64,000 nucleotides of DNA from Haloarcula salina. GTDB lineage: Archaea > Halobacteriota > Halobacteria > Halobacteriales > Haloarculaceae. Positions 1 to 64,000 of this stretch are shown one piece after another. The stretch spans positions 124,001 through 188,000 of the forward strand of contig NZ_WRXL01000006.1 in the NCBI RefSeq assembly GCF_010119195.1, given 5' to 3'. The number at the start of each line of letters is the position of its first letter. The first letter of the stretch is position 1. The notes beneath the pieces were generated by a model, which saw nothing but the letters and a program-made list of their open reading frames with translations, made no database searches and was not told where the DNA came from. Position numbers and translations under genes: made by a program.

Positions 1-536
1 TCATGAACCAGGGCGGCGTCGCGGTGATGCTCGTGGGTGAGACCCAGGACAAGAACAAGACCGAGGAGGTCGTCAAGGACGCGATGAACCACCCGCTGCT
101 GGACGTGGACTACCGCGGCGCGAGCGGCGGGCTGGTGCACATCACCGGCGGCCCGGACCTCACGCTGAAGGAGGCCGAGGGCATCGCCCAGAACATCACC
201 GAGCGCCTGGAGGCCAACGCCAACGTCATCTGGGGCGCGCGCATCCAGGAGAACTACAAGGGCAAGGTTCGCGTCATGGCCATCATGACCGGCGTCCAGT
301 CCGCGCAGGTGCTGGGTCCGACGACCCAGAAGCAGGCCAACAAGTCCCGGCAGGCGATCCAGGAGGTCGACGACGACACCTCCTTCGACGCCTCCGACAA
401 CGTCGAAAGCTTCGACAGCCCGGCCGCGAACGGCGGTCGAAGCGGCGGCCGCAACACCGGCTACGGCGAGACCGACGGCGGACAGGACCAGCACGAGAAG
501 AACAACGGCCTCGACGTCATCCGGACGAACGAGTAA
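1..536 (+). CDS. ftsZ2: Cell division protein FtsZ2, C-terminal part (5' end outside window)
   Basis: This is the C-terminal half of a tubulin-like GTPase that assembles the mid-cell division ring. The frame is open from the left edge, so the first ATG at base 3 is internal. The GTPase signature domain is missing because of the window edge. What remains is the FtsZ C-terminal domain (stretches [35 protein letters not shown]) and an acidic, Gly/Ser-rich linker ending in GLDVIRTNE. The middle and the GLDVIR tail match what I recall of haloarchaeal FtsZ2 rather than FtsZ1. It converges with ncsA, and ftsZ2 next to ncsA is a neighbourhood I also recall from Haloferax. Identity as FtsZ is very safe; the paralogue number is from memory. 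Confidence 0.93.
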
Positions 537-627
537 CTCGGCGGCCCTTCCTTCGTTTTCAACACCGAACAGCGATGCGGTTCGGCGCAGTGAACAGACA
601 CGCATGTCAGACGAACCGCAGCGAGCA

Positions 628-1623
628 TCAGACCGCTTCGAGCGCGTCCAGCAGATTGCACTTCCGACAGAGGTCACGGGCCGTCGGCGCGCCGCAGTTC
701 TCGCACTCGCCGTAGTCCCTGTCGCCGTTCTCGCCGCCGTAGGTGTCGGCGGCCAGCGCGGCGAGCTTCTCGTAGCCCGCCATGATCGAGTGGCGCGTCC
801 CGGGATGGTTCTCCTCCAGGCCGAGCATGAGCTCCTGGATCTCGCCGCGATAGGCCTCCTCGGCGTGGGGGCACTCGGTGATGTGCGCCGGCAAGTCCTG
901 GAAGCGAGCGTACAGCGCGACCTCTTTCTCGGGGATGTCCCGGAGCGGCTTGGCCCGCGGGACGTGGTGGTCCTGTGACTCTCGCGTGCGCTCGGTCGGC
1001 GCGTCGGCGGCCGAGTCGAACGGGCCGAGCGACGCCTCGAAGTGCTTGGCGATCTGTTCCACGTCGCCCTCGAGGACGTTCATCAGCGCCGTCTCGGCCT
1101 CGTCGTCTAAGTTGTGGCCGGTCAGCAGCTTGTCCGCGTCGAGTTCCTCGGCGTAGCGCGAGAGGAGGTCCCGGCGGAACACGCCGCAGTACGCGCAGGC
1201 GGCCATGCCCTCCGGGTCGTCTTCGACCACGTCGTCCATCTCGACGCCGAACTCCTCGGCGTAGGAGACGACCTCGTGACGGATGCCCAGGTCGTCGGTC
1301 AGTTCCTCGCAGGCGTCGAGGCTGGCGTCGCGGTAGCCCTCGATGCCTTCGTGGATAGAAAGCGCGACGAGTTCGATGCGAGGGTCCTCGGCGAAGGTGT
1401 CGTGGAGGATCTGCGTGAGGACGACGCTGTCCTTGCCCCCCGAGAGCCCGATGACCCACGTCTCGGGGTCCTCGACGGTGGCGTCGTCGGACACCAGCCC
1501 GTCTTCGCGGATTCGCCGACGGACCCGTTTCGTCACCGTCCGGCAGAGGTGAGACTCACAGAGGTAGAGCCCGGAGTAGGCCGCGTGTAGCACCGCGTTC
1601 TCGCCGCACTTGTCGCACTCCAT
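628..1623 (-). CDS. ncsA: tRNA 2-thiolation enzyme NcsA (Ncs6/TtuA/TtcA family)
   Basis: ATP-dependent tRNA thiolase that adenylates the uridine C2 carbonyl so that sulfur, carried in archaea by ubiquitin-like SAMP proteins, can be inserted. The 331-residue protein has an N-terminal Cys-rich zinc site (C3, C6, C22, C27), the PP-loop SGGKDS at residues 61-66, the CAYC motif (C143, C146) plus C251, which in the family hold an Fe-S cluster or form the catalytic cysteines, and a C-terminal zinc ribbon (CENC...CRKC). Length and motif order are those of the TtuA/Ncs6 group. The gene converges on ftsZ2 with about 90 bp between them. The substrate (wobble uridine of Lys/Glu/Gln tRNAs) is inferred from the family. 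Confidence 0.92.
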   Translation of the reverse strand: MECDKCGENAVLHAAYSGLYLCESHLCRTVTKRVRRRIREDGLVSDDATVEDPETWVIGLSGGKDSVVLTQILHDTFAEDPRIELVALSIHEGIEGYRDASLDACEELTDDLGIRHEVVSYAEEFGVEMDDVVEDDPEGMAACAYCGVFRRDLLSRYAEELDADKLLTGHNLDDEAETALMNVLEGDVEQIAKHFEASLGPFDSAADAPTERTRESQDHHVPRAKPLRDIPEKEVALYARFQDLPAHITECPHAEEAYRGEIQELMLGLEENHPGTRHSIMAGYEKLAALAADTYGGENGDRDYGECENCGAPTARDLCRKCNLLDALEAV

Positions 1624-1694
1624 CTTACCGGGGACTCGTTCCCGCAGCGGTGAGAGGGTTTCGCCTCGGGGCCGTCAGCCGGCACGTCGGATGC

Positions 1695-1713
1695 GACGCT
1701 GTCAGTCAGCGTC
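1695..1713. repeat. Short perfect hairpin between two tandem genes
   Basis: GACGCTG and its exact complement are separated by TCAGT. It lies 3' of the alpha/beta hydrolase gene and 72 bp upstream of the ncsA start codon. It could be an RNA hairpin at the 3' end of the hydrolase transcript. There is no T tract next to it, so a terminator role is uncertain. Confidence 0.35.
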
Positions 1714-1736
1714 GGACGCGCCGGTAGCGACCCGCT

Positions 1737-2435
1737 TCAGAGCGCGCTCGGCCCGTGGCGCAAGGCGTCGACGACCGCCTCGACGGTCTCCTCGCGACCG
1801 GTCGAGGAGAACAGTTCGTGTCCGCCGTCGTAGAGGCGGATGCGGTCGGCCGGGAGCCGCGCGCCGACGGCCCGCGGATCGACGACGGCGTCGGTGAGCG
1901 AGCAAAAGGCGACGGCCTCCTCGCGGGCCGGCGGGAGCGACCGCTGGGCGCGCATGATCGCTCGAACGAACGCGGGCGAGAACGCCGACGGGGCCTCCGC
2001 GACCTGCCGCTCGGTGGCGAGGTCGCCGAGCGCGTCTCGCGTCAGCGTACCGACGGGGATGAACGGCCACGAGATCGGCAGCGACGCGACGGCTTCGAGG
2101 ACCGGTCGCGGTATCGGGAGGTCGCTGTCCCACCACGGGCTCAGGTACACGCGGCTGCCGAGGCCCTCGGCGTCGAGGTGCGCCGTCGTCAGTCCGCCGG
2201 CGCTGTGGGCGAGCAGGTCGAACGCGTCGAGGTCGGCGGCGTAGGATTCGACCGGCGCGAGCCACTCGCGCTCGAAGTCGGTGATGTGCGTCGGCAGTTC
2301 GACGGCGTGGACGCGGTACTCGCGGGCGAGTCGGTCGACGAGCCACCGGACGTTCTCGTGGCGACAGCGGTTCCCCCATCCGAGGACGAGCAGGCAGTCG
2401 CGGTCGGCCCCGTCGTCGAAGACGCGGATCTGCAT
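1737..2435 (-). CDS. Alpha/beta hydrolase fold protein
   Basis: A 232-residue soluble hydrolase with the nucleophile elbow HSAGG (Ser78), a later SLTDAVVD segment that can supply the acid residue, and the C-terminal YDGGHELF histidine, so a complete Ser-Asp-His triad is visible. I start at MQIRVFDDG; the frame is open another 52 codons upstream, but that part is Arg/Ser-rich and looks non-coding. The small lid and the LGWGN segment near residue 20, where the oxyanion-hole loop belongs, suggest a BioH-like or lysophospholipase-like subgroup. The substrate is not recognisable. Gene direction is shared with ncsA and the DUF2332 gene, but the gaps of more than 100 bp argue for separate transcripts. 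Confidence 0.75.
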   Translation of the reverse strand: MQIRVFDDGADRDCLLVLGWGNRCRHENVRWLVDRLAREYRVHAVELPTHITDFEREWLAPVESYAADLDAFDLLAHSAGGLTTAHLDAEGLGSRVYLSPWWDSDLPIPRPVLEAVASLPISWPFIPVGTLTRDALGDLATERQVAEAPSAFSPAFVRAIMRAQRSLPPAREEAVAFCSLTDAVVDPRAVGARLPADRIRLYDGGHELFSSTGREETVEAVVDALRHGPSAL

Positions 2436-2569
2436 GGGCGTGCTTCCGGCGGTGGCGTGAAAAGCCCGTGTGAACGCACGGCACACGGCCGGGCGTTTCC
2501 AGCGGCGAGCGGTCGGCGAGCAGCGCGGCGACGAGTCGGCCAGCGACTGCCCGCTCCTCTCGGTCGCCG

Positions 2570-3595
2570 TCAGGTCCGCCAGGTCAGCCACTCGGCGTGG
2601 GGCTGGTAGTCGACGAGATGCGTCGTCCGGACGCGCCCGTCGTCCCAGCGGTTCCAGTTGAGGCGGACCGACTCGCCGCCGGTCAGCACCCGCTCACCCG
2701 TGAGCCAGTGCAGCGACCGGTCGGTCATCCGCGCTTCGAGCAGGTCCGTCAGCGCCGCGCTCACCGACTCGGGGACCTGGTAGAGCACGAGCGTGTTGAA
2801 CACGCAGACCGGGACATCGTCGGGTATCTCGTCGAGAACGGCGGGCAGGTCCTCGACCATGTCGCCCTCGACGAGCCGGGGCGGGTCCCGGCGGGCGACG
2901 GCGAGCGCCCCGTCGAGGACGGCCCGGCGCGCCTCGTGTTCGGGCCAGACGAGCGCCCGGAGCCAGTCGCGGTCGTCGTCGTCCGTCACGTCCAGCGGAT
3001 TGCGGTCGATACCGACGCGGGAGCGAATCGCGGGCGGCGTCTCGGGCAGCGGCGGGTCGCCGTCCCGGACGTGACACTCGATGGTGACCGGCGAGTCGCG
3101 GTCGCCGACGACGCGGCCGTCGTAGTCGTAGCGGTAGCGGTCGAACAGGAGATTCAGCCCCGCGCTCGGACCGAGTTCGACCAGCGCGAGCGGCCCGTCG
3201 GTCGCCTCGGCGACCGTCGCGACGGCGGGGTACAGCACCGCGCTCCGGCGGACCGCGTTTGTCTGCGTGCGGCGCGTCCGCAGGAGCGGGCGGAGGTCGT
3301 CGGCCCGGTCGAGACAGAACTCGCGGAAGGCGGGAAAACACTCGTCGTCAGGCGCTCGCGGGTCCGCGACGATGCTCGGGTAGTACTCGGCCAGTCGATG
3401 ACCGGGGTCGCGGGCGAGGAGATCGTGGACGGCGGCGAGCAGCACGTGCGGGGCCTGCCGGCCCTCGGGGACCGCGCTCGCGAGGTCGAGGACCGCGGCG
3501 TCTTCGGCGGCCTCCCGGCAGAGGTGGGCGTACAGCGGCGAGGTGTCGGCGGCCCACGGAGCGAGGTCGCGAAACTGCGTCTGGCGGTCGGACAT
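2570..3595 (-). CDS. DUF2332 family protein
   Basis: A 341-residue protein of the DUF2332 family. The diagnostic segments are LAPWAADTSPLYAHLC near the N terminus, HVLLAAVHDLL with DPGHRLAEYYPS, and LLRTRRTQTNAVRR. The segment ALVELGPSAGLNLLFDRY resembles the SAM-binding glycine loop of methyltransferases, and DUF2332 has been suspected of a methyltransferase-like fold; that remains inference. The start MSDRQTQF is chosen because the 34 extra codons upstream are Arg-rich and run into the promoter region. It is divergent from the FAD oxidoreductase gene, with 171 bp between them. Function unknown. Confidence 0.8.
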   Translation of the reverse strand: MSDRQTQFRDLAPWAADTSPLYAHLCREAAEDAAVLDLASAVPEGRQAPHVLLAAVHDLLARDPGHRLAEYYPSIVADPRAPDDECFPAFREFCLDRADDLRPLLRTRRTQTNAVRRSAVLYPAVATVAEATDGPLALVELGPSAGLNLLFDRYRYDYDGRVVGDRDSPVTIECHVRDGDPPLPETPPAIRSRVGIDRNPLDVTDDDDRDWLRALVWPEHEARRAVLDGALAVARRDPPRLVEGDMVEDLPAVLDEIPDDVPVCVFNTLVLYQVPESVSAALTDLLEARMTDRSLHWLTGERVLTGGESVRLNWNRWDDGRVRTTHLVDYQPHAEWLTWRT

Positions 3596-3766
3596 ATCGC
3601 TTGCGACTCGTCGCTGGTAAATCAGGTTTCGGCTTCTGCGGGGGCAACGTTTAGGCCGCCCGACTTGTAGCTGGCGCAATGGTTTTGGAACGGCCAAAAA
3701 CAGTCACTCGCGTCGAGAGCGGCATCGCGTCGGACGGGGACGGAACAGTCCCGTGGCCGAGCATCC

Positions 3767-5245
3767 ATGGGAACTGAGTCCGCAGACGTAGCCGTCATCG
3801 GCGGCGGTGTCGCGGGTATGAGCACGGCCGCGCGGTTGCAGGCGGACGGCTACTCGACGGTCGTCCTCGAACAGCACCACAGCGTCGGCGGCTGTGCGGG
3901 CTACTACGAGCGAGCGGGGTTCCGGTTCGACGTCGGTGCGACGACGCTCGTCGATTTCGTGCCAGAAGGCGTCGGCGGCCAACTGTTGTCGGCCGTCGGT
4001 TTCGAGCCGCCGGAAATTACGATACAGGACGCCTACGACGTCTGGCTGCCGGATCTGACGGTGACGCTGTACCGCGACCAGGCCGACTGGGACGCCGAGC
4101 GGCGGACGAAACTCGGCGACGACCAGCGACATATCGCGTTCTACGACTTCATCGACGACCTCTCGGCGCGGCTCTGGCGGCTCACCAGAACGGACGTCAA
4201 GATGCCGATACAGACTGTCGGCGACCTCGTTCGGAACGCCCGCGCAGTCGGCCTTCGTGACCTCCCGCTGGTCAGATATCTCCGCTGGACGATGGCCGAC
4301 GCGATGCGCGCCCACGACGTGTACGACGACCGACCGCTCCGGGCAATGGTCTCGATGCTCGTCGAGGATACGGTCCACGCCTCGCTCGAAGAAGCGCCGC
4401 TGTTGAACGCCGTCCTCGGGATGACGATCCGTCGAACGGGACTGGGTCGAGCGACCGGCGGAATGTACGGCTTCTGGGACTCGTTCGTCGACCAGTACGC
4501 GGCCATCGGCGGCCGGGTCGAGACGGGCCGCACCGTCACCGCGGTGACCGGCACCGACGGCGGCTTTCGTGTGGACTCGGCGGCTGGGCCGGTCCACGCC
4601 GAACAGGTCGTCAGCACCGTCCCGGTTCCCGTCACCAGAGACCTCGCGCCGACGGTCGTCGGCGACAGGCTCGACGAACACTGTTCGATGCTGCGGGACC
4701 ACGAGGGAAGCGCGCTCGTGCTGTTTCTCGGCGTCCCGGCGGCTGAGGTCGAGGGTCGCGAGCGGACGCATCATCAGATTCTGGAAGACTACGACGAGCC
4801 GCTCGGCAACGGGAACAACATGTTCGTCTCCGTCTCCGCGTCGGGTGACGACGTGAGCGCACCGGCCGGGAACCGGGCGGTCATGCTGTCCACGCACTGT
4901 GCGGTCGAACCGTGGCGTGACCTCGACAAGGCGGCATACGAGGTGAAGAAGGAAGCCGCCCGCGAGCGACTGCTCGCGGGCGGCCGGACCGTCTATCCCG
5001 AACTCGGAACCGACCCGGTCGTCTCCGAGGTCGCCACGCCCGTCACATACGAACAGTTCACGAACAGACCCCGCGGGGCGGTCGGGGGGTACAAACAGAC
5101 GCGGGCGAACGCGAACCAGGGGGCTGTGCCACAGGACGTGGGCGTCGAGGGGTTCTACCTCGCCGGCGACACCACGTGGCCCGGACTGGGAACCGTCGCC
5201 TGTGTCAAAGGGAGCAAAATCGCGGCCGACCACGTCAGGAGGTGA
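3767..5245 (+). CDS. FAD-dependent oxidoreductase of the phytoene desaturase (CrtI/CrtISO/CrtD-like) family
   Basis: A 492-residue flavoprotein. Residues 7-35 give a clean Rossmann FAD motif (VAVIGGGVAGMSTAARL, then VVLEQ), followed by GGCAGYYERAGFRFDVGATTL, typical of carotenoid desaturases and isomerases. The C-terminal FYLAGDTTWPGLGTVACVKGSKIAADHV is the matching FAD-closing segment. The family desaturates or isomerises carotenoids and related polyprenyl chains. Other carotenoid genes lie about 48 kb away (crtB, crtY, blh), so it is not in an operon with them. It could act on carotenoids (CrtD- or CrtISO-like) or on another isoprenoid such as a quinone or retinol side chain. The family is secure; the substrate is not. 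Confidence 0.8.
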   Translation: MGTESADVAVIGGGVAGMSTAARLQADGYSTVVLEQHHSVGGCAGYYERAGFRFDVGATTLVDFVPEGVGGQLLSAVGFEPPEITIQDAYDVWLPDLTVTLYRDQADWDAERRTKLGDDQRHIAFYDFIDDLSARLWRLTRTDVKMPIQTVGDLVRNARAVGLRDLPLVRYLRWTMADAMRAHDVYDDRPLRAMVSMLVEDTVHASLEEAPLLNAVLGMTIRRTGLGRATGGMYGFWDSFVDQYAAIGGRVETGRTVTAVTGTDGGFRVDSAAGPVHAEQVVSTVPVPVTRDLAPTVVGDRLDEHCSMLRDHEGSALVLFLGVPAAEVEGRERTHHQILEDYDEPLGNGNNMFVSVSASGDDVSAPAGNRAVMLSTHCAVEPWRDLDKAAYEVKKEAARERLLAGGRTVYPELGTDPVVSEVATPVTYEQFTNRPRGAVGGYKQTRANANQGAVPQDVGVEGFYLAGDTTWPGLGTVACVKGSKIAADHVRR

Positions 5246-5327
5246 ACACCGCGACCGGCGTGTGCGAACCTCGACGTGGTGGGCACGGAGAGTCAGCGTT
5301 TTCCCCGCCGACCCGGTAGAGATGGCA

Positions 5328-5978
5328 ATGAGTCTGGACCGTCCGGAGGCAGTCGAGCGGGTCGAGGAGATCGTCGACGCCGTCGAGGACGAGACGATGC
5401 CGGTCCCGGTCCGCGAGGTGTGGGTCTACGGCGACGTGGCGCTGGGCCTCGACCCGGTCGAGCGCCTGGACGTGTACGTCACGAAGGACATCCTGTTCAA
5501 GGACGCCCCGGAGCGCGCCGATGAGTTCCAGCGCAGCCACGGCGTCGACGGCGTCGGCAAGACGGTCCGGGCCGCGTGGGCCGACGAGCACCCCGAGCAC
5601 ATCCGGGCGAACGCGAGCGGCCACGCCGCTCCCGAGAAGTGCCTGGCCGCACACCTCCTGGGCGACGACGAGCCGGTCCACCTGGAGGTGTGTAACGCCT
5701 CCTTCGAGGACAACGTCACCCAGCGCCTCAAGGGGGCGAAGATGCGAAGCGACTACGAGCAGATTCTCGACCCCCGCGGGGCCTGCCTGTGGATCGACGG
5801 CGAGCGCTCGGCCGACGCCTTCCGAAAGCTCCGGGACAACGAGTTCGTCTTCCCGACGCTCGCCCAGTCGCTCTCGATGCTCGGGCTGGACGACGACGAG
5901 GCGAGCGAGGCCGCCGAGGCCGTGAAGGCCTACCGCGAGCGACAGGAGGGCGCGACGGTCCGCGGCGACGTGGTCTGA
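5328..5978 (+). CDS. Conserved haloarchaeal protein of unknown function (possibly DUF7095)
   Basis: A 216-residue acidic soluble protein. Visible landmarks are PVREVWVYGDVALGLDPVERLDVY, which looks like a nucleotidyltransferase-type strand-loop, and NASGHAAPEKCLAAHLL, HLEVCNASFEDNVTQRL and YEQILDPRGACLWIDG. I recall close relatives only in haloarchaea and no assigned function. Start choice: ATG at 5328 (MSLDRPEAVERV); an in-frame ATG at 5322 adds MA. The longer open frame back to 5202 overlaps the upstream gene and is rejected. Same direction as the FAD oxidoreductase with an 80-bp gap; not clearly co-transcribed. Confidence 0.75.
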   Translation: MSLDRPEAVERVEEIVDAVEDETMPVPVREVWVYGDVALGLDPVERLDVYVTKDILFKDAPERADEFQRSHGVDGVGKTVRAAWADEHPEHIRANASGHAAPEKCLAAHLLGDDEPVHLEVCNASFEDNVTQRLKGAKMRSDYEQILDPRGACLWIDGERSADAFRKLRDNEFVFPTLAQSLSMLGLDDDEASEAAEAVKAYRERQEGATVRGDVV

Positions 5979-6015
5979 CCGGAGCGGACAAGTGCAGTAG
6001 CGGACTTCGACGCCG

Positions 6016-6168
6016 TCACTGGAGCCACGGCGAGTCCGCGACGGAGAACTGGTGGCCGCAGGCGGGGCACTCCACGCGACGCGGAGCGCCGTCCTCGACG
6101 ACGGTGAACCGGCGGCTCCAGCCGAGGTGACCGCAGTCGGGACAGCGGCGGACGAGCGGTGGGATCAT
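6016..6168 (-). CDS. 50-residue zinc-ribbon protein
   Basis: A very short gene reading MIPPLVRRCPDCGH... and ending DSPWLQ. It contains two CPxC knuckles, CPDCGH near residue 9 and CPACGH near residue 35, spaced as in a rubredoxin-like or zinc-ribbon fold. The aromatic-basic stretch between them (GWSRRFTVVEDG) is typical of a two-strand zinc ribbon. Nucleic-acid or protein binding is likely but not shown. It sits between two forward genes on the opposite strand. The paired knuckles and good haloarchaeal codon choice make it a credible gene despite its size. Confidence 0.65.
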   Translation of the reverse strand: MIPPLVRRCPDCGHLGWSRRFTVVEDGAPRRVECPACGHQFSVADSPWLQ

Positions 6169-6315
6169 GGCGACCGAGGGGCTCGCGTCCCGCTAAACGT
6201 TCCCCGGACAAGGGCCTACCGGCCGTGGCGGACGACAGCGTCGAGACGCCTCCCAGCTACAACGCGGTTTTGAGCGTACAGAAGGGATACACCCGTGCCG
6301 AGCGGAGCGTCTCGT

Positions 6316-7116
6316 ATGAATCGAACGAGACGCGAGACGCTGGGGCTGGTCGGCGGCCTCGCGGCGACCGCCCTCGGCGGCTGTCTGGCCCCTGGAGACG
6401 GCGGCGACGGCTCCGGCGGGAGCGACGGCGGCGCGACGACGCCGACACACCCGACGACCCAGACTGGAACCGACGACGGCACGCCGTCCGACACGGATGA
6501 CGGCACGCCGACCGCAACGCCGGGCGGCCTCCCGGCGGGCGTCGATCGGGTCGATACGCCACCCTACGAGATCGAGGAGCCCGAGTGCTCTGGAGACGGA
6601 CAGGACGAGGACTACGACCCGCTGTACCTCTGTGCGAACATGCCGGCGGAGCCGTCGCTGACGTTCGAACAGCGGCCGACGCGGGGCACCGTGTTCCGCG
6701 ACGAGGGGCTACAGCTCTCGCCCGGCGACGACGGACCGACCGGCGATCAGCTCTACGCGACGCTCCTGACCGCGCCCGACGACGTGGACCGCATCGGCGA
6801 CGAGTGGGACGAGATCCGCGCGTTCGTCTCGGAGACGGACTTCGAGAGCCACGCCGCCCTCCTCGTCCAGACCGGCTGGGGGTCGGGGTCGATACTGCCC
6901 CACCTGAAACGTATCGAGGCGACCGACACCGGAATCCACGCCTTCGGCTGTCACACCAGTCCCTGCGTCTACACCGCGGACTACACCGCTCGCGCGACGG
7001 TGGCCCGGTTCGAGCGCCCCGACACCCTGGAGAGCGGACTGGTCAGCCTGACCGTCGATCCCTCCACGCGGTACACCGTCGCGGCGGACGAGGGCGTCGT
7101 GACCATCGACGCCTAG
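6316..7116 (+). CDS. Tat-exported lipoprotein of unknown function
   Basis: A 266-residue protein with a twin-arginine signal (TRRETLGLVGG) and lipobox LGGC with Cys23, so it should be exported folded and lipid-anchored outside the cell. Residues 25-75 form a Gly/Ser/Asp/Thr-rich linker containing a repeated DDGTPS/DDGTPT unit. The globular part has four cysteines (C in EEPECSG, LYLCAN and the pair GCHTSPC), which may form disulfides outside the cell. I start at MNRTRR, because the extra seven codons upstream would displace the twin arginine. The family is not recognised. No operon partner is evident; the next gene follows after 43 bp in the same direction. Confidence 0.75.
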   Translation: MNRTRRETLGLVGGLAATALGGCLAPGDGGDGSGGSDGGATTPTHPTTQTGTDDGTPSDTDDGTPTATPGGLPAGVDRVDTPPYEIEEPECSGDGQDEDYDPLYLCANMPAEPSLTFEQRPTRGTVFRDEGLQLSPGDDGPTGDQLYATLLTAPDDVDRIGDEWDEIRAFVSETDFESHAALLVQTGWGSGSILPHLKRIEATDTGIHAFGCHTSPCVYTADYTARATVARFERPDTLESGLVSLTVDPSTRYTVAADEGVVTIDA

Positions 7117-7159
7117 CGCGGACCCTCCGTTCTTTGGGACCGCGGCGAGTACTTCGACC

Positions 7160-7651
7160 ATGGGTGCCCTGACATCCCTCGCGATGCGGACCCTCCACGT
7201 CCTTACGGTGACGGTGCTCGTCGGCGGGTCGGCCGCCGCGTGGTACGGCTATCGGTCCGGTGCAATCACCGATCTCGCGGCCGCCGACCGCTTCGAGTGG
7301 CTGTTCTGGACCGGCATCGGCGCGCTCGTCCTCACCGGCGTCGGCAACCTCGGCGCGCTCGGGCCGCCCGGGCCGACGACCGACTGGGGCCGGACGCTGC
7401 TGGTGAAACTGACCCTGGTCGTGGTTCTCGTCTGTGGCTCGGCCGTCCGAACGATGGTCGTCGTGCGCGCACGCGAGGCGGCCCGGCCGGTGGCCGACGA
7501 AGGCCGAGAGAGCGACGGCGGCCCGGACGACGAGGGCCGCGACAGCCCGTCTAGCGACCCACACCGGACAGTGCTCTCGAAGGCATATGGCGCGACAACT
7601 GGACTGCTCCTCGCGCTCGTGGTGCTCGCGGAGGTGCTGGCGCATGGGTGA
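7160..7651 (+). CDS. CopD-like integral membrane protein
   Basis: A 163-residue protein with about four hydrophobic helices: roughly residues 10-28, 48-68, 80-100 and 142-160. The arrangement LHVLTVTVLVGG...RFEWLFWTGIGALVLTGVGNLG...WGRTLLVKLTLVVVLV resembles the CopD/YckC-type four-helix membrane domain found in copper-resistance and haem-handling proteins. A hydrophilic Asp/Ser-rich loop lies before the last helix. The stop codon overlaps the next gene by 8 bp, so the two are translationally coupled and probably work together. The copper link is only by family resemblance. Confidence 0.6.
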   Translation: MGALTSLAMRTLHVLTVTVLVGGSAAAWYGYRSGAITDLAAADRFEWLFWTGIGALVLTGVGNLGALGPPGPTTDWGRTLLVKLTLVVVLVCGSAVRTMVVVRAREAARPVADEGRESDGGPDDEGRDSPSSDPHRTVLSKAYGATTGLLLALVVLAEVLAHG

Positions 7652-8219
7652 ATCGGAGGGCAGACAGTCGTCGCCTCCGCCGGAGACGCCCGCGGAGTCA
7701 CCTGCCGTCACCGCTGTCCTCGGCGGACGCCTCTCGCTCTCGACGTGGGCGCTCGCCACCTTCGACGTCGGCCTGTTCGTCCTGGTCGCCGTGCTCGCGG
7801 GCCACGCGAGCGGGGCGCTTTCCGACCTGCTCGGCGGGCTGAACACGCTCGTCGGCGCGGCCGTCTTCTGCGTAGTGTGGGCGCTGTTCGTCCTCGCCGT
7901 CTGGTGGGTCGACTCGCGAGTCGAGCTGTCGGCCTCGCTGTGGACGCTCGCTCTGCACGGCTTCGCCGCGGGCGCGATGGCGGGCGTCGCCTTCCTGCTC
8001 GGACTCGTCGCCGTCCTCGCCGTCCCCGCGCTCGCGGAGGGGCTCGCCCTCGGGACGGCGACGCTCTCGGCAGTCGCGGGCGTCGCGCTGTTCCTCCTGG
8101 TCGGCGTCGCCGTCGCGAGCCTTATCGGCGGCGCGATCGGTCTGCTCGTCGGTGTGCTGGACGGGCTCTGTTTCAGACTCGCGGACCGGGTCCTCGCGGC
8201 GTCGGCCGGCGACCGATGA
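7644..8219 (+). CDS. Multi-pass membrane protein of unknown function
   Basis: A 191-residue protein that begins with a short hydrophilic tail rich in Ser/Pro and continues with four or five hydrophobic helices full of Ala, Gly, Val and Leu. No catalytic or binding motif is visible. The ATG lies inside the last codons of the upstream CopD-like gene (8-bp overlap), which makes the pair an operon. A longer frame exists upstream but would overlap the CopD-like gene extensively. Possibly a partner subunit of that protein. Confidence 0.65.
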   Translation: MGESEGRQSSPPPETPAESPAVTAVLGGRLSLSTWALATFDVGLFVLVAVLAGHASGALSDLLGGLNTLVGAAVFCVVWALFVLAVWWVDSRVELSASLWTLALHGFAAGAMAGVAFLLGLVAVLAVPALAEGLALGTATLSAVAGVALFLLVGVAVASLIGGAIGLLVGVLDGLCFRLADRVLAASAGDR

Positions 8220-8259
8220 CGGCGAAACCCGGCCGGCAGTCACAATGGACGGCGTCGTC

Positions 8260-9075
8260 TCAGACCGTCCCGACGGTGACGAAAAAGGGGACCGTCTCGC
8301 GGCGCTCGTACTCGCCGTCCCGCATCTGGTCCACGACGTCGCGGCCCATCGATCGCCAGCGCTCGCGGAGCGTGTCGTACTCGGCCGGCGTCGCCTCGCC
8401 GTTGAGCATCGTCTCCCGGTCGTCCTCCAGCCCGGACGCCGTGGCCTTCCGTCGGGCCGCCCGCACGGCGGCGTCGCCGTAGGGCGGTTCGACGCGCCGC
8501 TCCTGGTCGTACCGGGTCGTCGAGACGACCGAGAGCCCCGCGTCGCGGAACACGGCCGCGGCATCGCGCCCGAGCGTCACGTCGGTCCGGACGCCGTCGA
8601 GGAAGAACCGTCTGGCGCGGCGAGCCAGCGTCGGCTCCGCGTCGACGGTCGACTCGACGGTGACGGCGGCGTTGTTCGGCTCGATGGCGGCCACCCGGTC
8701 GGTCGCGACGCGGGCGAACTCCCGGACCGCGGACTCGGGGTCGGGGAGATTGATGAGCAGCGCCTGACACACCACGAGGTCGAAGGCGTCGTCGGCGAAC
8801 GGGAGCCGCGTCGCGTCGCCGCGGACGACCGGCCCGCCGACCGACGACAGCAAGTCCGCGTCCGCGTCGAGGCCGACGACGGTGCCGTCGACTTCCTCGC
8901 GGAGGACGCGCGTCAGTTCGCCCGTCCCACAGCCCACGTCGAGGACGCGGTCGCAGGCGTCCAGGTGCAGGTCCGCGAGCGCCGCTCGGGAGTCGGCCCA
9001 CATCCCGCGGCGGGTGGATTCGAGGTAGTCGGCGGAGAACCTGCGCACGTCCGCGTAGAGTCGACTCGCGCCCAA
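8260..9075 (-). CDS. Class I SAM-dependent methyltransferase
   Basis: A 271-residue methyltransferase with motif I VLDVGCGTGELTRVL near residue 45, motif II VVGLDADADLL, motif III GDATRLPFADDAFDLVVCQALLINLPDPESAV, and an EPNNAAVTVES segment after the fourth strand. The C-terminal third (ARRKATASGLEDDRE...RWRSMGRDVVDQM) is helical and likely gives substrate specificity. The layout is that of the Methyltransf_11 (UbiE/small-molecule) group rather than of nucleic-acid methyltransferases. No partner gene points to a substrate. It converges with the membrane-protein pair. Confidence 0.8.
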   Translation of the reverse strand: MGASRLYADVRRFSADYLESTRRGMWADSRAALADLHLDACDRVLDVGCGTGELTRVLREEVDGTVVGLDADADLLSSVGGPVVRGDATRLPFADDAFDLVVCQALLINLPDPESAVREFARVATDRVAAIEPNNAAVTVESTVDAEPTLARRARRFFLDGVRTDVTLGRDAAAVFRDAGLSVVSTTRYDQERRVEPPYGDAAVRAARRKATASGLEDDRETMLNGEATPAEYDTLRERWRSMGRDVVDQMRDGEYERRETVPFFVTVGTV

Positions 9076-9176
9076 AAGCGTCGCGGTCCGTCGTCGCGTC
9101 GGCTATTCGGTACAGATCCCTTCGAAGGAAGTGATTCGAACCAGATTCAAACGATCCGTTCGACGCGCCGCGAGCG

Positions 9177-10010
9177 CTACTCCTCGCGGAGTTCCCTGAC
9201 GCGCTCGATGTTCCAGGCGAAGCTCTTGCCGTCCTCGGTCGGCGTTTCGAGGACCAGGGGCACGAGGACCACGGCGTCGTGGTTGACGAACGCGCGCATC
9301 CCGTCCTCGCCGATGAGCCCCTCGCCGACGTGGGCGTGCTCGTCCTTGTTCGTGCCACAGTCGTGTTTCGAGTCGTTCAGGTGGACGCAGGCGAGGTCCT
9401 CGAAGCCGACCACGTCGTCGAATTCCGCCAGCGTCTCCGCGACCGCTTCGGGCGTCGAGAGGTCGTAGCCCGCGGCGAACATGTGGGCGGTATCGAGGCA
9501 GAACTCGATGTCCTGGTCGGTGCGCTCGCGGACGGTGGCAAGGTGCTCGAAGTCGCCGCCGAGTTTCGTCCCGCTGCCGGCGTCGGACTCGATCAGGACG
9601 GTGACGCCGTCAGGCACGTCGAGTTCGTCCAGCGCGCTGGCGGCGTTGTCGAGGCCGCCGTCGACGCCTGCCCCGGTGTGCGCTCCGAGGTGGACGTTGA
9701 CGTACTCGATGCCCAGTTTGGCCGCGGCGTCGACCTCCTTCTGCATGGAGTCGACGGACTTCTCGCGGAGGTCGTCTTTGGGCGTACAGAGGTTCACCAG
9801 ATACGACGAGTGGATGACCCACGGGCCGACGCCGTGGTCGACCGTGAGGTCGCGGAACTGCTCGGCCTCGTCGTCGTCGATGTTGGGGTCCTGCCAGACC
9901 TGCGGCGAGTGCGAGAAGATCTGTCCGCAGTTGCCGCTGTACTCGACTTGCTCCTCGACGGCGTTGTAGACGCCGCCGGCGATAGAGGTGTGTGCGCCGA
10001 CTCGTACCAT
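9177..10010 (-). CDS. nfo: Deoxyribonuclease IV (AP endonuclease, Nfo)
   Basis: A 277-residue TIM-barrel AP endonuclease that nicks DNA 5' of abasic sites in base-excision repair, using a trinuclear zinc centre. It begins [14 protein letters not shown]. The metal-ligand motifs are in order: [60 protein letters not shown] and [12 protein letters not shown], then LETP near the C terminus. All of the expected His, Glu and Asp ligands are present. The length equals the bacterial and archaeal Nfo norm. The start at MVRVG is preferred to a GTG/ATG nine codons upstream because the family begins there. Confidence 0.93.
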
Positions 10011-10052
10011 GCACACCGGTGAGGGGGTGACCGACAAAAGAGGTTCCGAACT

Positions 10053-10367
10053 CTACAGCAGGTCGCGAACCGACGGAATCGCGCCCAGCGACGAGGCGAA
10101 CAGGTACGCGCCGCCGACGACGAACGCGATGGCGATGGCCACGGCGACCGGCGACGGCGAGGAAATCTGGAGGAGTCCGGAGAGCCCGCCGAGAAACAGG
10201 ATCAGGCCGAGGCCGGCGAGCAGGAGCGTGCCGATCGCGCCGAGCACCGCGTCTTCGGCTGCGACCCGGACGAGGCCGTACAGCTCTCGCTCCGAGAGGT
10301 CGGAGACGCTCCGCGTCGACGCCGCCGACGAATTCGTCTCGCCGCTATCGGTTGGTGGAGGGACCAT
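10053..10367 (-). CDS. Small two-helix membrane protein
   Basis: A 104-residue protein with a hydrophilic Ser/Thr-rich N-terminal tail, a short amphipathic stretch (LSERELYGLVRVAAEDAVLGAIG), and two hydrophobic helices at about residues 45-66 and 74-92. No family recognised. It lies between nfo and the lipoate ligase gene on the same strand, separated by about 40 and 60 bp, so it may be co-transcribed with either. The ATG at 10367 (MVPPPTDS) is used; an earlier in-frame start would reach into the neighbouring promoter. Confidence 0.6.
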   Translation of the reverse strand: MVPPPTDSGETNSSAASTRSVSDLSERELYGLVRVAAEDAVLGAIGTLLLAGLGLILFLGGLSGLLQISSPSPVAVAIAIAFVVGGAYLFASSLGAIPSVRDLL

Positions 10368-10430
10368 ACCGGTACTCCTCACGACGGTGACAAAAATGTG
10401 TCGCGCCCCTGAGATCGCCGGTCTCGCCAC

Positions 10431-11225
10431 TCAGGGGGCCCTTCGAACCCACTCGCGGGTTCCGAACTGCTCCTTCGCGAGCTCGCGTGCGCGAGCGAGT
10501 TCGTCGTCGGTCCACCCGCCCTCGTCGGCGTCGACCCACTCGGCCAGCGTCGACCGGAGCGTCTCGACGACGGCCGAGCGCTCGATATCGACGTACTCGT
10601 CGATGGCGCCCACGCGGTCGCCGAAGGCGTCGGGGTCCGGTTTCGCGGTGAAACAGCCGCAGTGGCGCTCCGGTCGCAGCGACACCGAGAGCGAGCCGTG
10701 CTGTATCACGGCGTCTTTCTGTCGGTACTGGGCGTTCCCGCTCAGTTTCCGCCCGTCCGGGCCGACGATGTCGTGGGCCGGATGCAGTTGTCGGAGGTAA
10801 CAGGCCGGCCGGTGGACCGCCTCGCGCTCGTCGTCGGCGAATGCGGCGTCGACCCCCACGCGGTCGAACGCCTCCAGGACGGGCCGACAGAACTGCTCGT
10901 AACACGCCATGAGGTCCCCCGGGACCGCGTCGGCGGGGGCGACGATGCCGTAGGAGACGTCCGCGACGCGGTCGTGGTAGATCGCGCCGCCGCCGGTCGG
11001 TCGGCGCGTGACGCCGATGCCCTCGCGCTCGCAGTACCCCCAGTCGATCGTCTCGGGGTCCTGCCCGTAGCCAAGCGAGAGCGTGTCCGGCCAGGTGTAC
11101 ACCCGAACGGTCGCCGGGCCGCCGTCGGCCACCGTCTCCGCGGCGACCGATTCGAGCGCCATCGTCATCGGCCCGGAGCGAGTCTCCTCGCCGACGACGC
11201 GCCACTCCAGGTCGGCAAGTGCCAT
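10431..11225 (-). CDS. Lipoate-protein ligase A / octanoyltransferase family protein
   Basis: A 264-residue member of the BPL/LplA/LipB fold (Pfam BPL_LplA_LipB). The hallmark RRPTGGGAIYHD spans residues 74-85. The acyl-binding lysine motif GRKLSGNAQ has Lys160, and ACYL at 141-144 places Cys142 where LipM/LipL-type acyltransferases carry their active cysteine. It should attach lipoyl or octanoyl groups to the lipoyl domains of 2-oxoacid dehydrogenases or the glycine cleavage H protein. Whether it activates free lipoate with ATP or transfers octanoyl groups cannot be decided here. No lipA or lipB is in the window. Confidence 0.82.
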   Translation of the reverse strand: MALADLEWRVVGEETRSGPMTMALESVAAETVADGGPATVRVYTWPDTLSLGYGQDPETIDWGYCEREGIGVTRRPTGGGAIYHDRVADVSYGIVAPADAVPGDLMACYEQFCRPVLEAFDRVGVDAAFADDEREAVHRPACYLRQLHPAHDIVGPDGRKLSGNAQYRQKDAVIQHGSLSVSLRPERHCGCFTAKPDPDAFGDRVGAIDEYVDIERSAVVETLRSTLAEWVDADEGGWTDDELARARELAKEQFGTREWVRRAP

Positions 11226-11493
11226 ACCGGCCGTTGGGACGGGCGCGCGATAGGAGTTGCGGGCCGACGCCAGTCAGGCGCCCTCGCCCATGTGAGAAGT
11301 CCATATTCTGGGGTTTGAGGAGAGAATGCGCTTAGTTTCGTATAAAATACAGCACAGGAGGGGCTGGCAGAGATCGCGCGATAAACTAGTATTCGCTATA
11401 TCAAATCCACAAACGTTCAGGCCCCGGGCCGATAGCAGAGCGCCACAAAACGCGCTTCTCGTCCGTTTTCCGGTCGATTTTCGGGATTCGAGG

Positions 11494-12180
11494 TCAGTCG
11501 GGGCCGGCGCCCGGCGAGTCGTACTGGCCGAGCATGTCCCGCATCACGCGCGCTTCGGCCTTCCGGAGGTGTTCGGCGGCGGTCCCGGGCGCACAGCCCA
11601 GTCGGTCGGCCACGTCGGCGACGCTCCCGGCTCTGGGGCTCGCGTAGTAGCCGCAGTCGACGGCCGCGGCGACCGCCTCGAACTGCCGGTCGGTGAGCGT
11701 CGACCCGGTGTCGAGGCGGCGGCTGTCGTACTCGCCGACCTCCCGAACGTCGACGGAGATGCCGTCGGGGACGGCCTCGACGGCCCGCTGGACCGCGTCG
11801 CCGGGACCGACGAGCGTGAATCCGACGGAGCCGTCGGCCCGGTACGCGACGGGCGAGACGACGACCAGGCCCGTCTGTGTCACCGCACGGATCAGGTCGT
11901 GGTCCGTCTCCGAGGGGGTGTCCTGGACGTAGAGGTAGAACGTCTCGTCGGGACACGTCGAGATGGCGTACTCCCGGACGGTGTCGGCCCGTTCCAGCGC
12001 CGCTCTGTACGGGTCCGGCGGGAAGCCGTCGACGTGAAACAGCAGCGTCTGGACCTCGGTGCCCATCTCGTTGCCCCGGAGGAGGTAGCTCGCCTCGTAG
12101 CCGTCGCGCTCGACGACGAACTGGTGCATCGGGTGGCGGACCTCCGGGGCCATCCGCAGCGAGAGCGTGACGTACTTCAC
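11494..12180 (-). CDS. Bat-like HTH-10 transcriptional regulator
   Basis: A 228-residue regulator of the bacterio-opsin-activator type. The C-terminal 60 residues hold the HTH_10 domain (LTDRQFEAVAAAVDCGYYASPRAGSVADVADRLG, then a recognition helix APGTAAEHLRKAEARVM). The N-terminal 150 residues form the usual beta-rich sensor-like region and have no PAS domain. It is divergent from nuoCD with 87 bp between the start codons. A symmetric TATA-like element at 12201-12208 sits at the right distance (about 25 bp) for a leaderless transcript of this gene. Regulation of nuoCD by this protein is a reasonable guess from position only. Confidence 0.8.
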   Translation of the reverse strand: MKYVTLSLRMAPEVRHPMHQFVVERDGYEASYLLRGNEMGTEVQTLLFHVDGFPPDPYRAALERADTVREYAISTCPDETFYLYVQDTPSETDHDLIRAVTQTGLVVVSPVAYRADGSVGFTLVGPGDAVQRAVEAVPDGISVDVREVGEYDSRRLDTGSTLTDRQFEAVAAAVDCGYYASPRAGSVADVADRLGCAPGTAAEHLRKAEARVMRDMLGQYDSPGAGPD

Positions 12181-12200
12181 GGCGGCCGTTCGGCGACCTC

Positions 12201-12208
12201 ATATAAAG
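12201..12208. promoter_or_regulatory. TATA-like element shared by a divergent gene pair
   Basis: The motif ATATAAAG reads as CTTTATAT on the other strand. It is 21-28 bp upstream of the Bat-like gene's ATG (leaderless spacing) and 60 bp upstream of the nuoCD ATG, which would leave nuoCD a leader of about 35-40 nt. No second TATA-like element is visible in this 87-bp gap. Confidence 0.5.
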
Positions 12209-12267
12209 GTGCCTCGCCGGTGAGGGGCCACTCCGAGGGCGGCGTGGGACGAACCGTCGACCAACGG

Positions 12268-13905
12268 ATGGCACAGACCGCTCCCCTCACCGAACAGTCG
12301 CATCCGCTCGTCGAGCCGATCGCCGACCACGTGCTGACGACCGAAGACCACGAGAACGCCCCGGCGGTGGTCGTCCGCGCGGACGAGGTGCAGGACGTGC
12401 TCTCGACGCTGCGAAGCGAGGCCGGGCTGGACCACTGCGCCTGCGTCACCGCCCAGGAGTACGCCGACCGCTTCGAGACGATCTACCACCTCCGGAGCTA
12501 CGACGACCCGACCCGCGAACTCTCCGTCGTCGTCCCGACGCCCCGCGACGCCCCCGAGAGCGAGTCGGCCGCGCCGGTCTATCGGACGGCCGAGTGGCAC
12601 GAGCGCGAGGCCTTCGACTTGCTGGGCGTCGAGTACGACGGCCATCCGGATCTGCGTCGCCTGCTGCTGCCGGAGACCTGGCAGGGCCACCCGCTCCGCG
12701 AGGCGTACAACCAGGACCAGCCCCAGATCGTCCCCTTCCGGGAACACCAGCGCCTGCTCGAAGACACCCGCGAGGGCCCCGAGACGATGCACGTCAACGT
12801 CGGTCCCCATCACCCGTCGACCCACGGCGTCCTCCACCTGAGCGTCGAGCTCGACGGCGAGCAGGTCGCGGCCGTCGACCCCGACATCGGCTACATCCAC
12901 CGCTGCGAGGAGCAGATGTGCCAGTCCAAGACCTACCGCCACCAGATCATGCCCTACCCCGACCGCTGGGACTGGAGCGGGGCCGGCCTGCTGAACGAGT
13001 GGGCCTACGCCCGCGCGGCCGAGGACCTCGTCGGCATCGACGTGCCGGAGTACGCGCAGGTCATCCGGACGATGTGCGGCGAACTGTCGCGGATTCTCTC
13101 GCACATGCTCGCGGTCGCCACGTACGGGCTGGACGTGATCGGCGAGTTCACGCCGGTGTTCCAGTGGGGCGTCCGCGACCGCGAACTGGTCCAGGATATT
13201 CTCGAAGACCTCACCGGCCAGCGCCTGATGTTCAATTACCTCCGCCTGGGCGGCGTGGCGTGGGACCTCCCCGAACCGCGCGAGGCGTTCTTCGAGGAGA
13301 TCCGGTCGTTCGTCGACGACCTGCCCCGGAAGCTCGCGGAGTACCACGACCTGCTCACCGGCAACGAGATCATCCAGTTGCGGACGGTCGACACCGGCCA
13401 CCTGCCGGCGGAGACCGCGAAGGCCTACGGCTGTACCGGGCCGGTCGCGCGGGGCTCGGGTATCGACTACGACCTCCGCCGAGACGACCCCTACGGCTAC
13501 TACGACGAACTCGACTGGAGCGTCGTCACCGAGTCGGACGGTGACAACTTCTCGCGCCTGCTGGTCCGCCTGCGCGAGGTCGAGGAGTCCGCGAAGATCA
13601 TCGCCCAGTGCGTCGATCTCCTCGAGGACTGGCCCGAGAGCGACCGCGAGATCCAGGCGAACGTCCCCCGGACGGTTCGACCCGACCCTGACACAGAGAT
13701 CTACCGCGCCGTCGAGTCCGCCAAGGGCGAACTCGGCATCTACATCCGCTCGGACGGCACGGAAACGCCCGCCCGCTTCAAGATCCGCGGCCCCTCGTTT
13801 TCGCACGTCCAGACGCTGCCCGAGATGGCCCGCGGCGAGTACGTCGCCGACCTCGTCGCGACGCTCGGCAGCCTCGATCCGATCATGGGCGACGTGGACC
13901 GGTGA
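12268..13905 (+). CDS. nuoCD: NuoCD: fused subunits C and D of the complex I-like respiratory dehydrogenase
   Basis: A 545-residue fusion. Residues 1-165 are the NuoC (30-kDa) domain with RTAEWHEREAFDLLGVEYDGHPDLRRLLLPETWQGHPLR. Residues 175-545 are NuoD (49-kDa), opening with HVNVGPHHPSTHGVLH, the strand that lines the quinone pocket, and ending SLDPIMGDVDR. The protein would form part of the peripheral arm where electrons pass to quinone. Haloarchaeal complex I normally carries nuoCD inside a nuoABCDHIJKLMN operon; here no other nuo gene is nearby, so it is an orphan or second copy. The ATG at 12268 is chosen because upstream in-frame codons overlap the divergent regulator. Confidence 0.93.
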   Translation: MAQTAPLTEQSHPLVEPIADHVLTTEDHENAPAVVVRADEVQDVLSTLRSEAGLDHCACVTAQEYADRFETIYHLRSYDDPTRELSVVVPTPRDAPESESAAPVYRTAEWHEREAFDLLGVEYDGHPDLRRLLLPETWQGHPLREAYNQDQPQIVPFREHQRLLEDTREGPETMHVNVGPHHPSTHGVLHLSVELDGEQVAAVDPDIGYIHRCEEQMCQSKTYRHQIMPYPDRWDWSGAGLLNEWAYARAAEDLVGIDVPEYAQVIRTMCGELSRILSHMLAVATYGLDVIGEFTPVFQWGVRDRELVQDILEDLTGQRLMFNYLRLGGVAWDLPEPREAFFEEIRSFVDDLPRKLAEYHDLLTGNEIIQLRTVDTGHLPAETAKAYGCTGPVARGSGIDYDLRRDDPYGYYDELDWSVVTESDGDNFSRLLVRLREVEESAKIIAQCVDLLEDWPESDREIQANVPRTVRPDPDTEIYRAVESAKGELGIYIRSDGTETPARFKIRGPSFSHVQTLPEMARGEYVADLVATLGSLDPIMGDVDR

Positions 13906-13948
13906 CGGCGTCACGTGAGTTTTGTGCGTCGGCCGCGTACTGGGAGTG

Positions 13949-14473
13949 ATGACCGAGCAAGCCACGTTCGCGGGCGGCTGTTTCTGGTGTACCGAATCGG
14001 TGTTCGAGCAGGTCGAGGGCGTGACCGACGTGGTCTCGGGCTACGCCGGCGGCCACGTGGCCGATCCCAGCTACGAGGCGGTCTGCCGCGAGGAGACCGG
14101 CCACGCCGAGTGCGTGCAGGTCACCTACGACCCCGAGGCGGTCAGCTACGAGGACCTGCTCGCGGTCCACTTCACGACGCACAACCCCACGACGAAGGAC
14201 CGCCAGGGCAACGACGTGGGCACGCAGTACCGCTCGGCCGTCTTCTACCACGACGAGGCCCAGCGCGAGGCGGTCGAGGCGTTCATCGAGGAGGTTCAGC
14301 CGGGCTACGACAGCGACATCGTCACCGAAGTCGAGCCCCTGGAGGCGTTCTACCGGGCCGAGGAGTACCACCAGGACTACTTCGAGAAGAACCCCAATCA
14401 GGGCTACTGCCAGCTGACCATCCCGCCGAAGATCGAGAAGCTCAGGCAGAAACACGCGGAGCTACTGGCATGA
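13949..14473 (+). CDS. msrA: Peptide methionine sulfoxide reductase MsrA
   Basis: A 174-residue repair enzyme that reduces the S epimer of methionine sulfoxide in proteins. The catalytic GGCFWCTE is at residues 9-16 (nucleophile Cys11), followed by GYAGGHV, ETGHAECVQVTYDP and YRSAVFYH, all family hallmarks. The tail YHQDYFEKNPNQGYCQL carries the C-terminal cysteine used for recycling. It follows nuoCD after 43 bp and overlaps the thioesterase gene by ATGA, so msrA and the thioesterase gene are translationally coupled. Confidence 0.95.
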   Translation: MTEQATFAGGCFWCTESVFEQVEGVTDVVSGYAGGHVADPSYEAVCREETGHAECVQVTYDPEAVSYEDLLAVHFTTHNPTTKDRQGNDVGTQYRSAVFYHDEAQREAVEAFIEEVQPGYDSDIVTEVEPLEAFYRAEEYHQDYFEKNPNQGYCQLTIPPKIEKLRQKHAELLA

Positions 14474-14889
14474 GCTTCGAGTACACCACCGAGGTCGCGG
14501 TCCGCTACGCCGACGTCGACACCTACGGCCACGTCAACAACGCGGTCTACGCGACCTATATCGAAGAGGCGCGCATCGACTACCTCCGGGACGTCGTCAC
14601 CGACGGCGAGACCCTGCTCGCCGACGACGAGTCCGGGACCGGCATCGTCATCGCGAACCTCGAACTCGACTTCGAGCGGCCCGTCCGACTGCGCGATTCG
14701 GTCACCGTCGCGGTCCGCGTGCCGCGGCTCGGGGGAAAGAGCTTCCCGATGGAGTACGAGGTCCGCAGCGACGGGGCGGTCGCCGCGACCGGCGAGACGA
14801 CCATCGTCGCGTACGACCGCGCGGAAGGGGCCGCGCGACCGATCCCCGACGACTGGCGCGAGGCGATCACCGCCTTCGAAGGGCTGTAG
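14470..14889 (+). CDS. Acyl-CoA thioesterase, hot-dog fold (4HBT/YbgC-like)
   Basis: A 139-residue single hot-dog domain. The N terminus VRYADVDTYGHVNNAVYATYIEEARIDYL is the 4-hydroxybenzoyl-CoA thioesterase/YbgC signature, with the catalytic Asp in YADVD and the HVNN turn. It should hydrolyse an acyl-CoA thioester, but the acyl chain is not predictable. Its ATG overlaps the msrA stop codon (ATGA), which indicates one transcript. The functional connection between methionine repair and thioester hydrolysis is unclear. Confidence 0.82.
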   Translation: MSFEYTTEVAVRYADVDTYGHVNNAVYATYIEEARIDYLRDVVTDGETLLADDESGTGIVIANLELDFERPVRLRDSVTVAVRVPRLGGKSFPMEYEVRSDGAVAATGETTIVAYDRAEGAARPIPDDWREAITAFEGL

Positions 14890-14978
14890 TCGACCGGGAG
14901 ATACGCCGCCGTCACTCGAAAAATGCATCGAACTGACCGGTGGTTTTATTTCACCTCGAAAGGTTGTATCGGGGACAT

Positions 14979-16178
14979 ATGCAACTCAGTGCCGCCCTCC
15001 GACGGCGTGTCCTCCTGGCGCTCGCGGGCACTGGCCTCCTCGTCGCGGTCGGACTGGTGCTGTCCCAGTTCATTCCGACGCTCGTGTTCACGATCTTCCT
15101 CTACTACGCGAGTCGTCCCATCTACCGACGGCTCGCGGCGCTTCCCTTCCCGGATTCCATTCGGGAACACGCGCTCCCGTACCGACGGCAGGTGCACGCG
15201 GCCGCGACGATCTTCTTCTTCCTGTTGCCCTTCATCGCCCTGCTCGGCTACACCCTCGTCCTCCTCGTCCCCGAACTCCAGACGTTCTTCGGATCCGGAG
15301 GACTCGGTGCCGCGTACCTCTCCTCGCTCCAGGACCTCGAACCGGGGTCGCTCCCGGCGCCGCTCGCGGCCCTCGGCGCGGACGACCTGCTGACGATGGG
15401 GCCGGGCGAACTGATCGCCCTGCTCAGGAACCCGACCGTCCAGTCCTGGCTGGGGCGGGTGTCGTCGACGCTCGTCGACTCGGTGAGCGTCCTGGCGACG
15501 ATCCTCCTCCACGGCTTCATCATGCTGGCCGGGACGTACTATCTGCTCACGGACGGCCCGCGGCTCGTCGGCTGGTTCCTCGACACCTTCGACGGCTCGG
15601 GCGTCCTGGGCGAGTACGCGTCGTCCGTGGACGACGAGCTCTCGTCGATCCTCTTCGGAAACATCCTGAACGCGCTGGTGACGGGCATCATCGGCATCTT
15701 CGTGTTCTCGCTGTACAACGTGTTCGCGCCGGGGTCGGTCCAGGTCCCGTTCGCGCCGCTAGTGGGCGCACTAACGGGGATCGGGAGCCTCATTCCCGTC
15801 GTCGGGATGAAAGTCGTCTACCTCCCCGTAGCCGGGATCCTCGCCGTCTCCGCGATCGCGGCGGGAGAGCCGTCCGCGCTGGCCTACGTCGCCGTGTTCC
15901 TCGTGGTGACGCTGGTGGTCGTGGACACGATCCCCGACTTCCTCGTGCGGCCCTACGTCAGCGGGAACCGGACGCACGTCGGACTCCTGATGTTCGCGTA
16001 CATCCTCGGTCCCATCGCCTTCGGCTTCTACGGCATCTTCCTCGGCCCGATCCTGCTGGTCCTGATCGCGCAGTTCTTCCGGGTCATCGTCCCCTACGTG
16101 ATCACCGGCGAGGCCGAGACGAGCGATGCCACCGCGGACCAGACCTCCCTCACGGAGTTCGGGTCGTCGGAGTCCTAG
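14979..16178 (+). CDS. AI-2E family transporter (YdiK/TqsA-like membrane protein)
   Basis: A 399-residue membrane protein with about eight hydrophobic helices. Pairs of N-terminal helices (residues 10-50 and 72-98) are followed by a long extracytoplasmic segment (residues 100-185), then by GPLVGALTGIGSLIPVVGMKVV-type and DFLVRPYVSGNRTHVGLLMFAYILGPIAFGFYGIFLGP stretches that define the AI-2E transporter (UPF0118) family. The archaeal members have no proven substrate; proposals include sodium/proton antiport and small-molecule export. A Ser/Thr/Asp-rich cytoplasmic tail ends the protein. I start at MQLSAALRR, 13 codons after the first possible ATG. Confidence 0.85.
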   Translation: MQLSAALRRRVLLALAGTGLLVAVGLVLSQFIPTLVFTIFLYYASRPIYRRLAALPFPDSIREHALPYRRQVHAAATIFFFLLPFIALLGYTLVLLVPELQTFFGSGGLGAAYLSSLQDLEPGSLPAPLAALGADDLLTMGPGELIALLRNPTVQSWLGRVSSTLVDSVSVLATILLHGFIMLAGTYYLLTDGPRLVGWFLDTFDGSGVLGEYASSVDDELSSILFGNILNALVTGIIGIFVFSLYNVFAPGSVQVPFAPLVGALTGIGSLIPVVGMKVVYLPVAGILAVSAIAAGEPSALAYVAVFLVVTLVVVDTIPDFLVRPYVSGNRTHVGLLMFAYILGPIAFGFYGIFLGPILLVLIAQFFRVIVPYVITGEAETSDATADQTSLTEFGSSES

Positions 16179-16268
16179 AGTACCAGTCGAAACGAGGTAC
16201 ACGCCGATCGCACTGCTGTCGGACGATCGGATGTGCAGTGAATTTCTATGGCTACGATAGCGTCGGCC

Positions 16269-17666
16269 TCACCCCCTCGCGAGCGTACTCCTCGCTGTCG
16301 CGAGGTCGACACAGCGATCGCCGGGCGTCGAGCCGATCCGGTCGAGCCACCGGAGTTCCATCAGTGACAGCCGGTAGTGACACGTCGAGGGGCGGACCTT
16401 GTTCCAGTAGACGTAGCGGACGTCGGGCCTCGTTTCGAGGGCGGCGTGTTCCTGCGTGTAGTCGTCCGTTTCGAGATCAGACATGGGCGCGGGACCCGGC
16501 GTCTCGACGGGTGAGAAGACGAGCCCGACGCTCCCGAGCAGCGCGACGTTGACGACGAGCACGGCCGCGAGCGCGCCGCCGAGCGACCACTGGAACCGCC
16601 GTTCGCGGAGCCGTGCCGCGACGATCCCGACGCCGATGGCGACGAACGCGAGCCCCGGGATGAGGTCGGTGTAGCCGCCGGTCTCGAAGTCCACGAAGAA
16701 GATCAGGAACGCGAACCAGGCGGCGCCGACCGGGACCCACCACGTCGAGCGGCCGACGGCGTCGCCACCGGTCACCTGCTTCCAGGTGAGGCGAGCGAGC
16801 CCGTACCCGCCGACGAGGACGAACGGGCTCGCCCACTTGAAGTGAACGACGCCCGCGACGAGTCGGGCGAGGAAGGGAGTGTGTTCACCGGTCGCCAACG
16901 GCACGAGGACGGCCTGAACCACCATCTGCGACGCCGATCCCCAGAGCACGAACACGGGCAGGACCATCGCGACGGTGAACGCCAGCCCGCCGACGACGAC
17001 GCGGACGAGCGCCCGTCGGTTCCGTTGCTGAACCGCCAAGCCGAGGAGGATGAGCGGGAAGACGGCTCCGGCCTGCCAGTAGCCCACGCTCGCCGCGGCT
17101 GCCGCGCCGCCGAGCGCGGGATACTCACGCGTGTACAGGTACACGGCGAGTAACCCACAGAGAACGACCATGTACTTCGCCTTGTAGCCGTAGGCCGGCC
17201 GGACGGCGAAGCCCGGCAACAGGAACAGGGACAGGCCCGCGATGGCGGCCGCGACGTCGTTCCCGGTGAGGTCGTGGACGTGAATCGCGACGAGGCCGAC
17301 GATGGCACACACCGCGACGATCATCAGCAAGACGCTCAGGAGGTGGAATCGGTGCATGTCGCCGCCGGAGAGGACGGCCAGTACGCCCGTCGTCTCGTAG
17401 GACAGCGGCAGTTTCGGTTCCCACGCATCGACGTACAGGCGACCGCCGTGTGTGATGTACCACCCGATGTGCTCGAAGATAGCCGCGTCGGACGTCATCG
17501 GCGGCCGTTCGGTGTGGAGTGTGATCGCCCAGAAGAAGTACAGCTCAGTTATCACGGCGAACAAGACGGGGACCATGAACCGTCTGTCGCGCTGTCGGAG
17601 GGCGAGCGCGGATGACAGGTCGTCCAGGAGGTCCTGGTTTCTTCTGCTCACGCCGAATCGGTACAT
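16269..17666 (-). CDS. GT-C type membrane glycosyltransferase (PMT / dolichyl-phosphate-sugar dependent)
   Basis: A 465-residue polytopic protein with about ten hydrophobic helices. The first extracellular loop contains TSDAAIFEHIGWYITHGGRLYVDAWEPKLPLSYE, which has the acidic SDxxxxE and WEPKLP features of GT-C transferases that use lipid-linked sugars. The rest alternates helices with short loops and ends in a hydrophilic C-terminal domain of about 80 residues. Haloarchaeal relatives are usually called DolP-mannose mannosyltransferases (compare AglS) and finish N-glycans on surface proteins outside the cell. No other agl gene is adjacent, so the acceptor is not known. A T/A-rich element 22-31 bp upstream of the ATG suggests a leaderless transcript. 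Confidence 0.65.
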   Translation of the reverse strand: MYRFGVSRRNQDLLDDLSSALALRQRDRRFMVPVLFAVITELYFFWAITLHTERPPMTSDAAIFEHIGWYITHGGRLYVDAWEPKLPLSYETTGVLAVLSGGDMHRFHLLSVLLMIVAVCAIVGLVAIHVHDLTGNDVAAAIAGLSLFLLPGFAVRPAYGYKAKYMVVLCGLLAVYLYTREYPALGGAAAAASVGYWQAGAVFPLILLGLAVQQRNRRALVRVVVGGLAFTVAMVLPVFVLWGSASQMVVQAVLVPLATGEHTPFLARLVAGVVHFKWASPFVLVGGYGLARLTWKQVTGGDAVGRSTWWVPVGAAWFAFLIFFVDFETGGYTDLIPGLAFVAIGVGIVAARLRERRFQWSLGGALAAVLVVNVALLGSVGLVFSPVETPGPAPMSDLETDDYTQEHAALETRPDVRYVYWNKVRPSTCHYRLSLMELRWLDRIGSTPGDRCVDLATARSTLARG

Positions 17667-18223
17667 CGTGAGTGATGAAAAGTAGAGAGTAGTTTAGAAA
17701 GTAACATCTTCTAGACGGGAACGATAAGCGCATTATTGATACGGCCGATGACGCGCCCACGGCCCTGTTCCGTTACTGGTTCGCACAACAGCGCCGCGTG
17801 TCGGTACGCCGACACCGAAGTTCATCGGTCGCAGATCGGAGTTCGGTAAATCGAAGTTTGAGTCACGTACTCCCGAATTGGTGACGAGAGACGGCCGCTC
17901 GCCGGCCATGGAACGATCGGGTTACGGAATCGGAATACGGGTCTTACCCGACGACGAGTCGAACGAGAGACGACCGGCGGGAGGGCGTCGCGATCGGCTA
18001 CGGCCCAGCCTGTTCCATCAGGCCATTTGTCGCCGACCGCGCGGTTCCCGCCGCTTCCACGCCTGACTGACGCCTCGTTCCGGCGAGTGAAAGGCCCTGC
18101 GCGCCGAGCGCAACGGTCTGCACTGGACACGTGGGGGCACATTCGATATAGCGGATATTAATTTATAACTCCCGGTCGCCGAACGCGTCGGCCTTTTACC
18201 GGTCGGCCGAATAGAGGTCCCTA
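17667..18223. other. 557-bp intergenic region with divergent promoter-like elements
   Basis: No credible gene was found. A frame of about 106 codons on the minus strand (17822-18142) is strongly basic and Arg-rich, unlike the acidic proteins here. A perfect hairpin (GTGTCGG, loop TACG, CCGACAC) spans 17798-17815. An AT-rich block at 18150-18168 reads TTATAAATTAATATCC on the minus strand and could drive a leftward RNA. The rio2 TATA element is at 18193-18199. Confidence 0.5.
18193..18199 (+). promoter_or_regulatory. TATA-like element of rio2
   Basis: CTTTTAC ends 25 bp before the rio2 ATG, which fits a leaderless transcript starting at or next to the start codon. Confidence 0.5.
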
Positions 18224-19132
18224 ATGGTCCAGAACGTGGCTTCGGTGATGGCAGAGCTGGAACCCGAGGACTTCCACCTGCTGTCGGGCGTCGAACAGGG
18301 GATGCGGTTCTCGGAGTACGTCGCCCGCGAGAAGCTCACCGATTTCTCTCGTCTGACAGCGGAGAACGTCGACTACCGCCTCGACCGCTGTGCCGACCGC
18401 GGACTGGTAGAGCGCAAGACCATCCAGTACGAGGGGTTCAAACTCACCTTCGAAGGGTACGACACGCTCGCGTTGCATACGTTCGCCGAGCGCGACACCA
18501 TCCAGGGCGTCGGCGCGCCCCTGGGCGTCGGGAAGGAAAGCGACGTGTACGAGGCCCAGTCGTACAAGCCCGTCGCGCTGAAGTACCACCGCGAGGGGTA
18601 CACCAACTTCCGCGAGGTGATGAAAGAGCGGGAGTACACCGCCGACCGGGAGCACGTCTCGTGGCTCTACACCGCGCGGAAGGCCGCCGAACGGGAGTAC
18701 GACGCGCTCGAAACGCTGTATCCTGACGTGTCCGTGCCCCAGCCGATCGATGCGAACCGCCACGCTATCGTGATGGAGAAGGTCGACGGCGTCGAACTGT
18801 CGCGGACGAAACTCGAACCCGAACAGGTCCTGCCCGTTCTCGACCTCGTCCTCGACGAGATGCAGACCGCCTACCATGAAGGGTACGTCCACGCGGACAT
18901 GAGCGAGTACAACGTCTTCGTCACCAGCGACGGCGTCGTCGTGTTCGACTGGCCCCAGGCGGTCCCGACCGACCACGAAAACGCCCGAGAACTGTTGACG
19001 CGTGACGTGGACAACATCGTGAGCTACTTCGCGCGCAAGTACCCCCAGCAGGTTGGTGACGTGGACCACGACGCGCTCGCCGACGTTCTGGCGAGCGAGT
19101 CGTTCGAGTCGGTTCGCGAGTTCCTCGACTGA
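18224..19132 (+). CDS. rio2: RIO2-type atypical serine/threonine protein kinase/ATPase
   Basis: A 302-residue RIO2 kinase, which in archaea and eukaryotes acts on late small-subunit ribosome maturation. Residues 1-90 form the RIO2-specific winged helix (FSRLTAENVDYRLDRCADRGLVERK). The kinase part has the glycine-loop equivalent GVGKESDVYEA at 101-111, the ATP lysine K120 in PVALKYH, the catalytic loop HADMSEYN at 223-230 (Asp225, Asn230), and the metal aspartate D242 in FDWPQA. All catalytic residues are intact. The RIO2 rather than RIO1 assignment rests on the N-terminal winged helix and the FDWPQ motif. The gene stands alone. Confidence 0.92.
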   Translation: MVQNVASVMAELEPEDFHLLSGVEQGMRFSEYVAREKLTDFSRLTAENVDYRLDRCADRGLVERKTIQYEGFKLTFEGYDTLALHTFAERDTIQGVGAPLGVGKESDVYEAQSYKPVALKYHREGYTNFREVMKEREYTADREHVSWLYTARKAAEREYDALETLYPDVSVPQPIDANRHAIVMEKVDGVELSRTKLEPEQVLPVLDLVLDEMQTAYHEGYVHADMSEYNVFVTSDGVVVFDWPQAVPTDHENARELLTRDVDNIVSYFARKYPQQVGDVDHDALADVLASESFESVREFLD

Positions 19133-19450
19133 GACGGCTGCGCGGGCCGCACTGACGACCGCCCGAGAGCGACGGCACGACGCTGCGTGCCGCAACTGTC
19201 GAGACACCGGTTTCGAGCGCTGTGGCGGCTCTGAGTCGGTCTCAGAGCGCCTGGCGAAGCCCGGGGCATGCGCCTGATAAATCAGATACCGCGATACGAA
19301 ATCTGAGGTTTCGGGCACGGCGGCGCGACGACCCCGACTCGATGACCGCCCTGCAGTTTGGTCTGCGAGCCGGTCGTCGGAACGGAAGAAATAATGGGCC
19401 CGAAGGGCCGAGTCCAGATAGCAGATCGCCCACGTAACCGTCCGCCGTCT

Positions 19451-19475
19451 GGCACTTTCGACCGTCGAAAGTGCC
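19451..19475. promoter_or_regulatory. Perfect 11-bp inverted repeat, putative operator of the peptide ABC operon
   Basis: The arm GGCACTTTCGA is followed by CCG and then by its exact complement TCGAAAGTGCC. It ends 11 bp before the TATA-like TTATAAG, where the BRE and the transcription factors sit. This is the expected geometry for a dimeric repressor or activator. The regulator is not encoded next to it. Confidence 0.6.
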
Positions 19476-19486
19476 GGCGTGATGTG

Positions 19487-19493
19487 TTATAAG
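19487..19493 (+). promoter_or_regulatory. TATA-like element and leader of the peptide ABC operon
   Basis: TTATAAG predicts a start of transcription near 19515, leaving a leader of about 23 nt that contains GAGGA at 19526-19530, eight bases before the ATG. The gene is therefore a leadered, Shine-Dalgarno-initiated one. Confidence 0.5.
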
Positions 19494-19538
19494 TGTGTGG
19501 CAAGACAACATAAGACAAGAGTTTCGAGGAATACGTGA

Positions 19539-21485
19539 ATGTCCCGTAACGCTGCCCCCACCGAACCGAGCACAGTCTCTCGACGGCGCGTCCTCCAGAG
19601 CGCGGGCGCGGCCGGCCTGGCCGCACTCGCGGGATGTAACACAGGAAGCGACGGGGGCGGCGCGGACAGCGGGACTGGGGACCTCGACCCGGTACGCGAG
19701 CGCGTCGAAGTCGACGTCGACGAGATCCAGACCGGCGGGACGGTCAGGTTCGGTCTCGGTGCCGGCATCGACTCGTTCGACCCCTCCTACAGCACCAGCG
19801 CGCCGGCCGGCAACGCCCACGGCCTCGTCTACGAGAGCATCATCACGCAGGACGCCGCGGGGACCGTCTACCCGTGGCTGGCGAGGACGTGGGAGCGCAT
19901 GGAGGTCCAGGACATCGACCGGAGCGCCTACGAGCCCTACATGAAGTCCGCGGAGACGGACGAGAACGGCACCCTCGTCGCCGACGAGCAGATCATCATT
20001 CGCGACCCGGACGGTGGCCAAGTACTCACCGTCGAGGAGGCCCCAGACGCCGTCGCCGACGGCACGTACGGGATGCGCTACCGGGCCGAACTCCACGAGG
20101 GCGTCACCTTCCACAACGGCGAGGAGATGACCGCCGAACACGTCGCTCGCTCCTACGAGGTGGTCGAGAACTCCTCCATCTCGGCCCAGACCTTCGACTC
20201 GTTCCTCTACGCCGAAGCCGTCGACGACTACACGGTCGACATCTACGGCCAGGTGCCCGACGCCGAGGCCGACAACCAACTGCCCACGACGGTGTACCCG
20301 ATGGAGCACATCGAGGAGTACCCCGACACGGGCGCGGACCCGCGCAACGACCGCACGCCCATCGGGACCGGCCCCTTCACGTTCGAGTCCTACGAGACGG
20401 GCGAGCGCGCTCAGTTCAGTTCCTTCGACGACTACTGGCTCGACGACCTCGGCCTCGACGCGCTGGAGTGGTGGGACGGGGCCGACGGATTCCCGACGAG
20501 TCCGGTCGTCGACGAGGTCGTCGTCTCCATCGTCACGGACAACGCGACCCGGGCGGCGGCGCTCAACAACGGCGAGATCGACCTCACGTACGGGCTGGCG
20601 AGCGACACGTACGGCGAGTACCGCAGCGCCGAGGACTTCCGCCTCAGCGTGACCGACGCCGGCGCGTACAACTTCCTGCAGTACCCGGTGACCGTCTCGC
20701 CGTGGGACGACGAGCGCGTCCGCCGCGGGGTCAACCAACTGCTTCCGCGAGCGGCGATCGCCGAGAACATCTACAACGGCTATCGGAACCCCGCGTACGT
20801 CCCGCTCCCGGAGATGGCCGCCGACGAGGGCAGCGCGGACTACGACGCGCTGGTGGAGGAGCTGCGCCCGCAGACCGAACAAGACACGGAGGCCGCGACG
20901 AGCCTGCTTCGGGAGGCCGTCGACGACCTGGGAGTCGAGACGCCGATCGAGGCGACCATCGAGACGAACACCTCCAGCGACCGCGTCCGCGAGGCCGAAC
21001 TCGTCGCGCAGGTGCTGAGCAACACGGAGTTCTTCGAGATCGGCGTCGAGACGTTCGAGTTCACCACGCTCGTCCAGCGCATCCTCGGTCCCGAGTACTA
21101 CCAGCAGGGCAAGATCGTCCTCATCGGGCTCTCGGGGACGTTCAATCCCGGGAGCTTCTACGACGCCGTCAACTCCATCGACAACTTCGGCCAGTGCTGC
21201 AACTTCCAGCGGGTCGACACGCCCGAGCTGGACGAGATCGCCACCGAGGCTCGGTACTCCGTCGAGGCGGTCGAGGACCCCGCGTTCCGCGGCCAGCGGT
21301 ACGACGAGATCTGGCGGGGACTGATCGAGCAGGCCCCGAACAGCTACACCGTCTTCGGGACGAACGTCTCGTCGCTGTCGACGGAGTACGTGGGCCACAA
21401 CACGTACACGTTCGCCTCCGAGATCCTTCCGTACGGACTCCACGCACCGACAGACGAACAGGTCGCCTATCTCGACCGCAGGTGA
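19539..21485 (+). CDS. Peptide/oligopeptide ABC transporter substrate-binding lipoprotein
   Basis: A 648-residue solute-binding protein of the SBP_bac_5 (DppA/OppA) family. A twin-arginine signal (VSRRRVLQSAGAAG) and lipobox LAGC with Cys33 show Tat export and lipid anchoring on the outer membrane face. The mature domain has GGTVRFGLGAGIDSFDPSYSTSA at its start, ITQDAAGTVYPWLARTWE, then the family signature RAELHEGVTFHNGEEMTAEHVARSYE. It captures peptides or similar ligands and hands them to the permeases encoded downstream. First gene of a five-gene operon with gaps of 4-21 bp or overlaps. The ligand could also be another solute (nickel, glycosides), as in other family 5 members. Confidence 0.9.
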   Translation: MSRNAAPTEPSTVSRRRVLQSAGAAGLAALAGCNTGSDGGGADSGTGDLDPVRERVEVDVDEIQTGGTVRFGLGAGIDSFDPSYSTSAPAGNAHGLVYESIITQDAAGTVYPWLARTWERMEVQDIDRSAYEPYMKSAETDENGTLVADEQIIIRDPDGGQVLTVEEAPDAVADGTYGMRYRAELHEGVTFHNGEEMTAEHVARSYEVVENSSISAQTFDSFLYAEAVDDYTVDIYGQVPDAEADNQLPTTVYPMEHIEEYPDTGADPRNDRTPIGTGPFTFESYETGERAQFSSFDDYWLDDLGLDALEWWDGADGFPTSPVVDEVVVSIVTDNATRAAALNNGEIDLTYGLASDTYGEYRSAEDFRLSVTDAGAYNFLQYPVTVSPWDDERVRRGVNQLLPRAAIAENIYNGYRNPAYVPLPEMAADEGSADYDALVEELRPQTEQDTEAATSLLREAVDDLGVETPIEATIETNTSSDRVREAELVAQVLSNTEFFEIGVETFEFTTLVQRILGPEYYQQGKIVLIGLSGTFNPGSFYDAVNSIDNFGQCCNFQRVDTPELDEIATEARYSVEAVEDPAFRGQRYDEIWRGLIEQAPNSYTVFGTNVSSLSTEYVGHNTYTFASEILPYGLHAPTDEQVAYLDRR

Positions 21486-21489
21486 TCCG

Positions 21490-22443
21490 ATGAGCCTCAG
21501 ACGCTTCGTCGCGATCCGGGTGGCCTCGACGATTCCGATCCTGTTCGGCGTCTCGGTGTTCACGTTCGCGCTGGTCCACCTGACACCGGGCGACCCGATC
21601 GACCAGCTCGTCGCCCTGAATCCCCAGATATCGGCGGCCGAGGAGGCGGCGATCCGCGCCAGATACGGCCTCGACGGCCCCGTCTGGCAGCAGTACCTCA
21701 CGTGGATGAGCAACCTCCTGCGGGGCGACTTCGGGACCGTCATCGCCGTCGACCAGCCCGTCGGCCCCTACATCATGGCACGCCTACCCGAGACCGTCGC
21801 GCTCGGCCTGTTCGGGTGGGCCATCGCCCTGCTCATCGCCATCCCGACCGGCATCTACGCGGCGGTGAACAAGGACACGCTGGGCGACGACCTCTCGCGG
21901 GTGTTCGCCCTCTCGGGCATCTCGCTGCCGAACTTCTGGCTCGGCCTCATGCTCATCCTCGTGTTCGCGCTCTGGCTCGACCTCTGGCCCGTGCTGGCCC
22001 CGGACAAGCCGCTACTGTCGCCGGCGATGCTGTGGTATCTGATCCTCCCCGGCGTCACCATCGGGACGGCCTCCTCGGCGACGCTGATGCGCGTGATGCG
22101 CTCGTCGATGGCCGAGGAACTGAACAAGGAGTACGTCACCGCGGCGCGGGCGAAGGGGCTCCCCGAGCGGACGGTCGTGCTGAAACACGTCCTCCGGAAC
22201 TCGCTCATCTCTGTGACGACCATCGCCGCGTTCCTGACTGCGGGCATCTTCGCGGGGGCCGTCGTCGTCGAGCAGGTGTTCGCCTGGCCCGGCCTCGGCC
22301 GTGCGTTCGTCCAGGCGATCATCGGCCGGGAGGTGGACCTCATCATGGCCATCACGCTCTTTACCGGCGTGACCATCATCCTCGCGAATCTGCTTGCGGA
22401 CATCGTCTACGCGGTACTGGACCCGCGAATCAGGTACGACTGA
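21490..22443 (+). CDS. Peptide ABC transporter permease, DppB type
   Basis: A 317-residue inner-membrane permease with the DppB N terminus (RRFVAIRVASTIPILFGVSVFTFALVHLTPGDP), a periplasm-equivalent loop ending YLTWMSNLLRGDFGTVI, and six hydrophobic helices. The coupling (EAA) loop is EYVTAARAKGLPERTVVLKHVLRNSL, which contacts the ATPases. It begins 4 bp after the binding-protein gene and forms the translocation pore with the DppC-type permease. Confidence 0.93.
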   Translation: MSLRRFVAIRVASTIPILFGVSVFTFALVHLTPGDPIDQLVALNPQISAAEEAAIRARYGLDGPVWQQYLTWMSNLLRGDFGTVIAVDQPVGPYIMARLPETVALGLFGWAIALLIAIPTGIYAAVNKDTLGDDLSRVFALSGISLPNFWLGLMLILVFALWLDLWPVLAPDKPLLSPAMLWYLILPGVTIGTASSATLMRVMRSSMAEELNKEYVTAARAKGLPERTVVLKHVLRNSLISVTTIAAFLTAGIFAGAVVVEQVFAWPGLGRAFVQAIIGREVDLIMAITLFTGVTIILANLLADIVYAVLDPRIRYD

Positions 22444-22464
22444 TCCATGAGGAACGACTGATCT

Positions 22465-23502
22465 ATGAGCTCTGAACGAGGCCGCATCCGGATCACGGGG
22501 TTCGACGCCGACGCCGTCGAGCGCCGCGAGCCGCTGTCGGACTGGACCGAGAATCGAGCGGGAGAGACCGAGGGGCGCTGGGAGCGCGGCTGGCGGGAGT
22601 TCCGCCAGAACCGCAGCGCCATGCTCGGCCTGTACGTCGTCGCGGCGATGGCGCTGCTGGCGGTGTTCGCCCGGCCGATCACCGTCGCCGGCGTCACCGT
22701 CCAGCCGTTCGCGCTCGCTCCCTACCGGCCGGACGCCATCCTCTACGTCCAGGGGCTCGACGTGAGCGCCTACGAGGCCCCGTCGCTGGCCCACCCGTTC
22801 GGCACCGACGGCTCGGCGCGGGACGTGTTCTCCCGCGTGCTGTACGGCGGGCGCTTCAGCCTCTCGATCGGCTTCATCGTCGTCTTCGTCACCGCCGCCA
22901 TCGGGCTGGTGTACGGCGCCGTCGCGGGCTACTACGGCGGCTGGGTCGACGAGGTGATGATGCGCGTGCTCGACCTCATCTTCGCGTTCCCGGGCCTCCT
23001 GCTCGCGCTCATCATCGTCGCCGTCCTGGGCAAGGGCTACTGGGAGCTGGTGCTCGCGTTCACCGCCATCGGCTGGGCCGGCTACGCCCGGCTGATACGC
23101 GGGGAGATCCTGAAAGTCAAAGAGAACGAGTACGTGACGGCGGCGAAGGCGCTCGGCGCGCGGGACCGCCGCGTCATCTTCCGGCACGTCGTCCCCAACG
23201 CCGTCGCGCCGCTCATCGTGCAGGCCTCGCTCTCCATCGGGACGGTCGTCATCGGCGTCGCCGCGCTGGGCTTTCTCGGCCTCGGCCTCCCGCCGGGGTC
23301 CGCCGAGTGGGGGACGATGCTCGACCAGACGCGCGAGACCATCGTCCAGGGCCCCGGCGGGACGATTCCCTGGTGGGTCACCGTCTTCCCGGGCGGCGCG
23401 ATCTTCCTGTTCGTCATGTCGATGAACCTCATCGGCGACGGCATCAACGACGCGCTCGACGCCCAGGAAGGCGAGGACGTGGCCCGCGGGGGCGAGGTCT
23501 GA
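22465..23502 (+). CDS. Peptide ABC transporter permease, DppC type
   Basis: A 345-residue permease. The N terminus has the OppC_N segment (WREFRQNRSAMLGLYVVAAMALLAVF), and then comes HPFGTDGSARDVFSRVLYGGRFSLSIG, the standard DppC/OppC signature. The coupling loop is EYVTAAKALGARDRRVIFRHVVPN. A somewhat longer loop (residues 75-120) separates the first helix from the core. Its stop codon overlaps the ATG of the next gene (TGATG). Confidence 0.93.
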   Translation: MSSERGRIRITGFDADAVERREPLSDWTENRAGETEGRWERGWREFRQNRSAMLGLYVVAAMALLAVFARPITVAGVTVQPFALAPYRPDAILYVQGLDVSAYEAPSLAHPFGTDGSARDVFSRVLYGGRFSLSIGFIVVFVTAAIGLVYGAVAGYYGGWVDEVMMRVLDLIFAFPGLLLALIIVAVLGKGYWELVLAFTAIGWAGYARLIRGEILKVKENEYVTAAKALGARDRRVIFRHVVPNAVAPLIVQASLSIGTVVIGVAALGFLGLGLPPGSAEWGTMLDQTRETIVQGPGGTIPWWVTVFPGGAIFLFVMSMNLIGDGINDALDAQEGEDVARGGEV

Positions 23503-24635
23503 TGGCCCTGCTCGAAGTCGACGACCTCACGGTGAACTACTACACGGAGGAGGGCGTCGTCACCGCCGTCGAGGACCTCTCCTTTCGCATCGACCGCGGC
23601 GAGAAGTTCGGCGTCGTCGGCGAGAGCGGCGCGGGCAAGAGCGTCACCGCGCTCTCGCTGCTGCGCCTCGTCGAGCGCTCGGGCCGCATCGAGAGCGGCG
23701 AGATCCGATTCAAGGGCGAGGACCTGCTGTCGATGTCCGAGTCGGCGGTCCGGGACGTGCGCGGCAACGAGATCGCGATGATCTTTCAGGACGCCCAGAC
23801 CGCGTTGAACCCCGTCTACACCGTCGGCGAGCAGATCGCCGAGACGATCCGTCACCACCTCGACTACGGCGACGCGGCGGCCCGCGAGCGGACCGTCCGA
23901 CTCCTCGACGACGTGGGCATCCCCGAACCGGAGGCGCGCTACGACGACTACCCCCACGAGTTCTCCGGCGGGATGCAACAGCGCGCCGTCATCGCGATGG
24001 CGCTGTCCTGCGACCCGGACCTGCTCATCGCCGACGAGCCGACGACGGCGCTCGACGTGACCATCGAGGCGAAGATTCTGGATCGCCTCGACCGCCTCGC
24101 CGCCGAGTACGACACGGCGATACAGCTCATCACCCACGACCTCGGCGTCATCGCGGAGGTCTGCGACCGGGTGCTGGTGATGTACGCCGGCCGCGCCGTC
24201 GAGCGGGCCTCCGTCGAGGAACTGTACTACGACCCGAAACACCCCTACACCGTCGGGCTGATGAGCGCCATCCCCCGCATCGGCGACCGGCAGGACCGCC
24301 TCCAGACGATTCCGGGGACGATGCCGGACCTCGTCGAGGTCCCGTCGGGGTGTAGCTTCCACCCCCGGTGTCCGTTCGCCGAGGAGGCGTGTACGCGCAC
24401 GCGCCCCCAACTCGTCGACCCGGCGACGGGCGAGCGCGCCGGCCCCGACGAGCGCTCGGCCGCCTGTCTGGCCTACACCGGCGATCTGGACGGCGAACTC
24501 GACTACGAGGTCGAAGTGCGGGGCCGCGACGCCGGTGCGGCGACTGCGGAGTCCGAGCCGCCGGAGCCCGACGGTGGTGGAGTCGACCGCGGGGCGGACC
24601 CGGACGCCGATTCGGAGGGGAAAGCGGATGAGTGA
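23502..24635 (+). CDS. Peptide ABC transporter ATP-binding protein, DppD type
   Basis: A 377-residue ATPase with Walker A GESGAGKS, Q-loop IFQDAQTALNP, signature FSGGMQQR, Walker B LLIADEPTTALD and switch His in LITHDLG. The oligopeptide C-terminal domain is present with its cysteine set (GCSFHPRCPFAEEAC and later C), which in the family binds an Fe-S cluster or forms a zinc-like site. A charged, disordered tail of about 45 residues follows. It overlaps both neighbours and pairs with the DppF type to power import. Confidence 0.93.
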   Translation: MALLEVDDLTVNYYTEEGVVTAVEDLSFRIDRGEKFGVVGESGAGKSVTALSLLRLVERSGRIESGEIRFKGEDLLSMSESAVRDVRGNEIAMIFQDAQTALNPVYTVGEQIAETIRHHLDYGDAAARERTVRLLDDVGIPEPEARYDDYPHEFSGGMQQRAVIAMALSCDPDLLIADEPTTALDVTIEAKILDRLDRLAAEYDTAIQLITHDLGVIAEVCDRVLVMYAGRAVERASVEELYYDPKHPYTVGLMSAIPRIGDRQDRLQTIPGTMPDLVEVPSGCSFHPRCPFAEEACTRTRPQLVDPATGERAGPDERSAACLAYTGDLDGELDYEVEVRGRDAGAATAESEPPEPDGGGVDRGADPDADSEGKADE

Positions 24636-25941
24636 CACGCGCGAGCCGATCCTCGAAGTCGAGGGGCTCACGAAGTACTACGAGTCCGGTGGAGGCGTCG
24701 TCGACACCCTGCTCGGCCGGAGTCAGGAGGTGAAGGCCGTCGACGGCGTCGACCTCGAACTGTACCCCGGCGAGACGCTGGGCATCGTCGGCGAGTCCGG
24801 CTGTGGCAAGACCACGCTCGCCCAGGCGCTGTTGCGGCTCATCGAACCGACGGCCGGGACCGTCCGCTACCGGGGCGAGGACCTGACCGCGGCCTCCGAC
24901 GACCGCCTGCGATCGCTTCGAAAGGACATCCAGTACATCTTCCAGGACCCCTTCTCCAGCCTCAATCCGCGGCTCACGGTCGGCGACATCGTGGGCGAGC
25001 CCCTGGACATCCACGGGATCGCCGCCGGCGAGGCCCGCACCCGCCGCATCGACGACCTGCTGGAGACGGTCGGACTCAGCCAGCGCCACGCCCACCGCTA
25101 CCCCCACGAGTTCTCCGGCGGGCAGCGCCAGCGCATCGGCATCGCCCGCGCGCTCGCCGTCGACCCGGAGGTCATCGTCTGCGACGAACCCGTCTCGGCG
25201 CTCGACGTGAGCGTCCAGGCGCAGATTCTCAATCTCCTCGAAGACCTCCAGGACGAGTTCGGCCTCTCCTATATCGTCATCGCCCACGACCTGAGCGTCG
25301 TCGAGCACATCGCCGACCGCGTGGGCGTCCTGTACCTCGGGGAGTTCGCCGAGATGGGCGCGACCGGGGACGTGTTCGGGCCGCCACACCACCCCTACGC
25401 CGAGGCGCTGCTGTCGGCCATCCCGGAGCCGGACCCGGGCTGGGAGGGCGACCGCATCTTCCTCTCTGGCGAGGTGCCGTCGCCGCTCGACCCGCCCGAC
25501 GGCTGTCGGTTCCACACCCGCTGTCCGAAGGTCATCCAGCCCGAAGGGTCGTCGCTGTCGCAGTCGGAGTGGCGCTCGCTGCTGGACCTGAAACAGCGGC
25601 TCCGCGACGCCGACGCACTGGAGTCCGTGACCGCCGTCGCGGAGTCGGACGGCGGGGCCGCCGGGCCGGCACACCTGTCGCGGTCCGCCCTCGGCGAGCG
25701 CGTGCGCGAGGAGTTCGACCTGCCGTCGCCGGTCAGCGACGACGAGGCCGAATCGGCCCTCTCGGAGTCGATCGACCGCCTCCACGACGGGGACTTCGAC
25801 GCCGCCCGAGCGGCCATCGACGACGCGTTCGAGTCGCCCTGCGAGCGGACCGACCCGCCGCTGTACGCGGTCGGCGACGGCCACCGAATCGCCTGCCTGC
25901 TCTACGGCGAGGACTACCCCGACGCGCCGGAACGAGCCTGA
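24628..25941 (+). CDS. Peptide ABC transporter ATP-binding protein, DppF type, with C-terminal extension
   Basis: A 437-residue ATPase: Walker [26 protein letters not shown], signature [15 protein letters not shown], Walker [13 protein letters not shown] and switch IVIAHDLS. The oligopeptide domain ([13 protein letters not shown]) is followed by about 110 extra residues that are acidic and helical ([48 protein letters not shown]), ending [25 protein letters not shown]. The extension is longer than in bacterial DppF (about 330 residues). The ATG at 24628 overlaps dppD by 8 bp. Last gene of the operon. Confidence 0.92.
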
Positions 25942-26066
25942 TAGAATTTTCGCCGGCTCCAGACAGTGCAGGCGAGTTCCCCTCGAAGCCCATCCACTGC
26001 GACAGAAGCCATTCAAGCGCGGGACACACTGCCTCTCGGTGCGGTCGAGCGGCAGGGCCAAACACT

Positions 26067-26073
26067 CAATAAT
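26067..26073 (+). promoter_or_regulatory. TATA-like element of the UPF0175/DUF3368 pair
   Basis: CAATAAT, ending 21 bp before the ATG at 26095, is the only AT-rich block in this gap and fits a leaderless start. Confidence 0.35.
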
Positions 26074-26094
26074 CGGGTTATCCAACAGTCACGC

Positions 26095-26340
26095 ATGGCG
26101 ACGATCGAAATCGACGAGGAGGTGTACGAGGCGTTGCAGGTACCCGACGGAGAGCGGTCACAGACGATGAAAGAGGAGTTAGCCGTGTCGCTGTACGCAC
26201 GCGATGTCCTCTCGTTCGGGAAGGCACGTGCGTTAGCAGAGCTGTCGACGCGCGAGTTCCAGGCGCTCCTCGGAGAGCGAGAAATCCCGCGCCACTACAC
26301 CGAAGTCGAACTCGCCGAAGACCTCGACTATGCCGAATGA
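26095..26340 (+). CDS. UPF0175 family protein, probable antitoxin
   Basis: An 81-residue protein with an N-terminal strand (TIEIDEEVYEALQVP) like ribbon-helix-helix antitoxins and a central helical region (MKEELAVSLYARDVLSFGKARALAELSTREFQALLGEREIPRHY) that is the UPF0175 signature. UPF0175 proteins are commonly found next to DUF3368 PIN-domain proteins and are thought to be DNA-binding antitoxins. It overlaps the next gene by 11 bp, so the two are coupled. Confidence 0.8.
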   Translation: MATIEIDEEVYEALQVPDGERSQTMKEELAVSLYARDVLSFGKARALAELSTREFQALLGEREIPRHYTEVELAEDLDYAE

Positions 26341-26821
26341 CGAGCTCGTCGTTTCGGACACGTCACCGCTTCTAAATCTCGCACTCATCGACCAACTCGG
26401 GCTCCTCGAAGCGCAGTTTTCCGGGATTTCGATTCCGAGGCAAGTCTGGGACGAACTCGCTGCGGGAGAGGCGGGTCTGGATGCGCTTCGCGAACTGCGC
26501 GACGATGGGTTCATCACGGTCGTCGAGGTAGAGCAGTCGAGCCTCTTTACCGAAATATTCCACGAGCTAGACCGCGGTGAAACGGCCGCGATCTGTCACG
26601 CCATCGATCATGACGCCGACCTCCTTCTCCTGGACGAAAAAGACGGTCGAAAGGTGGCTCGCAGACACGACCTGACCGTAACCGGAGTCGTTGGTATCCT
26701 GCTCCGAGGGGCAAACGCCGGTGACGTGGAACTAGAGCGAGAGCTCGACGCTCTGCGCGAGGCCGGATTCTGGCTTTCTGACGAGCTCTACTCGAAAGTT
26801 CTCGCCAAAGCAGAGAGATAG
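26330..26821 (+). CDS. DUF3368 PIN-domain protein, probable ribonuclease toxin
   Basis: A 163-residue PIN-like protein. It opens LVVSDTSPLLNLALIDQLGLL, the DUF3368 hallmark with the first acidic metal residue, continues with GISIPRQVWDEL, then DRGETAAICHAIDHDADLLLLDEKDGRKVAR, where Glu and two Asp complete the metal site, and ends TGVVGILLRGA. PIN proteins usually cleave single-stranded or transfer RNA. All four expected acidic residues are present, so the nuclease should be active. With the UPF0175 gene it forms a type II toxin-antitoxin-like module. Confidence 0.8.
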   Translation: MPNDELVVSDTSPLLNLALIDQLGLLEAQFSGISIPRQVWDELAAGEAGLDALRELRDDGFITVVEVEQSSLFTEIFHELDRGETAAICHAIDHDADLLLLDEKDGRKVARRHDLTVTGVVGILLRGANAGDVELERELDALREAGFWLSDELYSKVLAKAER

Positions 26822-26915
26822 CTGTTCGATGTGGGTCCGTCCGCCCCGCTCACTATCGAATCCGCACCACGGCGATAGTCGATTTTACACGTCCGGGTCA
26901 CCGAGTTCGTCGCGC

Positions 26916-27119
26916 ATGGATTCCCGCTTCAAATGGGGGCTCGGAACGGCCCTCCTCGGTCTCCTCGGACTCGCGCTGCTGGCGAGTACCGGTGCCTTCC
27001 AGGCCCTGCTCGGTCCCGACATCCAGAACCGCCCCGTCAATCTGGCCGCCGTCGGCGGCTCGCTCCTCCTCGTCGCCTCGGGCGTCGCGACGCTGGTACA
27101 GGCGCGCCAGACCGACTGA
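26916..27119 (+). CDS. Small two-helix membrane protein
   Basis: A 67-residue protein, MDSRFKWGLG..., with two hydrophobic helices at about residues 8-28 and 40-60 joined by a short polar loop (LLGPDIQNRPVN). No known family. The ATG at 26916 is preferred to an upstream in-frame start because the upstream codons give a Pro/Ser-rich non-hydrophobic stretch. It lies alone between the toxin-antitoxin-like pair and the next gene. Confidence 0.55.
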   Translation: MDSRFKWGLGTALLGLLGLALLASTGAFQALLGPDIQNRPVNLAAVGGSLLLVASGVATLVQARQTD

Positions 27120-27189
27120 CACGCACTGCCATCGAACGGTACCGGTCCCGCGGCCAACGCTTTTCCCGCCCCGACTCGCAGTCCCGACA

Positions 27190-27714
27190 ATGCGTCGCAG
27201 CTACGGTTCGGGGGACGACCCGGATGCGCGACCGCCGAGCGAAGGCGGCCACGGCGGCGACTCGCCGGAAGCCGCTCGGTCGCTCGACGCCGCCGCGTGG
27301 AGCGACCGCCTGCTCCCGCGGTGGCTCCGCTACCGCGCCGTCTCGGTCGCTATCGAGGTCCCGAACGAGGCGTCCACGCGGGCCGAGATTCACTTCGTCG
27401 TGACGATGAAGAACGCGCTCCCGGTGCCGGTCACGATTCCGACGGACTCGCTGCGGCCGTGGACGTGGTACGTCGACGGCCTCCCGGAGGCGTCCCACGT
27501 CGACAGCGTGCCGAACGAGGCGAGCGCCATCCGGTTCGACCGCGGCGAGCGAAAGCGGTTCCGGCGGCGCTGGGACGGGCTGTTCCGCGTCAGCGAGGAC
27601 GAGTGGGAGCGCGCGCCGGCCGGCGAGTACGCTATCGGCGCGGGGCTGAGCGTGCCCGACGCCGCCGAACGCGGCCTCTACAGCGAGGCGACGGTCAGCC
27701 TCGCCGAGCGGTGA
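27190..27714 (+). CDS. Conserved haloarchaeal protein, beta-sandwich-like, unknown function
   Basis: A 174-residue protein with a Gly/Asp/Ser-rich N-terminal 40 residues and then a beta-strand-rich domain (YRAVSVAIEVPNEASTRAEIHFVVTMKNALPVPVTIPTDSLRPWTWYVDG). The alternation of strands and the WDGLF/WERAPAGEYAIGAGL endings resemble the BsuPI-type Ig-like fold seen in secreted or cell-surface proteins, but no signal peptide is present. Function unknown. It converges on the DUF4350-like gene. Confidence 0.6.
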   Translation: MRRSYGSGDDPDARPPSEGGHGGDSPEAARSLDAAAWSDRLLPRWLRYRAVSVAIEVPNEASTRAEIHFVVTMKNALPVPVTIPTDSLRPWTWYVDGLPEASHVDSVPNEASAIRFDRGERKRFRRRWDGLFRVSEDEWERAPAGEYAIGAGLSVPDAAERGLYSEATVSLAER

Positions 27715-27738
27715 GGGCGGGGCGGCGAGCCGACGCCG

Positions 27739-28809
27739 TCAGGTGTCAGCCCCAGGCGTCGGCACCGGCGTCGCCGTCGGTTCCGGGGTCGGCGTGAGCG
27801 GCGTCGGTTCGGTCCCGTCCGAGTCGGTGGCCGGCGTCTCCGCACCGGTCTCGGCGTTCCCGCCCGGCGTCGCGCCGCCGCCGGTGGCCTCGCCGCCCGC
27901 GAGGAAGGCGAGGAGGTTCGAGACGAACACCTCGTTGTCGGCGTCGTACACCTCGGAGGGCGCGACGAACGAGGCGTCGGCGACGAACACGACGTTGTCG
28001 TTGCGAACGACGACCGGATACGTGCCGGTCCTGCGGGTTTCGAGCGTCCGAGTTCCCTCGACGGCGGAGATCGCCGTCTCCGTCTCGGCGTCCCTGGCCA
28101 CGACGGCGTAGCCCGCGCTGTCGAACGTGACGCGCTCGACGCCGTCGGTCAGCGGTCCGTCGCCATCGGGGGTCGCGTAGATGCTCTTGAAGTTGTTGTC
28201 GTTGGCCTCGTCGTCGACGTTGTAGAGCTGTTCGGCCCCCATGCGGACGCCGTACTGCGCGGTGGCGTTGTTCGCTCCGAACGCCACGGTGGTGGTCGAG
28301 GAGGTGAGAAAGCCGGTCGAGAGGCTCGTCTGGGTGGGCTCGGCGAGGACCACCACGCGGCCGCCCTCGTCGGTGTACTCCCGCAGAGCCTCGCGTTCGT
28401 CGGGGGTGTAGCGCGCGAGCGGCTGGATCACGAGGACGCCGTCGTACTGCGAGAGGTTCGCGGCGAACGCCCCGCCGGTCCCGAACTCGACGGTGTGGCC
28501 GGCCTCGAACATCGCCTCGACGACCGGCTCCAGGTCGGCCCGCTCGTACTGATTGCTGTGGCTCGTCTCGACGAGGATGCGCTTGCCGCTGTCGGCCGTG
28601 TCGACGGCGATGCTCCCGTCCTCGGGGTCGACCGCGCTGTTGAGCGCGTCGGGCCGGAACTGCGACGGGGACTGGCCGTCGACCTGCTGGCCGTCGGGCG
28701 GACCCGATGCGCCCGGGGCGGCGAGGGCGAGCACGACGGTCCCGCCGAGGATGACGACGAGGACCACGATGAACACGCTGAGCGGCTTGACGATCCGGCC
28801 CTCAGTCAT
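27739..28809 (-). CDS. Membrane-anchored protein, DUF4350-like, partner of the SppA-type protease
   Basis: A 356-residue protein with one N-terminal membrane helix (about residues 8-32) and an extracellular domain. Its core (VLVIQPLARYTPDEREALREYTDEGGRVVVLAEPTQ) resembles the DUF4350/GATase1-like fold used by surface-anchored accessory proteins. The last 50 residues are Gly/Thr/Pro-rich (PTPEPTATPVPTP), a typical haloarchaeal spacer. The ATG overlaps the stop codon of the SppA-type protease gene by 8 bp, so the two are coupled. A substrate-recruiting or inhibitory role for the protease is inference. Confidence 0.65.
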   Translation of the reverse strand: MTEGRIVKPLSVFIVVLVVILGGTVVLALAAPGASGPPDGQQVDGQSPSQFRPDALNSAVDPEDGSIAVDTADSGKRILVETSHSNQYERADLEPVVEAMFEAGHTVEFGTGGAFAANLSQYDGVLVIQPLARYTPDEREALREYTDEGGRVVVLAEPTQTSLSTGFLTSSTTTVAFGANNATAQYGVRMGAEQLYNVDDEANDNNFKSIYATPDGDGPLTDGVERVTFDSAGYAVVARDAETETAISAVEGTRTLETRRTGTYPVVVRNDNVVFVADASFVAPSEVYDADNEVFVSNLLAFLAGGEATGGGATPGGNAETGAETPATDSDGTEPTPLTPTPEPTATPVPTPGADT

Positions 28810-29761
28810 CGCGGACCACCGTCCCGTTGCCGGCGTCAGCGGGAACGCCCCACACGGCGTAATATTTGACCGGCTCGCGGAAGGTCGTCCCCTCCGACTC
28901 GGGGCGGACGACGTAGGTGACGTTGTCCGCGCCCCGAACTGTCTCGGCCCCGCTCGGAACGACGATGACGTTGAAGTTCGCACTTCCAGCGCCCTTGTAG
29001 TAGACGTCGTACCGCTCGCCCTGGATGCCGTCGGCGCGCGCGGCGGCCCGCTCGATCGCCAGCCCGCTGTCACCCATCGTGTCGGCGAACCCGTTCTCGA
29101 CCGCCCGCGGCCCGAGGTAGGTGTTGCCGTTGGCGACCTCCTCCCGCGAGAGGGTCAGATTGGCCCCGCGGTGGCGCATGACCGTGCCGACGAACGACCG
29201 CTGGAGGAGCTCGATGTCCTCGCGGATGCCGTCTTTCGTCACCAGCGCCTTGTCCGGCCCGGAGCGGACGAACGTCTGGCCCTGCTGTTCGGCCTGCTCG
29301 ATGGCGCTGAGCGGGGCCTGGACGATGACGCCGATGCTCCCGACGTTCGAACTCGGCTTGACGACGATCTCGTCGGCGGGAACGATGCCGTAGTACCCGC
29401 CGGAGGCCGCCGTCCCCTCCACGTAGGCGACGACTGGCATCTCGCTCGCGGTCCGGTTCACCGCGAGGTAGAACTCCTCGCTGGAGGTGACCGGGCCGCC
29501 GGGGCTGTCGATTCTGAGGACGACCGCTTCGACGGACTCGTTGGCCCGTACCTCGCGGAGGTCCTGCGCAACGGCGTTGACGGTGGCGTCGGTCGTCCCG
29601 CCCCGGAGGGTGACGACGGCGACGCTCGGCGTGTCGTCGCCGCCGGCGGGGACGGCGCTCCACACGACCGGCGCGAAGATCGCTGCGGTGACCAGCGCGA
29701 GGGTGACCGCGACGACGTACGACGCCGTCATCGCCGAGAACAATTGGTCTCTACCGAACAT
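28802..29761 (-). CDS. S49 family membrane-bound serine protease (SppA-like)
   Basis: A 319-residue membrane-anchored protease with one N-terminal helix (residues 12-36) and an extracellular catalytic domain. The motifs of the short SppA type are in place: VVLRIDSPGGPVTSSEEFY at 80-98, EGTAASGGYYG with nucleophile Ser120, SSNVGSIGV at 137-145, and Lys171 in SGPDKAL as the general base of the Ser-Lys dyad. It should degrade signal peptides or misfolded membrane and secreted proteins outside the cell. The C-terminal 90 residues (NFNVIVVPSGAETVRG...) are beta-rich and not part of bacterial SppA. Operon with the DUF4350-like gene. Confidence 0.85.
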   Translation of the reverse strand: MFGRDQLFSAMTASYVVAVTLALVTAAIFAPVVWSAVPAGGDDTPSVAVVTLRGGTTDATVNAVAQDLREVRANESVEAVVLRIDSPGGPVTSSEEFYLAVNRTASEMPVVAYVEGTAASGGYYGIVPADEIVVKPSSNVGSIGVIVQAPLSAIEQAEQQGQTFVRSGPDKALVTKDGIREDIELLQRSFVGTVMRHRGANLTLSREEVANGNTYLGPRAVENGFADTMGDSGLAIERAAARADGIQGERYDVYYKGAGSANFNVIVVPSGAETVRGADNVTYVVRPESEGTTFREPVKYYAVWGVPADAGNGTVVRDD

Positions 29762-29939
29762 GTCACGACCGCACCTTGGGCCCGCCGTCTCATAAAGCCA
29801 CGTCGGGTGTTCACATGCACCAGTATTGTGTCAGCCAATCGGTCAGTTATCGGCACGAAACCCGGCTGTTCAGGCAGCGTGAACGCTCTCGCGGCGACGA
29901 GCGACCAAGCGTTATTGGGGTCGGGTCCCATGACCCGGT

Positions 29940-30824
29940 ATGGAGACTCGACCACTCGGCGACACCGGGCAGGAGAGCGCGGTGATGACCTTCGGCGCGA
30001 TCGCGCTCAACTGGCTCGAACAGGAGGGCGCGAACCAGATGGTCGAACTGGTGCTCGATCACGGGGTCAACCACTTCGACGTGGCCCCGACCTACGGCGA
30101 CGCGGAGCTGAAGCTGGGGCCGAAGCTCCGACAGCATCGCGACGACATCTTCCTCGGCTGCAAGACGCAGGAGCGCGATTACGAGGGGGCAAAGCGCAAA
30201 CTGGAGCGCTCGCTCGATCGCCTCGGCGTCGACAGCATCGACCTCCACCAGTTCCACGGGCTGGAGTACGAGGAGGAACTGGACACGATCACCGGCGACG
30301 GCGGCGCGCTGGAGGTCTACCGCGAGGCGAAAGCCGAGGGGAAGATCGACCACATCGGCCTCACCAGCCACGGCGACCCCGACCTCATCCTCGACGCCAT
30401 CGACCGCATCGACGACCTGGAGACGGTGATGTTCCCGTACAACCCCGTCGTCGCCGGCAAGGACGACGCGGAACACGACTACGAGGCCGTCCTGGAGCGC
30501 TGCGAGGCGGAGGGCATCGGCACGCTCGGCATCAAGGCCTTCGCGAAGGGGCCGTGGCCGTCGACCGACGAGCTGCCGGAGGCGGACCGCCCGTACGCGA
30601 ACTGGTACGAGCCGGTCGATTCGCCCGACGAGATCCGCGAGCGCTTCGACTTCGCCGCCTCGCGCGGCCTCGACACCGTCGTCAATCCCGGCGACCCGAA
30701 GCTCGTCGCGATGGTGCTCGACGCGGCCAGCCGCTACGAGGGGATGGACGAGGCCCGCCAGCGCGCGCTGATCGAGGAGCTGCGCCACGAGGACAGCCCC
30801 GTCCCCGAACAGCTCCACCACTGA
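29940..30824 (+). CDS. Aldo/keto reductase
   Basis: A 294-residue TIM-barrel NAD(P)H oxidoreductase. Catalytic residues are visible in order: Asp and Tyr in NHFDVAPTYGDAE, Lys in LGCKTQERDY, and His in LHQFHGL. The C-terminal GIGTLGIKAFAKGPWP and RGLDTVVNPGDPKLV segments form the cofactor pocket. A four-Cys Fe-S tail, found in some aldo/keto reductase relatives, is absent. The methyltransferase gene starts 2 bp after the stop codon, so the two are co-transcribed. Substrate unknown. Confidence 0.85.
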   Translation: METRPLGDTGQESAVMTFGAIALNWLEQEGANQMVELVLDHGVNHFDVAPTYGDAELKLGPKLRQHRDDIFLGCKTQERDYEGAKRKLERSLDRLGVDSIDLHQFHGLEYEEELDTITGDGGALEVYREAKAEGKIDHIGLTSHGDPDLILDAIDRIDDLETVMFPYNPVVAGKDDAEHDYEAVLERCEAEGIGTLGIKAFAKGPWPSTDELPEADRPYANWYEPVDSPDEIRERFDFAASRGLDTVVNPGDPKLVAMVLDAASRYEGMDEARQRALIEELRHEDSPVPEQLHH

Positions 30825-30825
30825 G

Positions 30826-31554
30826 GTGGGCGTCGACGTTCCGCGGACCGTCAGGACGGCGCTGGCCGACCGACCCGTCCGGGGCCGCGTCTGCCTCGAA
30901 GCCGGGGCCGGCGTCGGCAACGCGACGGCCGGCCTGCTGGACGCCGGCGCGAGCCGCGTCTACGCCGTGACGAACGACCCCGAGCACGCCGCGGCGGTCC
31001 GCGAGCGCCTCGGACGCACGCACCCGGACCGGCTCGTCGTCGTCGAGGCCGACCTCCGGGCGACGCCGCTCGCGACCGACAGCGTCGACGTGGTGACCGC
31101 TCACGGTCTCTGTAACGTCCTCGACCCGCCGGCGCTCGACCGCGTCGCGGCGGAGCTGTCGCGAGTCGCCCGCCCGGACGCGCACCTCGTCGTCGACGAC
31201 TACGCGCCGCCGCCGGAGGAGGCCGCAGTCTCGCGGCTGTTCGCGCTCGAAAACGCGGCTGCACGGCTCGTCGACGGCCGGCCGCTGCTCACCTTCTACC
31301 CGGCCGATCTCCTCGCCGGCGTCTTCGCCGGCCACGGGTGGGCGTTCGAGCGCCGCGAGACGCTCCTGGACCCGGTGCCCTGGACCGAAGCGCATCTGAA
31401 AGCCCACGCGAACGAGGTCCGCGACCGCGCGGCGGCGCTTCCGTCCGCTCTGGGCGACCCGCTGGAAGCGATGGCCGACGACCTCGTCGACGACATCGGC
31501 TCGGAGCGTGCTGGGGAGATGTACAGCCTGGCGTTCCGGCGAACGGACGAGTGA
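30826..31554 (+). CDS. SAM-dependent methyltransferase, GTG start
   Basis: A 242-residue class I methyltransferase. Motif I is CLEAGAGVGNATAGLLDAGA (Glu in place of the usual Asp), motif II VYAVTNDPEHAA, then VVEADLRATPLATDSVDVVTAHGLCNVLDPP and a typical SRVARPDAHLVVDDY strand. The GTG at 30826 is 2 bp after the aldo/keto reductase stop codon and no in-frame ATG lies in the first 190 codons, so GTG is taken as the start. The reductase gene probably provides the ribosome by reinitiation. Substrate not known. Confidence 0.72.
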   Translation: MGVDVPRTVRTALADRPVRGRVCLEAGAGVGNATAGLLDAGASRVYAVTNDPEHAAAVRERLGRTHPDRLVVVEADLRATPLATDSVDVVTAHGLCNVLDPPALDRVAAELSRVARPDAHLVVDDYAPPPEEAAVSRLFALENAAARLVDGRPLLTFYPADLLAGVFAGHGWAFERRETLLDPVPWTEAHLKAHANEVRDRAAALPSALGDPLEAMADDLVDDIGSERAGEMYSLAFRRTDE

Positions 31555-31849
31555 GCCGGGTCCGACGGCTCGCGTCGGACCGTTTCTGAACCGCCAAGAC
31601 GCCGCATGGTGTCGCCATCCAGCCAACCGACGCGGGTGGGACTGAAAGGGGCCGCTCGCTCGCGCCGGTGGAGTCGCCTGAGCGACCCCTCTCCAAGCGA
31701 GCGACGCGAGCGCGGAGATGTCGCTCAGCGACCGCGAGCGGGCGGGGGCTTTCTGGCAGTTTCAGGCGACGATTTCCCCGCGTGTCCAGTTCGAGACACC
31801 AGCGAGCTATCGACCAATCGTATAAGAGACGGGCGGCCGACGTGCCGGT

Positions 31850-32176
31850 ATGACGCTCGACCGACTCTCCGCGTTCGACGCCGATCCGGCGGCGGGCGAG
31901 GTCCTCGACGGCGAACTGGCGGTGACCGACGACGTGCTCGTGAAGGCGTTCGCGCTCGGGCCGGACGCCCGGATCGACCCGCACGAACACGGCGACGCGA
32001 CGAACGTGTTCCACGTCCTCCGCGGCGAGGTGACGGTCCGGCGAGACGACGACGAAGAGGCGATCACCGCGCCGGGAGTGGTCCTGAACGAGCGCGGGCA
32101 GGTCCACGGGGCGCACAACCACACAGACGATGTGGCGGTGCTGACCGCGAGCCTCTGCCCGCTCCCGGGGCAGTAG
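31850..32176 (+). CDS. Cupin domain protein
   Basis: A 108-residue single-domain cupin. The metal motif DPHEHGDATNVFHVLRGEVTVRR carries the first His-X-His and the Glu-equivalent position, and the second motif is VLNERGQVHGAHNHTDD with a His at the usual place. It is likely a metal-binding protein that senses a small ligand or isomerises it. It lies alone between the aldo/keto reductase pair and the HpcH/HpaI aldolase. A TATA-like TCGTATAAG about 27 bp upstream of the ATG suggests a leaderless transcript. Confidence 0.78.
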   Translation: MTLDRLSAFDADPAAGEVLDGELAVTDDVLVKAFALGPDARIDPHEHGDATNVFHVLRGEVTVRRDDDEEAITAPGVVLNERGQVHGAHNHTDDVAVLTASLCPLPGQ

Positions 32177-32254
32177 CGCGACGGAACCGGGCGCTACCGG
32201 GGGACCGCGACGCCCCCGCACCACGCTTATTGCCACCACGGCCCACGGGCCGGT

Positions 32255-33049
32255 ATGGCCCGACCACTCCCGACGAACGGGCTCCGCGCACAGATCGAGG
32301 ACGGGGGCGTCGCGCTGGGCGTCCTCGACAACACGTACAGTCCGACGCTGGTGGAGTTCTACGGCGACCTCGGCGTCGACTTCGTGTGGCTCGACTTCGA
32401 GCACGGCGGGCCGGACCCGTGGGACGCCGCCACCGTCGAGAACCTCCTGCGCGCGGCCGACGGCACGGGGACCGAACTGCTGGTCAGGCTCCCGGACTCG
32501 TCGCCGACGCTGGTCCGCAAGGCGCTCGACCTGGGGGTCAGGAACCTCTTTCTGCCGCGGGTCGAGTCCGCCGCGGAGGTGCGCGAGGCGGTCAAGTCCG
32601 CGCGGTTCCGGTACGACGGCGCGGCCGGCGACCGGGGACTGGCCGCGCCGAGAGCGCGACGCTGGGGCCTGGGCGAGAACTACGTCGAGGCGTCGGACCG
32701 GGAGACGCTCGTCGGGACGACCATCGAGACGGCGGCCGCCGTCGAGAACATCGACGCGATACTGGACGTGCCGGAACTGGGCTTCGTGTTCCTGGGGCCG
32801 TTCGACCTCTCCGTATCGCTCGGTCACCCGGGCGAGATCGACCATCCCGAAGTCCGGGAAGCCGTCGAGACGGTCCGCTCGGCGGCGGTGGCGGCGGGCG
32901 TCACCGTCGGCGGACTGGGCTTCGGGATGGACGACGTGAACGAGAAGGCCGAAAACGGCTACCAGATACTCCACGTGGGGAGCACGACGGGCGCGCTCCA
33001 GAACGCGGTCAGCGGGTGGCTCGACGGCTTCGAGGGGGCGCGGGAGTAG
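32255..33049 (+). CDS. HpcH/HpaI family class II pyruvate aldolase
   Basis: A 264-residue metal-dependent aldolase of the HpcH/HpaI (citE-like) family. The fold motifs are VDFVWLDFEHGGPD, LFLPRVESAAEV (metal-binding Glu in the RVES turn), ETAAAVENIDAILDVPELGFVFLGPFDLSVSLG, and a C-terminal GFGMDDVNEKAENGYQ. The family cleaves 2-keto-3-deoxy sugar acids or 4-hydroxy-2-oxo acids to pyruvate plus an aldehyde. It could serve the 2-keto-3-deoxygalactonate made by the DgoD-type enzyme 7 kb away, but that is inference. The TATA-like CGCTTATTG ends about 22 bp upstream of the ATG. Confidence 0.83.
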   Translation: MARPLPTNGLRAQIEDGGVALGVLDNTYSPTLVEFYGDLGVDFVWLDFEHGGPDPWDAATVENLLRAADGTGTELLVRLPDSSPTLVRKALDLGVRNLFLPRVESAAEVREAVKSARFRYDGAAGDRGLAAPRARRWGLGENYVEASDRETLVGTTIETAAAVENIDAILDVPELGFVFLGPFDLSVSLGHPGEIDHPEVREAVETVRSAAVAAGVTVGGLGFGMDDVNEKAENGYQILHVGSTTGALQNAVSGWLDGFEGARE

Positions 33050-33107
33050 AACGAGTTCGGGCGCAGGAGTAACAACGAGAACGAGATGACGCGGCTCGAA
33101 GCGCCGA

Positions 33108-34127
33108 TCAGGCGCTCGCGCCGGACTCGGAGCAGGCCGCGGCGTCGACCGCGCCGTCGTCGAGGTCCGCCTCGGCTTCGAGCAGTTCGCGGTAGCGCTC
33201 GCGGATGGTGACGGTGCTGATGTCGGTCGCCTCGCTGACCGTCTCCTGGGTCATCTCCTCGCCGAGCAGCAGGCCGGCGGCGTAGATGGCCGCGGCGGCG
33301 AGGCCGACGGGGCTCTTGCCGCTGTGGACGTTGGCCTCCTTGCCGGCCTCGATGAGGGTGCGGGCCTTGCGCTCCAGTTCGTCGTCGGCGTCGAGTTCGG
33401 AGACGAACTTGCTGACGTAGGTCGCGGGGTCCGGCGGCCCGACCTGCAGCGCGAGTTCTCGGTTGATGTAGCGGTAGGCGCGGGTGAACTCCATCTCGTC
33501 GACGCGGCTGACGACGGCCATGTCGTCGAGCGTCTGCGGGAGGTTCGCCTGCCGGATGGCGGCGTACAGCGACGCCGTCGCCATCCCCTCGATGGAGCGG
33601 CCCGGCAGCAGGCCCTCGTCCAGCGCGCGGCGGTAGATGACGCTGGCCGTCTCGCGGGCGCTCTCGGGGACGCCGAGGGCGCTGCCCATCCGGTCGATCT
33701 CGCCGAGGGCCTGCTTGAGGTTGCGCTCGGCGTGGTCGCGCGTGCGGAAGCGCTCGTCCCACGTCCGGAGGCGCTGCATCTTCTCGCGCTGGCGCGTCGA
33801 CAGGGAGTTGCCGTAGGCGTCCTTGTCCTGCCAGCCGATGTTGGTCGAGAGGCCCTTGTCGTGTTTCAGTTCGGTCGTCGGCGCGCCGACGCGCCGCTTG
33901 GCGTCGCGCTCCTGGCTGTCGAAGGCGCGCCACTCCGGCCCGTGGTCGATCTCGCCCTCGTCGACGACGAGTCCGCAGGACTCACAGACGGTCTCGCCGC
34001 GGCTCTCGTCGGTCGCGAGCGTGCCGCCGCAGTCGGGGCAGGCGTGGCTGGTGCTCGCCTCGCGCTCGGCCTGTTCGTCCACGCTGTCGCCGCGTTCGTC
34101 GGGTGAGTAGATGCTGCGTGTCGTCAT
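33108..34127 (-). CDS. tfb: Transcription initiation factor TFB
   Basis: A 339-residue archaeal TFIIB. The zinc ribbon has C30, C33, C48 and C51 (CPDC and CESC). The B-reader/linker (SQERDAKRRVGAPTTELKHDKGLSTNIGW) follows. Two cyclin repeats span about 125-225 and 230-320, with SIEGMATASLYAAIRQANLPQTLDDMA and SPVGLAAAAIYAAGLLLG as their helical signatures. It recruits RNA polymerase to TBP-bound promoters. Haloarchaea have several TFBs, so this may be one of several. A TATA-like ATTATATC at 34172-34179 leaves a leader of about 20 nt; a near-perfect palindrome lies 25-43 bp farther upstream. Confidence 0.95.
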   Translation of the reverse strand: MTTRSIYSPDERGDSVDEQAEREASTSHACPDCGGTLATDESRGETVCESCGLVVDEGEIDHGPEWRAFDSQERDAKRRVGAPTTELKHDKGLSTNIGWQDKDAYGNSLSTRQREKMQRLRTWDERFRTRDHAERNLKQALGEIDRMGSALGVPESARETASVIYRRALDEGLLPGRSIEGMATASLYAAIRQANLPQTLDDMAVVSRVDEMEFTRAYRYINRELALQVGPPDPATYVSKFVSELDADDELERKARTLIEAGKEANVHSGKSPVGLAAAAIYAAGLLLGEEMTQETVSEATDISTVTIRERYRELLEAEADLDDGAVDAAACSESGASA

Positions 34128-34171
34128 TGTGTGTGGGTGCGAGCGCCGGGACCGTCGCTCGCGCTCGTACC

Positions 34172-34179
34172 GATATAAT
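34172..34179 (-). promoter_or_regulatory. TATA-like element of tfb
   Basis: ATTATATC on the minus strand, 45-52 bp before the tfb ATG, predicts a short leader of about 20 nt. Confidence 0.45.
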
Positions 34180-34203
34180 GGGGTGCATCGGGCATCATTA
34201 CTC

Positions 34204-34222
34204 GGTTGGCATATGCCGAACC
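34204..34222. repeat. Near-perfect palindrome upstream of the tfb promoter
   Basis: GGCATATGCC (10-bp perfect palindrome) is flanked by GGTT and, one base off, AACC. It lies about 25 bp upstream of the TATA-like element. It could be an operator. There is no evidence for a specific regulator. Confidence 0.35.
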
Positions 34223-34395
34223 GTGAACTGCGTGTCAGTTTATTCGAGTTGGGCGTGGCGGTTCGGTAGGCCGAAGTCCCGTGGTTTCGCCGTCGCGAGT
34301 CGAGACGCGTCGGTCCCGTCGAGCAGTGTCGTTCGACTGGACCAGTGGTTTCGAGGCGCGGGAGAAGCGACGCCGAGAGAGCGGGAGCGCGGACG

Positions 34396-35181
34396 CTACA
34401 CGCCGGAGCGGCCAATGCGGAGGCGACCCCCTTCGGCGACGTCCTCGTCGGCCTGGACCGGCCCCATCGAACGGGTGACGAAGGAGCGGACGATCCACGC
34501 CTCGGCCCGCTGGAGGCGGTACTGGAGCGTCGACCGGGACACGTCGAGGCGCTCGGCGAGGTCGGTGAGCGAGATGTCGCGGGGCGTCCGGTAGTAGCCG
34601 TGTTCGACGGCGGCCTCGACGGCGGCCTGTTGCTCGGGCGGCAGTTCCGCGAGCGTCACGGCCTCGTCCACCCAGTACGACGGCGAGCCGAGCTGGCGGA
34701 ACTCGACGGTGAGCCCGGGCCGGAGTTCGGCCTCCATCGCCTCGAACAGGCCGTCGACGCCGGCGTCGTCGCACAGCAGGAGCCGCCACTCACAGCGGCT
34801 CTGGCGGCGCTCGGTCTCACAGAGGACGCCCGGACCGACGTGCTCGATGGCCAGCCGCGGGATGGAGTGGCAGTCGCCGGCCTCCGAGCGGTAACTGTAC
34901 ACCGTCCGCACGCCGGGCTCGGAGCCGATGACCTCGTACGTCCAGTCGGTCTTGCAGTCGCGGGTCCCGATGCACTCCGTGCACTGGACCGGGTCGTCGT
35001 ACACCTCGTCGAGCCGTTCGAGCGCCGTCTCGGGGCCGGCGACCCGCTCCAGTCGCCACATCCCGTCCTCGGTGACGTTGCACGCGATGGTCCGCGAGTG
35101 CGCCGACGGATGGTCGATGAACACGTCCATCACGGGGTCGACGCCCCGTTCGTAGTCGATGGTGAAGATGAACTCCCGCAT
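34396..35181 (-). CDS. Bat-like HTH-10 transcriptional regulator
   Basis: A 261-residue regulator. The C-terminal HTH_10 domain (ELPPEQQAAVEAAVEHGYYRTPRDISLTDLAERLDVSRSTLQYRLQRAEAWIV) is the Bat-type winged/helix-turn-helix. The N-terminal 190 residues are a beta-rich sensor region with a run of cysteines (CTECIGTRDC, then LLCDD) that may bind metal. It starts MREFIFTIDYERG. Divergent from the small membrane protein gene. No target gene is evident. Confidence 0.8.
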   Translation of the reverse strand: MREFIFTIDYERGVDPVMDVFIDHPSAHSRTIACNVTEDGMWRLERVAGPETALERLDEVYDDPVQCTECIGTRDCKTDWTYEVIGSEPGVRTVYSYRSEAGDCHSIPRLAIEHVGPGVLCETERRQSRCEWRLLLCDDAGVDGLFEAMEAELRPGLTVEFRQLGSPSYWVDEAVTLAELPPEQQAAVEAAVEHGYYRTPRDISLTDLAERLDVSRSTLQYRLQRAEAWIVRSFVTRSMGPVQADEDVAEGGRLRIGRSGV

Positions 35182-35275
35182 AGGCTCCCAGAGGGAGGCC
35201 AGCCGCTTTAGCCATACGGTTCGTTCGGCGCATGCCAACCGAGCGGTCATACTGGGAGACGGCCATCTATGGAAT

Positions 35276-35671
35276 ATGTCCTGCCCCTGCTCACTCGACG
35301 CCGGAGCGCCGCCGGGAGACGCGTCGGCCGACGCCGAGGACACCCGCTCGCGCGAGCGCGGCGGTCGACTCCCGACACACAACTGGCGACACACGGTGGT
35401 CTACGGCCTCGTGTTCTGGGCGGTCGTGATCGGCGCGTGGATCGCCGTTCCCGCCGGCCACCCGTTCCAGTTGGGCGTGGCCCTCTCCGGCCTGTTCGCG
35501 GCCCCGCTGTTGCCCGTCGCGCTGTGCTGTGACTACCGTCAGGCCAGGCAGTTCGGGACGTGTGAGCCCGGCGTCCGGGCCTACCTCGCGAACCTGGCGA
35601 CCGACCTCGCGACGGCGCTCGCCGGCCGGCGAGCGCTCGGCGACGAGCGCCGGGAGTTCACGCGCTGCTGA
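35276..35671 (+). CDS. Small two-helix membrane protein
   Basis: A 131-residue protein with a Cys-Pro-Cys motif at the N terminus (MSCPCSLDAGAP), a charged region, and two helices near residues 40-62 and 66-86. A further CCDY and CEPG place more cysteines after the helices. Function unknown. The ATG at 35276 is used because the upstream frame reaches into the divergent regulator. Confidence 0.55.
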   Translation: MSCPCSLDAGAPPGDASADAEDTRSRERGGRLPTHNWRHTVVYGLVFWAVVIGAWIAVPAGHPFQLGVALSGLFAAPLLPVALCCDYRQARQFGTCEPGVRAYLANLATDLATALAGRRALGDERREFTRC

Positions 35672-35696
35672 CGGTGCTACCGTCGGCCGACGCCGC

Positions 35697-36503
35697 TCAC
35701 GAGCCCGTGCCGGACCCCTGAGCGCGAGCCTCCTCCAGCCAGTCCGGGTCGGGGACGCTCGTCGCGCCCACGTCGGTCACCTCGTAGCGCCACTCGACCG
35801 AGACCGTCTCGCCCTCGTCGGTCTCGCCGGTCAGCGTCCACGCCGTCTGGCGCGCCAGGCCGTCCTCGTCGACCAGCACCGCGACGGTGAAGTCCGTCAC
35901 CGTCACGTTGTCGCTCGACCCGATGGTGCCGGCCCCGAACTGCCGCCAGGCGCCGAGGTCCGAGTACTCGTAGCGGTCCACGGTGACGCCGTCGAACGTC
36001 TCGGTCCCGACGAAGCGGGCGTCGTCGACGGTCTCGTAGCTGATCGCGCCGCGGTCGACGGCGGACTGGAACGCGGTGTCGTCCTGGGGCCTGATCTGGT
36101 AGAACGCCTCGCCGTCCGTCGCGTACCGCGTGTAGGCCGACCCGTCGGCGACGAACGTCTCGAAGTCCGTCTGTGACTCCGCCCCGGTCATGGCGAACGT
36201 CTCCAGCGAGCGGTTCTCGCGGAGGTCGACCCGGTACGTGTCGGTGATCGTGGCCGTCTCGCCGCTCTCGGTGGTCGAGTACGACCACGTCGCGGTGAAG
36301 CTGCCCGCCTCGCGCAGGAGTCGCTCCGTCTCGCCCACGTCGAACTCGTCGCCGTCGGCGACGCCGCCGTCGCCCGCCGAGTTACCGTCTCCCGCAGACG
36401 ACCCGTCGGCGCTCTCTCCGTCCGTCGCCGGTCCGCCCCCGCCGAGACAGCCGGCGACGACGAGCAGCGACACGACCAGCACCGTGAGCATCCGTGATCT
36501 CAT
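35697..36503 (-). CDS. Sec-exported lipoprotein (DUF7537-like)
   Basis: A 268-residue lipoprotein. A hydrophobic N-terminal signal (MLTVLVVSLLVVAGC) with Cys19 as lipobox lacks a twin arginine, so the Sec route is likely. A Gly/Ser/Asp-rich linker follows (residues 20-55), then a beta-rich domain with YRVDLRENRSLETFAM, FVADGSAYTRYATDGEAFYQI and a C-terminal VTDFTVAVLVDEDGLARQTAWTLTGE pair of strands, the layout of the haloarchaeal DUF7537 lipoproteins. Function unknown. Confidence 0.75.
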   Translation of the reverse strand: MRSRMLTVLVVSLLVVAGCLGGGGPATDGESADGSSAGDGNSAGDGGVADGDEFDVGETERLLREAGSFTATWSYSTTESGETATITDTYRVDLRENRSLETFAMTGAESQTDFETFVADGSAYTRYATDGEAFYQIRPQDDTAFQSAVDRGAISYETVDDARFVGTETFDGVTVDRYEYSDLGAWRQFGAGTIGSSDNVTVTDFTVAVLVDEDGLARQTAWTLTGETDEGETVSVEWRYEVTDVGATSVPDPDWLEEARAQGSGTGS

Positions 36504-36659
36504 GCTCTCACTGACGCCGCCGAACGAGATAAGCTAGTACGATTGATACGACAACGGTCGGACAGCAACGGTCGGACTCGGAACCGAACCGAGAGCGACC
36601 GTGCGACGGTATCCCTCGCCGCAATGGCGGATTCGACGAGTGTCAGCGCACCTGCACGC

Positions 36660-37622
36660 TCACAGCCAGTCGGTGTCCGGGTCGATGCGATCCGGCGGCG
36701 TCTCGCCGGCGAGGGCGGCGCGGACGTTCGCCGCGACGGCGTCGTTCAGGTCCGCGCGGGCCTCCTCGGAGTACCACGCGGCGTGGGGAGTGACGACGCA
36801 GTTGTCGAGGCCGAGCAACGGGTGGTCGGCGGCCGGCGGTTCCTCGGTCAGCACGTCGAGGCCGGCGGCGGCGATGGTCCCGTCCGCCAGGGCCGCCCGG
36901 AGCGCCGCCTCGTCGACGAGGCCGCCGCGTCCGGTGTTGACGAGGACGGCGTGGTCGCGCATCGCCGCGAGCGCGTCGGCGTCGACCATGCCCCGGGTGT
37001 CGTCGGTCAGCGGCGCGTGCAGGGAGACGTAGTCGGCCCGCTCGTAGAGGTCGTCCAGCGCGACCTTCTCCACGTCCGCGGCGGCCATCTCGTCGGCGTC
37101 GACGTACGGGTCGTATGCGATTACCTCGAGGTCGAACCCGCGCACCAGTTCGCGCGTCCGGCGGGCGAGCGGGCCGAAGGAGACGAGGCCCAGGGTTCGC
37201 CCCCTGACGCGGCGGACCGCTCGGGTCCGCTCCCAGCCCCACCCGCCGTCGCGGACGTCGCGGTCGTAGGCGGCGACGGCGCGGACGCAGTCGAGCAGCA
37301 GCGTCACCGTGTGGGTCGCCACCTCGTCGGTGCAGTAGTCGGGGACGTTCGTGACGACGACCCCGTTGTCCGCCGCCGCCCGCACGTCGACGTTGTCGAC
37401 GCCGACGCCCGCCCTGGCGACGATTTGGAGGTCGTCGAGCGCGTCGAGGACCGCGGCCGTGACCGGCGTGTTCACGTCGACGACGAGGCCCTGCGCGCCC
37501 GCGGCCGCCGCCCGGAGGTCGGCTTCGCCGTCCGTCTCCGCGGCGACGACCTCGGCGTCGAGCGCCGCCCGCAGTCTCTCGGTGTCGATCATCGGATCGT
37601 CGCTCGCGACCACTCGTGGCAT
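36660..37622 (-). CDS. D-isomer-specific 2-hydroxyacid dehydrogenase (SerA/CtBP-like)
   Basis: A 320-residue NAD-dependent dehydrogenase. Catalytic elements: VARAGVGVDNVDVRAAAD (substrate loop), Arg in VNTGRGGLVDE, acidic residue in TEEPP, and the His in VTPHAAWYSEEA. The nucleotide loop reads GLVSFGPLARR, that is SFGPLA instead of GxGxxG, so the first and third glycines are replaced by Ser and Ala. Substrates in the family include phosphoglycerate, glyoxylate and other 2-oxoacids. A TATA-like TTTTAC about 26-30 bp upstream of the ATG fits a leaderless start. Not SerA itself, because the ACT domain is missing. Confidence 0.82.
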   Translation of the reverse strand: MPRVVASDDPMIDTERLRAALDAEVVAAETDGEADLRAAAAGAQGLVVDVNTPVTAAVLDALDDLQIVARAGVGVDNVDVRAAADNGVVVTNVPDYCTDEVATHTVTLLLDCVRAVAAYDRDVRDGGWGWERTRAVRRVRGRTLGLVSFGPLARRTRELVRGFDLEVIAYDPYVDADEMAAADVEKVALDDLYERADYVSLHAPLTDDTRGMVDADALAAMRDHAVLVNTGRGGLVDEAALRAALADGTIAAAGLDVLTEEPPAADHPLLGLDNCVVTPHAAWYSEEARADLNDAVAANVRAALAGETPPDRIDPDTDWL

Positions 37623-38017
37623 ATCCGGAGGGAAGTGTCCCCCAAGTAAAACGGGCCGGTGACGTTCCCACGGGGCCGGAATACCGACGATAGTCCGTGA
37701 GAGACGAGTGATAGCGCACGGCGAGAGAGAGAGGTGAATTAAACACACATCATATATTTATAATATCTGAATTTCGAATATATATTCGAGACCGGGTAGT
37801 TCCCACGTGTGTGAAAGCGCGTTTCAGACACCATATCGTTGCTTTGCTAGTTGCAGTCGGATCGATGAAACGTTCAACAGAAATTCGTCGTCCGGGATTT
37901 GAGGCACATATTCCCATAGATACGGCCAATATGTGTCGAAGTTCCGTCACAGAGCGATTTACTAACAAATAAATTATCTTTTTTCCAAATAGTCAGATTT
38001 CAGTGAATATACGGCGC
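37623..38017. other. 395-bp AT-rich intergenic region
   Basis: Markedly AT-richer than its surroundings. It lies upstream of the 2-hydroxyacid dehydrogenase gene and downstream of the zinc dehydrogenase gene. It contains the perfect 16-bp palindrome TCGAATATATATTCGA (37774-37789) and several TATA-like runs (37752-37766, 37969-37980). A minus-strand frame of 72 codons (37750-37968) has no recognisable protein features and is not called. Confidence 0.5.
37774..37789. repeat. Perfect 16-bp palindrome
   Basis: TCGAATATATATTCGA is fully self-complementary. It lies 152 bp upstream of the 2-hydroxyacid dehydrogenase start codon, inside an AT-rich stretch. It may be an operator or a chance palindrome of the AT-rich block. 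Confidence 0.4.
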
Positions 38018-39049
38018 TCAGTCATCGAGCGAGATCATCCCCTTGACGACGGTCGGTTCCATCGCCCGCCGGAAGGCGTCGTCGATGTCTTCGAGCGACG
38101 ACTCGAAGTCGACGATCCCCTCGACGTCCACCTCGTCGTCGGCGAGCAGGTCGACGGCCGCGTCGTAGGTGTTCTTGTACCGGAACGAGCCGTGCACGTC
38201 GATCTCGTTGTCGATGACCTCCAGCACGTCGAACGGGACCTCGGCCTCGCTGGCGAGGCCGACCAGCACGACGGTGCCGCCCCGGCGGACCGCGTCGATT
38301 GTCGATCGGATCGACGGCTCCGCGCCGGAGGCCTCGACGACCACGTCCGCGCCGACGCCGTCGGTGTACTCCCCGACGGCCGCTTCGAGGTCGGTCTCGG
38401 TGACGTCGACAGTCAGGTCAGCGCCGCGTTCGGCGGCGAAGTCGAGTTTCTCCGCGACCACGTCGGTGACGATCACGTCCGTCGCGCCGGCCGCGCGGGC
38501 GGCTTCGAGGACCATCAGGCCGATGGGGCCCGCGCCGGTGACGAGGACGGTGTCGCCCGTGCCGACGTTCCCCCGACGGCAGGCGTGGATGCCGACCGAG
38601 AGCGGTTCGCAGAGCGCCCCCTCGGCGGTCGAGACCGAGTCGGGCAGGCGATAGGCGAAGTCGGCCGGCCAAGAGACGTACTCGGTGAACGCGCCGTCGT
38701 GGGGCGGCGTCGCCATGAACCGAACGTCTTCACAGAGGTGGTAGTCGCCGCGCTTGCAGTGGGCACAGCGACGACAGGGGACGCCGGGTTCGAGCGCGAC
38801 GCGGTCGCCGGGCGCGAGACCGGTGACGTTCTCGCCGATCGCGACCACCTCGCCGGCGCTCTCGTGGCCGAGAACGAGCGGGTCCTCGACGACGTAGTCG
38901 CCGATACGTCCGTGTTCGTAGTAGTGCACGTCCGAGCCGCAGATGCCCACGTCACGGACCGCGACGAGCACGTCGTCGGGCCCGGGCGTCGGTCTGGGAC
39001 GATCCTCCAGTTCGAACTCGGTCGGTTCGACTAACACAGCGGTTCGCAT
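38018..39049 (-). CDS. Zinc-dependent sugar/polyol dehydrogenase (sorbitol/xylitol-DH-like MDR)
   Basis: A 343-residue medium-chain dehydrogenase. The catalytic zinc ligands lie in DVGICGSDVHYYEHG and GHESAGEV; the structural zinc loop is CRRCAHCKRGDYHLC. The NAD(P) fold is at VLVTGAGPIGLMVLEAARAAGATDVIVTDV, whose last acidic residue favours NAD. The sequence is closest in layout to sorbitol/xylitol/threonine-type dehydrogenases. It probably oxidises a polyol or sugar used by the neighbouring dehydratase or kinase route. The ATG at 39049 is backed by a TATA-like element 26-34 bp upstream. First of the sugar-regulon genes. Confidence 0.85.
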   Translation of the reverse strand: MRTAVLVEPTEFELEDRPRPTPGPDDVLVAVRDVGICGSDVHYYEHGRIGDYVVEDPLVLGHESAGEVVAIGENVTGLAPGDRVALEPGVPCRRCAHCKRGDYHLCEDVRFMATPPHDGAFTEYVSWPADFAYRLPDSVSTAEGALCEPLSVGIHACRRGNVGTGDTVLVTGAGPIGLMVLEAARAAGATDVIVTDVVAEKLDFAAERGADLTVDVTETDLEAAVGEYTDGVGADVVVEASGAEPSIRSTIDAVRRGGTVVLVGLASEAEVPFDVLEVIDNEIDVHGSFRYKNTYDAAVDLLADDEVDVEGIVDFESSLEDIDDAFRRAMEPTVVKGMISLDD

Positions 39050-39074
39050 ACCCGAGACCACGCGTCGGACCACC

Positions 39075-39083
39075 AAAAATATA
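39075..39083 (-). promoter_or_regulatory. TATA-like element of the zinc dehydrogenase gene
   Basis: TATATTTTT on the minus strand, 26-34 bp before the ATG at 39049, fits a leaderless transcript. Confidence 0.45.
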
Positions 39084-39118
39084 CGGGAGAAGGGGCCGCG
39101 CTCGTCGCGGCCGGCCGC

Positions 39119-40270
39119 TCACCACTCGGCGACGCTCCCGTCCTCGTGGTGCCAGACGGGGTTGTACCAGTTGACCTGCGCCTGGGCCTGCTCGCGGACG
39201 TACTCCTCGTCGACTTCGATGCCCAGCCCGGACCCGGTCGGCCGCTCGACGTAGCCGTCGTCGAAGGTGAACGTCGCCGGGTCTTCGAGCAGTTTGAGCC
39301 GCTGGCTCGACCCCGGGTCGTGCAGGTCGAGGTCCTGTTCCTGCATGACGACGTTCTGCGAGCAAAAGCCCACCTGCAGGCTCGCGGCGAACGCCACGGG
39401 TCCCAGCGGGCAGTGCGGGACGACGGCCACGTCGAAGGCCTCGGCCATCGAGACGACCTTGCGCATCTCACTGATGCCGCCGACGTGGGTCACGTCGGGC
39501 TGGATGACCGACACCGCTTCGTCGGTGAACAGCCGCTTGAAATCGTAGCGGGAGTAAAAGCGCTCGCCGGTGGCGATGGGGACGGTCGTCCGGTCGGCGA
39601 TGCCCGCAAAGGAGTCGGCGTGCTCCGGGAGCAGCGGCTGGTCGACGAACATCAGGTCCAGCGGTTCGAGCCGCCGGACGAGTTCGGCGGCCATCGGCTT
39701 CGAGACGCGGCCGTGGAAGTCGACCCCGACGAAGGCGTCGTCGTCCACGGCGTCGCGGACCGCCGCCACCCGCTCGACGGCGCGGTCGACGGCCGCGGTC
39801 GTCTCGATGGGGCGAAACTCCCGGACGAAATTGAGCTTGAACGCCCGGTAGCCGCGGTCGTAGTCCTGTCTCGCGGAGGCGGCGATGTCCTCGGGGTTCT
39901 CGCCGCCGAGCCACTGGTAGACGAGCAGTCGGTCGCGGACGTGGCCCCCGAGCAGTTCGTGGACCGGCGCGCCGTAGTGTCTGCCCTTGATGTCCCAGAG
40001 CGCGTGGTCGATGCCCGCGAGCGCGCTCATGAGCGCCGGGCCGCCCCGGAAGTAGCCGCTCTGATAGAGCTTCCGCCAGTGGTACTCCGTCCGGAGCGGG
40101 TCCGACCCGAGCAGGTACCCCTCGACGAGCTCGGTGACGGCCGCCCGGACGGTCTCCAGTCGCCCCTGGATGATGGGCTCGCCCCACCCGACGACCCCCT
40201 CGTCGGTCTCCAGTTTCAGGAGCAGCCACCGCGGGGGCACGGCGAACAGTTCGAAGTCGACGATTTTCAT
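39119..40270 (-). CDS. dgoD: D-galactonate dehydratase family protein (DgoD-like, enolase superfamily)
   Basis: A 383-residue mandelate racemase/muconate lactonizing enzyme relative that tracks E. coli DgoD from end to end, including PPRWLLLKLETDEGVVGWGEPII, RGGPALMSALAGIDHALWDIKG and the final HEDGSVAEW. Dehydrates a sugar acid to its 2-keto-3-deoxy form. Catalytic His186 (FHGR) and His286 (PHCPLGP), and metal Asp184 and Glu236 (GERFY), are kept. The middle metal ligand is odd: DgoD has EEP, here the triplet is DQP, so Asp210 replaces Glu and Gln211 the next Glu. Galactonate is the likely substrate, but this change and the deoxysugar neighbours leave other acids open. Divergent from the SDR gene. 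Confidence 0.82.
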   Translation of the reverse strand: MKIVDFELFAVPPRWLLLKLETDEGVVGWGEPIIQGRLETVRAAVTELVEGYLLGSDPLRTEYHWRKLYQSGYFRGGPALMSALAGIDHALWDIKGRHYGAPVHELLGGHVRDRLLVYQWLGGENPEDIAASARQDYDRGYRAFKLNFVREFRPIETTAAVDRAVERVAAVRDAVDDDAFVGVDFHGRVSKPMAAELVRRLEPLDLMFVDQPLLPEHADSFAGIADRTTVPIATGERFYSRYDFKRLFTDEAVSVIQPDVTHVGGISEMRKVVSMAEAFDVAVVPHCPLGPVAFAASLQVGFCSQNVVMQEQDLDLHDPGSSQRLKLLEDPATFTFDDGYVERPTGSGLGIEVDEEYVREQAQAQVNWYNPVWHHEDGSVAEW

Positions 40271-40295
40271 GGCTAGGTGTATCTGGGAGCGCGCA

Positions 40296-40303
40296 CTTGT
40301 AAT
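40296..40303 (-). promoter_or_regulatory. TATA-like element of the DgoD-type gene
   Basis: ATTACAAG on the minus strand, 26-33 bp before the ATG at 40270, fits a leaderless start. Confidence 0.4.
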
Positions 40304-40396
40304 GACGGGGCGTCGAAGGGGGCGGTGTCTCGGAACGGAATTTCTGGCTGTTCGAGCCCGTATTCGCTACACGGAACACGACCCGCCGAGGCGTAG

Positions 40397-40403
40397 ATTT
40401 AAC
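40397..40403 (+). promoter_or_regulatory. TATA-like element of the SDR gene
   Basis: ATTTAAC, 31-37 bp before the ATG at 40434, suggests a leader of only a few nucleotides. Confidence 0.4.
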
Positions 40404-40433
40404 ACCGAGGCCACCCCAGAACCGAACGTACGC

Positions 40434-41207
40434 ATGAGTGTACTGGAGAGTTTCTCCCTCGACGGAGAGACGGCTATCGTCACCGGAGCGGCACAGGGCC
40501 TCGGCAAGCAGATGGCGACCGCCCTCACGGAGGTTGGGGCGGACGTGGCCATCGCCGACGTGAACCTCGAGAAGGCAGAGCGGGCGGCCGAGGAACTCGA
40601 CGGCGAGACGGAGGTCATCGCGACGGAAGTCGACGTGACCGACGAGTCCTCGGTCGAGGGGATGGTCGACGCGGTGACCGACCGCCTCGGCCCCGTCGAC
40701 GTGCTCGTCAACAACGCGGGCATCGTCGAGAACTCGGCGGCCGAGGAGACGGATGTCGAGTCCTGGCGGCGCGTGGTCTCGGTCAACTTAGACGGGGTCT
40801 TCCTCTGTGCCAAGCACGTCGGCCAGCAGATGTTAGAGCGCGGCGAGGGCCGAATAGTCAACATCTCCTCGATGTCGGGCTTCGACGTGAACGTCCCGCA
40901 GAAACAGGCCAGTTACAACACGACGAAGGCGGGCGTCAGGATGCTGACCCAGTCGCTCGCCGTGGAGTGGGGCGACCGCGGCGTCCGGGTCAACGCCATC
41001 GCGCCGGGCTACATGCGGACCGACCTCGTCGACGAGGTGCTGGCGGAGAACCCCGAAATGGAGGAGACGTGGCTGGAGAACACGCCGATGGGGCGGCTCG
41101 GCCGCCCGGAGGAACTGAAGGAACTCGTCGTCTACCTCGCGTCCGACGCGTCCTCGTACATGACCGGGTCGACCGTCGTGATGGACGGCGGTTACACCTC
41201 GCGGTGA
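40434..41207 (+). CDS. Short-chain dehydrogenase/reductase (FabG-like, probable sugar dehydrogenase)
   Basis: A 257-residue classical SDR. Cofactor motif TGAAQGLG at 17-24, adenine-ring motif NNAG at 93-96, and the catalytic tetrad Asn118, Ser146, Tyr161 and Lys165 (NISSMSG and YNTTK). The C-terminal MDGGYTSR closes the family pattern. The acidic residue after the second strand (IADVN) favours NAD(H). Its position opposite the DgoD-type gene, inside a sugar cluster, makes an aldose or polyol dehydrogenase more likely than a fatty-acid reductase; that is inference. It converges with the kinase gene. Confidence 0.82.
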   Translation: MSVLESFSLDGETAIVTGAAQGLGKQMATALTEVGADVAIADVNLEKAERAAEELDGETEVIATEVDVTDESSVEGMVDAVTDRLGPVDVLVNNAGIVENSAAEETDVESWRRVVSVNLDGVFLCAKHVGQQMLERGEGRIVNISSMSGFDVNVPQKQASYNTTKAGVRMLTQSLAVEWGDRGVRVNAIAPGYMRTDLVDEVLAENPEMEETWLENTPMGRLGRPEELKELVVYLASDASSYMTGSTVVMDGGYTSR

Positions 41208-41225
41208 GACGGTCGCCCCGGAACG

Positions 41226-42680
41226 TCACTCCGACAGCGCGGACAGTCGCTCTTTTGCCCGCCGCCACTCGGCGGTCGCGCGCGGCTCGTAGGTCGTCGT
41301 CTCGAAGGCCGATTCGACCAGCCGCCGGCCCGCCGCCAGGTCGGGGAGCGTCCCCGCGGCGACGGCCTGCGTGAGCACGTTGCCGACGGCCGTCGCCTCC
41401 ACCGGCCCGGTCGAGACCGGCCGACCGGTCGCGTCGGCGAGCAGTTGACAGAACAGTTCGTTCCGGACGCCGCCGCCGCCGAGGACGATGTTCTCCGGCG
41501 GCTCGTCGACGACCGCCGAGAGGCCGTCGAGGGCGAGCGCGACCTTCGCGGCGAGGCTGTCGAGCAGGCAGCGGACGACCGCGCCACGGTCCTCGGGGAC
41601 CGGCTGGTCGGTGCGCCGGCAGTACGCCCGGATCTGGTCGGGCATCGGCTCGTCGATGCCGAAGTCCTCGGCGTCGGTGTCGACGAGCGCGGCCCGCGGC
41701 TCGGCCTCGCGCGCGGCCGAGAGCAGCGTCCCGTAGTCCACCGGCTCGCCGGCCTCGCGCCAGGCCTCGCGGCACTCCTCGAACAGGAAGAAGCCGTTGA
41801 TGTTCCGCAGGAACCGGACGGTCTCCTCGGCACCCAGTTCGTTGGAGAACGCCTGTTCGAAGGCGGCGTCCGAGAGGACTGGGTCGTCGCGCTCGACGCC
41901 GAGGATGAACCACGACCCGGTGTTGAGAAAGGCGCTGTCGGCGTCGAGCGGGAGGCCGGCGACCGCCGACGCGGTGTCGTGGCTCGCCGGCGTGACGATT
42001 TCGGGCGTCGACGACAGCGACGCGGCCACGTCGTCGGCGACCGGGCCGAGATACTGCCCCGGTTCGGCGAGGTCCGGGAGCAGGTCCGTCGGCAGGTCGA
42101 GGTCGTCGAGGAGGTCCGTCGCCCACGCCCGGCGCTCGGGGTCGACCATCTGCGTCGACGAGGCGATGGTCACTTCCCCGGCCGCCCGCGCCCCGAGCAG
42201 GTGCGAGAGCAACTGGGGCATCATCAGCAGGGCGTCGGCCCGCTCCAGCACTTCGGGCTCCTCGCTGGCGAGGGTGTGGAGCTGCCAGAGCGTGTTCGGC
42301 GTGTTCCAGTTCGTGATGCCCGACATCTCGAACAGGCGGCGCTTCCCGACGGCGTCGAACACCGCCTCGCGCGTCGCCGTCGAGTCGGGGTCGCGGTACG
42401 AGATGGGGTCCCGGAGCACCTCGCCGTCGGACAGGAGGCCGAAGTCGAGTCCCCACGTGTCGACGCCGACCGTGTCGAGGGCGGCCCCGTCGTCGGCCGC
42501 CTCGATGCCGGCGACCATCCCTTCCCGGAGCGCGTCGAGGTCCCAGACGTAGCGTCCGTCCCGCTCGACCGGGCGGTTGTCGAAGCGGTGGACCTCCTCG
42601 ACGGCGAAGTCGTCGGCCGTCACCTCGCCTCGGTAGACGGTGCCGCCGCTCGCGCCGATGTCGATGGCGACGTGGTTCAT
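41226..42680 (-). CDS. rhaB: FGGY-family sugar kinase, rhamnulokinase-type
   Basis: A 484-residue kinase. The N-terminal phosphate motif is AIDIGASGGTVYRGEV, followed by VGVDTWGLDFGLLSDGEVLRDPISYRD, the hallmark of rhamnulokinases, then SGITNWNTPNTLWQL, TPASHDTASAVAGLP and LNTGSWFILGVE, and the C-terminal NIVLGGGGVRNELFCQLLADATGRPV. Length equals E. coli RhaB (about 489). It should phosphorylate a ketose at C1 (L-rhamnulose or a close relative such as L-fuculose). It is preceded by the class II aldolase gene (21-bp gap), giving a kinase-aldolase operon in the order aldolase, kinase. No isomerase is nearby. Confidence 0.82.
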   Translation of the reverse strand: MNHVAIDIGASGGTVYRGEVTADDFAVEEVHRFDNRPVERDGRYVWDLDALREGMVAGIEAADDGAALDTVGVDTWGLDFGLLSDGEVLRDPISYRDPDSTATREAVFDAVGKRRLFEMSGITNWNTPNTLWQLHTLASEEPEVLERADALLMMPQLLSHLLGARAAGEVTIASSTQMVDPERRAWATDLLDDLDLPTDLLPDLAEPGQYLGPVADDVAASLSSTPEIVTPASHDTASAVAGLPLDADSAFLNTGSWFILGVERDDPVLSDAAFEQAFSNELGAEETVRFLRNINGFFLFEECREAWREAGEPVDYGTLLSAAREAEPRAALVDTDAEDFGIDEPMPDQIRAYCRRTDQPVPEDRGAVVRCLLDSLAAKVALALDGLSAVVDEPPENIVLGGGGVRNELFCQLLADATGRPVSTGPVEATAVGNVLTQAVAAGTLPDLAAGRRLVESAFETTTYEPRATAEWRRAKERLSALSE

Positions 42681-42701
42681 AGTGTCACTCGCGCGGGCCG
42701 C

Positions 42702-43355
42702 TCACTGGCCATAGCTGTCGAGCTTCTCGCTCAGACGGTCGATCTCGTCGTCCGGGAGGATCTCCGGCTCGCCGATGGCGCGGGCCTGGTAGTGGATGCG
42801 CGCGCAGTACTCCACCATCAGCGCGACCGTGTAGGCGCTGTCGAGGTCCTCGTCGGCGGTGAGGACGCCGTGGTTCCGGAGCAGCGTCGCGTTGTACTCG
42901 CCGCCGAGGGCGTCGACCGCGGCCTCGCCGAGTTCCTGGGTCGCGTGGGTCTCGTACTCGGCGACCGGGACCTCCGAGCCGGTAAAGGAGAGGAGGTAGT
43001 GCGAGGCCGGGATTGCCTCGCCGAGCGACGCGAACGTCGTCGCGTACGGCGAGTGCGTGTGGACGACGCCGCCCACGTCGGGCCGGTTCTCGTACACTGC
43101 GAGGTGCATCGGTAGCTCGGTCGACGGCTCGACGTCGCCCTCGACGACCGTGCCGTCGGTGCGGACCACGGGCACGTCCGCGGGCGTGATGTCCTCGTAC
43201 GGGACGCCGGAGGGACTGATCGCGACGTGCTCCTCGTCGAGTCGCGCGCTCAGGTTCCCGCCGGTCCCCGTCGTCAGGTCGTCGTCGAGCAGGCTGCGGC
43301 CGTACTCGCAGATGGCGCTGCGCGTGTCGTAGTGGGATAGCTCTGTTTCGGACAC
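42702..43355 (-). CDS. Class II aldolase (L-fuculose-/L-rhamnulose-phosphate aldolase-like)
   Basis: A 217-residue zinc aldolase of the AraD/FucA family. GTGGNLSAR gives the phosphate loop, SPSGVPYEDITPADVPVV the family strand, TELPMHLAVYENRP the catalytic Glu, VVHTHSPYATTFAS the zinc-binding HxH, and LLRNHGVL the third histidine region. It would split a ketose-1-phosphate into dihydroxyacetone phosphate and an aldehyde (L-lactaldehyde for deoxysugars). The size equals FucA (215) rather than RhaD (274). It is the first gene of the aldolase-kinase operon, with a TATA-like TTTATA 23-28 bp upstream of the ATG. Confidence 0.86.
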   Translation of the reverse strand: MSETELSHYDTRSAICEYGRSLLDDDLTTGTGGNLSARLDEEHVAISPSGVPYEDITPADVPVVRTDGTVVEGDVEPSTELPMHLAVYENRPDVGGVVHTHSPYATTFASLGEAIPASHYLLSFTGSEVPVAEYETHATQELGEAAVDALGGEYNATLLRNHGVLTADEDLDSAYTVALMVEYCARIHYQARAIGEPEILPDDEIDRLSEKLDSYGQ

Positions 43356-43377
43356 ACGATGACTGTCACTAGCGTGC

Positions 43378-43383
43378 TATAAA
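43378..43383 (-). promoter_or_regulatory. TATA-like element of the aldolase-kinase operon
   Basis: TTTATA on the minus strand, 23-28 bp before the ATG at 43355, is the spacing expected for a leaderless transcript. Confidence 0.5.
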
Positions 43384-43560
43384 TTTGCTTCGATGGGGCG
43401 GGCCGGGAGCGGGCGAAAACGGCCGCCTAAGCACTCACTGGGGCAATACAACGCGATTAGCGTTCCGCACACACGGCTCGAGAACGGCGGCGGGAGACCG
43501 ACTGACAGACCCGGAACCGGCCAAACGCGACCGCGCGACGGGCGCGGGAGACGCGGTGGG

Positions 43561-44727
43561 TTACTCGCTGTTGACGGCGTGGAGCCGCTCTTCGAGGGCG
43601 ACCTCGGCCTGCTCGTCCAGCTGGCGCTGGTGGATGGTCTCGCCGGTCTCGGCGTCGAACAGGTGCACGTCTTCGTCGGGGATTTCGACGTAGACGTGCT
43701 CGCCCTCGGTGATCGGGCGCTGGCCGTCGGTTTCGACGACGAACGTCTCCTCGCGCTCCTGGGCCTTCGCGCGCAGATAGACGTAGGAGATGCTCCCCAT
43801 CGGCTCGACCACGTCGACGACGGCCTCGAACTCGTGGTTCGAGTTCGCCCGGTCGTGGAGCCTGATGTCCTCGGGGCGCGCGCCGAGCGCGAGGGCGTTC
43901 CGGTTCCCGACCGCGGACTGCATCCGCTCGGTCAGGTCGTAGTCGAAGCCGTCGGCCCGCAGGGTTCCGCCCTCGACCGTGCCGTCGAAGAAGTTCATCG
44001 ACGGCGAGCCGAGGAACCCGGCGACGAAGCGGTTGGCCGGCCGGTAGAAGCACTCCAGCGGCGTCCCGACTTGCTGGAGGTCGCCGTGGTTGAGCACGAC
44101 GAGCCGGTCGCCCATCGTCATCGCCTCGGTCTGGTCGTGGGTGACGTACAGCGTGGTCACGCCGAGTTCGCTCTGGAGGCGGTTGATCTCGGTGCGCATC
44201 TCCGTGCGGAGTTTCGCGTCGAGGTTCGACAGCGGCTCGTCCATCAGGAACACGTTGGGATCCCGGACGATGGCGCGGCCGAGCGCGACGCGCTGTTGCT
44301 GGCCGCCCGAGAGTTCGCCGGGCGTGTTGTCCAGCAGCATGTCGATGTCCATCATCTCCGCCGCCGAGCGGACCTTCTGCTCGATCTCGTCGTCGGACAT
44401 CTCCGTCGACATCTTCAGTCCGAAGGACATGTTCTCTTCGACGGTCATGTTCGGGTACAGCGCGTAGTTCTGGAACACCATCGCGATGTCCCGTGCGCGC
44501 GGTCCGAGCTGATTGACGAGCGTGTCGCCGATGTGCACGTCGCCGGCGGTCTGGGTCTCCAGTCCGGCGACGATGCGCATGAGCGTCGATTTCCCCGACC
44601 CCGACGGGCCGACGAAGACGACGAACTCGCCGTCGGTGATGTCCAGCGATACGTCGTCGACCGCGACGATGGACTCCTCGCCCTCTCCGAACTCCTTCGT
44701 GACGTCGTCTATTGTGATACCTGCCAT
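43561..44727 (-). CDS. Sugar ABC transporter ATP-binding protein (CUT1, MalK/UgpC-like)
   Basis: A 388-residue ATPase. Walker A GPSGSGKST, Q-loop VFQNYALYPNMTVEENM, signature LSGGQQQRVALGRA, Walker B VFLMDEPLSNLD, switch YVTHDQTEAM. The C-terminal 150 residues are the OB/TOBE-type regulatory domain of MalK and UgpC (GARPEDIRLHDRAN). It powers the CUT1 importer encoded upstream (binding protein, two permeases). A 91-bp gap separates it from the permease gene, so it may be transcribed as the last gene of that operon. Confidence 0.93.
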   Translation of the reverse strand: MAGITIDDVTKEFGEGEESIVAVDDVSLDITDGEFVVFVGPSGSGKSTLMRIVAGLETQTAGDVHIGDTLVNQLGPRARDIAMVFQNYALYPNMTVEENMSFGLKMSTEMSDDEIEQKVRSAAEMMDIDMLLDNTPGELSGGQQQRVALGRAIVRDPNVFLMDEPLSNLDAKLRTEMRTEINRLQSELGVTTLYVTHDQTEAMTMGDRLVVLNHGDLQQVGTPLECFYRPANRFVAGFLGSPSMNFFDGTVEGGTLRADGFDYDLTERMQSAVGNRNALALGARPEDIRLHDRANSNHEFEAVVDVVEPMGSISYVYLRAKAQEREETFVVETDGQRPITEGEHVYVEIPDEDVHLFDAETGETIHQRQLDEQAEVALEERLHAVNSE

Positions 44728-44818
44728 TAGCGACCCTCCGTAGCGCGGCTGATTGAAGCTGTCCCCGCCGCAGGGGAGTGATTCGCGAGCGATACGCGTC
44801 GTCGAGTCGATGTCGTGC

Positions 44819-45691
44819 TCATTCTTTGATCACCACGCCGAAGCTGAGTCCGGCAGCGAGGTACTTGTTCACCGCGATCAGGAAGACGACGACGGGGAGG
44901 ATCATCGCCATCGAAGCGGCCGCCAGCATGCCCCACTCGATGGAGCGCGAGCCGATGAACGAGTAGACGAACAGCGTCACCGGCACCGCCTTGAAGCTCG
45001 TCAGCACGAGCCCGAACAGCAGTTCGATCCACGCGAAGATGAAGCTGATGATGGCGACCGAGAAGATGCCGGGTTTCGCCGCCGGCAGGACGACCTTGCG
45101 AAAGCCCTGGAACCGGGTCGCCCCGTCGACGCGGGCGGCCTCTTCGAGCGTCTCGGGAATGCCGTCGAAGAACGCCTTCATCACCCACACGACCAGCGAG
45201 AGGTTGATGCTGACGTACATCAGCACCATCCCGATCCGCGTGTCGAAGAGGTTCAGCTCCCGGAAGATGATGAAGAAGGGGAGCACGACGGCGATGGGCG
45301 GGAGCATCCGCGAGGAGAGGATCCACACCAGCACGTCCCGCTCCATCGGGATGTCGTATCGCGAGAGGACGTACGCCGCGGGCACGCCGATCAGCAGGAC
45401 GAGGACGACCGACGCCGACACCATCAGGAGACTGTTGGCGAAGGCCGTCACGAACTCCGACTGCTGGACGAGCTGGATGTAGTTGTACACCGTCGGCAGG
45501 AAGATCCAGTCCGGCGGCAGCGCGTTGGCCTCGCCCGGCGGCTTCAGCGACATCGACGCCAGCCAGTAGAACGGGAAGATGACGACGAGCGACCACGTCA
45601 GCAAGACGGCGTGGCGGACGACTTTCACGAGCGTCTCGCGGGTGTCCTTATCGAGGCGCTGAGACGAGCCCGGAACGGTGTCCGTCGCCAT
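44819..45691 (-). CDS. Sugar ABC transporter permease (CUT1, MalG-like)
   Basis: A 290-residue permease with six helices. The coupling loop is PETLEEAARVDGATRFQGFRKVVLPAAKPG. The N-terminal segment WSLVVIFPFYWLASMSLKPPGEANALPPDWIFLP is typical of MalG-type subunits. The ATG at 45691 overlaps the upstream stop codon as TGATG; the frame also has an ATG nine bases earlier. It forms a heterodimeric pore with the MalF-type subunit. Confidence 0.92.
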   Translation of the reverse strand: MATDTVPGSSQRLDKDTRETLVKVVRHAVLLTWSLVVIFPFYWLASMSLKPPGEANALPPDWIFLPTVYNYIQLVQQSEFVTAFANSLLMVSASVVLVLLIGVPAAYVLSRYDIPMERDVLVWILSSRMLPPIAVVLPFFIIFRELNLFDTRIGMVLMYVSINLSLVVWVMKAFFDGIPETLEEAARVDGATRFQGFRKVVLPAAKPGIFSVAIISFIFAWIELLFGLVLTSFKAVPVTLFVYSFIGSRSIEWGMLAAASMAMILPVVVFLIAVNKYLAAGLSFGVVIKE

Positions 45692-46623
45692 CAGTCCCAC
45701 ACCCCCTCGAAGCCGACCTTCGCGATGATGACGTTACACAGCGCGACCACCAGCACGAGGTAGACGATGGCGATGGCCGCGGCGACCGTGATTTGGTTGT
45801 TGATGAACATCTGCTCGTAGATGTTGATGCTCACCAGCTGGGTGGCCGTCCCGGGACCGCCCTGGGTCAGCCCGTACACCACGCCGAAGGTCCGGAACAG
45901 GTCGATCAGCCGGATGAGGGTGGCGACGAACACCACCGGCTTCATGTACGGAATGATGACGTGGACGTACCGCCGCCACAGCGGCGCGCCGTCGACCCGC
46001 GCGGCTTCGAGCAGCGTGTCGGGCACCGACGAGAGGCCGGCGTAGAAGATGATGAACATGAACGGCGTCCAGTTCCACGTGTCGAGCAGGATCACCGTCA
46101 GCAGCGGGATGTCCGAGAGGAACGCGGGCGCGGCAAACGGCGTCGCCGCGTTGATGACGTACGGGATGATCCCGATCTCGCTGTTGAGCATGATCCGCCC
46201 GATGGTCGCCATCGACACCGGCGCGACTGCCATCGGGAGGATGAACAGCACCCGGTAGAACGACTTGGCACGCGAGGACTCGACGCCGGCGACGAACGCC
46301 GCGAGCGCGAACCCGAGGACGCTCTCCAGGAGCAGCGCGCTGACGACGACGGTGATGGTGACGACGAACGAGTGCAGCGCGCCGCCGCGGGTAAAGGCCG
46401 TCTCGAAGTTGTCGAGGCCGGCGAACTCGGCCGCGAAGACGTTCAGCGTCGGCTCCTCGATCAGCGCGAGGTACAGGTCGTAGGCACCGGGGAAGAAGGT
46501 GATCATGATCATCACCAGCACCATCGGTCCCATGAACCAGTACGGGAGGTAGTCGTTCCAGAGCTCCCGGAGCCTGGCCGAGGTCGGCTGCGAGGTCGAT
46601 TCCGTTTGCGTTGGTGTACTCAT
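45691..46623 (-). CDS. Sugar ABC transporter permease (CUT1, MalF-like)
   Basis: A 310-residue permease. The N-terminal region, PYWFMGPMVLVMIMITFFPGAYDLYLALIEEPTLN, is typical of UgpA/MalF subunits, and the coupling loop is PDTLLEAARVDGAPLWRRYVHVIIPYMKP. Six main helices are visible; the extra N-terminal helices and long periplasmic loop of E. coli MalF are absent. Its stop codon is shared with the start of the MalG-type gene. The binding-protein gene lies 45 bp upstream. Confidence 0.92.
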   Translation of the reverse strand: MSTPTQTESTSQPTSARLRELWNDYLPYWFMGPMVLVMIMITFFPGAYDLYLALIEEPTLNVFAAEFAGLDNFETAFTRGGALHSFVVTITVVVSALLLESVLGFALAAFVAGVESSRAKSFYRVLFILPMAVAPVSMATIGRIMLNSEIGIIPYVINAATPFAAPAFLSDIPLLTVILLDTWNWTPFMFIIFYAGLSSVPDTLLEAARVDGAPLWRRYVHVIIPYMKPVVFVATLIRLIDLFRTFGVVYGLTQGGPGTATQLVSINIYEQMFINNQITVAAAIAIVYLVLVVALCNVIIAKVGFEGVWD

Positions 46624-46668
46624 GTGTGACAGGGGGTGTTGTGGCTGGAGTGATATAGTGGTACGCGA

Positions 46669-48117
46669 TTAGCTGTAGATGTCTTCTGCGATGGACGCCG
46701 CCTGCGTCATCGCCTCCTCAGCAGATTTCTGGCCGGCGATGGCGCGCTGGAGTTCCTCGGAGTAGCGCTGCCCCCACTGCGGGTACTTGCGGTCGAACGG
46801 GTCCGGCGCGGCCTCCTGCAGTGATTCGAGCGTGACCTCCGCGAAGTTCTCGCCGACGCGCGAGCGGAACTCGTCGTTCTCCCAGACCGACTGGCGCACG
46901 GAGAACGCGGCCCCGTTGTCTACGTGCATCCAGGTGTTGGTCGGCTGGGAGGTGGCCCACAGCATGAACAGGAACGCCTGCTCGGAGTTCCGGGCGTTCT
47001 TCGAGGTGGAGATCTGCCAGTTGAACGCGTTCGGGGAGAACTGGCCGTCGGCCGGCTTGGGCACCTTCGCGATGCCGATGGTGTCGGCGACCGAGGAGTC
47101 GGAGCCGGTGAGGCCGGGCCAGAACAGGTTCGCGTCGGAGACGATGTGGCCGGCGCGGCCCTCCTGCATCGTCGAGAGCACGTCGGACCAGGTCTGGGTC
47201 GACGCGCCCTCCGGACCGTAGTCCTGGAGCAGGCCGACGTACCACTCCGCCGCGTTGATGACGCCGTCGGTGTCGAGCCCGGAGTCGGTCGGGAACTCGG
47301 TCCACAGCGAGGAACCGAACTCGCGCAGGAACGTGTTCAGGATGTAGATGTTCATCCCGTAGCCCTTCTGACCCCGGCCGACCGTGCCGACGACGTCGGA
47401 CTCGTTCTCGTGGATGGTCTGGGCGTTCTGGCGGAACTCTTCGAGGGTCTCGGCGACCTCCAGATCGTGCTTCTCGTAGAGGTCGGTGCGGTAGAACTGG
47501 GTCTGGACCTCGACGGTGATGGGCAGTCCGGTCCACGTGTCGCTGTAGCCGCCCCCGTGGGCCTGCCACTTCGAGGACTCGAAGAGGTCGTCGGGCTTGT
47601 ACCACGCCTCGTCGTAGAGGCTGCTGTCCTCGAAGTAGGGGTCGAGCGGCTGGAGCCAGCCCTCCTCGCGGAACTGGTTGACGACCTGGTCCATGTAGAA
47701 CACGTCGAACTGCCCGGCCCCCGTGCTCACGTCGGTCTGGCGCTTGGTCCGGAACTGCTGTTCGGGCAGGATGTTCCAGACCACGTCGATACCGGTCAGT
47801 TCTTCGAACACCGGTACCGCGGGCTTGATCGCGGATACCCAGGGGTGCTGGACCGCGCCGATGTTGATCTGTGAGCCCTCGAACTGCCGCCACTCGATGT
47901 CGGCGTCCTCGTACTCGCTGAGCGGGATGGCCAGGTCGTCGCCGCTCCCCTCCGACGACGTCCCGCTCCCGCCGTCGCTTCCGTCGCCGCTCCCGGAACC
48001 GCCGTCGCTCCCGCCGCTCCCGGAGCTATCGCCGCCTCGCGTACATCCCGCGAGACCGCCGAGCAGTCCGACTCCCGTTGCTTTCAGAAAGTGCCGTCTG
48101 TTGCGCTTGCTGGGCAT
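46669..48117 (-). CDS. Sugar ABC transporter substrate-binding lipoprotein (CUT1)
   Basis: A 482-residue extracellular binding protein of the SBP_bac_1 type. A twin-arginine signal (NRRHFLKATGVGLLGG) and lipobox LAGC with Cys25 show Tat export and lipid anchoring. A Gly/Ser/Asp spacer (residues 27-65) precedes the domain, which begins INIGAVQHPWVSAIKPAVPVFEELTGIDVVWNILPEQQ. Several Trp/Tyr-rich stretches (EEGWLQPLDPYF, WQAHGGGYSDTWTGLPI) suit stacking on sugar rings. First gene of the transporter operon. The start at MPSKRNRR is chosen because the extra 12 codons upstream would bury the Tat signal. Confidence 0.92.
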   Translation of the reverse strand: MPSKRNRRHFLKATGVGLLGGLAGCTRGGDSSGSGGSDGGSGSGDGSDGGSGTSSEGSGDDLAIPLSEYEDADIEWRQFEGSQINIGAVQHPWVSAIKPAVPVFEELTGIDVVWNILPEQQFRTKRQTDVSTGAGQFDVFYMDQVVNQFREEGWLQPLDPYFEDSSLYDEAWYKPDDLFESSKWQAHGGGYSDTWTGLPITVEVQTQFYRTDLYEKHDLEVAETLEEFRQNAQTIHENESDVVGTVGRGQKGYGMNIYILNTFLREFGSSLWTEFPTDSGLDTDGVINAAEWYVGLLQDYGPEGASTQTWSDVLSTMQEGRAGHIVSDANLFWPGLTGSDSSVADTIGIAKVPKPADGQFSPNAFNWQISTSKNARNSEQAFLFMLWATSQPTNTWMHVDNGAAFSVRQSVWENDEFRSRVGENFAEVTLESLQEAAPDPFDRKYPQWGQRYSEELQRAIAGQKSAEEAMTQAASIAEDIYS

Positions 48118-48456
48118 GTCTGTTGACCTCGTCACTATCGAATTACCCATCAATAATAAAGCTAATCATTTGTAACGTATATTACGTGTCGTGACTCCGG
48201 CCGTTTCTCGTTCCGACCGCGGCTGGCCGACGCGTCGAAACGCCGTCGAGACTCCGTCACGCGTCGGTTTTCCGAGGGGCGTGGCAAGATTTTAATACGC
48301 GGTGCGAATATACCGCAACCACGGACAGACGCCGAGCGCACCGTCCGGACGCGGCCGGCGGTCGGCGCGGCGTGACCGATACATGATCCGAGTTAGCACA
48401 CCATACGACCGGAGTACAGTGACAGTGACCGCCGTCGAGCGACGGGAGGGCCGATG
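48118..48456. other. Divergent promoter region between the CUT1 operon and the second zinc dehydrogenase gene
   Basis: No gene is seen. Leftward: TTTATTATT on the minus strand at 48152-48160 would give the binding-protein gene a leader of about 13 nt. An interrupted repeat ACGTA-TAT-TACGT lies a few bases farther upstream. Rightward: TTTTAAT near 48290 is followed by the repeat GCGGT/ACCGC (48299-48316), but would leave a leader of about 135 nt; GGGAGGG at 48444-48450 looks like a strong ribosome-binding site for the right-hand gene. Confidence 0.45.
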
Positions 48457-49491
48457 ATGCGCGCGAGCGCGCTGACCGACGTGGGCGAGATCGCGGTCGA
48501 GGAGCGCGAGCGGCCCGAGCCGGCCGCGGACGAGGTGCTGGTACAGGTGGGCGCCTGCGGCGTCTGCATGACCGACTACCACATGTACCACGGCACGTTC
48601 GCCGTCGAGACGCCGCTGGTGCTCGGCCACGAGAGCGCCGGCACCGTCGCCGAAGTGGGCGACGACGTGGCGGGCTTCGAGGTCGGCGACCGCGTCGCGA
48701 TCAACCCAACGGTCCCGTGCAACGCCTGCTCGTACTGCAAGCGCGGCGAGACCCACCTCTGTGAGAACAACACGAGCATCGGCGGGGCCGGCGAGACCAT
48801 CCTCGACGGCGCGTTCGCGGAGTACGTCCGCGTGCCGGCCATCAACGTCGAGGACATCGGCGAGATGTCCTTCGAGCACGCGGCGCTGGCCGAACCGCTC
48901 GCCTGCTGCGTCCACGGCGTCGAAGAGGTGGACGTGAAACCGGGCGACAGCGTGGCCATCATCGGAGCCGGCCCGATCGGTCTCCTCCTGCTCCAGGCGT
49001 TCCGCAACGCCGGGGCCGCGCCCATCGTCGTCTCCGAACTGGACGACGAGCGGCGCGAGCTGGCCGCGGAACTCGGCGCAGACGCCGTCGTCGACCCCAA
49101 CGAGGACGACCCGGAAGCCGCGATTCCGGCGGCCGCGGGCGGCCCCGTCGACGTGGGCGCGGAGGCCATCGGCCTCGTGCCGACCATCGAACAGGCCAAC
49201 GCGGTGACCGCGCCGGGCGGGTCGACGCTCGTCTTCGGCGTCCCCGACCAGGAGGCGACGATGGAGATCAGCCCGTTCGACGTGTTCTTCGACGAGGTCG
49301 GCTACCGCGGGTCGTTCTCGCTGACGACCGAGGACTTCGAGCGCGCGGTGACCCTGCTCCGATACGGCCGCGTCGACGCCGACGCGCTCGTCACCGAGCG
49401 CATCGGACTGGAGGACCTGCCGACGGCGTTCGAGCGCATGGGCAACGCCGAGGGGCTGAAGAAGGTCGTCGTGCCGGGCGAGGGCGAATGA
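48457..49491 (+). CDS. Zinc-dependent dehydrogenase (MDR family) coupled to a DhnA-type aldolase
   Basis: A 344-residue medium-chain dehydrogenase. Catalytic zinc: CGVCMTDYHMYHG and GHESAGTV. Structural zinc: CNACSYCKRGETHLC. Cofactor loop: VAIIGAGPIGLLLLQAFRNAGAAPIVVSELDDER. The start is set at 48457 because GGAGG at 48445-48449 then has a seven-base spacing; a second ATG three bases earlier is also possible. It overlaps the aldolase gene by ATGA, so the two enzymes probably act in sequence on one substrate: oxidation of a polyol or phosphorylated polyol to a ketose, then cleavage. It is a different subgroup from the other zinc dehydrogenase at 38-39 kb. Confidence 0.85.
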   Translation: MRASALTDVGEIAVEERERPEPAADEVLVQVGACGVCMTDYHMYHGTFAVETPLVLGHESAGTVAEVGDDVAGFEVGDRVAINPTVPCNACSYCKRGETHLCENNTSIGGAGETILDGAFAEYVRVPAINVEDIGEMSFEHAALAEPLACCVHGVEEVDVKPGDSVAIIGAGPIGLLLLQAFRNAGAAPIVVSELDDERRELAAELGADAVVDPNEDDPEAAIPAAAGGPVDVGAEAIGLVPTIEQANAVTAPGGSTLVFGVPDQEATMEISPFDVFFDEVGYRGSFSLTTEDFERAVTLLRYGRVDADALVTERIGLEDLPTAFERMGNAEGLKKVVVPGEGE

Positions 49492-50291
49492 GCGAGTTCG
49501 ACCTGCTCGACACCGACTCCGGGAACGCGGTCGTCGTCGCGCTGGACCACGGCATCGGTATGGGCGCGATGGACGGCTTCGAGGACCCGCGGGCGACGCT
49601 CGACGCGGTGCTCGCGGGCGAACCCGACGGCGTGCTCGTCGGGCCGTACTTCGCCGAGCGGTTCGCCGACGCGTTCGCGGCCTCGTCGACGGACGTGCTG
49701 GTGACCGCCGACTTCGTGTCGCCGTCGAGCCAACCGGGCGAAGACGTGGGGCCGTGGGTCCAGGCGAACGCCTTCGACGCGGATCGACTGCTCGCCTGTG
49801 ACCCCGTGGGCGTCAAGTCGGTGCTGGCCTTCGGCCGGCAGGACCGCCGCGCGTTCGAGCGCAACGTCGAGTACGTCACGGAGATCACCGAGTCCCTGCG
49901 CGGGACCGGCGTCCCCCACGTCGTCGAGACCGTGCTGTGGGGCAAGGAGGTCCCGGACCGCTTCGAGACGGATACGCAGTACGTGGCCAACGCCTGCCGG
50001 ATCGGCTGGGAACTGGGTGCGGACGTGCTGAAGGCCCCCTACACCGGCGACCGCGAGTCGTTCGAACCCATCGTCGCGAACGCGCCGGTCCCGGTGATGA
50101 TCCTCGGCGGCCCGGCGTCCGGGTCGGTCCGCGCGATGCTCGACGACGTGGCGGGCGCGATGGCGGCCGACGCACGCGGTCTCGTGATGGGTCGAAGCGT
50201 CTGGCAGACCGAGGACCCCGCCGCCGTGATCGACGCCCTCGACGGGATCGTCCACGACGGCGCCGACCCCGCGACCGTCTGGTCGGCCTGA
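49488..50291 (+). CDS. DhnA-type class I aldolase (DeoC/LacD/FbaB family)
   Basis: A 267-residue Schiff-base aldolase. NAVVVALDHGIGMGAMDGFEDP is the DhnA N terminus. The lysine for the Schiff base is Lys182 in ADVLKAPYTGD, and the phosphate-binding loops are PVMILGGPASGS and ARGLVMGRSVWQ at the C terminus. The family includes archaeal fructose-bisphosphate aldolase, LsrF, tagatose-bisphosphate and sulfofructose-phosphate aldolases, and ADH synthase. The overlap with a zinc dehydrogenase, and the neighbouring IclR gene, suggest a dedicated sugar pathway rather than glycolysis. The exact substrate is not known. Confidence 0.82.
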   Translation: MSEFDLLDTDSGNAVVVALDHGIGMGAMDGFEDPRATLDAVLAGEPDGVLVGPYFAERFADAFAASSTDVLVTADFVSPSSQPGEDVGPWVQANAFDADRLLACDPVGVKSVLAFGRQDRRAFERNVEYVTEITESLRGTGVPHVVETVLWGKEVPDRFETDTQYVANACRIGWELGADVLKAPYTGDRESFEPIVANAPVPVMILGGPASGSVRAMLDDVAGAMAADARGLVMGRSVWQTEDPAAVIDALDGIVHDGADPATVWSA

Positions 50292-50353
50292 ACCGTTCGT
50301 TTTTCCTGCCGGCTGCTCTGTCCCGAAGCCCAGTTCCCGTCTCGACACGAGCC

Positions 50354-50370
50354 GTTCTTCAGAGCAGAAC
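50354..50370. promoter_or_regulatory. Putative IclR operator, copy 1
   Basis: GTTCTTCAGAGCAGAAC with GTTCT/AGAAC arms; the flanking bases (CC and GG) extend the arms to seven. It ends two bases before the TATA-like ATAAATTT (50373-50380). It is a near-identical, inverted copy of the site at 50465-50481. Confidence 0.6.
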
Positions 50371-50372
50371 GG

Positions 50373-50380
50373 ATAAATTT
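50373..50380 (+). promoter_or_regulatory. TATA-like element, distal promoter of the iclR region
   Basis: ATAAATTT abuts operator copy 1. It would start RNA near 50404, about 110 nt before the iclR ATG. Confidence 0.4.
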
Positions 50381-50464
50381 CGGCTCGTATTCGCCGGAGC
50401 GATCACACATACTCGATAAACCATGATAGATAGCGAGGGTTAAGAATCATTACATACCCGAATC

Positions 50465-50481
50465 GTTCTGCTCTAAAGAAC
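50465..50481. promoter_or_regulatory. Putative IclR operator, copy 2
   Basis: GTTCTGCTCTAAAGAAC. Read on the other strand it is GTTCTTTAGAGCAGAAC, differing from copy 1 at one base. It ends at the first base of CATATTTTT, which is placed 28-35 bp before the iclR ATG, so a bound protein would cover the BRE/TATA region. Confidence 0.65.
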
Positions 50482-50489
50482 ATATTTTT
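50482..50489 (+). promoter_or_regulatory. TATA-like element, proximal promoter of iclR
   Basis: ATATTTTT, 28-35 bp before the ATG at 50517, fits a leaderless or very short-leader transcript. Confidence 0.5.
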
Positions 50490-50516
50490 CACCCCGGAGC
50501 GTGTACCCGATTGGCA

Positions 50517-51284
50517 ATGACCGACGAACCACGATACGCGGTCGAGGCGACGGAGACGTCGCTCGCCGTCCTCGAAACGCTGGTCGACGCCGAGGGCACG
50601 GTAGGCGTGACGGCGCTGGCCGACCACGTCGGCGTCTCGAAGAGCGTCGCCCACAATCACCTCTCGACGCTCCGGGCGGCCGGCTACGTGATCAAGCGAG
50701 GTGAGCAGTACGACGCGTCGCTCCGAACGCTGACCCTGGGCGAACGGACGCGGGCGGGCATCGACGTCCACGACGCGGCGAAGCGGAAACTGGACAACCT
50801 CGCGGCGGCGACCGGGGAGACGACGACGCTGTTCGTCCTGGAAGAAGACGCCGGCGTCCCGGTGTACGTGGCCGAGGCCGACGACGGCTGGTCGCCCCCC
50901 TTCGTCGAGGGCGAGCGACTCCCGTTGCACGTGAACGCGCCCGGGAAGTCGATACTGTCGTCGCTGTCGGCCGACCGCATCGACGCGATTCTGGAGCGCA
51001 CCGACCTGATCGCGCCGACCGACGCGACGACGACGGATCCCGACGAACTCGTCCGGGAACTCCGGCGGATCCGGGACGACGGCATCGCGTTCTGCAGAGG
51101 AGAACAGTATGAGGGCGTCGTGGGCGTGGCCGCGCCGCTCCCCGAAATCGACGGGAGTCGGATCGCCGCACTGGGCGTCTGTGGCCCCGTCGACCGACTG
51201 AACGGCCGGTACCTCGAAGAGGACATCACCGGGCAGGTGCTCAGCACCACGAAGTCCGTCCAGGTCGACCTCACCGCGGACTGA
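50517..51284 (+). CDS. IclR family transcriptional regulator
   Basis: A 255-residue regulator. The N-terminal winged helix is AVEATETSLAVLETLVDAEGTVGVTALADHVGVSKSVAHNHLSTLRAAGYVIKRG, and the C-terminal effector domain has TTTLFVLEEDAGVPVYVAEAD, LPLHVNAPGKSILSSL, and AFCRGEQYEGVVGVAAPLPEIDGSRIAALGVCGPVDRL. The family senses small organic acids or sugars and binds palindromes of about 15-17 bp. The two 17-bp palindromes just upstream are the obvious target, so autoregulation is likely. It may also control the sugar genes from 38 to 50 kb. The start is the ATG at 50517; a TTG two codons earlier is not needed. Confidence 0.9.
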   Translation: MTDEPRYAVEATETSLAVLETLVDAEGTVGVTALADHVGVSKSVAHNHLSTLRAAGYVIKRGEQYDASLRTLTLGERTRAGIDVHDAAKRKLDNLAAATGETTTLFVLEEDAGVPVYVAEADDGWSPPFVEGERLPLHVNAPGKSILSSLSADRIDAILERTDLIAPTDATTTDPDELVRELRRIRDDGIAFCRGEQYEGVVGVAAPLPEIDGSRIAALGVCGPVDRLNGRYLEEDITGQVLSTTKSVQVDLTAD

Positions 51285-51501
51285 CGTGGCTAACGAACGT
51301 ACCACTGTTACCGGACGACGCGGGTGCGCACTCTACCGCTAACGCCCGTACGACTGTTATTTCCCGGGAACGGCGAGCCCGATACTGTCGCGTGGACAGC
51401 CGTCAATCGAAGAAGAATCTCCAATCGTGCCGGAGTAAAGACTCCGAATGGGGTCACCAGACACATCTGCGATTTTTACACAGATACTTCGCTATTGTAG
51501 T

Positions 51502-51537
51502 CTAGTTAAACACTAGTATCTAAATAATAGGCCTATT
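51502..51537. repeat. Two adjacent short palindromes in an AT-rich island
   Basis: CTAGT/ACTAG with a five-base spacer, then, nine bases later, the perfect 12-bp AATAGGCCTATT. Could be remnant ends of a mobile element or protein-binding sites. Confidence 0.35.
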
Positions 51538-51778
51538 TTCGAGATTTTTGGAAATAGAAATAAGAATACGGAATTGTATAGAGGTCAAGTCGAGACAGGA
51601 TCGGAATTGAGGGCGATTCTATAACCAATTTGTCAACCGGTAGGTCGAAAGAGAGATATCCGCGGTATCGAGGGCGTTTTCCGAGAGCGACCGATTCGGG
51701 CGAGCGAGCGAACCGGCCCCGGATTCCGACGCGGTCGTCCGCGTGAGCGCGTCACACCCGCATCCACGGTCCGAACCG

Positions 51779-51784
51779 CTTAAG
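51779..51784 (+). promoter_or_regulatory. TATA-like element of rpl15e
   Basis: CTTAAG predicts transcription start near 51808, about 100 nt before the rpl15e ATG. That leader contains the three hairpins listed separately. Confidence 0.4.
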
Positions 51785-51837
51785 AGTCCCAGCGGCGAAC
51801 GACGGAGTAACTCGCTGGACGACGGGCACCAGCGGGC

Positions 51838-51903
51838 ACCTGCGTGTGCAGGTCGGGATGTGAGTCGCCGGACGCGACTTGAACCACGCAACGCCCGTGG
51901 TGA
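51838..51903 (+). promoter_or_regulatory. Three tandem hairpins in the rpl15e leader, the last overlapping the ribosome-binding site
   Basis: Hairpin 1: ACCTGC-GTGT-GCAGGT (51838-51853). Hairpin 2: AGTCGC-CGGAC-GCGACT (51863-51879). Hairpin 3: ACCACG, a seven-base loop, CGTGGT (51883-51901). The Shine-Dalgarno-like GGTGA (51899-51903), six bases before the ATG, lies partly inside the right arm of hairpin 3. This is the geometry of an RNA element that could hide the ribosome-binding site. Confidence 0.5.
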
Positions 51904-51909
51904 ACACAC

Positions 51910-52500
51910 ATGGCACGAAGTGCATACTCCTACATTCGAGAGGCCTGGAAGAACCCGGGCGACGGACAGCTCGCAGAACTGCAGTGGCAGCGCCAGCAGG
52001 AATGGCGCGACGAGGGCGCGGTCGAGCGCATCGAGCGCCCGACGCGCCTCGACAAGGCCCGTTCGCAGGGCTACAAGGCGAAACAGGGCGTCGTCGTCGC
52101 TCGCGTCTCCGTCCGCAAGGGCGGCGCGCGCAAACGCCGGCACAAGGCCGGTCGGCGCTCCAAGCGCCAGGGCGTCACGCGCATCACCCGCCGGAAGGAC
52201 ATCCAGCGCGTCGCCGAGGAGCGCGCCTCCCGGACCTTCCCGAACCTCCGCGTCCTCAACAGCTACTCCGTCGGCCAGGACGGTCGCCAGAAGTGGCACG
52301 AGATCATCCTCATCGACCCGGAGCACCCCGCGATCCAGAACGACGACGACCTCAACTGGATCTGCGCCGACAATCAGGCCGACCGCGCCTTCCGCGGTCT
52401 GACCGGTGCCGGCCGCCGCAACCGCGGCCTCGGCACGAAGGGCAAGGGCGCAGAGAAGACCCGCCCGTCGCTGCGCAGTAACGGCGGCAAGGGCAAGTAA
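51910..52500 (+). CDS. rpl15e: 50S ribosomal protein L15e
   Basis: A 196-residue eukaryote/archaea-specific large-subunit protein. It begins MARSAYSYIREAWKNPGD and has the conserved RPTRLDKARSQGYKAKQGVVVARVSVRKGG, RRSKRQGVTRITRRKDIQ and NLRVLNSYSVGQDG segments and a basic, Gly-rich tail. It binds 23S rRNA in the subunit interior. It is preceded by an unusually structured leader. No other ribosomal gene is adjacent. Confidence 0.96.
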   Translation: MARSAYSYIREAWKNPGDGQLAELQWQRQQEWRDEGAVERIERPTRLDKARSQGYKAKQGVVVARVSVRKGGARKRRHKAGRRSKRQGVTRITRRKDIQRVAEERASRTFPNLRVLNSYSVGQDGRQKWHEIILIDPEHPAIQNDDDLNWICADNQADRAFRGLTGAGRRNRGLGTKGKGAEKTRPSLRSNGGKGK

Positions 52501-52638
52501 CGCCGACGCGGCCGTTTCTTCTCTCTCGACGCGTCCAGTCGCGACACGCTCAGTAGTGAGGAGTCGCCAGATGCTGTCGTCTTCAGCGCCTAAATCCAGC
52601 CAATTTTAATGGACGAATGAACTATTGTGTATAAAAAG

Positions 52639-52644
52639 TTTATA
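52639..52644 (+). promoter_or_regulatory. TATA-like element of the small gene at 52670
   Basis: TTTATA, 26-31 bp before the ATG, the canonical spacing for a leaderless haloarchaeal gene. Confidence 0.5.
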
Positions 52645-52669
52645 CGTTTGGGCGTTAAAATACCGTGTA

Positions 52670-52816
52670 ATGAGAAAGCCACAATTCAGACTACTGTTCG
52701 AAGACGTACGGAAATGGCTGGGCAAGAAGGTCCAGCGGTCCACGGGATCCGACGCGACCGGCGTCTCCGGCGACCAGTCCACCGCGAGGCGACTGTTCCC
52801 GCCGGGCGGACTCTGA
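52670..52816 (+). CDS. Small 48-residue protein, unknown function
   Basis: The start is MRKPQFRLLFEDVRKWLGKK and the remainder is a Ser/Thr/Gly/Asp-rich tail ending LFPPGGL. The first 20 residues would form a basic amphipathic helix; the rest looks unstructured. The TATA-like TTTATA at 52639-52644 has exact leaderless spacing to this ATG, which is the best argument that it is expressed. It converges on the blh gene. The start at 52670 is preferred to one 15 codons upstream because that one would precede the predicted transcript. Confidence 0.45.
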   Translation: MRKPQFRLLFEDVRKWLGKKVQRSTGSDATGVSGDQSTARRLFPPGGL

Positions 52817-52932
52817 TCGGTCGCCAGCGCGGATCGAGTCGGAACCGCTGACGCATTGTTTGTCGTCACGTCCGTCGAAACGACTGGCCGGCCAGTGTCG
52901 ACGACGCTCTGCTCCTGTGCGGTCCGGTCGGA

Positions 52933-53964
52933 CTACGCCCAGACGCCCTGCTCCCGATCCATCACCGTCACGACAACGACGTGCGGGAGCGTGACGACGG
53001 CGATGAACACCAGGTACAGCGCGACCCAGCCGGGGACGGTCGAGGGGGGGTCTGGAACGAGGACGAACAGGCCGCCGAGCAGCGCGAGCGAGGCGACGGT
53101 CAGGGGGAGCGCGTCGCGGGCGAAGCGGGCGAACGCTCTCGAGAGGTCGCGGTCACCGAGGGCAGCGGCGGCCGCGTCGTCGACGAGCAGGAGGCGGGCG
53201 ACGTGGCGCAGCGAGTGCCACAGGCAGAAGTAGACGCCGACGGCCAGAACCGGCGGGACGACGGCGAAGTACGCGAGCAGGCCCAGCGTCTCGGCGGCGT
53301 CGAGCGCCCACGGACGACGAGACTCGGCGCGGACGTACCCGAGCGCGAGCGTCGCCGCGACGAGCGCGCCGTAGGCGACGGCGAGAGCGGCCCGGGCGTC
53401 CGGCCGGAACGCCCACGCGAGGGCGGCGGCGTCGGCGGCGAACAGCGACACCAGATCGGTGGCGACGCGGCGGTACCACGCGGGGAACGCGAGCAGCGGG
53501 ACCAGCATCGGCAGGCCGCCGCGGACGAGCACGGTCCCGGCCCGCTGGGGGAGCGACCGGAGGTGGTCGGCGTCCGCCAGCGCGACGAGCGCGTACAGGT
53601 CGCCCTGCCCCCAGTGGAACCACGTCACTGCGATGAACAGGGCGAGCGACGCGGCGGGCGCGAGGAACCAGACGACCGCGTAGGCCCCGCCGACGACGGC
53701 GTAGAGCGCGACCACGCGACCGACGGCTCGCAGGTCCGGACGCTCGTCGCGCGTGCGCGCGACGGCGAAGTGGTCGACCGCGCCGTGGGGGAGGCCCAGC
53801 ACGACGACGCTGGCGACCAGCGGGACGTACTGCAGCGTCGGCGGGACCGAAACGCCCGCGAGGAACGGGACGACGAGCGCGGCGCTCGCGGCCCATCCGG
53901 GCGCGAGTGCGACCCGGGCGAGCGTCGCGCGGGCGGCGGCCGTCGCGTCGGTGGTCAGTGCCAT
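52933..53964 (-). CDS. blh: Brp/Blh family beta-carotene 15,15'-dioxygenase
   Basis: A 343-residue polytopic membrane enzyme that cleaves beta-carotene to two retinals, the chromophore of bacteriorhodopsin and its relatives. The four family metal-site motifs are visible: GLPHGAVDH (His60, His65), WFHWGQGD (His117), CLWHSLRHVARL (His250, His254) and TLPHVVVVTVMD near the C terminus. Eight or nine hydrophobic helices surround them. It is the last gene of crtB-crtY-blh and overlaps crtY by 10 bp. Either the brp or the blh paralogue name could apply. Confidence 0.92.
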   Translation of the reverse strand: MALTTDATAAARATLARVALAPGWAASAALVVPFLAGVSVPPTLQYVPLVASVVVLGLPHGAVDHFAVARTRDERPDLRAVGRVVALYAVVGGAYAVVWFLAPAASLALFIAVTWFHWGQGDLYALVALADADHLRSLPQRAGTVLVRGGLPMLVPLLAFPAWYRRVATDLVSLFAADAAALAWAFRPDARAALAVAYGALVAATLALGYVRAESRRPWALDAAETLGLLAYFAVVPPVLAVGVYFCLWHSLRHVARLLLVDDAAAAALGDRDLSRAFARFARDALPLTVASLALLGGLFVLVPDPPSTVPGWVALYLVFIAVVTLPHVVVVTVMDREQGVWA

Positions 53965-54680
53965 CTGTCGAGGAGCCAGACGTACAGGACGACGCCCTGG
54001 ACGACGAACAGCGACGTGCAGAAGAAGAACACCGCTTCCTCGACCGGCAGGCCGATCAGCGGGACGGCGTATCCGGTCGTGTACTGCCCCGAGAGCGTCC
54101 AGATTCCCAGTTCGAGCGCGATGCTATCGATGCCACAGAGGTACGCCGTGGGGACGAGCGTCGCCGCCGCCACGGTCCGCCGCTCGCCGGCGAGGAAGTG
54201 CCAGCCGAAGCCCCACTGGAGGGCGAGTATCGGCGCGCTCCAGGCCAGGAGCGACCCGAGATAGAGCCCGGCGTCGGCCCGCAGGAGCGCGAGACCGACC
54301 GCCGCGACCGCGCCGGCTGCGGCGAGGCCGACCAGCCGCGTCGGAAGCGGCGTGGCGAGCGGCCGGTCGGTGTCCACGCGAAACCGGGCGGTCCACAGCC
54401 CGACGCCGACGGTCTGGAAGACGAAGAAGAGGTACTCGCCGAGCGGAATCGACCAGTACCGAGCCAGCACCGTCCCCTCGCCGTACCACCAGACGCCGCG
54501 GCGGATGAGCGCGCCGTCCCACGGGATCGTATAGATGACGGCCAGTCCGGTCAGGAGCGCAGTCCCCGAGAGGACGGCCCGTCGGCTGCCGAGGCGGTAG
54601 GTCGCCGTCAGCGCCAGCGCCGCGAGTACCGGCGCGACGAACAGGGCGTGAAACTGGAGATACGAGAGCGGCGGCGTCAT
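53955..54680 (-). CDS. crtY: Lycopene beta-cyclase, fused CrtYc-CrtYd type
   Basis: A 241-residue membrane protein with two homologous halves of three helices each, the fused heterodimer-type cyclase that closes the beta-rings on lycopene. Signature residues include IYTIPWDGALIRRGVWWY (residues 49-66), YWSIPLGEYLFF (75-86) and, in the second half, GLPVEEAVFFF. It supplies beta-carotene to the Blh enzyme encoded next. It follows crtB after 43 bp. Confidence 0.9.
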   Translation of the reverse strand: MTPPLSYLQFHALFVAPVLAALALTATYRLGSRRAVLSGTALLTGLAVIYTIPWDGALIRRGVWWYGEGTVLARYWSIPLGEYLFFVFQTVGVGLWTARFRVDTDRPLATPLPTRLVGLAAAGAVAAVGLALLRADAGLYLGSLLAWSAPILALQWGFGWHFLAGERRTVAAATLVPTAYLCGIDSIALELGIWTLSGQYTTGYAVPLIGLPVEEAVFFFCTSLFVVQGVVLYVWLLDRWH

Positions 54681-54723
54681 CGTCGCGAGACGGGGCGGAG
54701 CGCTGTCCTGCTCGCGGACCGTG

Positions 54724-55695
54724 TCATCCGCGCCACGTCGGCTGGCCGTGGCCGTGGACTTCAGTCGGTCGCTCGCCGGGCCCGCGCTCGGAGACGGCGC
54801 TCACCGTGTAGAACGTCGCCTCCGGGTCACCGTTGCGCCGCCAGTGCCACCAGGTTCGGGCGAGCAGCCAGAGGCGGCGTCGACGGCTGAGCTCCGGCGT
54901 CTCGGTCAGCACGTCGTAGCCGCGGTCGCGGATGAGCCGGTGGTGTTCGGCGTACAGGACCGCCGCGAGCAGGACGCCGAACTGGCAGTCCTCCGGGAGG
55001 TATCGGATGCCGGCGACGCCCTCGCGGTACAGCTCTTCCGTGCGGGCCAGTTCCTCCTGCATCACCGCGCGGAACCCCTCGTCCAGCTCGGCGTCGGCCA
55101 GTTGCGCCTCGGTGACGCCGTGCTGGGAGAGCGTCTCCTGCGGGAGGTACACCCGGCCGTAGTCGTGGATGTCCTCGCGCACGTCGCGCAGGAAGTTCGA
55201 GAGTTGGAACGCCTCGGCCAGCGCCTCCGCGTGGGGCAGGGCCGCCTCCTTCTGGGGCGGGTCCATCACCTCGGTCATCATCGACCCGACGGCGACGGCC
55301 GACCCGGCCATGTACCCCCTGAGGTCCTCGAAGGTCTCGTAGCGGGCCTGCGCGATGTCCATCTCCATCGCGTCGATGAAGACGTTGATGGTGTCCTCGG
55401 AGATGTCGTGGCGCTCAGCGAGGTCCTGGAACGCCGCCATGACGGCCTCGTGGTCGGTGTCGGCGGGGTCGACGTTCCCGAGCGCGGCCTCGCGGATCAC
55501 TTCCAGTTGCTCGTGTTGAACCGTCGGCGGCGGCCCGTCCGTCCGGTCGACGACCTCGTCGGCCACCCGGAAGAAGGCGTACATGACGTACGTCGGGTGG
55601 CGGATCCGTTCCGGGAGCAGGCGGGTCGCGAGGTGGAACGTCCGTCCGGTCTCCTGCTGAATCGATTTGCTGGTCTGGATGTTGTCAGAGTGCAT
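54724..55695 (-). CDS. crtB: Phytoene synthase
   Basis: A 323-residue isoprenoid synthase that joins two geranylgeranyl diphosphates to phytoene. The two Asp-rich magnesium motifs are VADEVVD (Asp46, Asp50) and LRDVREDIHDYGRVYLP (Asp171, Asp175). RTFHLATRLLPERIR and YAFFRVADEV form the family N-terminal pattern. It is the first gene of the operon crtB-crtY-blh. The Bat-type gene lies 270 bp upstream on the same strand. The gap has no clear TATA at leaderless distance, so a longer leader or activator-dependent promoter is likely. Confidence 0.94.
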   Translation of the reverse strand: MHSDNIQTSKSIQQETGRTFHLATRLLPERIRHPTYVMYAFFRVADEVVDRTDGPPPTVQHEQLEVIREAALGNVDPADTDHEAVMAAFQDLAERHDISEDTINVFIDAMEMDIAQARYETFEDLRGYMAGSAVAVGSMMTEVMDPPQKEAALPHAEALAEAFQLSNFLRDVREDIHDYGRVYLPQETLSQHGVTEAQLADAELDEGFRAVMQEELARTEELYREGVAGIRYLPEDCQFGVLLAAVLYAEHHRLIRDRGYDVLTETPELSRRRRLWLLARTWWHWRRNGDPEATFYTVSAVSERGPGERPTEVHGHGQPTWRG

Positions 55696-55965
55696 TGAAA
55701 GCGGTCGAGCGGTCTCTCGATGCGCGGTGCGTCGACGGCGCTGTCCGAGTCGGGGACCGAGTGGGTGCTGTCGGACGTGGCGGTGCGCTCACGGGGGTCT
55801 GTGCCCCGCCGAAACGGCGGTCGAGAGCGGGACACGGGTACTTCGTCACTACCGTGAAATACGGCGGTCGTGGGGATAAGCAGACTACCAAATTGCTTCG
55901 GGGACGGCGACCGGACTCGGCGCGCGTCGGCGTCTCCCCACCGGTCAGCGGTCGACTGGGCACGC

Positions 55966-57546
55966 TCACCAGTTTTCGAACACCTCCTCCAGGAGTTTCC
56001 GCTCGCCCGCCCGGAGGTGCTGGTGGAACGTCGACGGGCAGATGTCCATCGACTCGGCCAGTTCCTCCCCGGACACGTCCCGCGGCCAGTCGAAGAAGCC
56101 GCCGAGGAATCCCTTCCGAAGCGCCGTGAGCTGTCGGTCGGTCAGTCGCTCCTCGACGGTCGCGATGAACGCCTGCCGGGAGACCGGCGGCTCGTCGAGC
56201 TCCTGGACCGAGAGCAGTTCCGTCTCGGGGTAGCGGTCCCGGACCTGTTCGACCACGGCCCGGGTCTCCGTCGTCGCCGGGAGCGTGACCGTCACCGTCG
56301 CCGCGCCCGGTTCGACGACGATTCGCTTCGTCTGCGCGCCGCGGTCGGCGACGGTCGAGACGACCGGCGGGTCGTCCACCGCGAACTCGAACAGGGCGGT
56401 CCCGTCGGCCGTCGAGACGTGCGAGACGCCCGAGACCTGCGGGTGGTCGGCGGCCACGGCGCAGACGGCGGAGGGGTCGTCCGTCTCGACGAGGAAGAAC
56501 ATCACCGTCGCCTCGCCGTCGGGGACGCTCCCGCCGTACTCCATGGAACAGCCGAGTTCGCTCGCGACCGCGATGTAGAACACCTCGGGGTCGGTGATGC
56601 GCAACTGCAGTTCGGTGACGTTGTCGGCGGTCAGCAGCCGACTGGTCTCGCGGGCGTCGATGGCCGCCGCCGCCGCCCGGCCGATGGTCCGGAGGACCAC
56701 CTGCTCGCGAGGGTCGAACGCATCATCGCCGTCGGCGTAGACGGTGAGCACGCCGTACAGCGAGTCCCCGGAGACCAGCGGCACGGCGGCGACCGAACTC
56801 ACGTCGGCCCCGGCGAACCGCTCGTGGCGCCCGTCGAGGTCGACGGCGGCCACCTGGAGTTCCTCGGTCCGGGCGGCCGCCGCGACGGGATCGTCGGCGT
56901 CGAGCGGGATCGACGGCGGGTCGTCGCGGTCGGCCGAGAGCGCTACCGGGACGAGGCTCTCGTCGCGGAGGTCGATGTCGGCCACCCAGGCGAACCGGTA
57001 GCCCTCGGTCGCCGCCAGTCGGTCGCAGACGGTCTGCTGGATCGACTCGCGGGAGTCCGCCGTCAGCACGTCGCCCAGCACGGCCCTGAGGAGGCCGTCG
57101 ACGCGGTCGACGAGGTGCTCGAGGTTCCGGCGCTCGGCGCGAAGCTCCTCGCTGCGGCGCTCGGCCGCGAGTTCGGCGAGCTTCCGTTGCGTGATGTCGA
57201 TGTGCGCGACGACCGCGCTCCCGGACTCGCTGTCGGACAGCGGCGCGACCCGCATCAGGAACCACTGCTTTTCATCGGGGGAGTGACACGGGTACTCCAT
57301 CGTGAACAGGTCCTCCTCGCCGTCGATGACCGACTCGATGCCCGCGACCGCCTTGCCGGCGTACTCGTCGGCGTCGACGTCGGTGGTCGCGAAGTAGTTC
57401 GTGCCCTCCATCTCGCCGTCGGCGTCGCCCGAGAACTCCCGCCAGGCGCGGTTCGTGAACACGATGGTCCCGTCCGCGTCGAGGACAGCGATGTTTATCG
57501 GCAACGTATCCAGTGTCGAGCGCGCGAGTGTCTCTGGTGGCTTCAT
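55966..57546 (-). CDS. bat: Bat-type regulator: PAS - GAF - Bat - HTH_10
   Basis: A 526-residue bacterio-opsin-activator-type protein. Residues 1-115 are a PAS domain (INIAVLDADGTIVFTNRAWREFSGDADG). A coiled coil spans about 118-150 (RKLAELAAERRSEELRAERRNLEHLVDRV). A GAF domain covers about 145-310 (CDRLAATEGYRFAWVADIDL...PLVSGDSLYGVLTVYAD). A beta-rich Bat domain covers about 320-460, and the HTH_10 domain is at 465-520 (LTDRQLTALRKGFLGGFFDWPRDVSGEELAESMDICPSTFHQHLRAGERKLLEEVF). In Halobacterium, Bat activates bop, brp and crtB1 when light is high or oxygen low. Its position upstream of crtB-crtY-blh makes the same role very likely. Confidence 0.88.
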   Translation of the reverse strand: MKPPETLARSTLDTLPINIAVLDADGTIVFTNRAWREFSGDADGEMEGTNYFATTDVDADEYAGKAVAGIESVIDGEEDLFTMEYPCHSPDEKQWFLMRVAPLSDSESGSAVVAHIDITQRKLAELAAERRSEELRAERRNLEHLVDRVDGLLRAVLGDVLTADSRESIQQTVCDRLAATEGYRFAWVADIDLRDESLVPVALSADRDDPPSIPLDADDPVAAAARTEELQVAAVDLDGRHERFAGADVSSVAAVPLVSGDSLYGVLTVYADGDDAFDPREQVVLRTIGRAAAAAIDARETSRLLTADNVTELQLRITDPEVFYIAVASELGCSMEYGGSVPDGEATVMFFLVETDDPSAVCAVAADHPQVSGVSHVSTADGTALFEFAVDDPPVVSTVADRGAQTKRIVVEPGAATVTVTLPATTETRAVVEQVRDRYPETELLSVQELDEPPVSRQAFIATVEERLTDRQLTALRKGFLGGFFDWPRDVSGEELAESMDICPSTFHQHLRAGERKLLEEVFENW

Positions 57547-57731
57547 TCGGTGTCCCCGGCTCCGAGTAGCCGATACCCCCTCTAGTGGCGGCCGGTGAAT
57601 AAACGTGTGGCCCGATGCGGGGGCGATCAGAGCGCGCTGGCGGGAGCGGCATACCCGGCTGGCTGGAGCAGCGCAGCCGAACTGTTGCCTCTGCGAAAAA
57701 CTCTATACACTGTCAGGCGTTACCAGCGGGT

Positions 57732-58016
57732 ATGTTCGGGTCCCGGAACGCCCGGGAGCGCTCGGTCACCTGCATCGCCTGCGGTGACTCGGTCGCCCGG
57801 TCGGACGCCCGCGAGTACGACAAGCACGGCGACCGGTGGGACCGGCGGGACAAGGAGTTCGAGCACCTCTGCAAACCCTGTTTCGCGGATTTGTGTCGCC
57901 AGCCCCGCGAGGGACTCGAGACCACGCTCGACGCGGCCGGGGCCGGCGAGGCCGATCGCGAGACGTTCCTCCGTCGGTTCCGGGAGCTCTCCGAGGGCGA
58001 CAGTTCGGTGGAGTGA
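57732..58016 (+). CDS. Small zinc-binding protein (possibly DUF7562)
   Basis: A 94-residue protein with VTCIACGDSVARSDAREYDKHGDRWDRRDKEFEHLCKPCFADLC, so one CxxC pair near residue 14 and a second CxxC further on, as in a treble-clef or zinc-knuckle fold. The ends are charged and flexible. I recall haloarchaeal relatives of unknown function. It starts at ATG 57732 because upstream codons contain no family-like sequence. The RNB ribonuclease gene follows after 40 bp, so the two may be co-transcribed. Confidence 0.68.
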   Translation: MFGSRNARERSVTCIACGDSVARSDAREYDKHGDRWDRRDKEFEHLCKPCFADLCRQPREGLETTLDAAGAGEADRETFLRRFRELSEGDSSVE

Positions 58017-58056
58017 CCCCGACAGTCCTAACTACACCCTGTTCGTACCCGGCTAC

Positions 58057-59415
58057 ATGACTACCGAGGACGCGCAGGCGGCGGCCGGGACCGCCGAGGG
58101 GCAAGGCCCCGTCCAGATCGACGAGGAGCTGGCCCGGCACTTAGAGAACAAGCGCGAGGAGCTGTTCGAGAAGTTCGGCATCCCGGACGAATTCCCGCCG
58201 GAGGTCCTCGAAGAAGCGCGAGAGCGCACGGAAGACGTCCAGGCCGAGATCGAAGAGGAGGTCGACGAGCGCGAGGACCTCCGGGAGATGACGACCTGGA
58301 CGACCGACCCGATCGACGCCCAGGACTTCGACGACGCCATCTCCGTCGAGGAGCGCGAAGAGGAGTACGTCCTCTGGGTTCACATCGCCGACGTGACGCA
58401 CTACGTCAACCCCGACACGGCGATGTGGGACCAGGCCGTCGAGCGCGGGAACACGGTGTACCTCCCGGCCTACACCGTCCACATGCTGCCGCCAGTCCTC
58501 GCCGAGACCGTGTGCTCGCTGGTCCCGAACGAGGACCGACTGGCCCACACCGTCGAGATGCACCTCGACAAGGAGAACCTCGGCTACGACGAGATCGACA
58601 TCTACAAGTCCGTCATCCGCTCTGACGCCCGGCTGACCTACACCGAGGCCGAGCGCCTGCTCGACGACCCCGACAGCGCCGCGGACCTGCTCGAAGACCA
58701 GAGCGTCGACCTCGCGGAGAAGACCGAGCAGGTCTGGGAGCTGGCCGACCGGATGCACGAGCAGCGCAAGGAGGAGGGGTCGCTCGTCCTCAACCCCGCG
58801 CGGGACCGCGCCCACACCATCATCGAGGAGTGCATGCTCAAGGCCAACAAGGCCGTCACGCACGAGCTGATGTGGTCGCGCGGCGTCGAGGCGATGTACC
58901 GCGTCCACCCCCAGCCCAGCCCCGACGAGTGGGACGAGGCGCTGGTCGAGATCCAGGAACTCGACGGCGTCTCCATCCCCGGCGACGCCTGGGACGACCC
59001 GCGCAAGGCCGTCAACGCCACGCTCGAACAGGCCCCCGGCCGCCAGCTCGACAAGATCCAGTGGGCCGTGATGAAAGTGATGCCGCGCGCGAAGTACATG
59101 AACGACCCCTTCGGCGGCCACCACGCGCTGAACTTCGAGATCTACGGCCACTTCACCTCGCCCATCCGGCGGCTGTCGGACCTCATCAACCACTGGATCG
59201 TCTACACCAACGACGTACCAGAGGACCTCATCGCGCTGTGTGACCGCGCCAGCGACCGCCAGAAGGACGCCGAGCAGTGCGAACGGGAGTACAAAAACTT
59301 CCTGCAGGAGGTCGGCCTTGACCCCTCCGCGGTCAACAACCGCGGCATCGAAGTGGTCGAGGACCCGGACGACGACGCCGACGACGGCGCGGAAGACGAG
59401 GCGGCCGAGGAGTAG
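58057..59415 (+). CDS. RNB-domain exoribonuclease (RNase R/II-like, catalytic domain only)
   Basis: A 452-residue ribonuclease. Residues 1-75 are an acidic helical region; the RNB catalytic core follows. TTWTTDPIDAQDFDDAISVEE (residues 79-99) carries the four conserved Asp of the magnesium site, then VHIADVTHYV, NTVYLPAYTVHMLPPVLAETVCSLVPNEDRLAHTVEM, and HALNFEIYGHFTSPIRRLSDLINHWIV near the C terminus. The cold-shock and S1 RNA-binding domains of bacterial RNase R are missing, as in the known haloarchaeal RNase R-like enzymes, so RNA binding must come from elsewhere. It degrades RNA 3' to 5'. A run of T's follows the stop codon. Confidence 0.92.
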   Translation: MTTEDAQAAAGTAEGQGPVQIDEELARHLENKREELFEKFGIPDEFPPEVLEEARERTEDVQAEIEEEVDEREDLREMTTWTTDPIDAQDFDDAISVEEREEEYVLWVHIADVTHYVNPDTAMWDQAVERGNTVYLPAYTVHMLPPVLAETVCSLVPNEDRLAHTVEMHLDKENLGYDEIDIYKSVIRSDARLTYTEAERLLDDPDSAADLLEDQSVDLAEKTEQVWELADRMHEQRKEEGSLVLNPARDRAHTIIEECMLKANKAVTHELMWSRGVEAMYRVHPQPSPDEWDEALVEIQELDGVSIPGDAWDDPRKAVNATLEQAPGRQLDKIQWAVMKVMPRAKYMNDPFGGHHALNFEIYGHFTSPIRRLSDLINHWIVYTNDVPEDLIALCDRASDRQKDAEQCEREYKNFLQEVGLDPSAVNNRGIEVVEDPDDDADDGAEDEAAEE

Positions 59416-59490
59416 TGCCGCCCGACGGCGTCCGGACAGTCGTTCGCACCAACAGGAAGACCTTTTTTCCGCCCGGGCGGCACTGCCGGT

Positions 59491-60234
59491 ATGTGCCCTC
59501 CACCAGCACCGGCGATCGAGACGGACGGTCTGACGAAGCGCTACGGCGATACGAGCGCCATCGTCGACCTCGATTTGACCGTGCCCCGCGGGAGCGTCTT
59601 CGGTTTTCTCGGCCCCAACGGCGCGGGCAAGACCTCGACCATCCGCATCCTGACGACGCTGACGAACCCGACCTCGGGGACGGCCCGGGTCGCCGGCGAA
59701 CCGGTCTCCGATAGAGCGGCGGTGGTCGACAAAATCGGCTTTCTCCCCGAGGAACCGCCGCTGTACGACGAACTCACCGGTCGCGAGCAACTGGAGTACA
59801 TCGCGGGCCTGCGCGGCCACGAGGACTGGGAGCGCGTGGAGTCGCTGCTCGACCGCTTCGACCTCTCGGCGGACGCCGACCGCCGCGTCGAGACGTACTC
59901 GAAGGGGATGAAACAGAAGCTCGGACTCGTCCAGGCGCTGTTACACGAGCCCGAGGTGCTGATTCTCGACGAACCGACCTCGGGACTCGATCCGCGGGCG
60001 GCCCGGACGGTGCGTGACACGATCAGCGAGGTCGCGGCCGCGGAGACGACCGTGTTCCTCTCGACGCACATCCTCCCCGTGGTCGAGGAGTTGGCCGACA
60101 CCGTCGGGGTCCTGTACGGCGGGGACCTCGTCGCCGAGGGCACGCCGGCCGAGCTGACCGACGAGATCGCGGCCGGCGGGACGCTCGAAGACGTGTTCCT
60201 CGACGTGACCAGCGAGCGGCCGGCGGAGCAATGA
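59491..60234 (+). CDS. ABC transporter ATP-binding protein
   Basis: A 247-residue ATPase: Walker A LGPNGAGKTST, Q-loop IGFLPEEPPLYDELTG, signature YSKGMKQKLGL, Walker B VLILDEPTSGLD, switch LSTHILP. It lacks fused membrane segments and belongs to the type that pairs with a separate permease. The partner gene overlaps its stop codon by 4 bp (ATGA). The family exports drugs, lipids or peptides, or links to membrane protein assembly; the substrate is unknown. Confidence 0.92.
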   Translation: MCPPPAPAIETDGLTKRYGDTSAIVDLDLTVPRGSVFGFLGPNGAGKTSTIRILTTLTNPTSGTARVAGEPVSDRAAVVDKIGFLPEEPPLYDELTGREQLEYIAGLRGHEDWERVESLLDRFDLSADADRRVETYSKGMKQKLGLVQALLHEPEVLILDEPTSGLDPRAARTVRDTISEVAAAETTVFLSTHILPVVEELADTVGVLYGGDLVAEGTPAELTDEIAAGGTLEDVFLDVTSERPAEQ

Positions 60235-61841
60235 GACGGCCGGACGGCCGCCGGGCGCTGCTCGTCGCGCGGACCGAGCTTCGGCGGACGTGGCGAAAGC
60301 TCCTCGGGACGGCGCGCGGGACGCTCACGCTCGGCGGCGGCGGTCTCATGATCTCGCTGTACAGCCTCGCCATCGGCGCGGCGGCGCTGTTTCTCGGCGG
60401 CGCGCTCGTCGAGAGCGACCCCCACACTGTCAGGCTCGCGACGACGGGAGCGATCGGCGGCCTGCTGGGACTGGTCGGCTTCGTCACGCTTCAGCATACG
60501 GTGAAGTCGGCCGGCGAACCCGACGCCGCGGACGGGCTCCTGACGACGATTCCCTACGAGGACGCGCTGGCCGGACTCGTCGTCGCGGAGGTCGGCCGCG
60601 TCTTGGCCGGCCTCGCGCTCCCCCTCGCGGCGCTGACGCTCGGTCTCGCCGCCGGGAGCGCGGGCGTCGCCGTCGCGCTCGTCCTCCTCGTCGGCTCGCT
60701 CCTCGTCGCGGTCCTCGGGACCCTCGGCGGCTACGGGCTGGGACTGGTGACGAAGCTGGTCGCGAGCCAATCGGCCGTCGTCGCGCGCCACCGCGCGAGC
60801 TTCGGCGGGCTCGCCTCCCTCGCGCTCGCGGTCGGCTGGATCACGATGACGACGATCCCCTCCGTGCAGACGCGCGTGCTCCGACTGGCCACGCGGTCGC
60901 CGCTGTCGTGGACCGCCGACGCGGTCTTGCTGGCCCTCGGGAGCGCGAGCGCCGACCCCCTCCACGCGGGCGTCGCGACCGTCGCACTCGCGGGGAGCCT
61001 CCCGGTCGGGACAGTCGCGTGCCTGTGGCTCGCCAGACGGACCTGGTACGCGGATCCGATCCAGCCAGCCCACGAGTTCGACCACGACGAGCGGACGCTC
61101 TCGGACCGACTCCTTCGGGGCCGGGTCTCGACGGCGACCCGCGTCGTCGCACAGAAGTCGTGGCTCCGGACGAAGCGCGCCCCCATCACCGTCCAGTACG
61201 CGGCCATGCCGTTCTTCTTCCTGATGTTCCACCTCCAGACCGTGATACTCGAGGGCGTCGTCCCGCCGACGTTTCCGCTGGCCGCGGGGGTCGCGAGCGC
61301 GGCGGCCGCGGGCGCGGCGTTCACGCTCAATCCGCTCGGCGGCGAGGAGCGCGTCCTCCCGCTCACGCTGACCGCGAACGTCTCCGGGCGAGCGTTCGTC
61401 TCGGGGCTCGTCCTCGCCGGCGCGCTCCCCGGCGTCGCACTCACGGTGGTTTTGGTCGGCGGCGTCGGCGTCGCCGCCGGCACGCCACCGCTGGTGTTCG
61501 GCGTCGCGCTCGCGACCGCACTCGTCGCCACCGTCGCGGCGCCGGCCATCGCCGTGGGCACCGGCGTCGTCTTTCCGAAGTTCGAGCGGTCCTCCGTCTA
61601 CGGGCGCGAGGTGGTCGTTCCGAGCGGCTGGGCCTTCGTCGGCTACCTCGTCGTCTTCGGCGCGGCCGTCGCGCCGGCGAGCCTAGCGTTCCTGTTCAGC
61701 GTCCACGACCTGTTCTCGCTGGGCGACGAGCCGTTGGTCCTCGGCGGCGGCCTGGCGGCGACGCTCCTGCTCTGTCTGGGGTGTGGCGCCGCCGGGTTCC
61801 GTTACGCGTCCAACCGCGTCGCCACCTACCGCTTCGACTGA
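60231..61841 (+). CDS. ABC transporter permease (ABC-2-like), 12 or more helices
   Basis: A 536-residue polytopic protein, twice the size of a single ABC-2 permease. About 12 hydrophobic segments occur, with a longer hydrophilic loop in the middle (about residues 275-305, HEFDHDERTLSDRLLRGRVSTATRVVAQKSWLRTKRAPITVQ). The N terminus (RRPDGRRALLVARTELRRTWRKLLGTARG) is basic. It overlaps the ATPase gene by 4 bp and forms with it a two-gene exporter. Cargo not known. Confidence 0.78.
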   Translation: MRRPDGRRALLVARTELRRTWRKLLGTARGTLTLGGGGLMISLYSLAIGAAALFLGGALVESDPHTVRLATTGAIGGLLGLVGFVTLQHTVKSAGEPDAADGLLTTIPYEDALAGLVVAEVGRVLAGLALPLAALTLGLAAGSAGVAVALVLLVGSLLVAVLGTLGGYGLGLVTKLVASQSAVVARHRASFGGLASLALAVGWITMTTIPSVQTRVLRLATRSPLSWTADAVLLALGSASADPLHAGVATVALAGSLPVGTVACLWLARRTWYADPIQPAHEFDHDERTLSDRLLRGRVSTATRVVAQKSWLRTKRAPITVQYAAMPFFFLMFHLQTVILEGVVPPTFPLAAGVASAAAAGAAFTLNPLGGEERVLPLTLTANVSGRAFVSGLVLAGALPGVALTVVLVGGVGVAAGTPPLVFGVALATALVATVAAPAIAVGTGVVFPKFERSSVYGREVVVPSGWAFVGYLVVFGAAVAPASLAFLFSVHDLFSLGDEPLVLGGGLAATLLLCLGCGAAGFRYASNRVATYRFD

Positions 61842-61903
61842 GCGCGAACGGACGGTGCGGCGGGAGCGGCCTCCGGACCCAGACCAGCGACGGACCACCT
61901 CGC

Positions 61904-62524
61904 TCAACAGATCGGCTTCGGATCGAGTCCCATCGCGTCCAGCGCCTCGGCGTAGCCCTCGTAGGCGGCCTCGACGGCCTCGGTGGCAGCCGCCGCAGCG
62001 GCGTCACGCTCCGATTCCGAGAGCGCGTCGAGAGCGGTCTCGGCCTGGTCAAGCGACGATGCGTCGGACCTGAGCTCCCGGGCGAGGTCGGCGCGGCCCT
62101 CGTCGGCCTCGTTGACGAAGAAGTTCACCACCTGCAGGTAGAAGCGGTCGGCGATCAGGGGGGCCGCGACGAGGCCGGCCCCGACGCGCTCTGCGGTCCC
62201 CGCGACGGTTTCGAGGTGCGCCGAGAGCGCGTCTGGCTCTCCCGAATCGGCGTCGATTCGGTCGCTCCGCTCTGCGGCCGCCGCGGCCGCCTCATCGAGC
62301 GCGTCCGCGACCGCGCCGTCCGCTCCATCGTCGTCCGAGATCTCGTCACTCCACCGTCCCAGCGCGGCCGCCAGCCCCGCCTCGCGAGTCGCGGCGGCTT
62401 CGAGGACCGCGTCGGTCTCAAGCGACGCGCCGGTGGCGGCGACGAGCGCCTTGTCCGACCCGAGTCGGTCGCGTTCCGTCTCCGTCGCGTCTCGCACCGC
62501 GTCGATCGTGGCTCGCGCGTCCAT
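61904..62524 (-). CDS. Helical protein of unknown function
   Basis: A 206-residue protein that is almost entirely helical, with Ala, Asp and Glu repeated at short intervals (ALDEAAAAAAERSDRIDADSG, ARELRSDASSLDQAETALDALSESERDAAAAAATEAVEAAYEGYAEALDAMGL). No catalytic motif or membrane segment is seen. The DxKPIC end contains one cysteine. It converges with the ABC permease gene and is divergent from the rhodanese-MBL gene. Family not recognised. Confidence 0.6.
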   Translation of the reverse strand: MDARATIDAVRDATETERDRLGSDKALVAATGASLETDAVLEAAATREAGLAAALGRWSDEISDDDGADGAVADALDEAAAAAAERSDRIDADSGEPDALSAHLETVAGTAERVGAGLVAAPLIADRFYLQVVNFFVNEADEGRADLARELRSDASSLDQAETALDALSESERDAAAAAATEAVEAAYEGYAEALDAMGLDPKPIC

Positions 62525-62594
62525 ACTCTCGCTGGGGCCGGCGCGGGCTTCAATTCCCCGCCCGGTTTATCTGCCGGAGCGACCTACGTCCGGT

Positions 62595-63776
62595 ATGACC
62601 GAGGACTATCCGGAGCCCCCGACGGAGCCACAGTCCGTGTCGGCGGCGGCGCTGCAATCGCGACTCGACGCCGGCGAACCGGTCCGACTGCTCGACGTTC
62701 GCGACCGCGACGAGTACGAAGAGTGGCACATCGACGGCCCGTCGGTCACGGCGACGCAACTCCCGTTCCCGAAGTTCCTGCAGGCGAAGGTGACCGGCGA
62801 GGTCGACGACCTCGTAGCGGACGTGGCCGGCTCGGGCCCGATAACCGTCGTCTGCGCCCGCGGCGAGGCCAGCGCCTTCGTCGCCGGCCTTCTGGCCGAC
62901 CACGACGTGGACGCGCAGAACCTCGCCGACGGCATGGAGGGATGGGCCCGTCTCTACGATGCCCGCGAGATCCCTTGCGACGCGGCCACCGTCGTCCAGT
63001 ACCGACGCCCCGCCTCGGGCTGTCTCGGCTACATGGTCGTCAGCGACGGCGACGCCGCCGTCGTCGACCCGCTTCGGACGTTCGCCGACCGCTACGTCGC
63101 CGACGCCACCGAGCACGACGCGACGCTCCGCTACGCCGTCGACACGCACGTCCACGCCGACCACGTCAGCGGCGTTCGCCGCCTCGCTGCCGAGACCGAC
63201 GCCGAACCGGTCATGGCCACACGAGCGGTCGACCGCGGCGTCACGGACGCGGTGACCGCGCTCCCCGACGACGGGTCGCTCACCGTCGGCTCGGCGACGC
63301 TCCGCGCCCACCCCCTGCCCGGCCACACTACCGGCATGACCGGGTTCGCAGTCGGCGACGTGCTGCTGGCCGGCGACAGCGTCTTCCTCGACGGCGTCGC
63401 TCGCCCGGACCTCGAAGCCGGAGCCGAGGGCGCGCGCGACCTCGCTCGGGACCTCCACCGCACGCTGATCGAGCGCCTCGCCGCGTTCCCGGACGACACG
63501 CTCGTCGCACCGGGGCACTACGGCGACGCCGCGACGCCCGCGTCAGACGGGACCTACACCGCCCCCCTCGGCGATCTCCGCGAGCGCCACCCCGCCTTCT
63601 CGATGGACCGCGAAGCGTTCGTCGACGCCGTCTGCGACGACATACCCCCGCGGCCGGCCAACTTCGAACGCATCATCGCGATCAACCTCGGCACCGAAAC
63701 CGCCGACGACGACGCGGCCTTCGAACTCGAACTCGGGCCGAACAACTGCGCCGCCACCCCCACGGCCGACGACTGA
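62595..63776 (+). CDS. Rhodanese-metallo-beta-lactamase fusion protein
   Basis: A 393-residue protein with two sulfur-handling domains. Residues 15-120 are a rhodanese domain (VRLLDVRDRDEYEEWHIDGP, then the active Cys87 in VVCARGEAS). Residues 130-380 are a metallo-beta-lactamase of the persulfide dioxygenase/glyoxalase II group with THVHADHVSG (His185, His187, Asp189, His190), LPGHTTGMTG, LLAGDSVF and LVAPGHYGD supplying the metal ligands. Sulfur-transfer plus persulfide oxidation is the likely role. Here rhodanese comes first; many known fusions have it last. It is divergent from the helical unknown protein. Confidence 0.87.
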   Translation: MTEDYPEPPTEPQSVSAAALQSRLDAGEPVRLLDVRDRDEYEEWHIDGPSVTATQLPFPKFLQAKVTGEVDDLVADVAGSGPITVVCARGEASAFVAGLLADHDVDAQNLADGMEGWARLYDAREIPCDAATVVQYRRPASGCLGYMVVSDGDAAVVDPLRTFADRYVADATEHDATLRYAVDTHVHADHVSGVRRLAAETDAEPVMATRAVDRGVTDAVTALPDDGSLTVGSATLRAHPLPGHTTGMTGFAVGDVLLAGDSVFLDGVARPDLEAGAEGARDLARDLHRTLIERLAAFPDDTLVAPGHYGDAATPASDGTYTAPLGDLRERHPAFSMDREAFVDAVCDDIPPRPANFERIIAINLGTETADDDAAFELELGPNNCAATPTADD

Positions 63777-63780
63777 GCGA

Positions 63781-64000
63781 CTAAAACGGCAACCGATCGC
63801 GAATTTGGTCCAGCAGCGATCCCTCCTCGTCCGGCACGTCGTCGCCCACCACGTCCTCCCCCGGCAGAATGACCGTCCGTTCGCCGTTGTCCTCGACCTC
63901 GATGAGGTCGTCCGCCTTGAGGGCCGCCAGCGCGTCTTCGATCCGGTCGATGTTCTCCTCCGTCCGCGACCGAAGCTCGAAGACGGTCATCCCCTCCTCG
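63781..64000 (-). CDS. Small winged-helix-like protein (DUF6432-like), 5' end outside window
   Basis: The frame is open to the right edge, so the first visible ATG at 63990 is probably internal; the codons just before it read EEG. The visible 72 residues are GMTVFELRSRTEENIDRIEDALAALKADDLIEVED followed by NGERTVILPGED, a helix-turn-helix followed by a beta wing, then an acidic tail ending QIRDRLPF. This matches what I recall of DUF6432, about 100 residues long. Probably DNA-binding. Partial. Confidence 0.6.
   Translation of the reverse strand, partial: EEGMTVFELRSRTEENIDRIEDALAALKADDLIEVEDNGERTVILPGEDVVGDDVPDEEGSLLDQIRDRLPF

What the first reader, a model, noticed from the sequence alone, without database searches (positions are those of the whole stretch)
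51808..51909. Hairpin-rich leader that may control L15e synthesis
About 100 nt of predicted leader before rpl15e contain three perfect consecutive hairpins with short loops. The ribosome-binding GGTGA overlaps the right arm of the third hairpin, so its folding would hide the start site. Many haloarchaeal genes are leaderless, so a long structured leader on a ribosomal-protein gene stands out. It could be an autoregulatory site bound by L15e or an RNA thermometer-like or ligand-sensitive element.
Basis: partly seen in the sequence, partly recalled or inferred. Interest (0 to 1): 0.55.

Follow-up and report, generated by a model that had tools for sequence, protein, structure and literature searches.

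The report
Pseudoknotted leader controlling ribosomal protein eL15
The start of the messenger RNA for ribosomal protein eL15 in salt-loving archaea folds into a conserved structure, partly known already, that also contains a knot-like fold ending right beside the translation start signal, which suggests how the cell may switch off this protein when it has enough of it.

Summary
The hairpins are present, and 51839-51890 matches a known Rfam family, RF03144 (eL15-Euryarchaeota ribosomal protein leader; 40.1 bits, cut-off 33.7). An eL15 autoregulatory leader is thus the right kind of answer, already proposed in print (Eckert & Weinberg 2020). The details change. Folding energy is ordinary (z -0.54), and the Shine-Dalgarno-covering hairpin (51883-888/896-901) lacks covariation support. 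Instead 51893-898 pairs with the loop of the first hairpin (51822-827), an H-type pseudoknot that encloses the core and ends directly before GGTGA. Of 200 distinct haloarchaeal leaders, 179 form 6 of 6 pseudoknot pairs and the rest 4 or 5. Pair 51822-51898 is one of 4 of 2628 column pairs that beat every tree-based null simulation, with 12 inferred double changes. Hairpin 1 and the pseudoknot lie outside the 48-nt Rfam model; the pseudoknot's 3' strand was absent in 24 of 24 non-haloarchaeal members read. A second GGGC could compete for the same partner, so a two-state switch is possible. eL15 binding, repression and the transcription start are inferred.

The parts
51770..51784 (+). Promoter-like BRE (TCCGAAC, 51770-776) and TATA-like box (TTAAG, 51780-784); predicts a start at about 51808-51811
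   Evidence: Column frequencies over 189 of 190 leaders: CGAAA-like at -41..-37 and TTWA-like around -33..-29 relative to hairpin P1; TTWA found at -34..-30 in 129 of 189. The start is inferred from the usual TATA-to-start distance (recalled), not mapped.
51808..51812 (+). Conserved YAACT just before P1, likely the 5' end of the mRNA
   Evidence: A 85%, A 89%, C 98%, T 92% at -4..-1; the parser gave half a point for a T there, so these figures lean slightly upward
51813..51834 (+). Hairpin P1 (51813-818 with 51829-834), stem 1 of the H-type pseudoknot; outside the Rfam model
   Evidence: Each of 6 pairs forms in 184-190 of 190 leaders (the 5' arm was chosen for best pairing); 9 inferred double changes at 51816-51831
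51822..51827 (+). ACGGGC, loop of P1 = 5' strand of the pseudoknot helix
   Evidence: Pairs with 51893-898; of 200 distinct leaders 179 form 6 of 6 pairs, 16 form 5, 5 form 4
51832..51837 (+). Second GCGGGC copy, possible competing partner of 51893-898 (nested helix P0)
   Evidence: RNAalifold picks 51834-837/893-896; hardly varies, no covariation at 32-98 or 36-94; one compensating case, L268
51838..51853 (+). Hairpin P2 of the RF03144 core
   Evidence: Rfam match; 5 inferred double changes at 51841-51850
51839..51890 (+). Match to RF03144, the presumed eL15-binding core (P2, short helix P4 51855-856/884-885, internal loop 51857-861/881-883, hairpin P3)
   Evidence: 40.1 bits, gathering 33.7, E 1.1e-5
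51862..51880 (+). Hairpin P3 of the RF03144 core
   Evidence: Pairs 63-79, 64-78, 65-77 beat all 300 null simulations
51893..51898 (+). GCCCGT, 3' strand of the pseudoknot helix, directly before the Shine-Dalgarno sequence
   Evidence: Covaries with 51822-827
51899..51903 (+). GGTGA, Shine-Dalgarno-like sequence
   Evidence: GGTGA lies between the pseudoknot and the start codon in 153 of 200 distinct leaders, not in the other 47
51910..52500 (+). rpl15e, ribosomal protein eL15
   Evidence: phmmer best match: 50S ribosomal protein L15e chain 3cc2_M, E 1.3e-120

Best explanation
The region is the 5' leader of the eL15 mRNA and acts as a ribosomal-protein leader. A core of two hairpins (P2, P3) and a conserved internal loop, the known RF03144 motif, is the presumed landing site for eL15 itself. 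In haloarchaea this core lies inside the long third loop of an H-type pseudoknot: stem 1 is hairpin P1 (51813-818/829-834) and stem 2 pairs the P1 loop (51822-827) with 51893-898. Stem 2 ends directly before the Shine-Dalgarno GGTGA, with 11 nt between it and the start codon. When eL15 is in excess it binds the core, holds the pseudoknot closed and keeps the small ribosomal subunit off the start site; when rRNA absorbs eL15 the pseudoknot opens and translation resumes. Shown here: the conserved sequence, the covarying helices including the pseudoknot, their position at the start site, and the promoter-like sequence. Inferred: the transcription start, eL15 binding, the direction of control and the blocking step.
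For: RF03144 match above cut-off, the only one above cut-off in the genome. Of 236 haloarchaeal eL15 loci 235 parsed with P1, both pseudoknot strands and core, 1 dropped for a run of C; of 12 order-level genomes without an RF03144 hit, 11 carry it and 1 does not. Pair 51822-51898 is one of 4 of 2628 pairs beating all 300 tree-based simulations, with 12 inferred double changes that keep the pair, 2 single ones that keep it and 5 that break it. Pair 51826-51894 is G-C 184, A-U 4, G-U 2 of 190, never A-C, and all 24 loci read from the genus of L252, L253 and L256 have A-U there (two of the 24 are the same places as L252 and L256). Spacing fits an H-type pseudoknot: loop 1 of 1-5 nt, loop 2 of 0-3 nt. 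Pseudoknot to start codon 6-13 nt in 200 of 200. Whole structure on alignment A1: covariation score 0.385 against 0.151 +/- 0.009 in shuffles and at most 0.081 when the partners are slid. In Halobacterium salinarum rpl15e mRNA more than doubled but protein fell below one third at low salt, and the chaperone SmAP1 binds its 5' portion (PMC9786353), which fits control after transcription.
Against: No binding, probing or reporter data. Folding energy is not unusual, and the nested minimum-energy fold (-45.1 kcal/mol) is a different one. The parser searched for CGG(G/A)-like and (C/T)CCG-like words, so the near-complete pairing of the four middle pseudoknot pairs is partly built in; the weight rests on pairs 22-98 and 26-94 and on the fact that 1 of 236 loci failed to parse. 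Pair 26-94 varies in few lineages and is not significant in the tree test (rank 38). The pseudoknot is incomplete in 21 of 200 leaders. A nested helix with the second GGGC fits the same bases nearly as well, if without covariation. 47 of 200 leaders have no GGTGA after the pseudoknot, so hiding that sequence cannot be the general mechanism. No contiguous likeness to the genome's own 23S rRNA: longest shared word 8, while 497 of 500 shuffled leaders reach 8 or more. The salt data combine two separate studies, and their authors explain them by an internal hairpin and ribosome stalling.
Confidence: 0.7

Rival explanations
1. Two-state switch: two copies of GCGGGC-like sequence (51822-827 in the P1 loop, 51832-837 after it) compete for the one GCCCGT (51893-898). 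The pseudoknot leaves the Shine-Dalgarno sequence unpaired; the nested helix P0 closes the eL15-binding core and, through CACCA/TGGTG, can also pair the Shine-Dalgarno sequence. eL15 binding favours P0 and switches translation off.
For: Both pairings fit nearly every leader; RNAalifold picks the nested helix; 51835-837 is GGC in 199 of 200 leaders though unpaired in the pseudoknot state; L268 changes the second copy and the partner together, GCGAGC/GCTCGC; nested energy of P0 with the core, -36.6, is close to P1 with the core (-29.3) plus the pseudoknot helix (duplex -10.0, loop cost not computed).
Against: Only one compensating case; pair 32-98 ranks 293 of 2628 and 36-94 scores nothing, with 0 double changes at 32-98; in sequences with T at 94 position 36 stays G in 6 of 6 and the second copy stays GCGGGC in all 24 loci read of the genus of L252. 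The parser required GGC (or AGC) at 35-37, and invariance may reflect protein contact.
Confidence: 0.25
2. One reading: consecutive hairpins, the last (51883-888/896-901) hiding the Shine-Dalgarno sequence, opened or closed by eL15, heat or a ligand.
For: The hairpin is perfect in the window, and P1+P2+P3 with it evaluates to -35.5 kcal/mol.
Against: 72.8% paired against 72.3% in shuffles; all six pairs formed in 37 of 95 leaders; key pair ranks 2584 of 2628, 1 double change against 11 breaking ones.
Confidence: 0.05
3. The conserved leader acts chiefly through salt- or SmAP1-dependent processing of the mRNA rather than through eL15 binding.
For: Discordant mRNA and protein change at low salt, SmAP1 binding to the 5' portion and a processing site inside the rpl15e transcript in H. 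salinarum (PMC9786353).
Against: The RF03144 core is not confined to halophiles: Methanosarcina acetivorans is among the control genomes that ring, and an eL15-like frame follows the core in 24 of 24 non-haloarchaeal loci. Some regulation may use both.
Confidence: 0.1
4. No RNA function: conservation reflects promoter or DNA-level constraint.
For: The region includes a conserved promoter-like sequence.
Against: Compensatory changes in P1, P2, P3, P4 and the pseudoknot.
Confidence: 0.02

Closest known systems
RF03144, eL15-Euryarchaeota ribosomal protein leader (Eckert & Weinberg 2020, PMC7247131)
   Same: Same core (P2, P3, internal loop), same gene, match above the gathering score
   Different: The Rfam model has 48 positions and matches only 51839-51890; hairpin P1, the pseudoknot and the link to the Shine-Dalgarno sequence are outside it. 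The main text has no occurrence of 'Shine-Dalgarno' and the eL15 passages read do not describe such parts; its figures and supplement were not available, so they may be noted there.
Non-haloarchaeal members of RF03144 (Methanosarcina acetivorans among the named controls)
   Same: Same core before an eL15-like frame (24 of 24 loci read)
   Different: 0 of these 24 loci, taken from the 30 best-scoring matches, have the pseudoknot's 3' strand; 13 of 24 have GUUUCA...UGAAAC around the core instead, a possible closing helix
E. coli S15 (rpsO) leader, a pseudoknot at the ribosome-binding site controlled by its own protein (recalled, no call)
   Same: Would work alike: a ribosomal protein stabilises a pseudoknot next to its own start site
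   Different: Unrelated protein, sequence and fold; not a family member; not compared here

Membership tests
RF03144 eL15 ribosomal protein leader | Covariance-model score above the gathering cut-off | tested here: met
   40.1 against 33.7 bits
RF03144 eL15 ribosomal protein leader | Lies directly before the eL15 gene | tested here: met
   eL15 starts at 51910, with 19 bases between it and the end of the match
RF03144 eL15 ribosomal protein leader | Covarying stems P2 and P3 with conserved internal-loop bases | tested here: met
   AUGU and GAA show no changes on the tree, though the parser required them; no locus failed on that account
RF03144 eL15 ribosomal protein leader | Transcribed as part of the eL15 mRNA | tested here: inconclusive
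   Promoter-like sequence in the right place; Eckert & Weinberg state that start-site data agree with their predictions, supplement not seen
RF03144 eL15 ribosomal protein leader | Binds eL15 and lowers its own expression | not testable with these tools
   No experiment on a member reported in the passages read
RF03144 eL15 ribosomal protein leader | Mimics the eL15 site on 23S rRNA (proposed by the authors, called unclear) | tested here: inconclusive
   No contiguous sequence likeness; structural likeness not testable
H-type pseudoknot | Loop of a hairpin pairs with a downstream single strand, with covariation | tested here: met
   physical formation not probed
RNA thermometer or riboswitch | Match to a described thermometer or riboswitch family | tested here: not met
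   No such match at E <= 5 in 51200-52700

The most novel reading that the evidence does not exclude
Haloarchaea have built a true two-state translational switch around an old eL15-binding core: two GCGGGC-like strands compete for one GCCCGY next to the start site, one as a pseudoknot (start site free) and one as a closing helix (start site hidden), with eL15, and possibly salt, choosing between them, while other lineages close the same core in another way.
Probability: 0.22. Interest if true: 0.65.

Novelty: new variant of a known kind. Interest (0 to 1): 0.45.

Why it matters
Few cis-acting RNA regulators are known in archaea, and most mRNAs of the one haloarchaeon whose starts I could look up lack a leader (72% leaderless in Haloferax volcanii, PMC4983044). 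A pseudoknot conserved before eL15 in nearly all haloarchaeal loci read, in a group with genetically tractable species, gives a concrete set of base pairs, two of them mutually exclusive, with which to test how an archaeal ribosomal protein could control its own translation. It also suggests that the same protein-binding core has been given different outer structures in different lineages.

Tried and rejected
Folding energy as evidence: not significant. Shine-Dalgarno-covering hairpin 51883-888/896-901: rejected on covariation. Simple 23S rRNA mimicry by shared words: longest 8, while 497 of 500 shuffled leaders reach 8 or more. More copies in the genome: one hit above cut-off; the other four are at 15.2-18.2 bits, E 1.6-9.1. 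Alignment A1 by MAFFT shifts the P1 loop in rows such as L050 and L052-L056, so its pseudoknot counts (84.4% paired) are too low; the slot alignment was used instead. First parses were faulty (unoriented minus-strand loci; a start-codon pattern that lost loci) and were redone.

Limits of the counts. The parser searched for fixed words (ATGTG and YGAAYC of the core, GGC after P1, (C/T)GG(G/A) in the loop, (G/C)(C/T)CCG after the core, loosened to allow T at the third place) and chose the 5' arm of P1 by best pairing, with half a point for a T before it; so full conservation at those places, and some pairing in P1, is partly built in. Only L110 (run of C) of 236 failed. Parsimony charged a double change 1.5 against 2 for two single ones, which leans slightly towards double changes. 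The null is a home-made imitation of R-scape, not R-scape, with one tree and 300 simulations; pairs 57-63 and 57-79, not in the structure, score as high there as the best P1 pair.

Which loci. L001-L030 and 95 of the regions come from 125 of the 141 family genomes with eL15 (16 not fetched); L031-L110 are the best 80 of 128 found by protein, many of them the same genomes; the other 25 regions and six of L111-L140 were picked by an RF03144 hit, a choice that favours the element; the 12 were picked for lacking one. Rows dropped: L110, L273 (no element, counted as a miss), L285 (not read); one of 190 leaders was too short upstream. A1 holds 48 sequences: the window and the 47 named loci of the distinct set with leaders of at most 112 nt.

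Full report
What was checked. The window holds rpl15e at 51910-52500; its product matches solved haloarchaeal ribosomal protein L15e (3cc2_M, E 1.3e-120). Folding energy is ordinary (z -0.54; 53 of 200 shuffles as good), so energy alone would not have justified the finding.

What it is. In 51200-52700 Rfam gives one match above its cut-off: RF03144, eL15-Euryarchaeota ribosomal protein leader, at 51839-51890, 40.1 bits against 33.7. It is the only match above cut-off in the whole genome. In a sample of 392 genomes of the phylum 204 had a match at E <= 0.001, and 189 had one above cut-off. The family comes from Eckert and Weinberg 2020 (PMC7247131; abstract, passages and sections 5 and 6 read), who proposed that it binds eL15, saw some likeness to a bulged-G module in the rRNA site and called the mimicry unclear. 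Rfam 15 lists RF03144 with 3 additional covarying base pairs (PMC11701678, one passage read).

What the family model leaves out. Leaders from 236 haloarchaeal eL15 loci were examined (L001-L110, six of L111-L140, L141-L260; some are the same genome under two handles); 235 could be parsed, giving 190 distinct elements. They have a 5' hairpin, P1, with a loop carrying N(C/T)GG(G/A)N, and G(C/T)CCGN after the core; the parser looked for such words, so only the outer and variable positions are free evidence. Pairs formed between loop and 3' strand, of 190: 51822-898 173, 823-897 190, 824-896 190, 825-895 190, 826-894 190, 827-893 182. The variable pairs move together: 22-98 is A-U 102, G-C 64, U-G 5, G-U 2 and unpaired in 17; 26-94 is G-C 184, A-U 4, G-U 2, never A-C.

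Test against shared ancestry. A tree was built from the eL15 coding sequences of the 190, independent of the leader. In 300 simulations each leader column was evolved alone on that tree with its own number of changes. Four of 2628 column pairs scored above every simulated pair: three in hairpin P3, and 51822-51898 of the pseudoknot. Next came P4 (56-84), P2 (41-50) and P1 (16-31), with expected chance counts of 0.19 to 0.36 per alignment; two pairs outside the structure (57-63 and 57-79, 0.36) stand among them, so these are suggestive singly. Pair 26-94 varies too little to reach significance by this test (rank 38), but two double changes were inferred there. Parsimony gives 12 double changes at 22-98 that keep the pair, 2 single changes that keep it and 5 that break it.

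Genomes without an Rfam hit. For 12 order-level genomes that gave no RF03144 match, eL15 was found in 12 of 12; 11 carry the whole element, mostly with a diverged core, and 1 (L273, eL15 matching the query at 66% identity) does not. With these the set is 200 distinct elements: 6 of 6 pseudoknot pairs in 179, 5 in 16, 4 in 5. In the genus of L252, L253 and L256, 24 of 25 loci could be read (two of them the same places as before), and all 24 have GCGGAC/GTCCGC or ACGGAC/GTCCGT, so both variable pairs keep their partner.

Geometry. The helices have the spacing of an H-type pseudoknot: stem 1 of 6 bp, loop 1 of 1-5 nt (3 in 126 of 200), stem 2 of 6 bp, loop 2 of 0-3 nt (1 in 152 of 200), and a long loop 3 that holds the RF03144 core. 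Between stem 2 and the start codon lie 6-13 nt in 200 of 200, and GGTGA is in that gap in 153 of 200. In the window stem 2 ends at 51898 and GGTGA starts at 51899. A BRE/TATA-like promoter (TTWA at -34 to -30 in 129 of 189 leaders) places the mRNA start 2-5 nt before P1 (start distance recalled), so nearly the whole leader would be this structure.

The rejected hairpin.

The open alternative. A second GCGGGC (51832-837) could pair with the same 3' strand as a nested helix closing the core; RNAalifold, which cannot draw pseudoknots, picks its inner four pairs. It fits most leaders but without covariation: 32-98 ranks 293 with 0 double changes, and 36 stays G in 6 of 6 sequences with T at 94. 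One locus, L268, changes this copy and the partner together (GCGAGC/GCTCGC); 7 other loci of its genus (L262, L274-L279) have the usual letters. The near invariance of GGC there (199 of 200) needs an explanation, either this pairing or protein contact. The two pairings exclude each other, so a switch is possible and is given as the most novel reading.

Other members. Of the 30 best-scoring RF03144 loci, 24 are non-haloarchaeal. In 24 of 24 an eL15-like frame follows the core; none has the pseudoknot's 3' strand, and 13 have GUUUCA before and UGAAAC after the core, complementary but invariant, so not proven as a helix. Whether they have a hairpin like P1 was not tested. The outer part thus seems to differ between lineages around a shared core.

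Function. An experimental hint comes from Halobacterium salinarum (PMC9786353; passages, section 4.4 and figure legends read): at low salt rpl15e mRNA more than doubled while the protein fell below one third, SmAP1 binds the 5' portion and a processing site lies in the transcript. The authors suggest salt-dependent structures and ribosome stalling. Two papers on haloarchaeal transcript ends were looked at in passages only and do not name L15 in the main text (PMC8303175, PMC4983044). No paper was found with eL15, r-leader and pseudoknot together, none with L15e, leader, archaea and autoregulation, one with RF03144 (the Rfam paper), and the seven listed for haloarchaea, ribosomal protein, leader and pseudoknot are on other subjects by title (listing only). 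These searches cover open-licence papers only, and supplements could not be read, so the pseudoknot may already be noted in Eckert and Weinberg's figures or supplement.

Verdict. The mechanism (eL15 closes the pseudoknot and blocks the start) is inference.

Noticed in passing
52670-52816 (+): A 48-aa reading frame just after rpl15e (MRKPQF...), behind an AT-rich stretch, has relatives of 58-66% identity in the loci of two other genomes (L002; L006 and L032 are the same place), where it also lies downstream of rpl15e. Possibly a small conserved gene.
   Followed up: partly
52933-55695 (-): Three reading frames that look, from recall only, like a Brp/Blh-type enzyme, a lycopene cyclase and a phytoene synthase: a carotenoid/retinal cluster (translations; no family search made).
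   Followed up: no
50511-51284 (+): A reading frame that looks, from recall only, like an IclR-type regulator, before the AT-rich gap upstream of rpl15e.
   Followed up: no
L273: A genome of the same order (G277, eL15 matching the query at 66% identity) shows no trace of the leader before eL15: an apparent loss or an early branch.
   Followed up: partly
L261 (23S rRNA locus), 2746-2764 of the reverse strand: This locus has GCCCGT...GCGGGCA within one short stretch, the same pair of words as the leader's competing strands; perhaps chance, not placed relative to the eL15 site.
   Followed up: no
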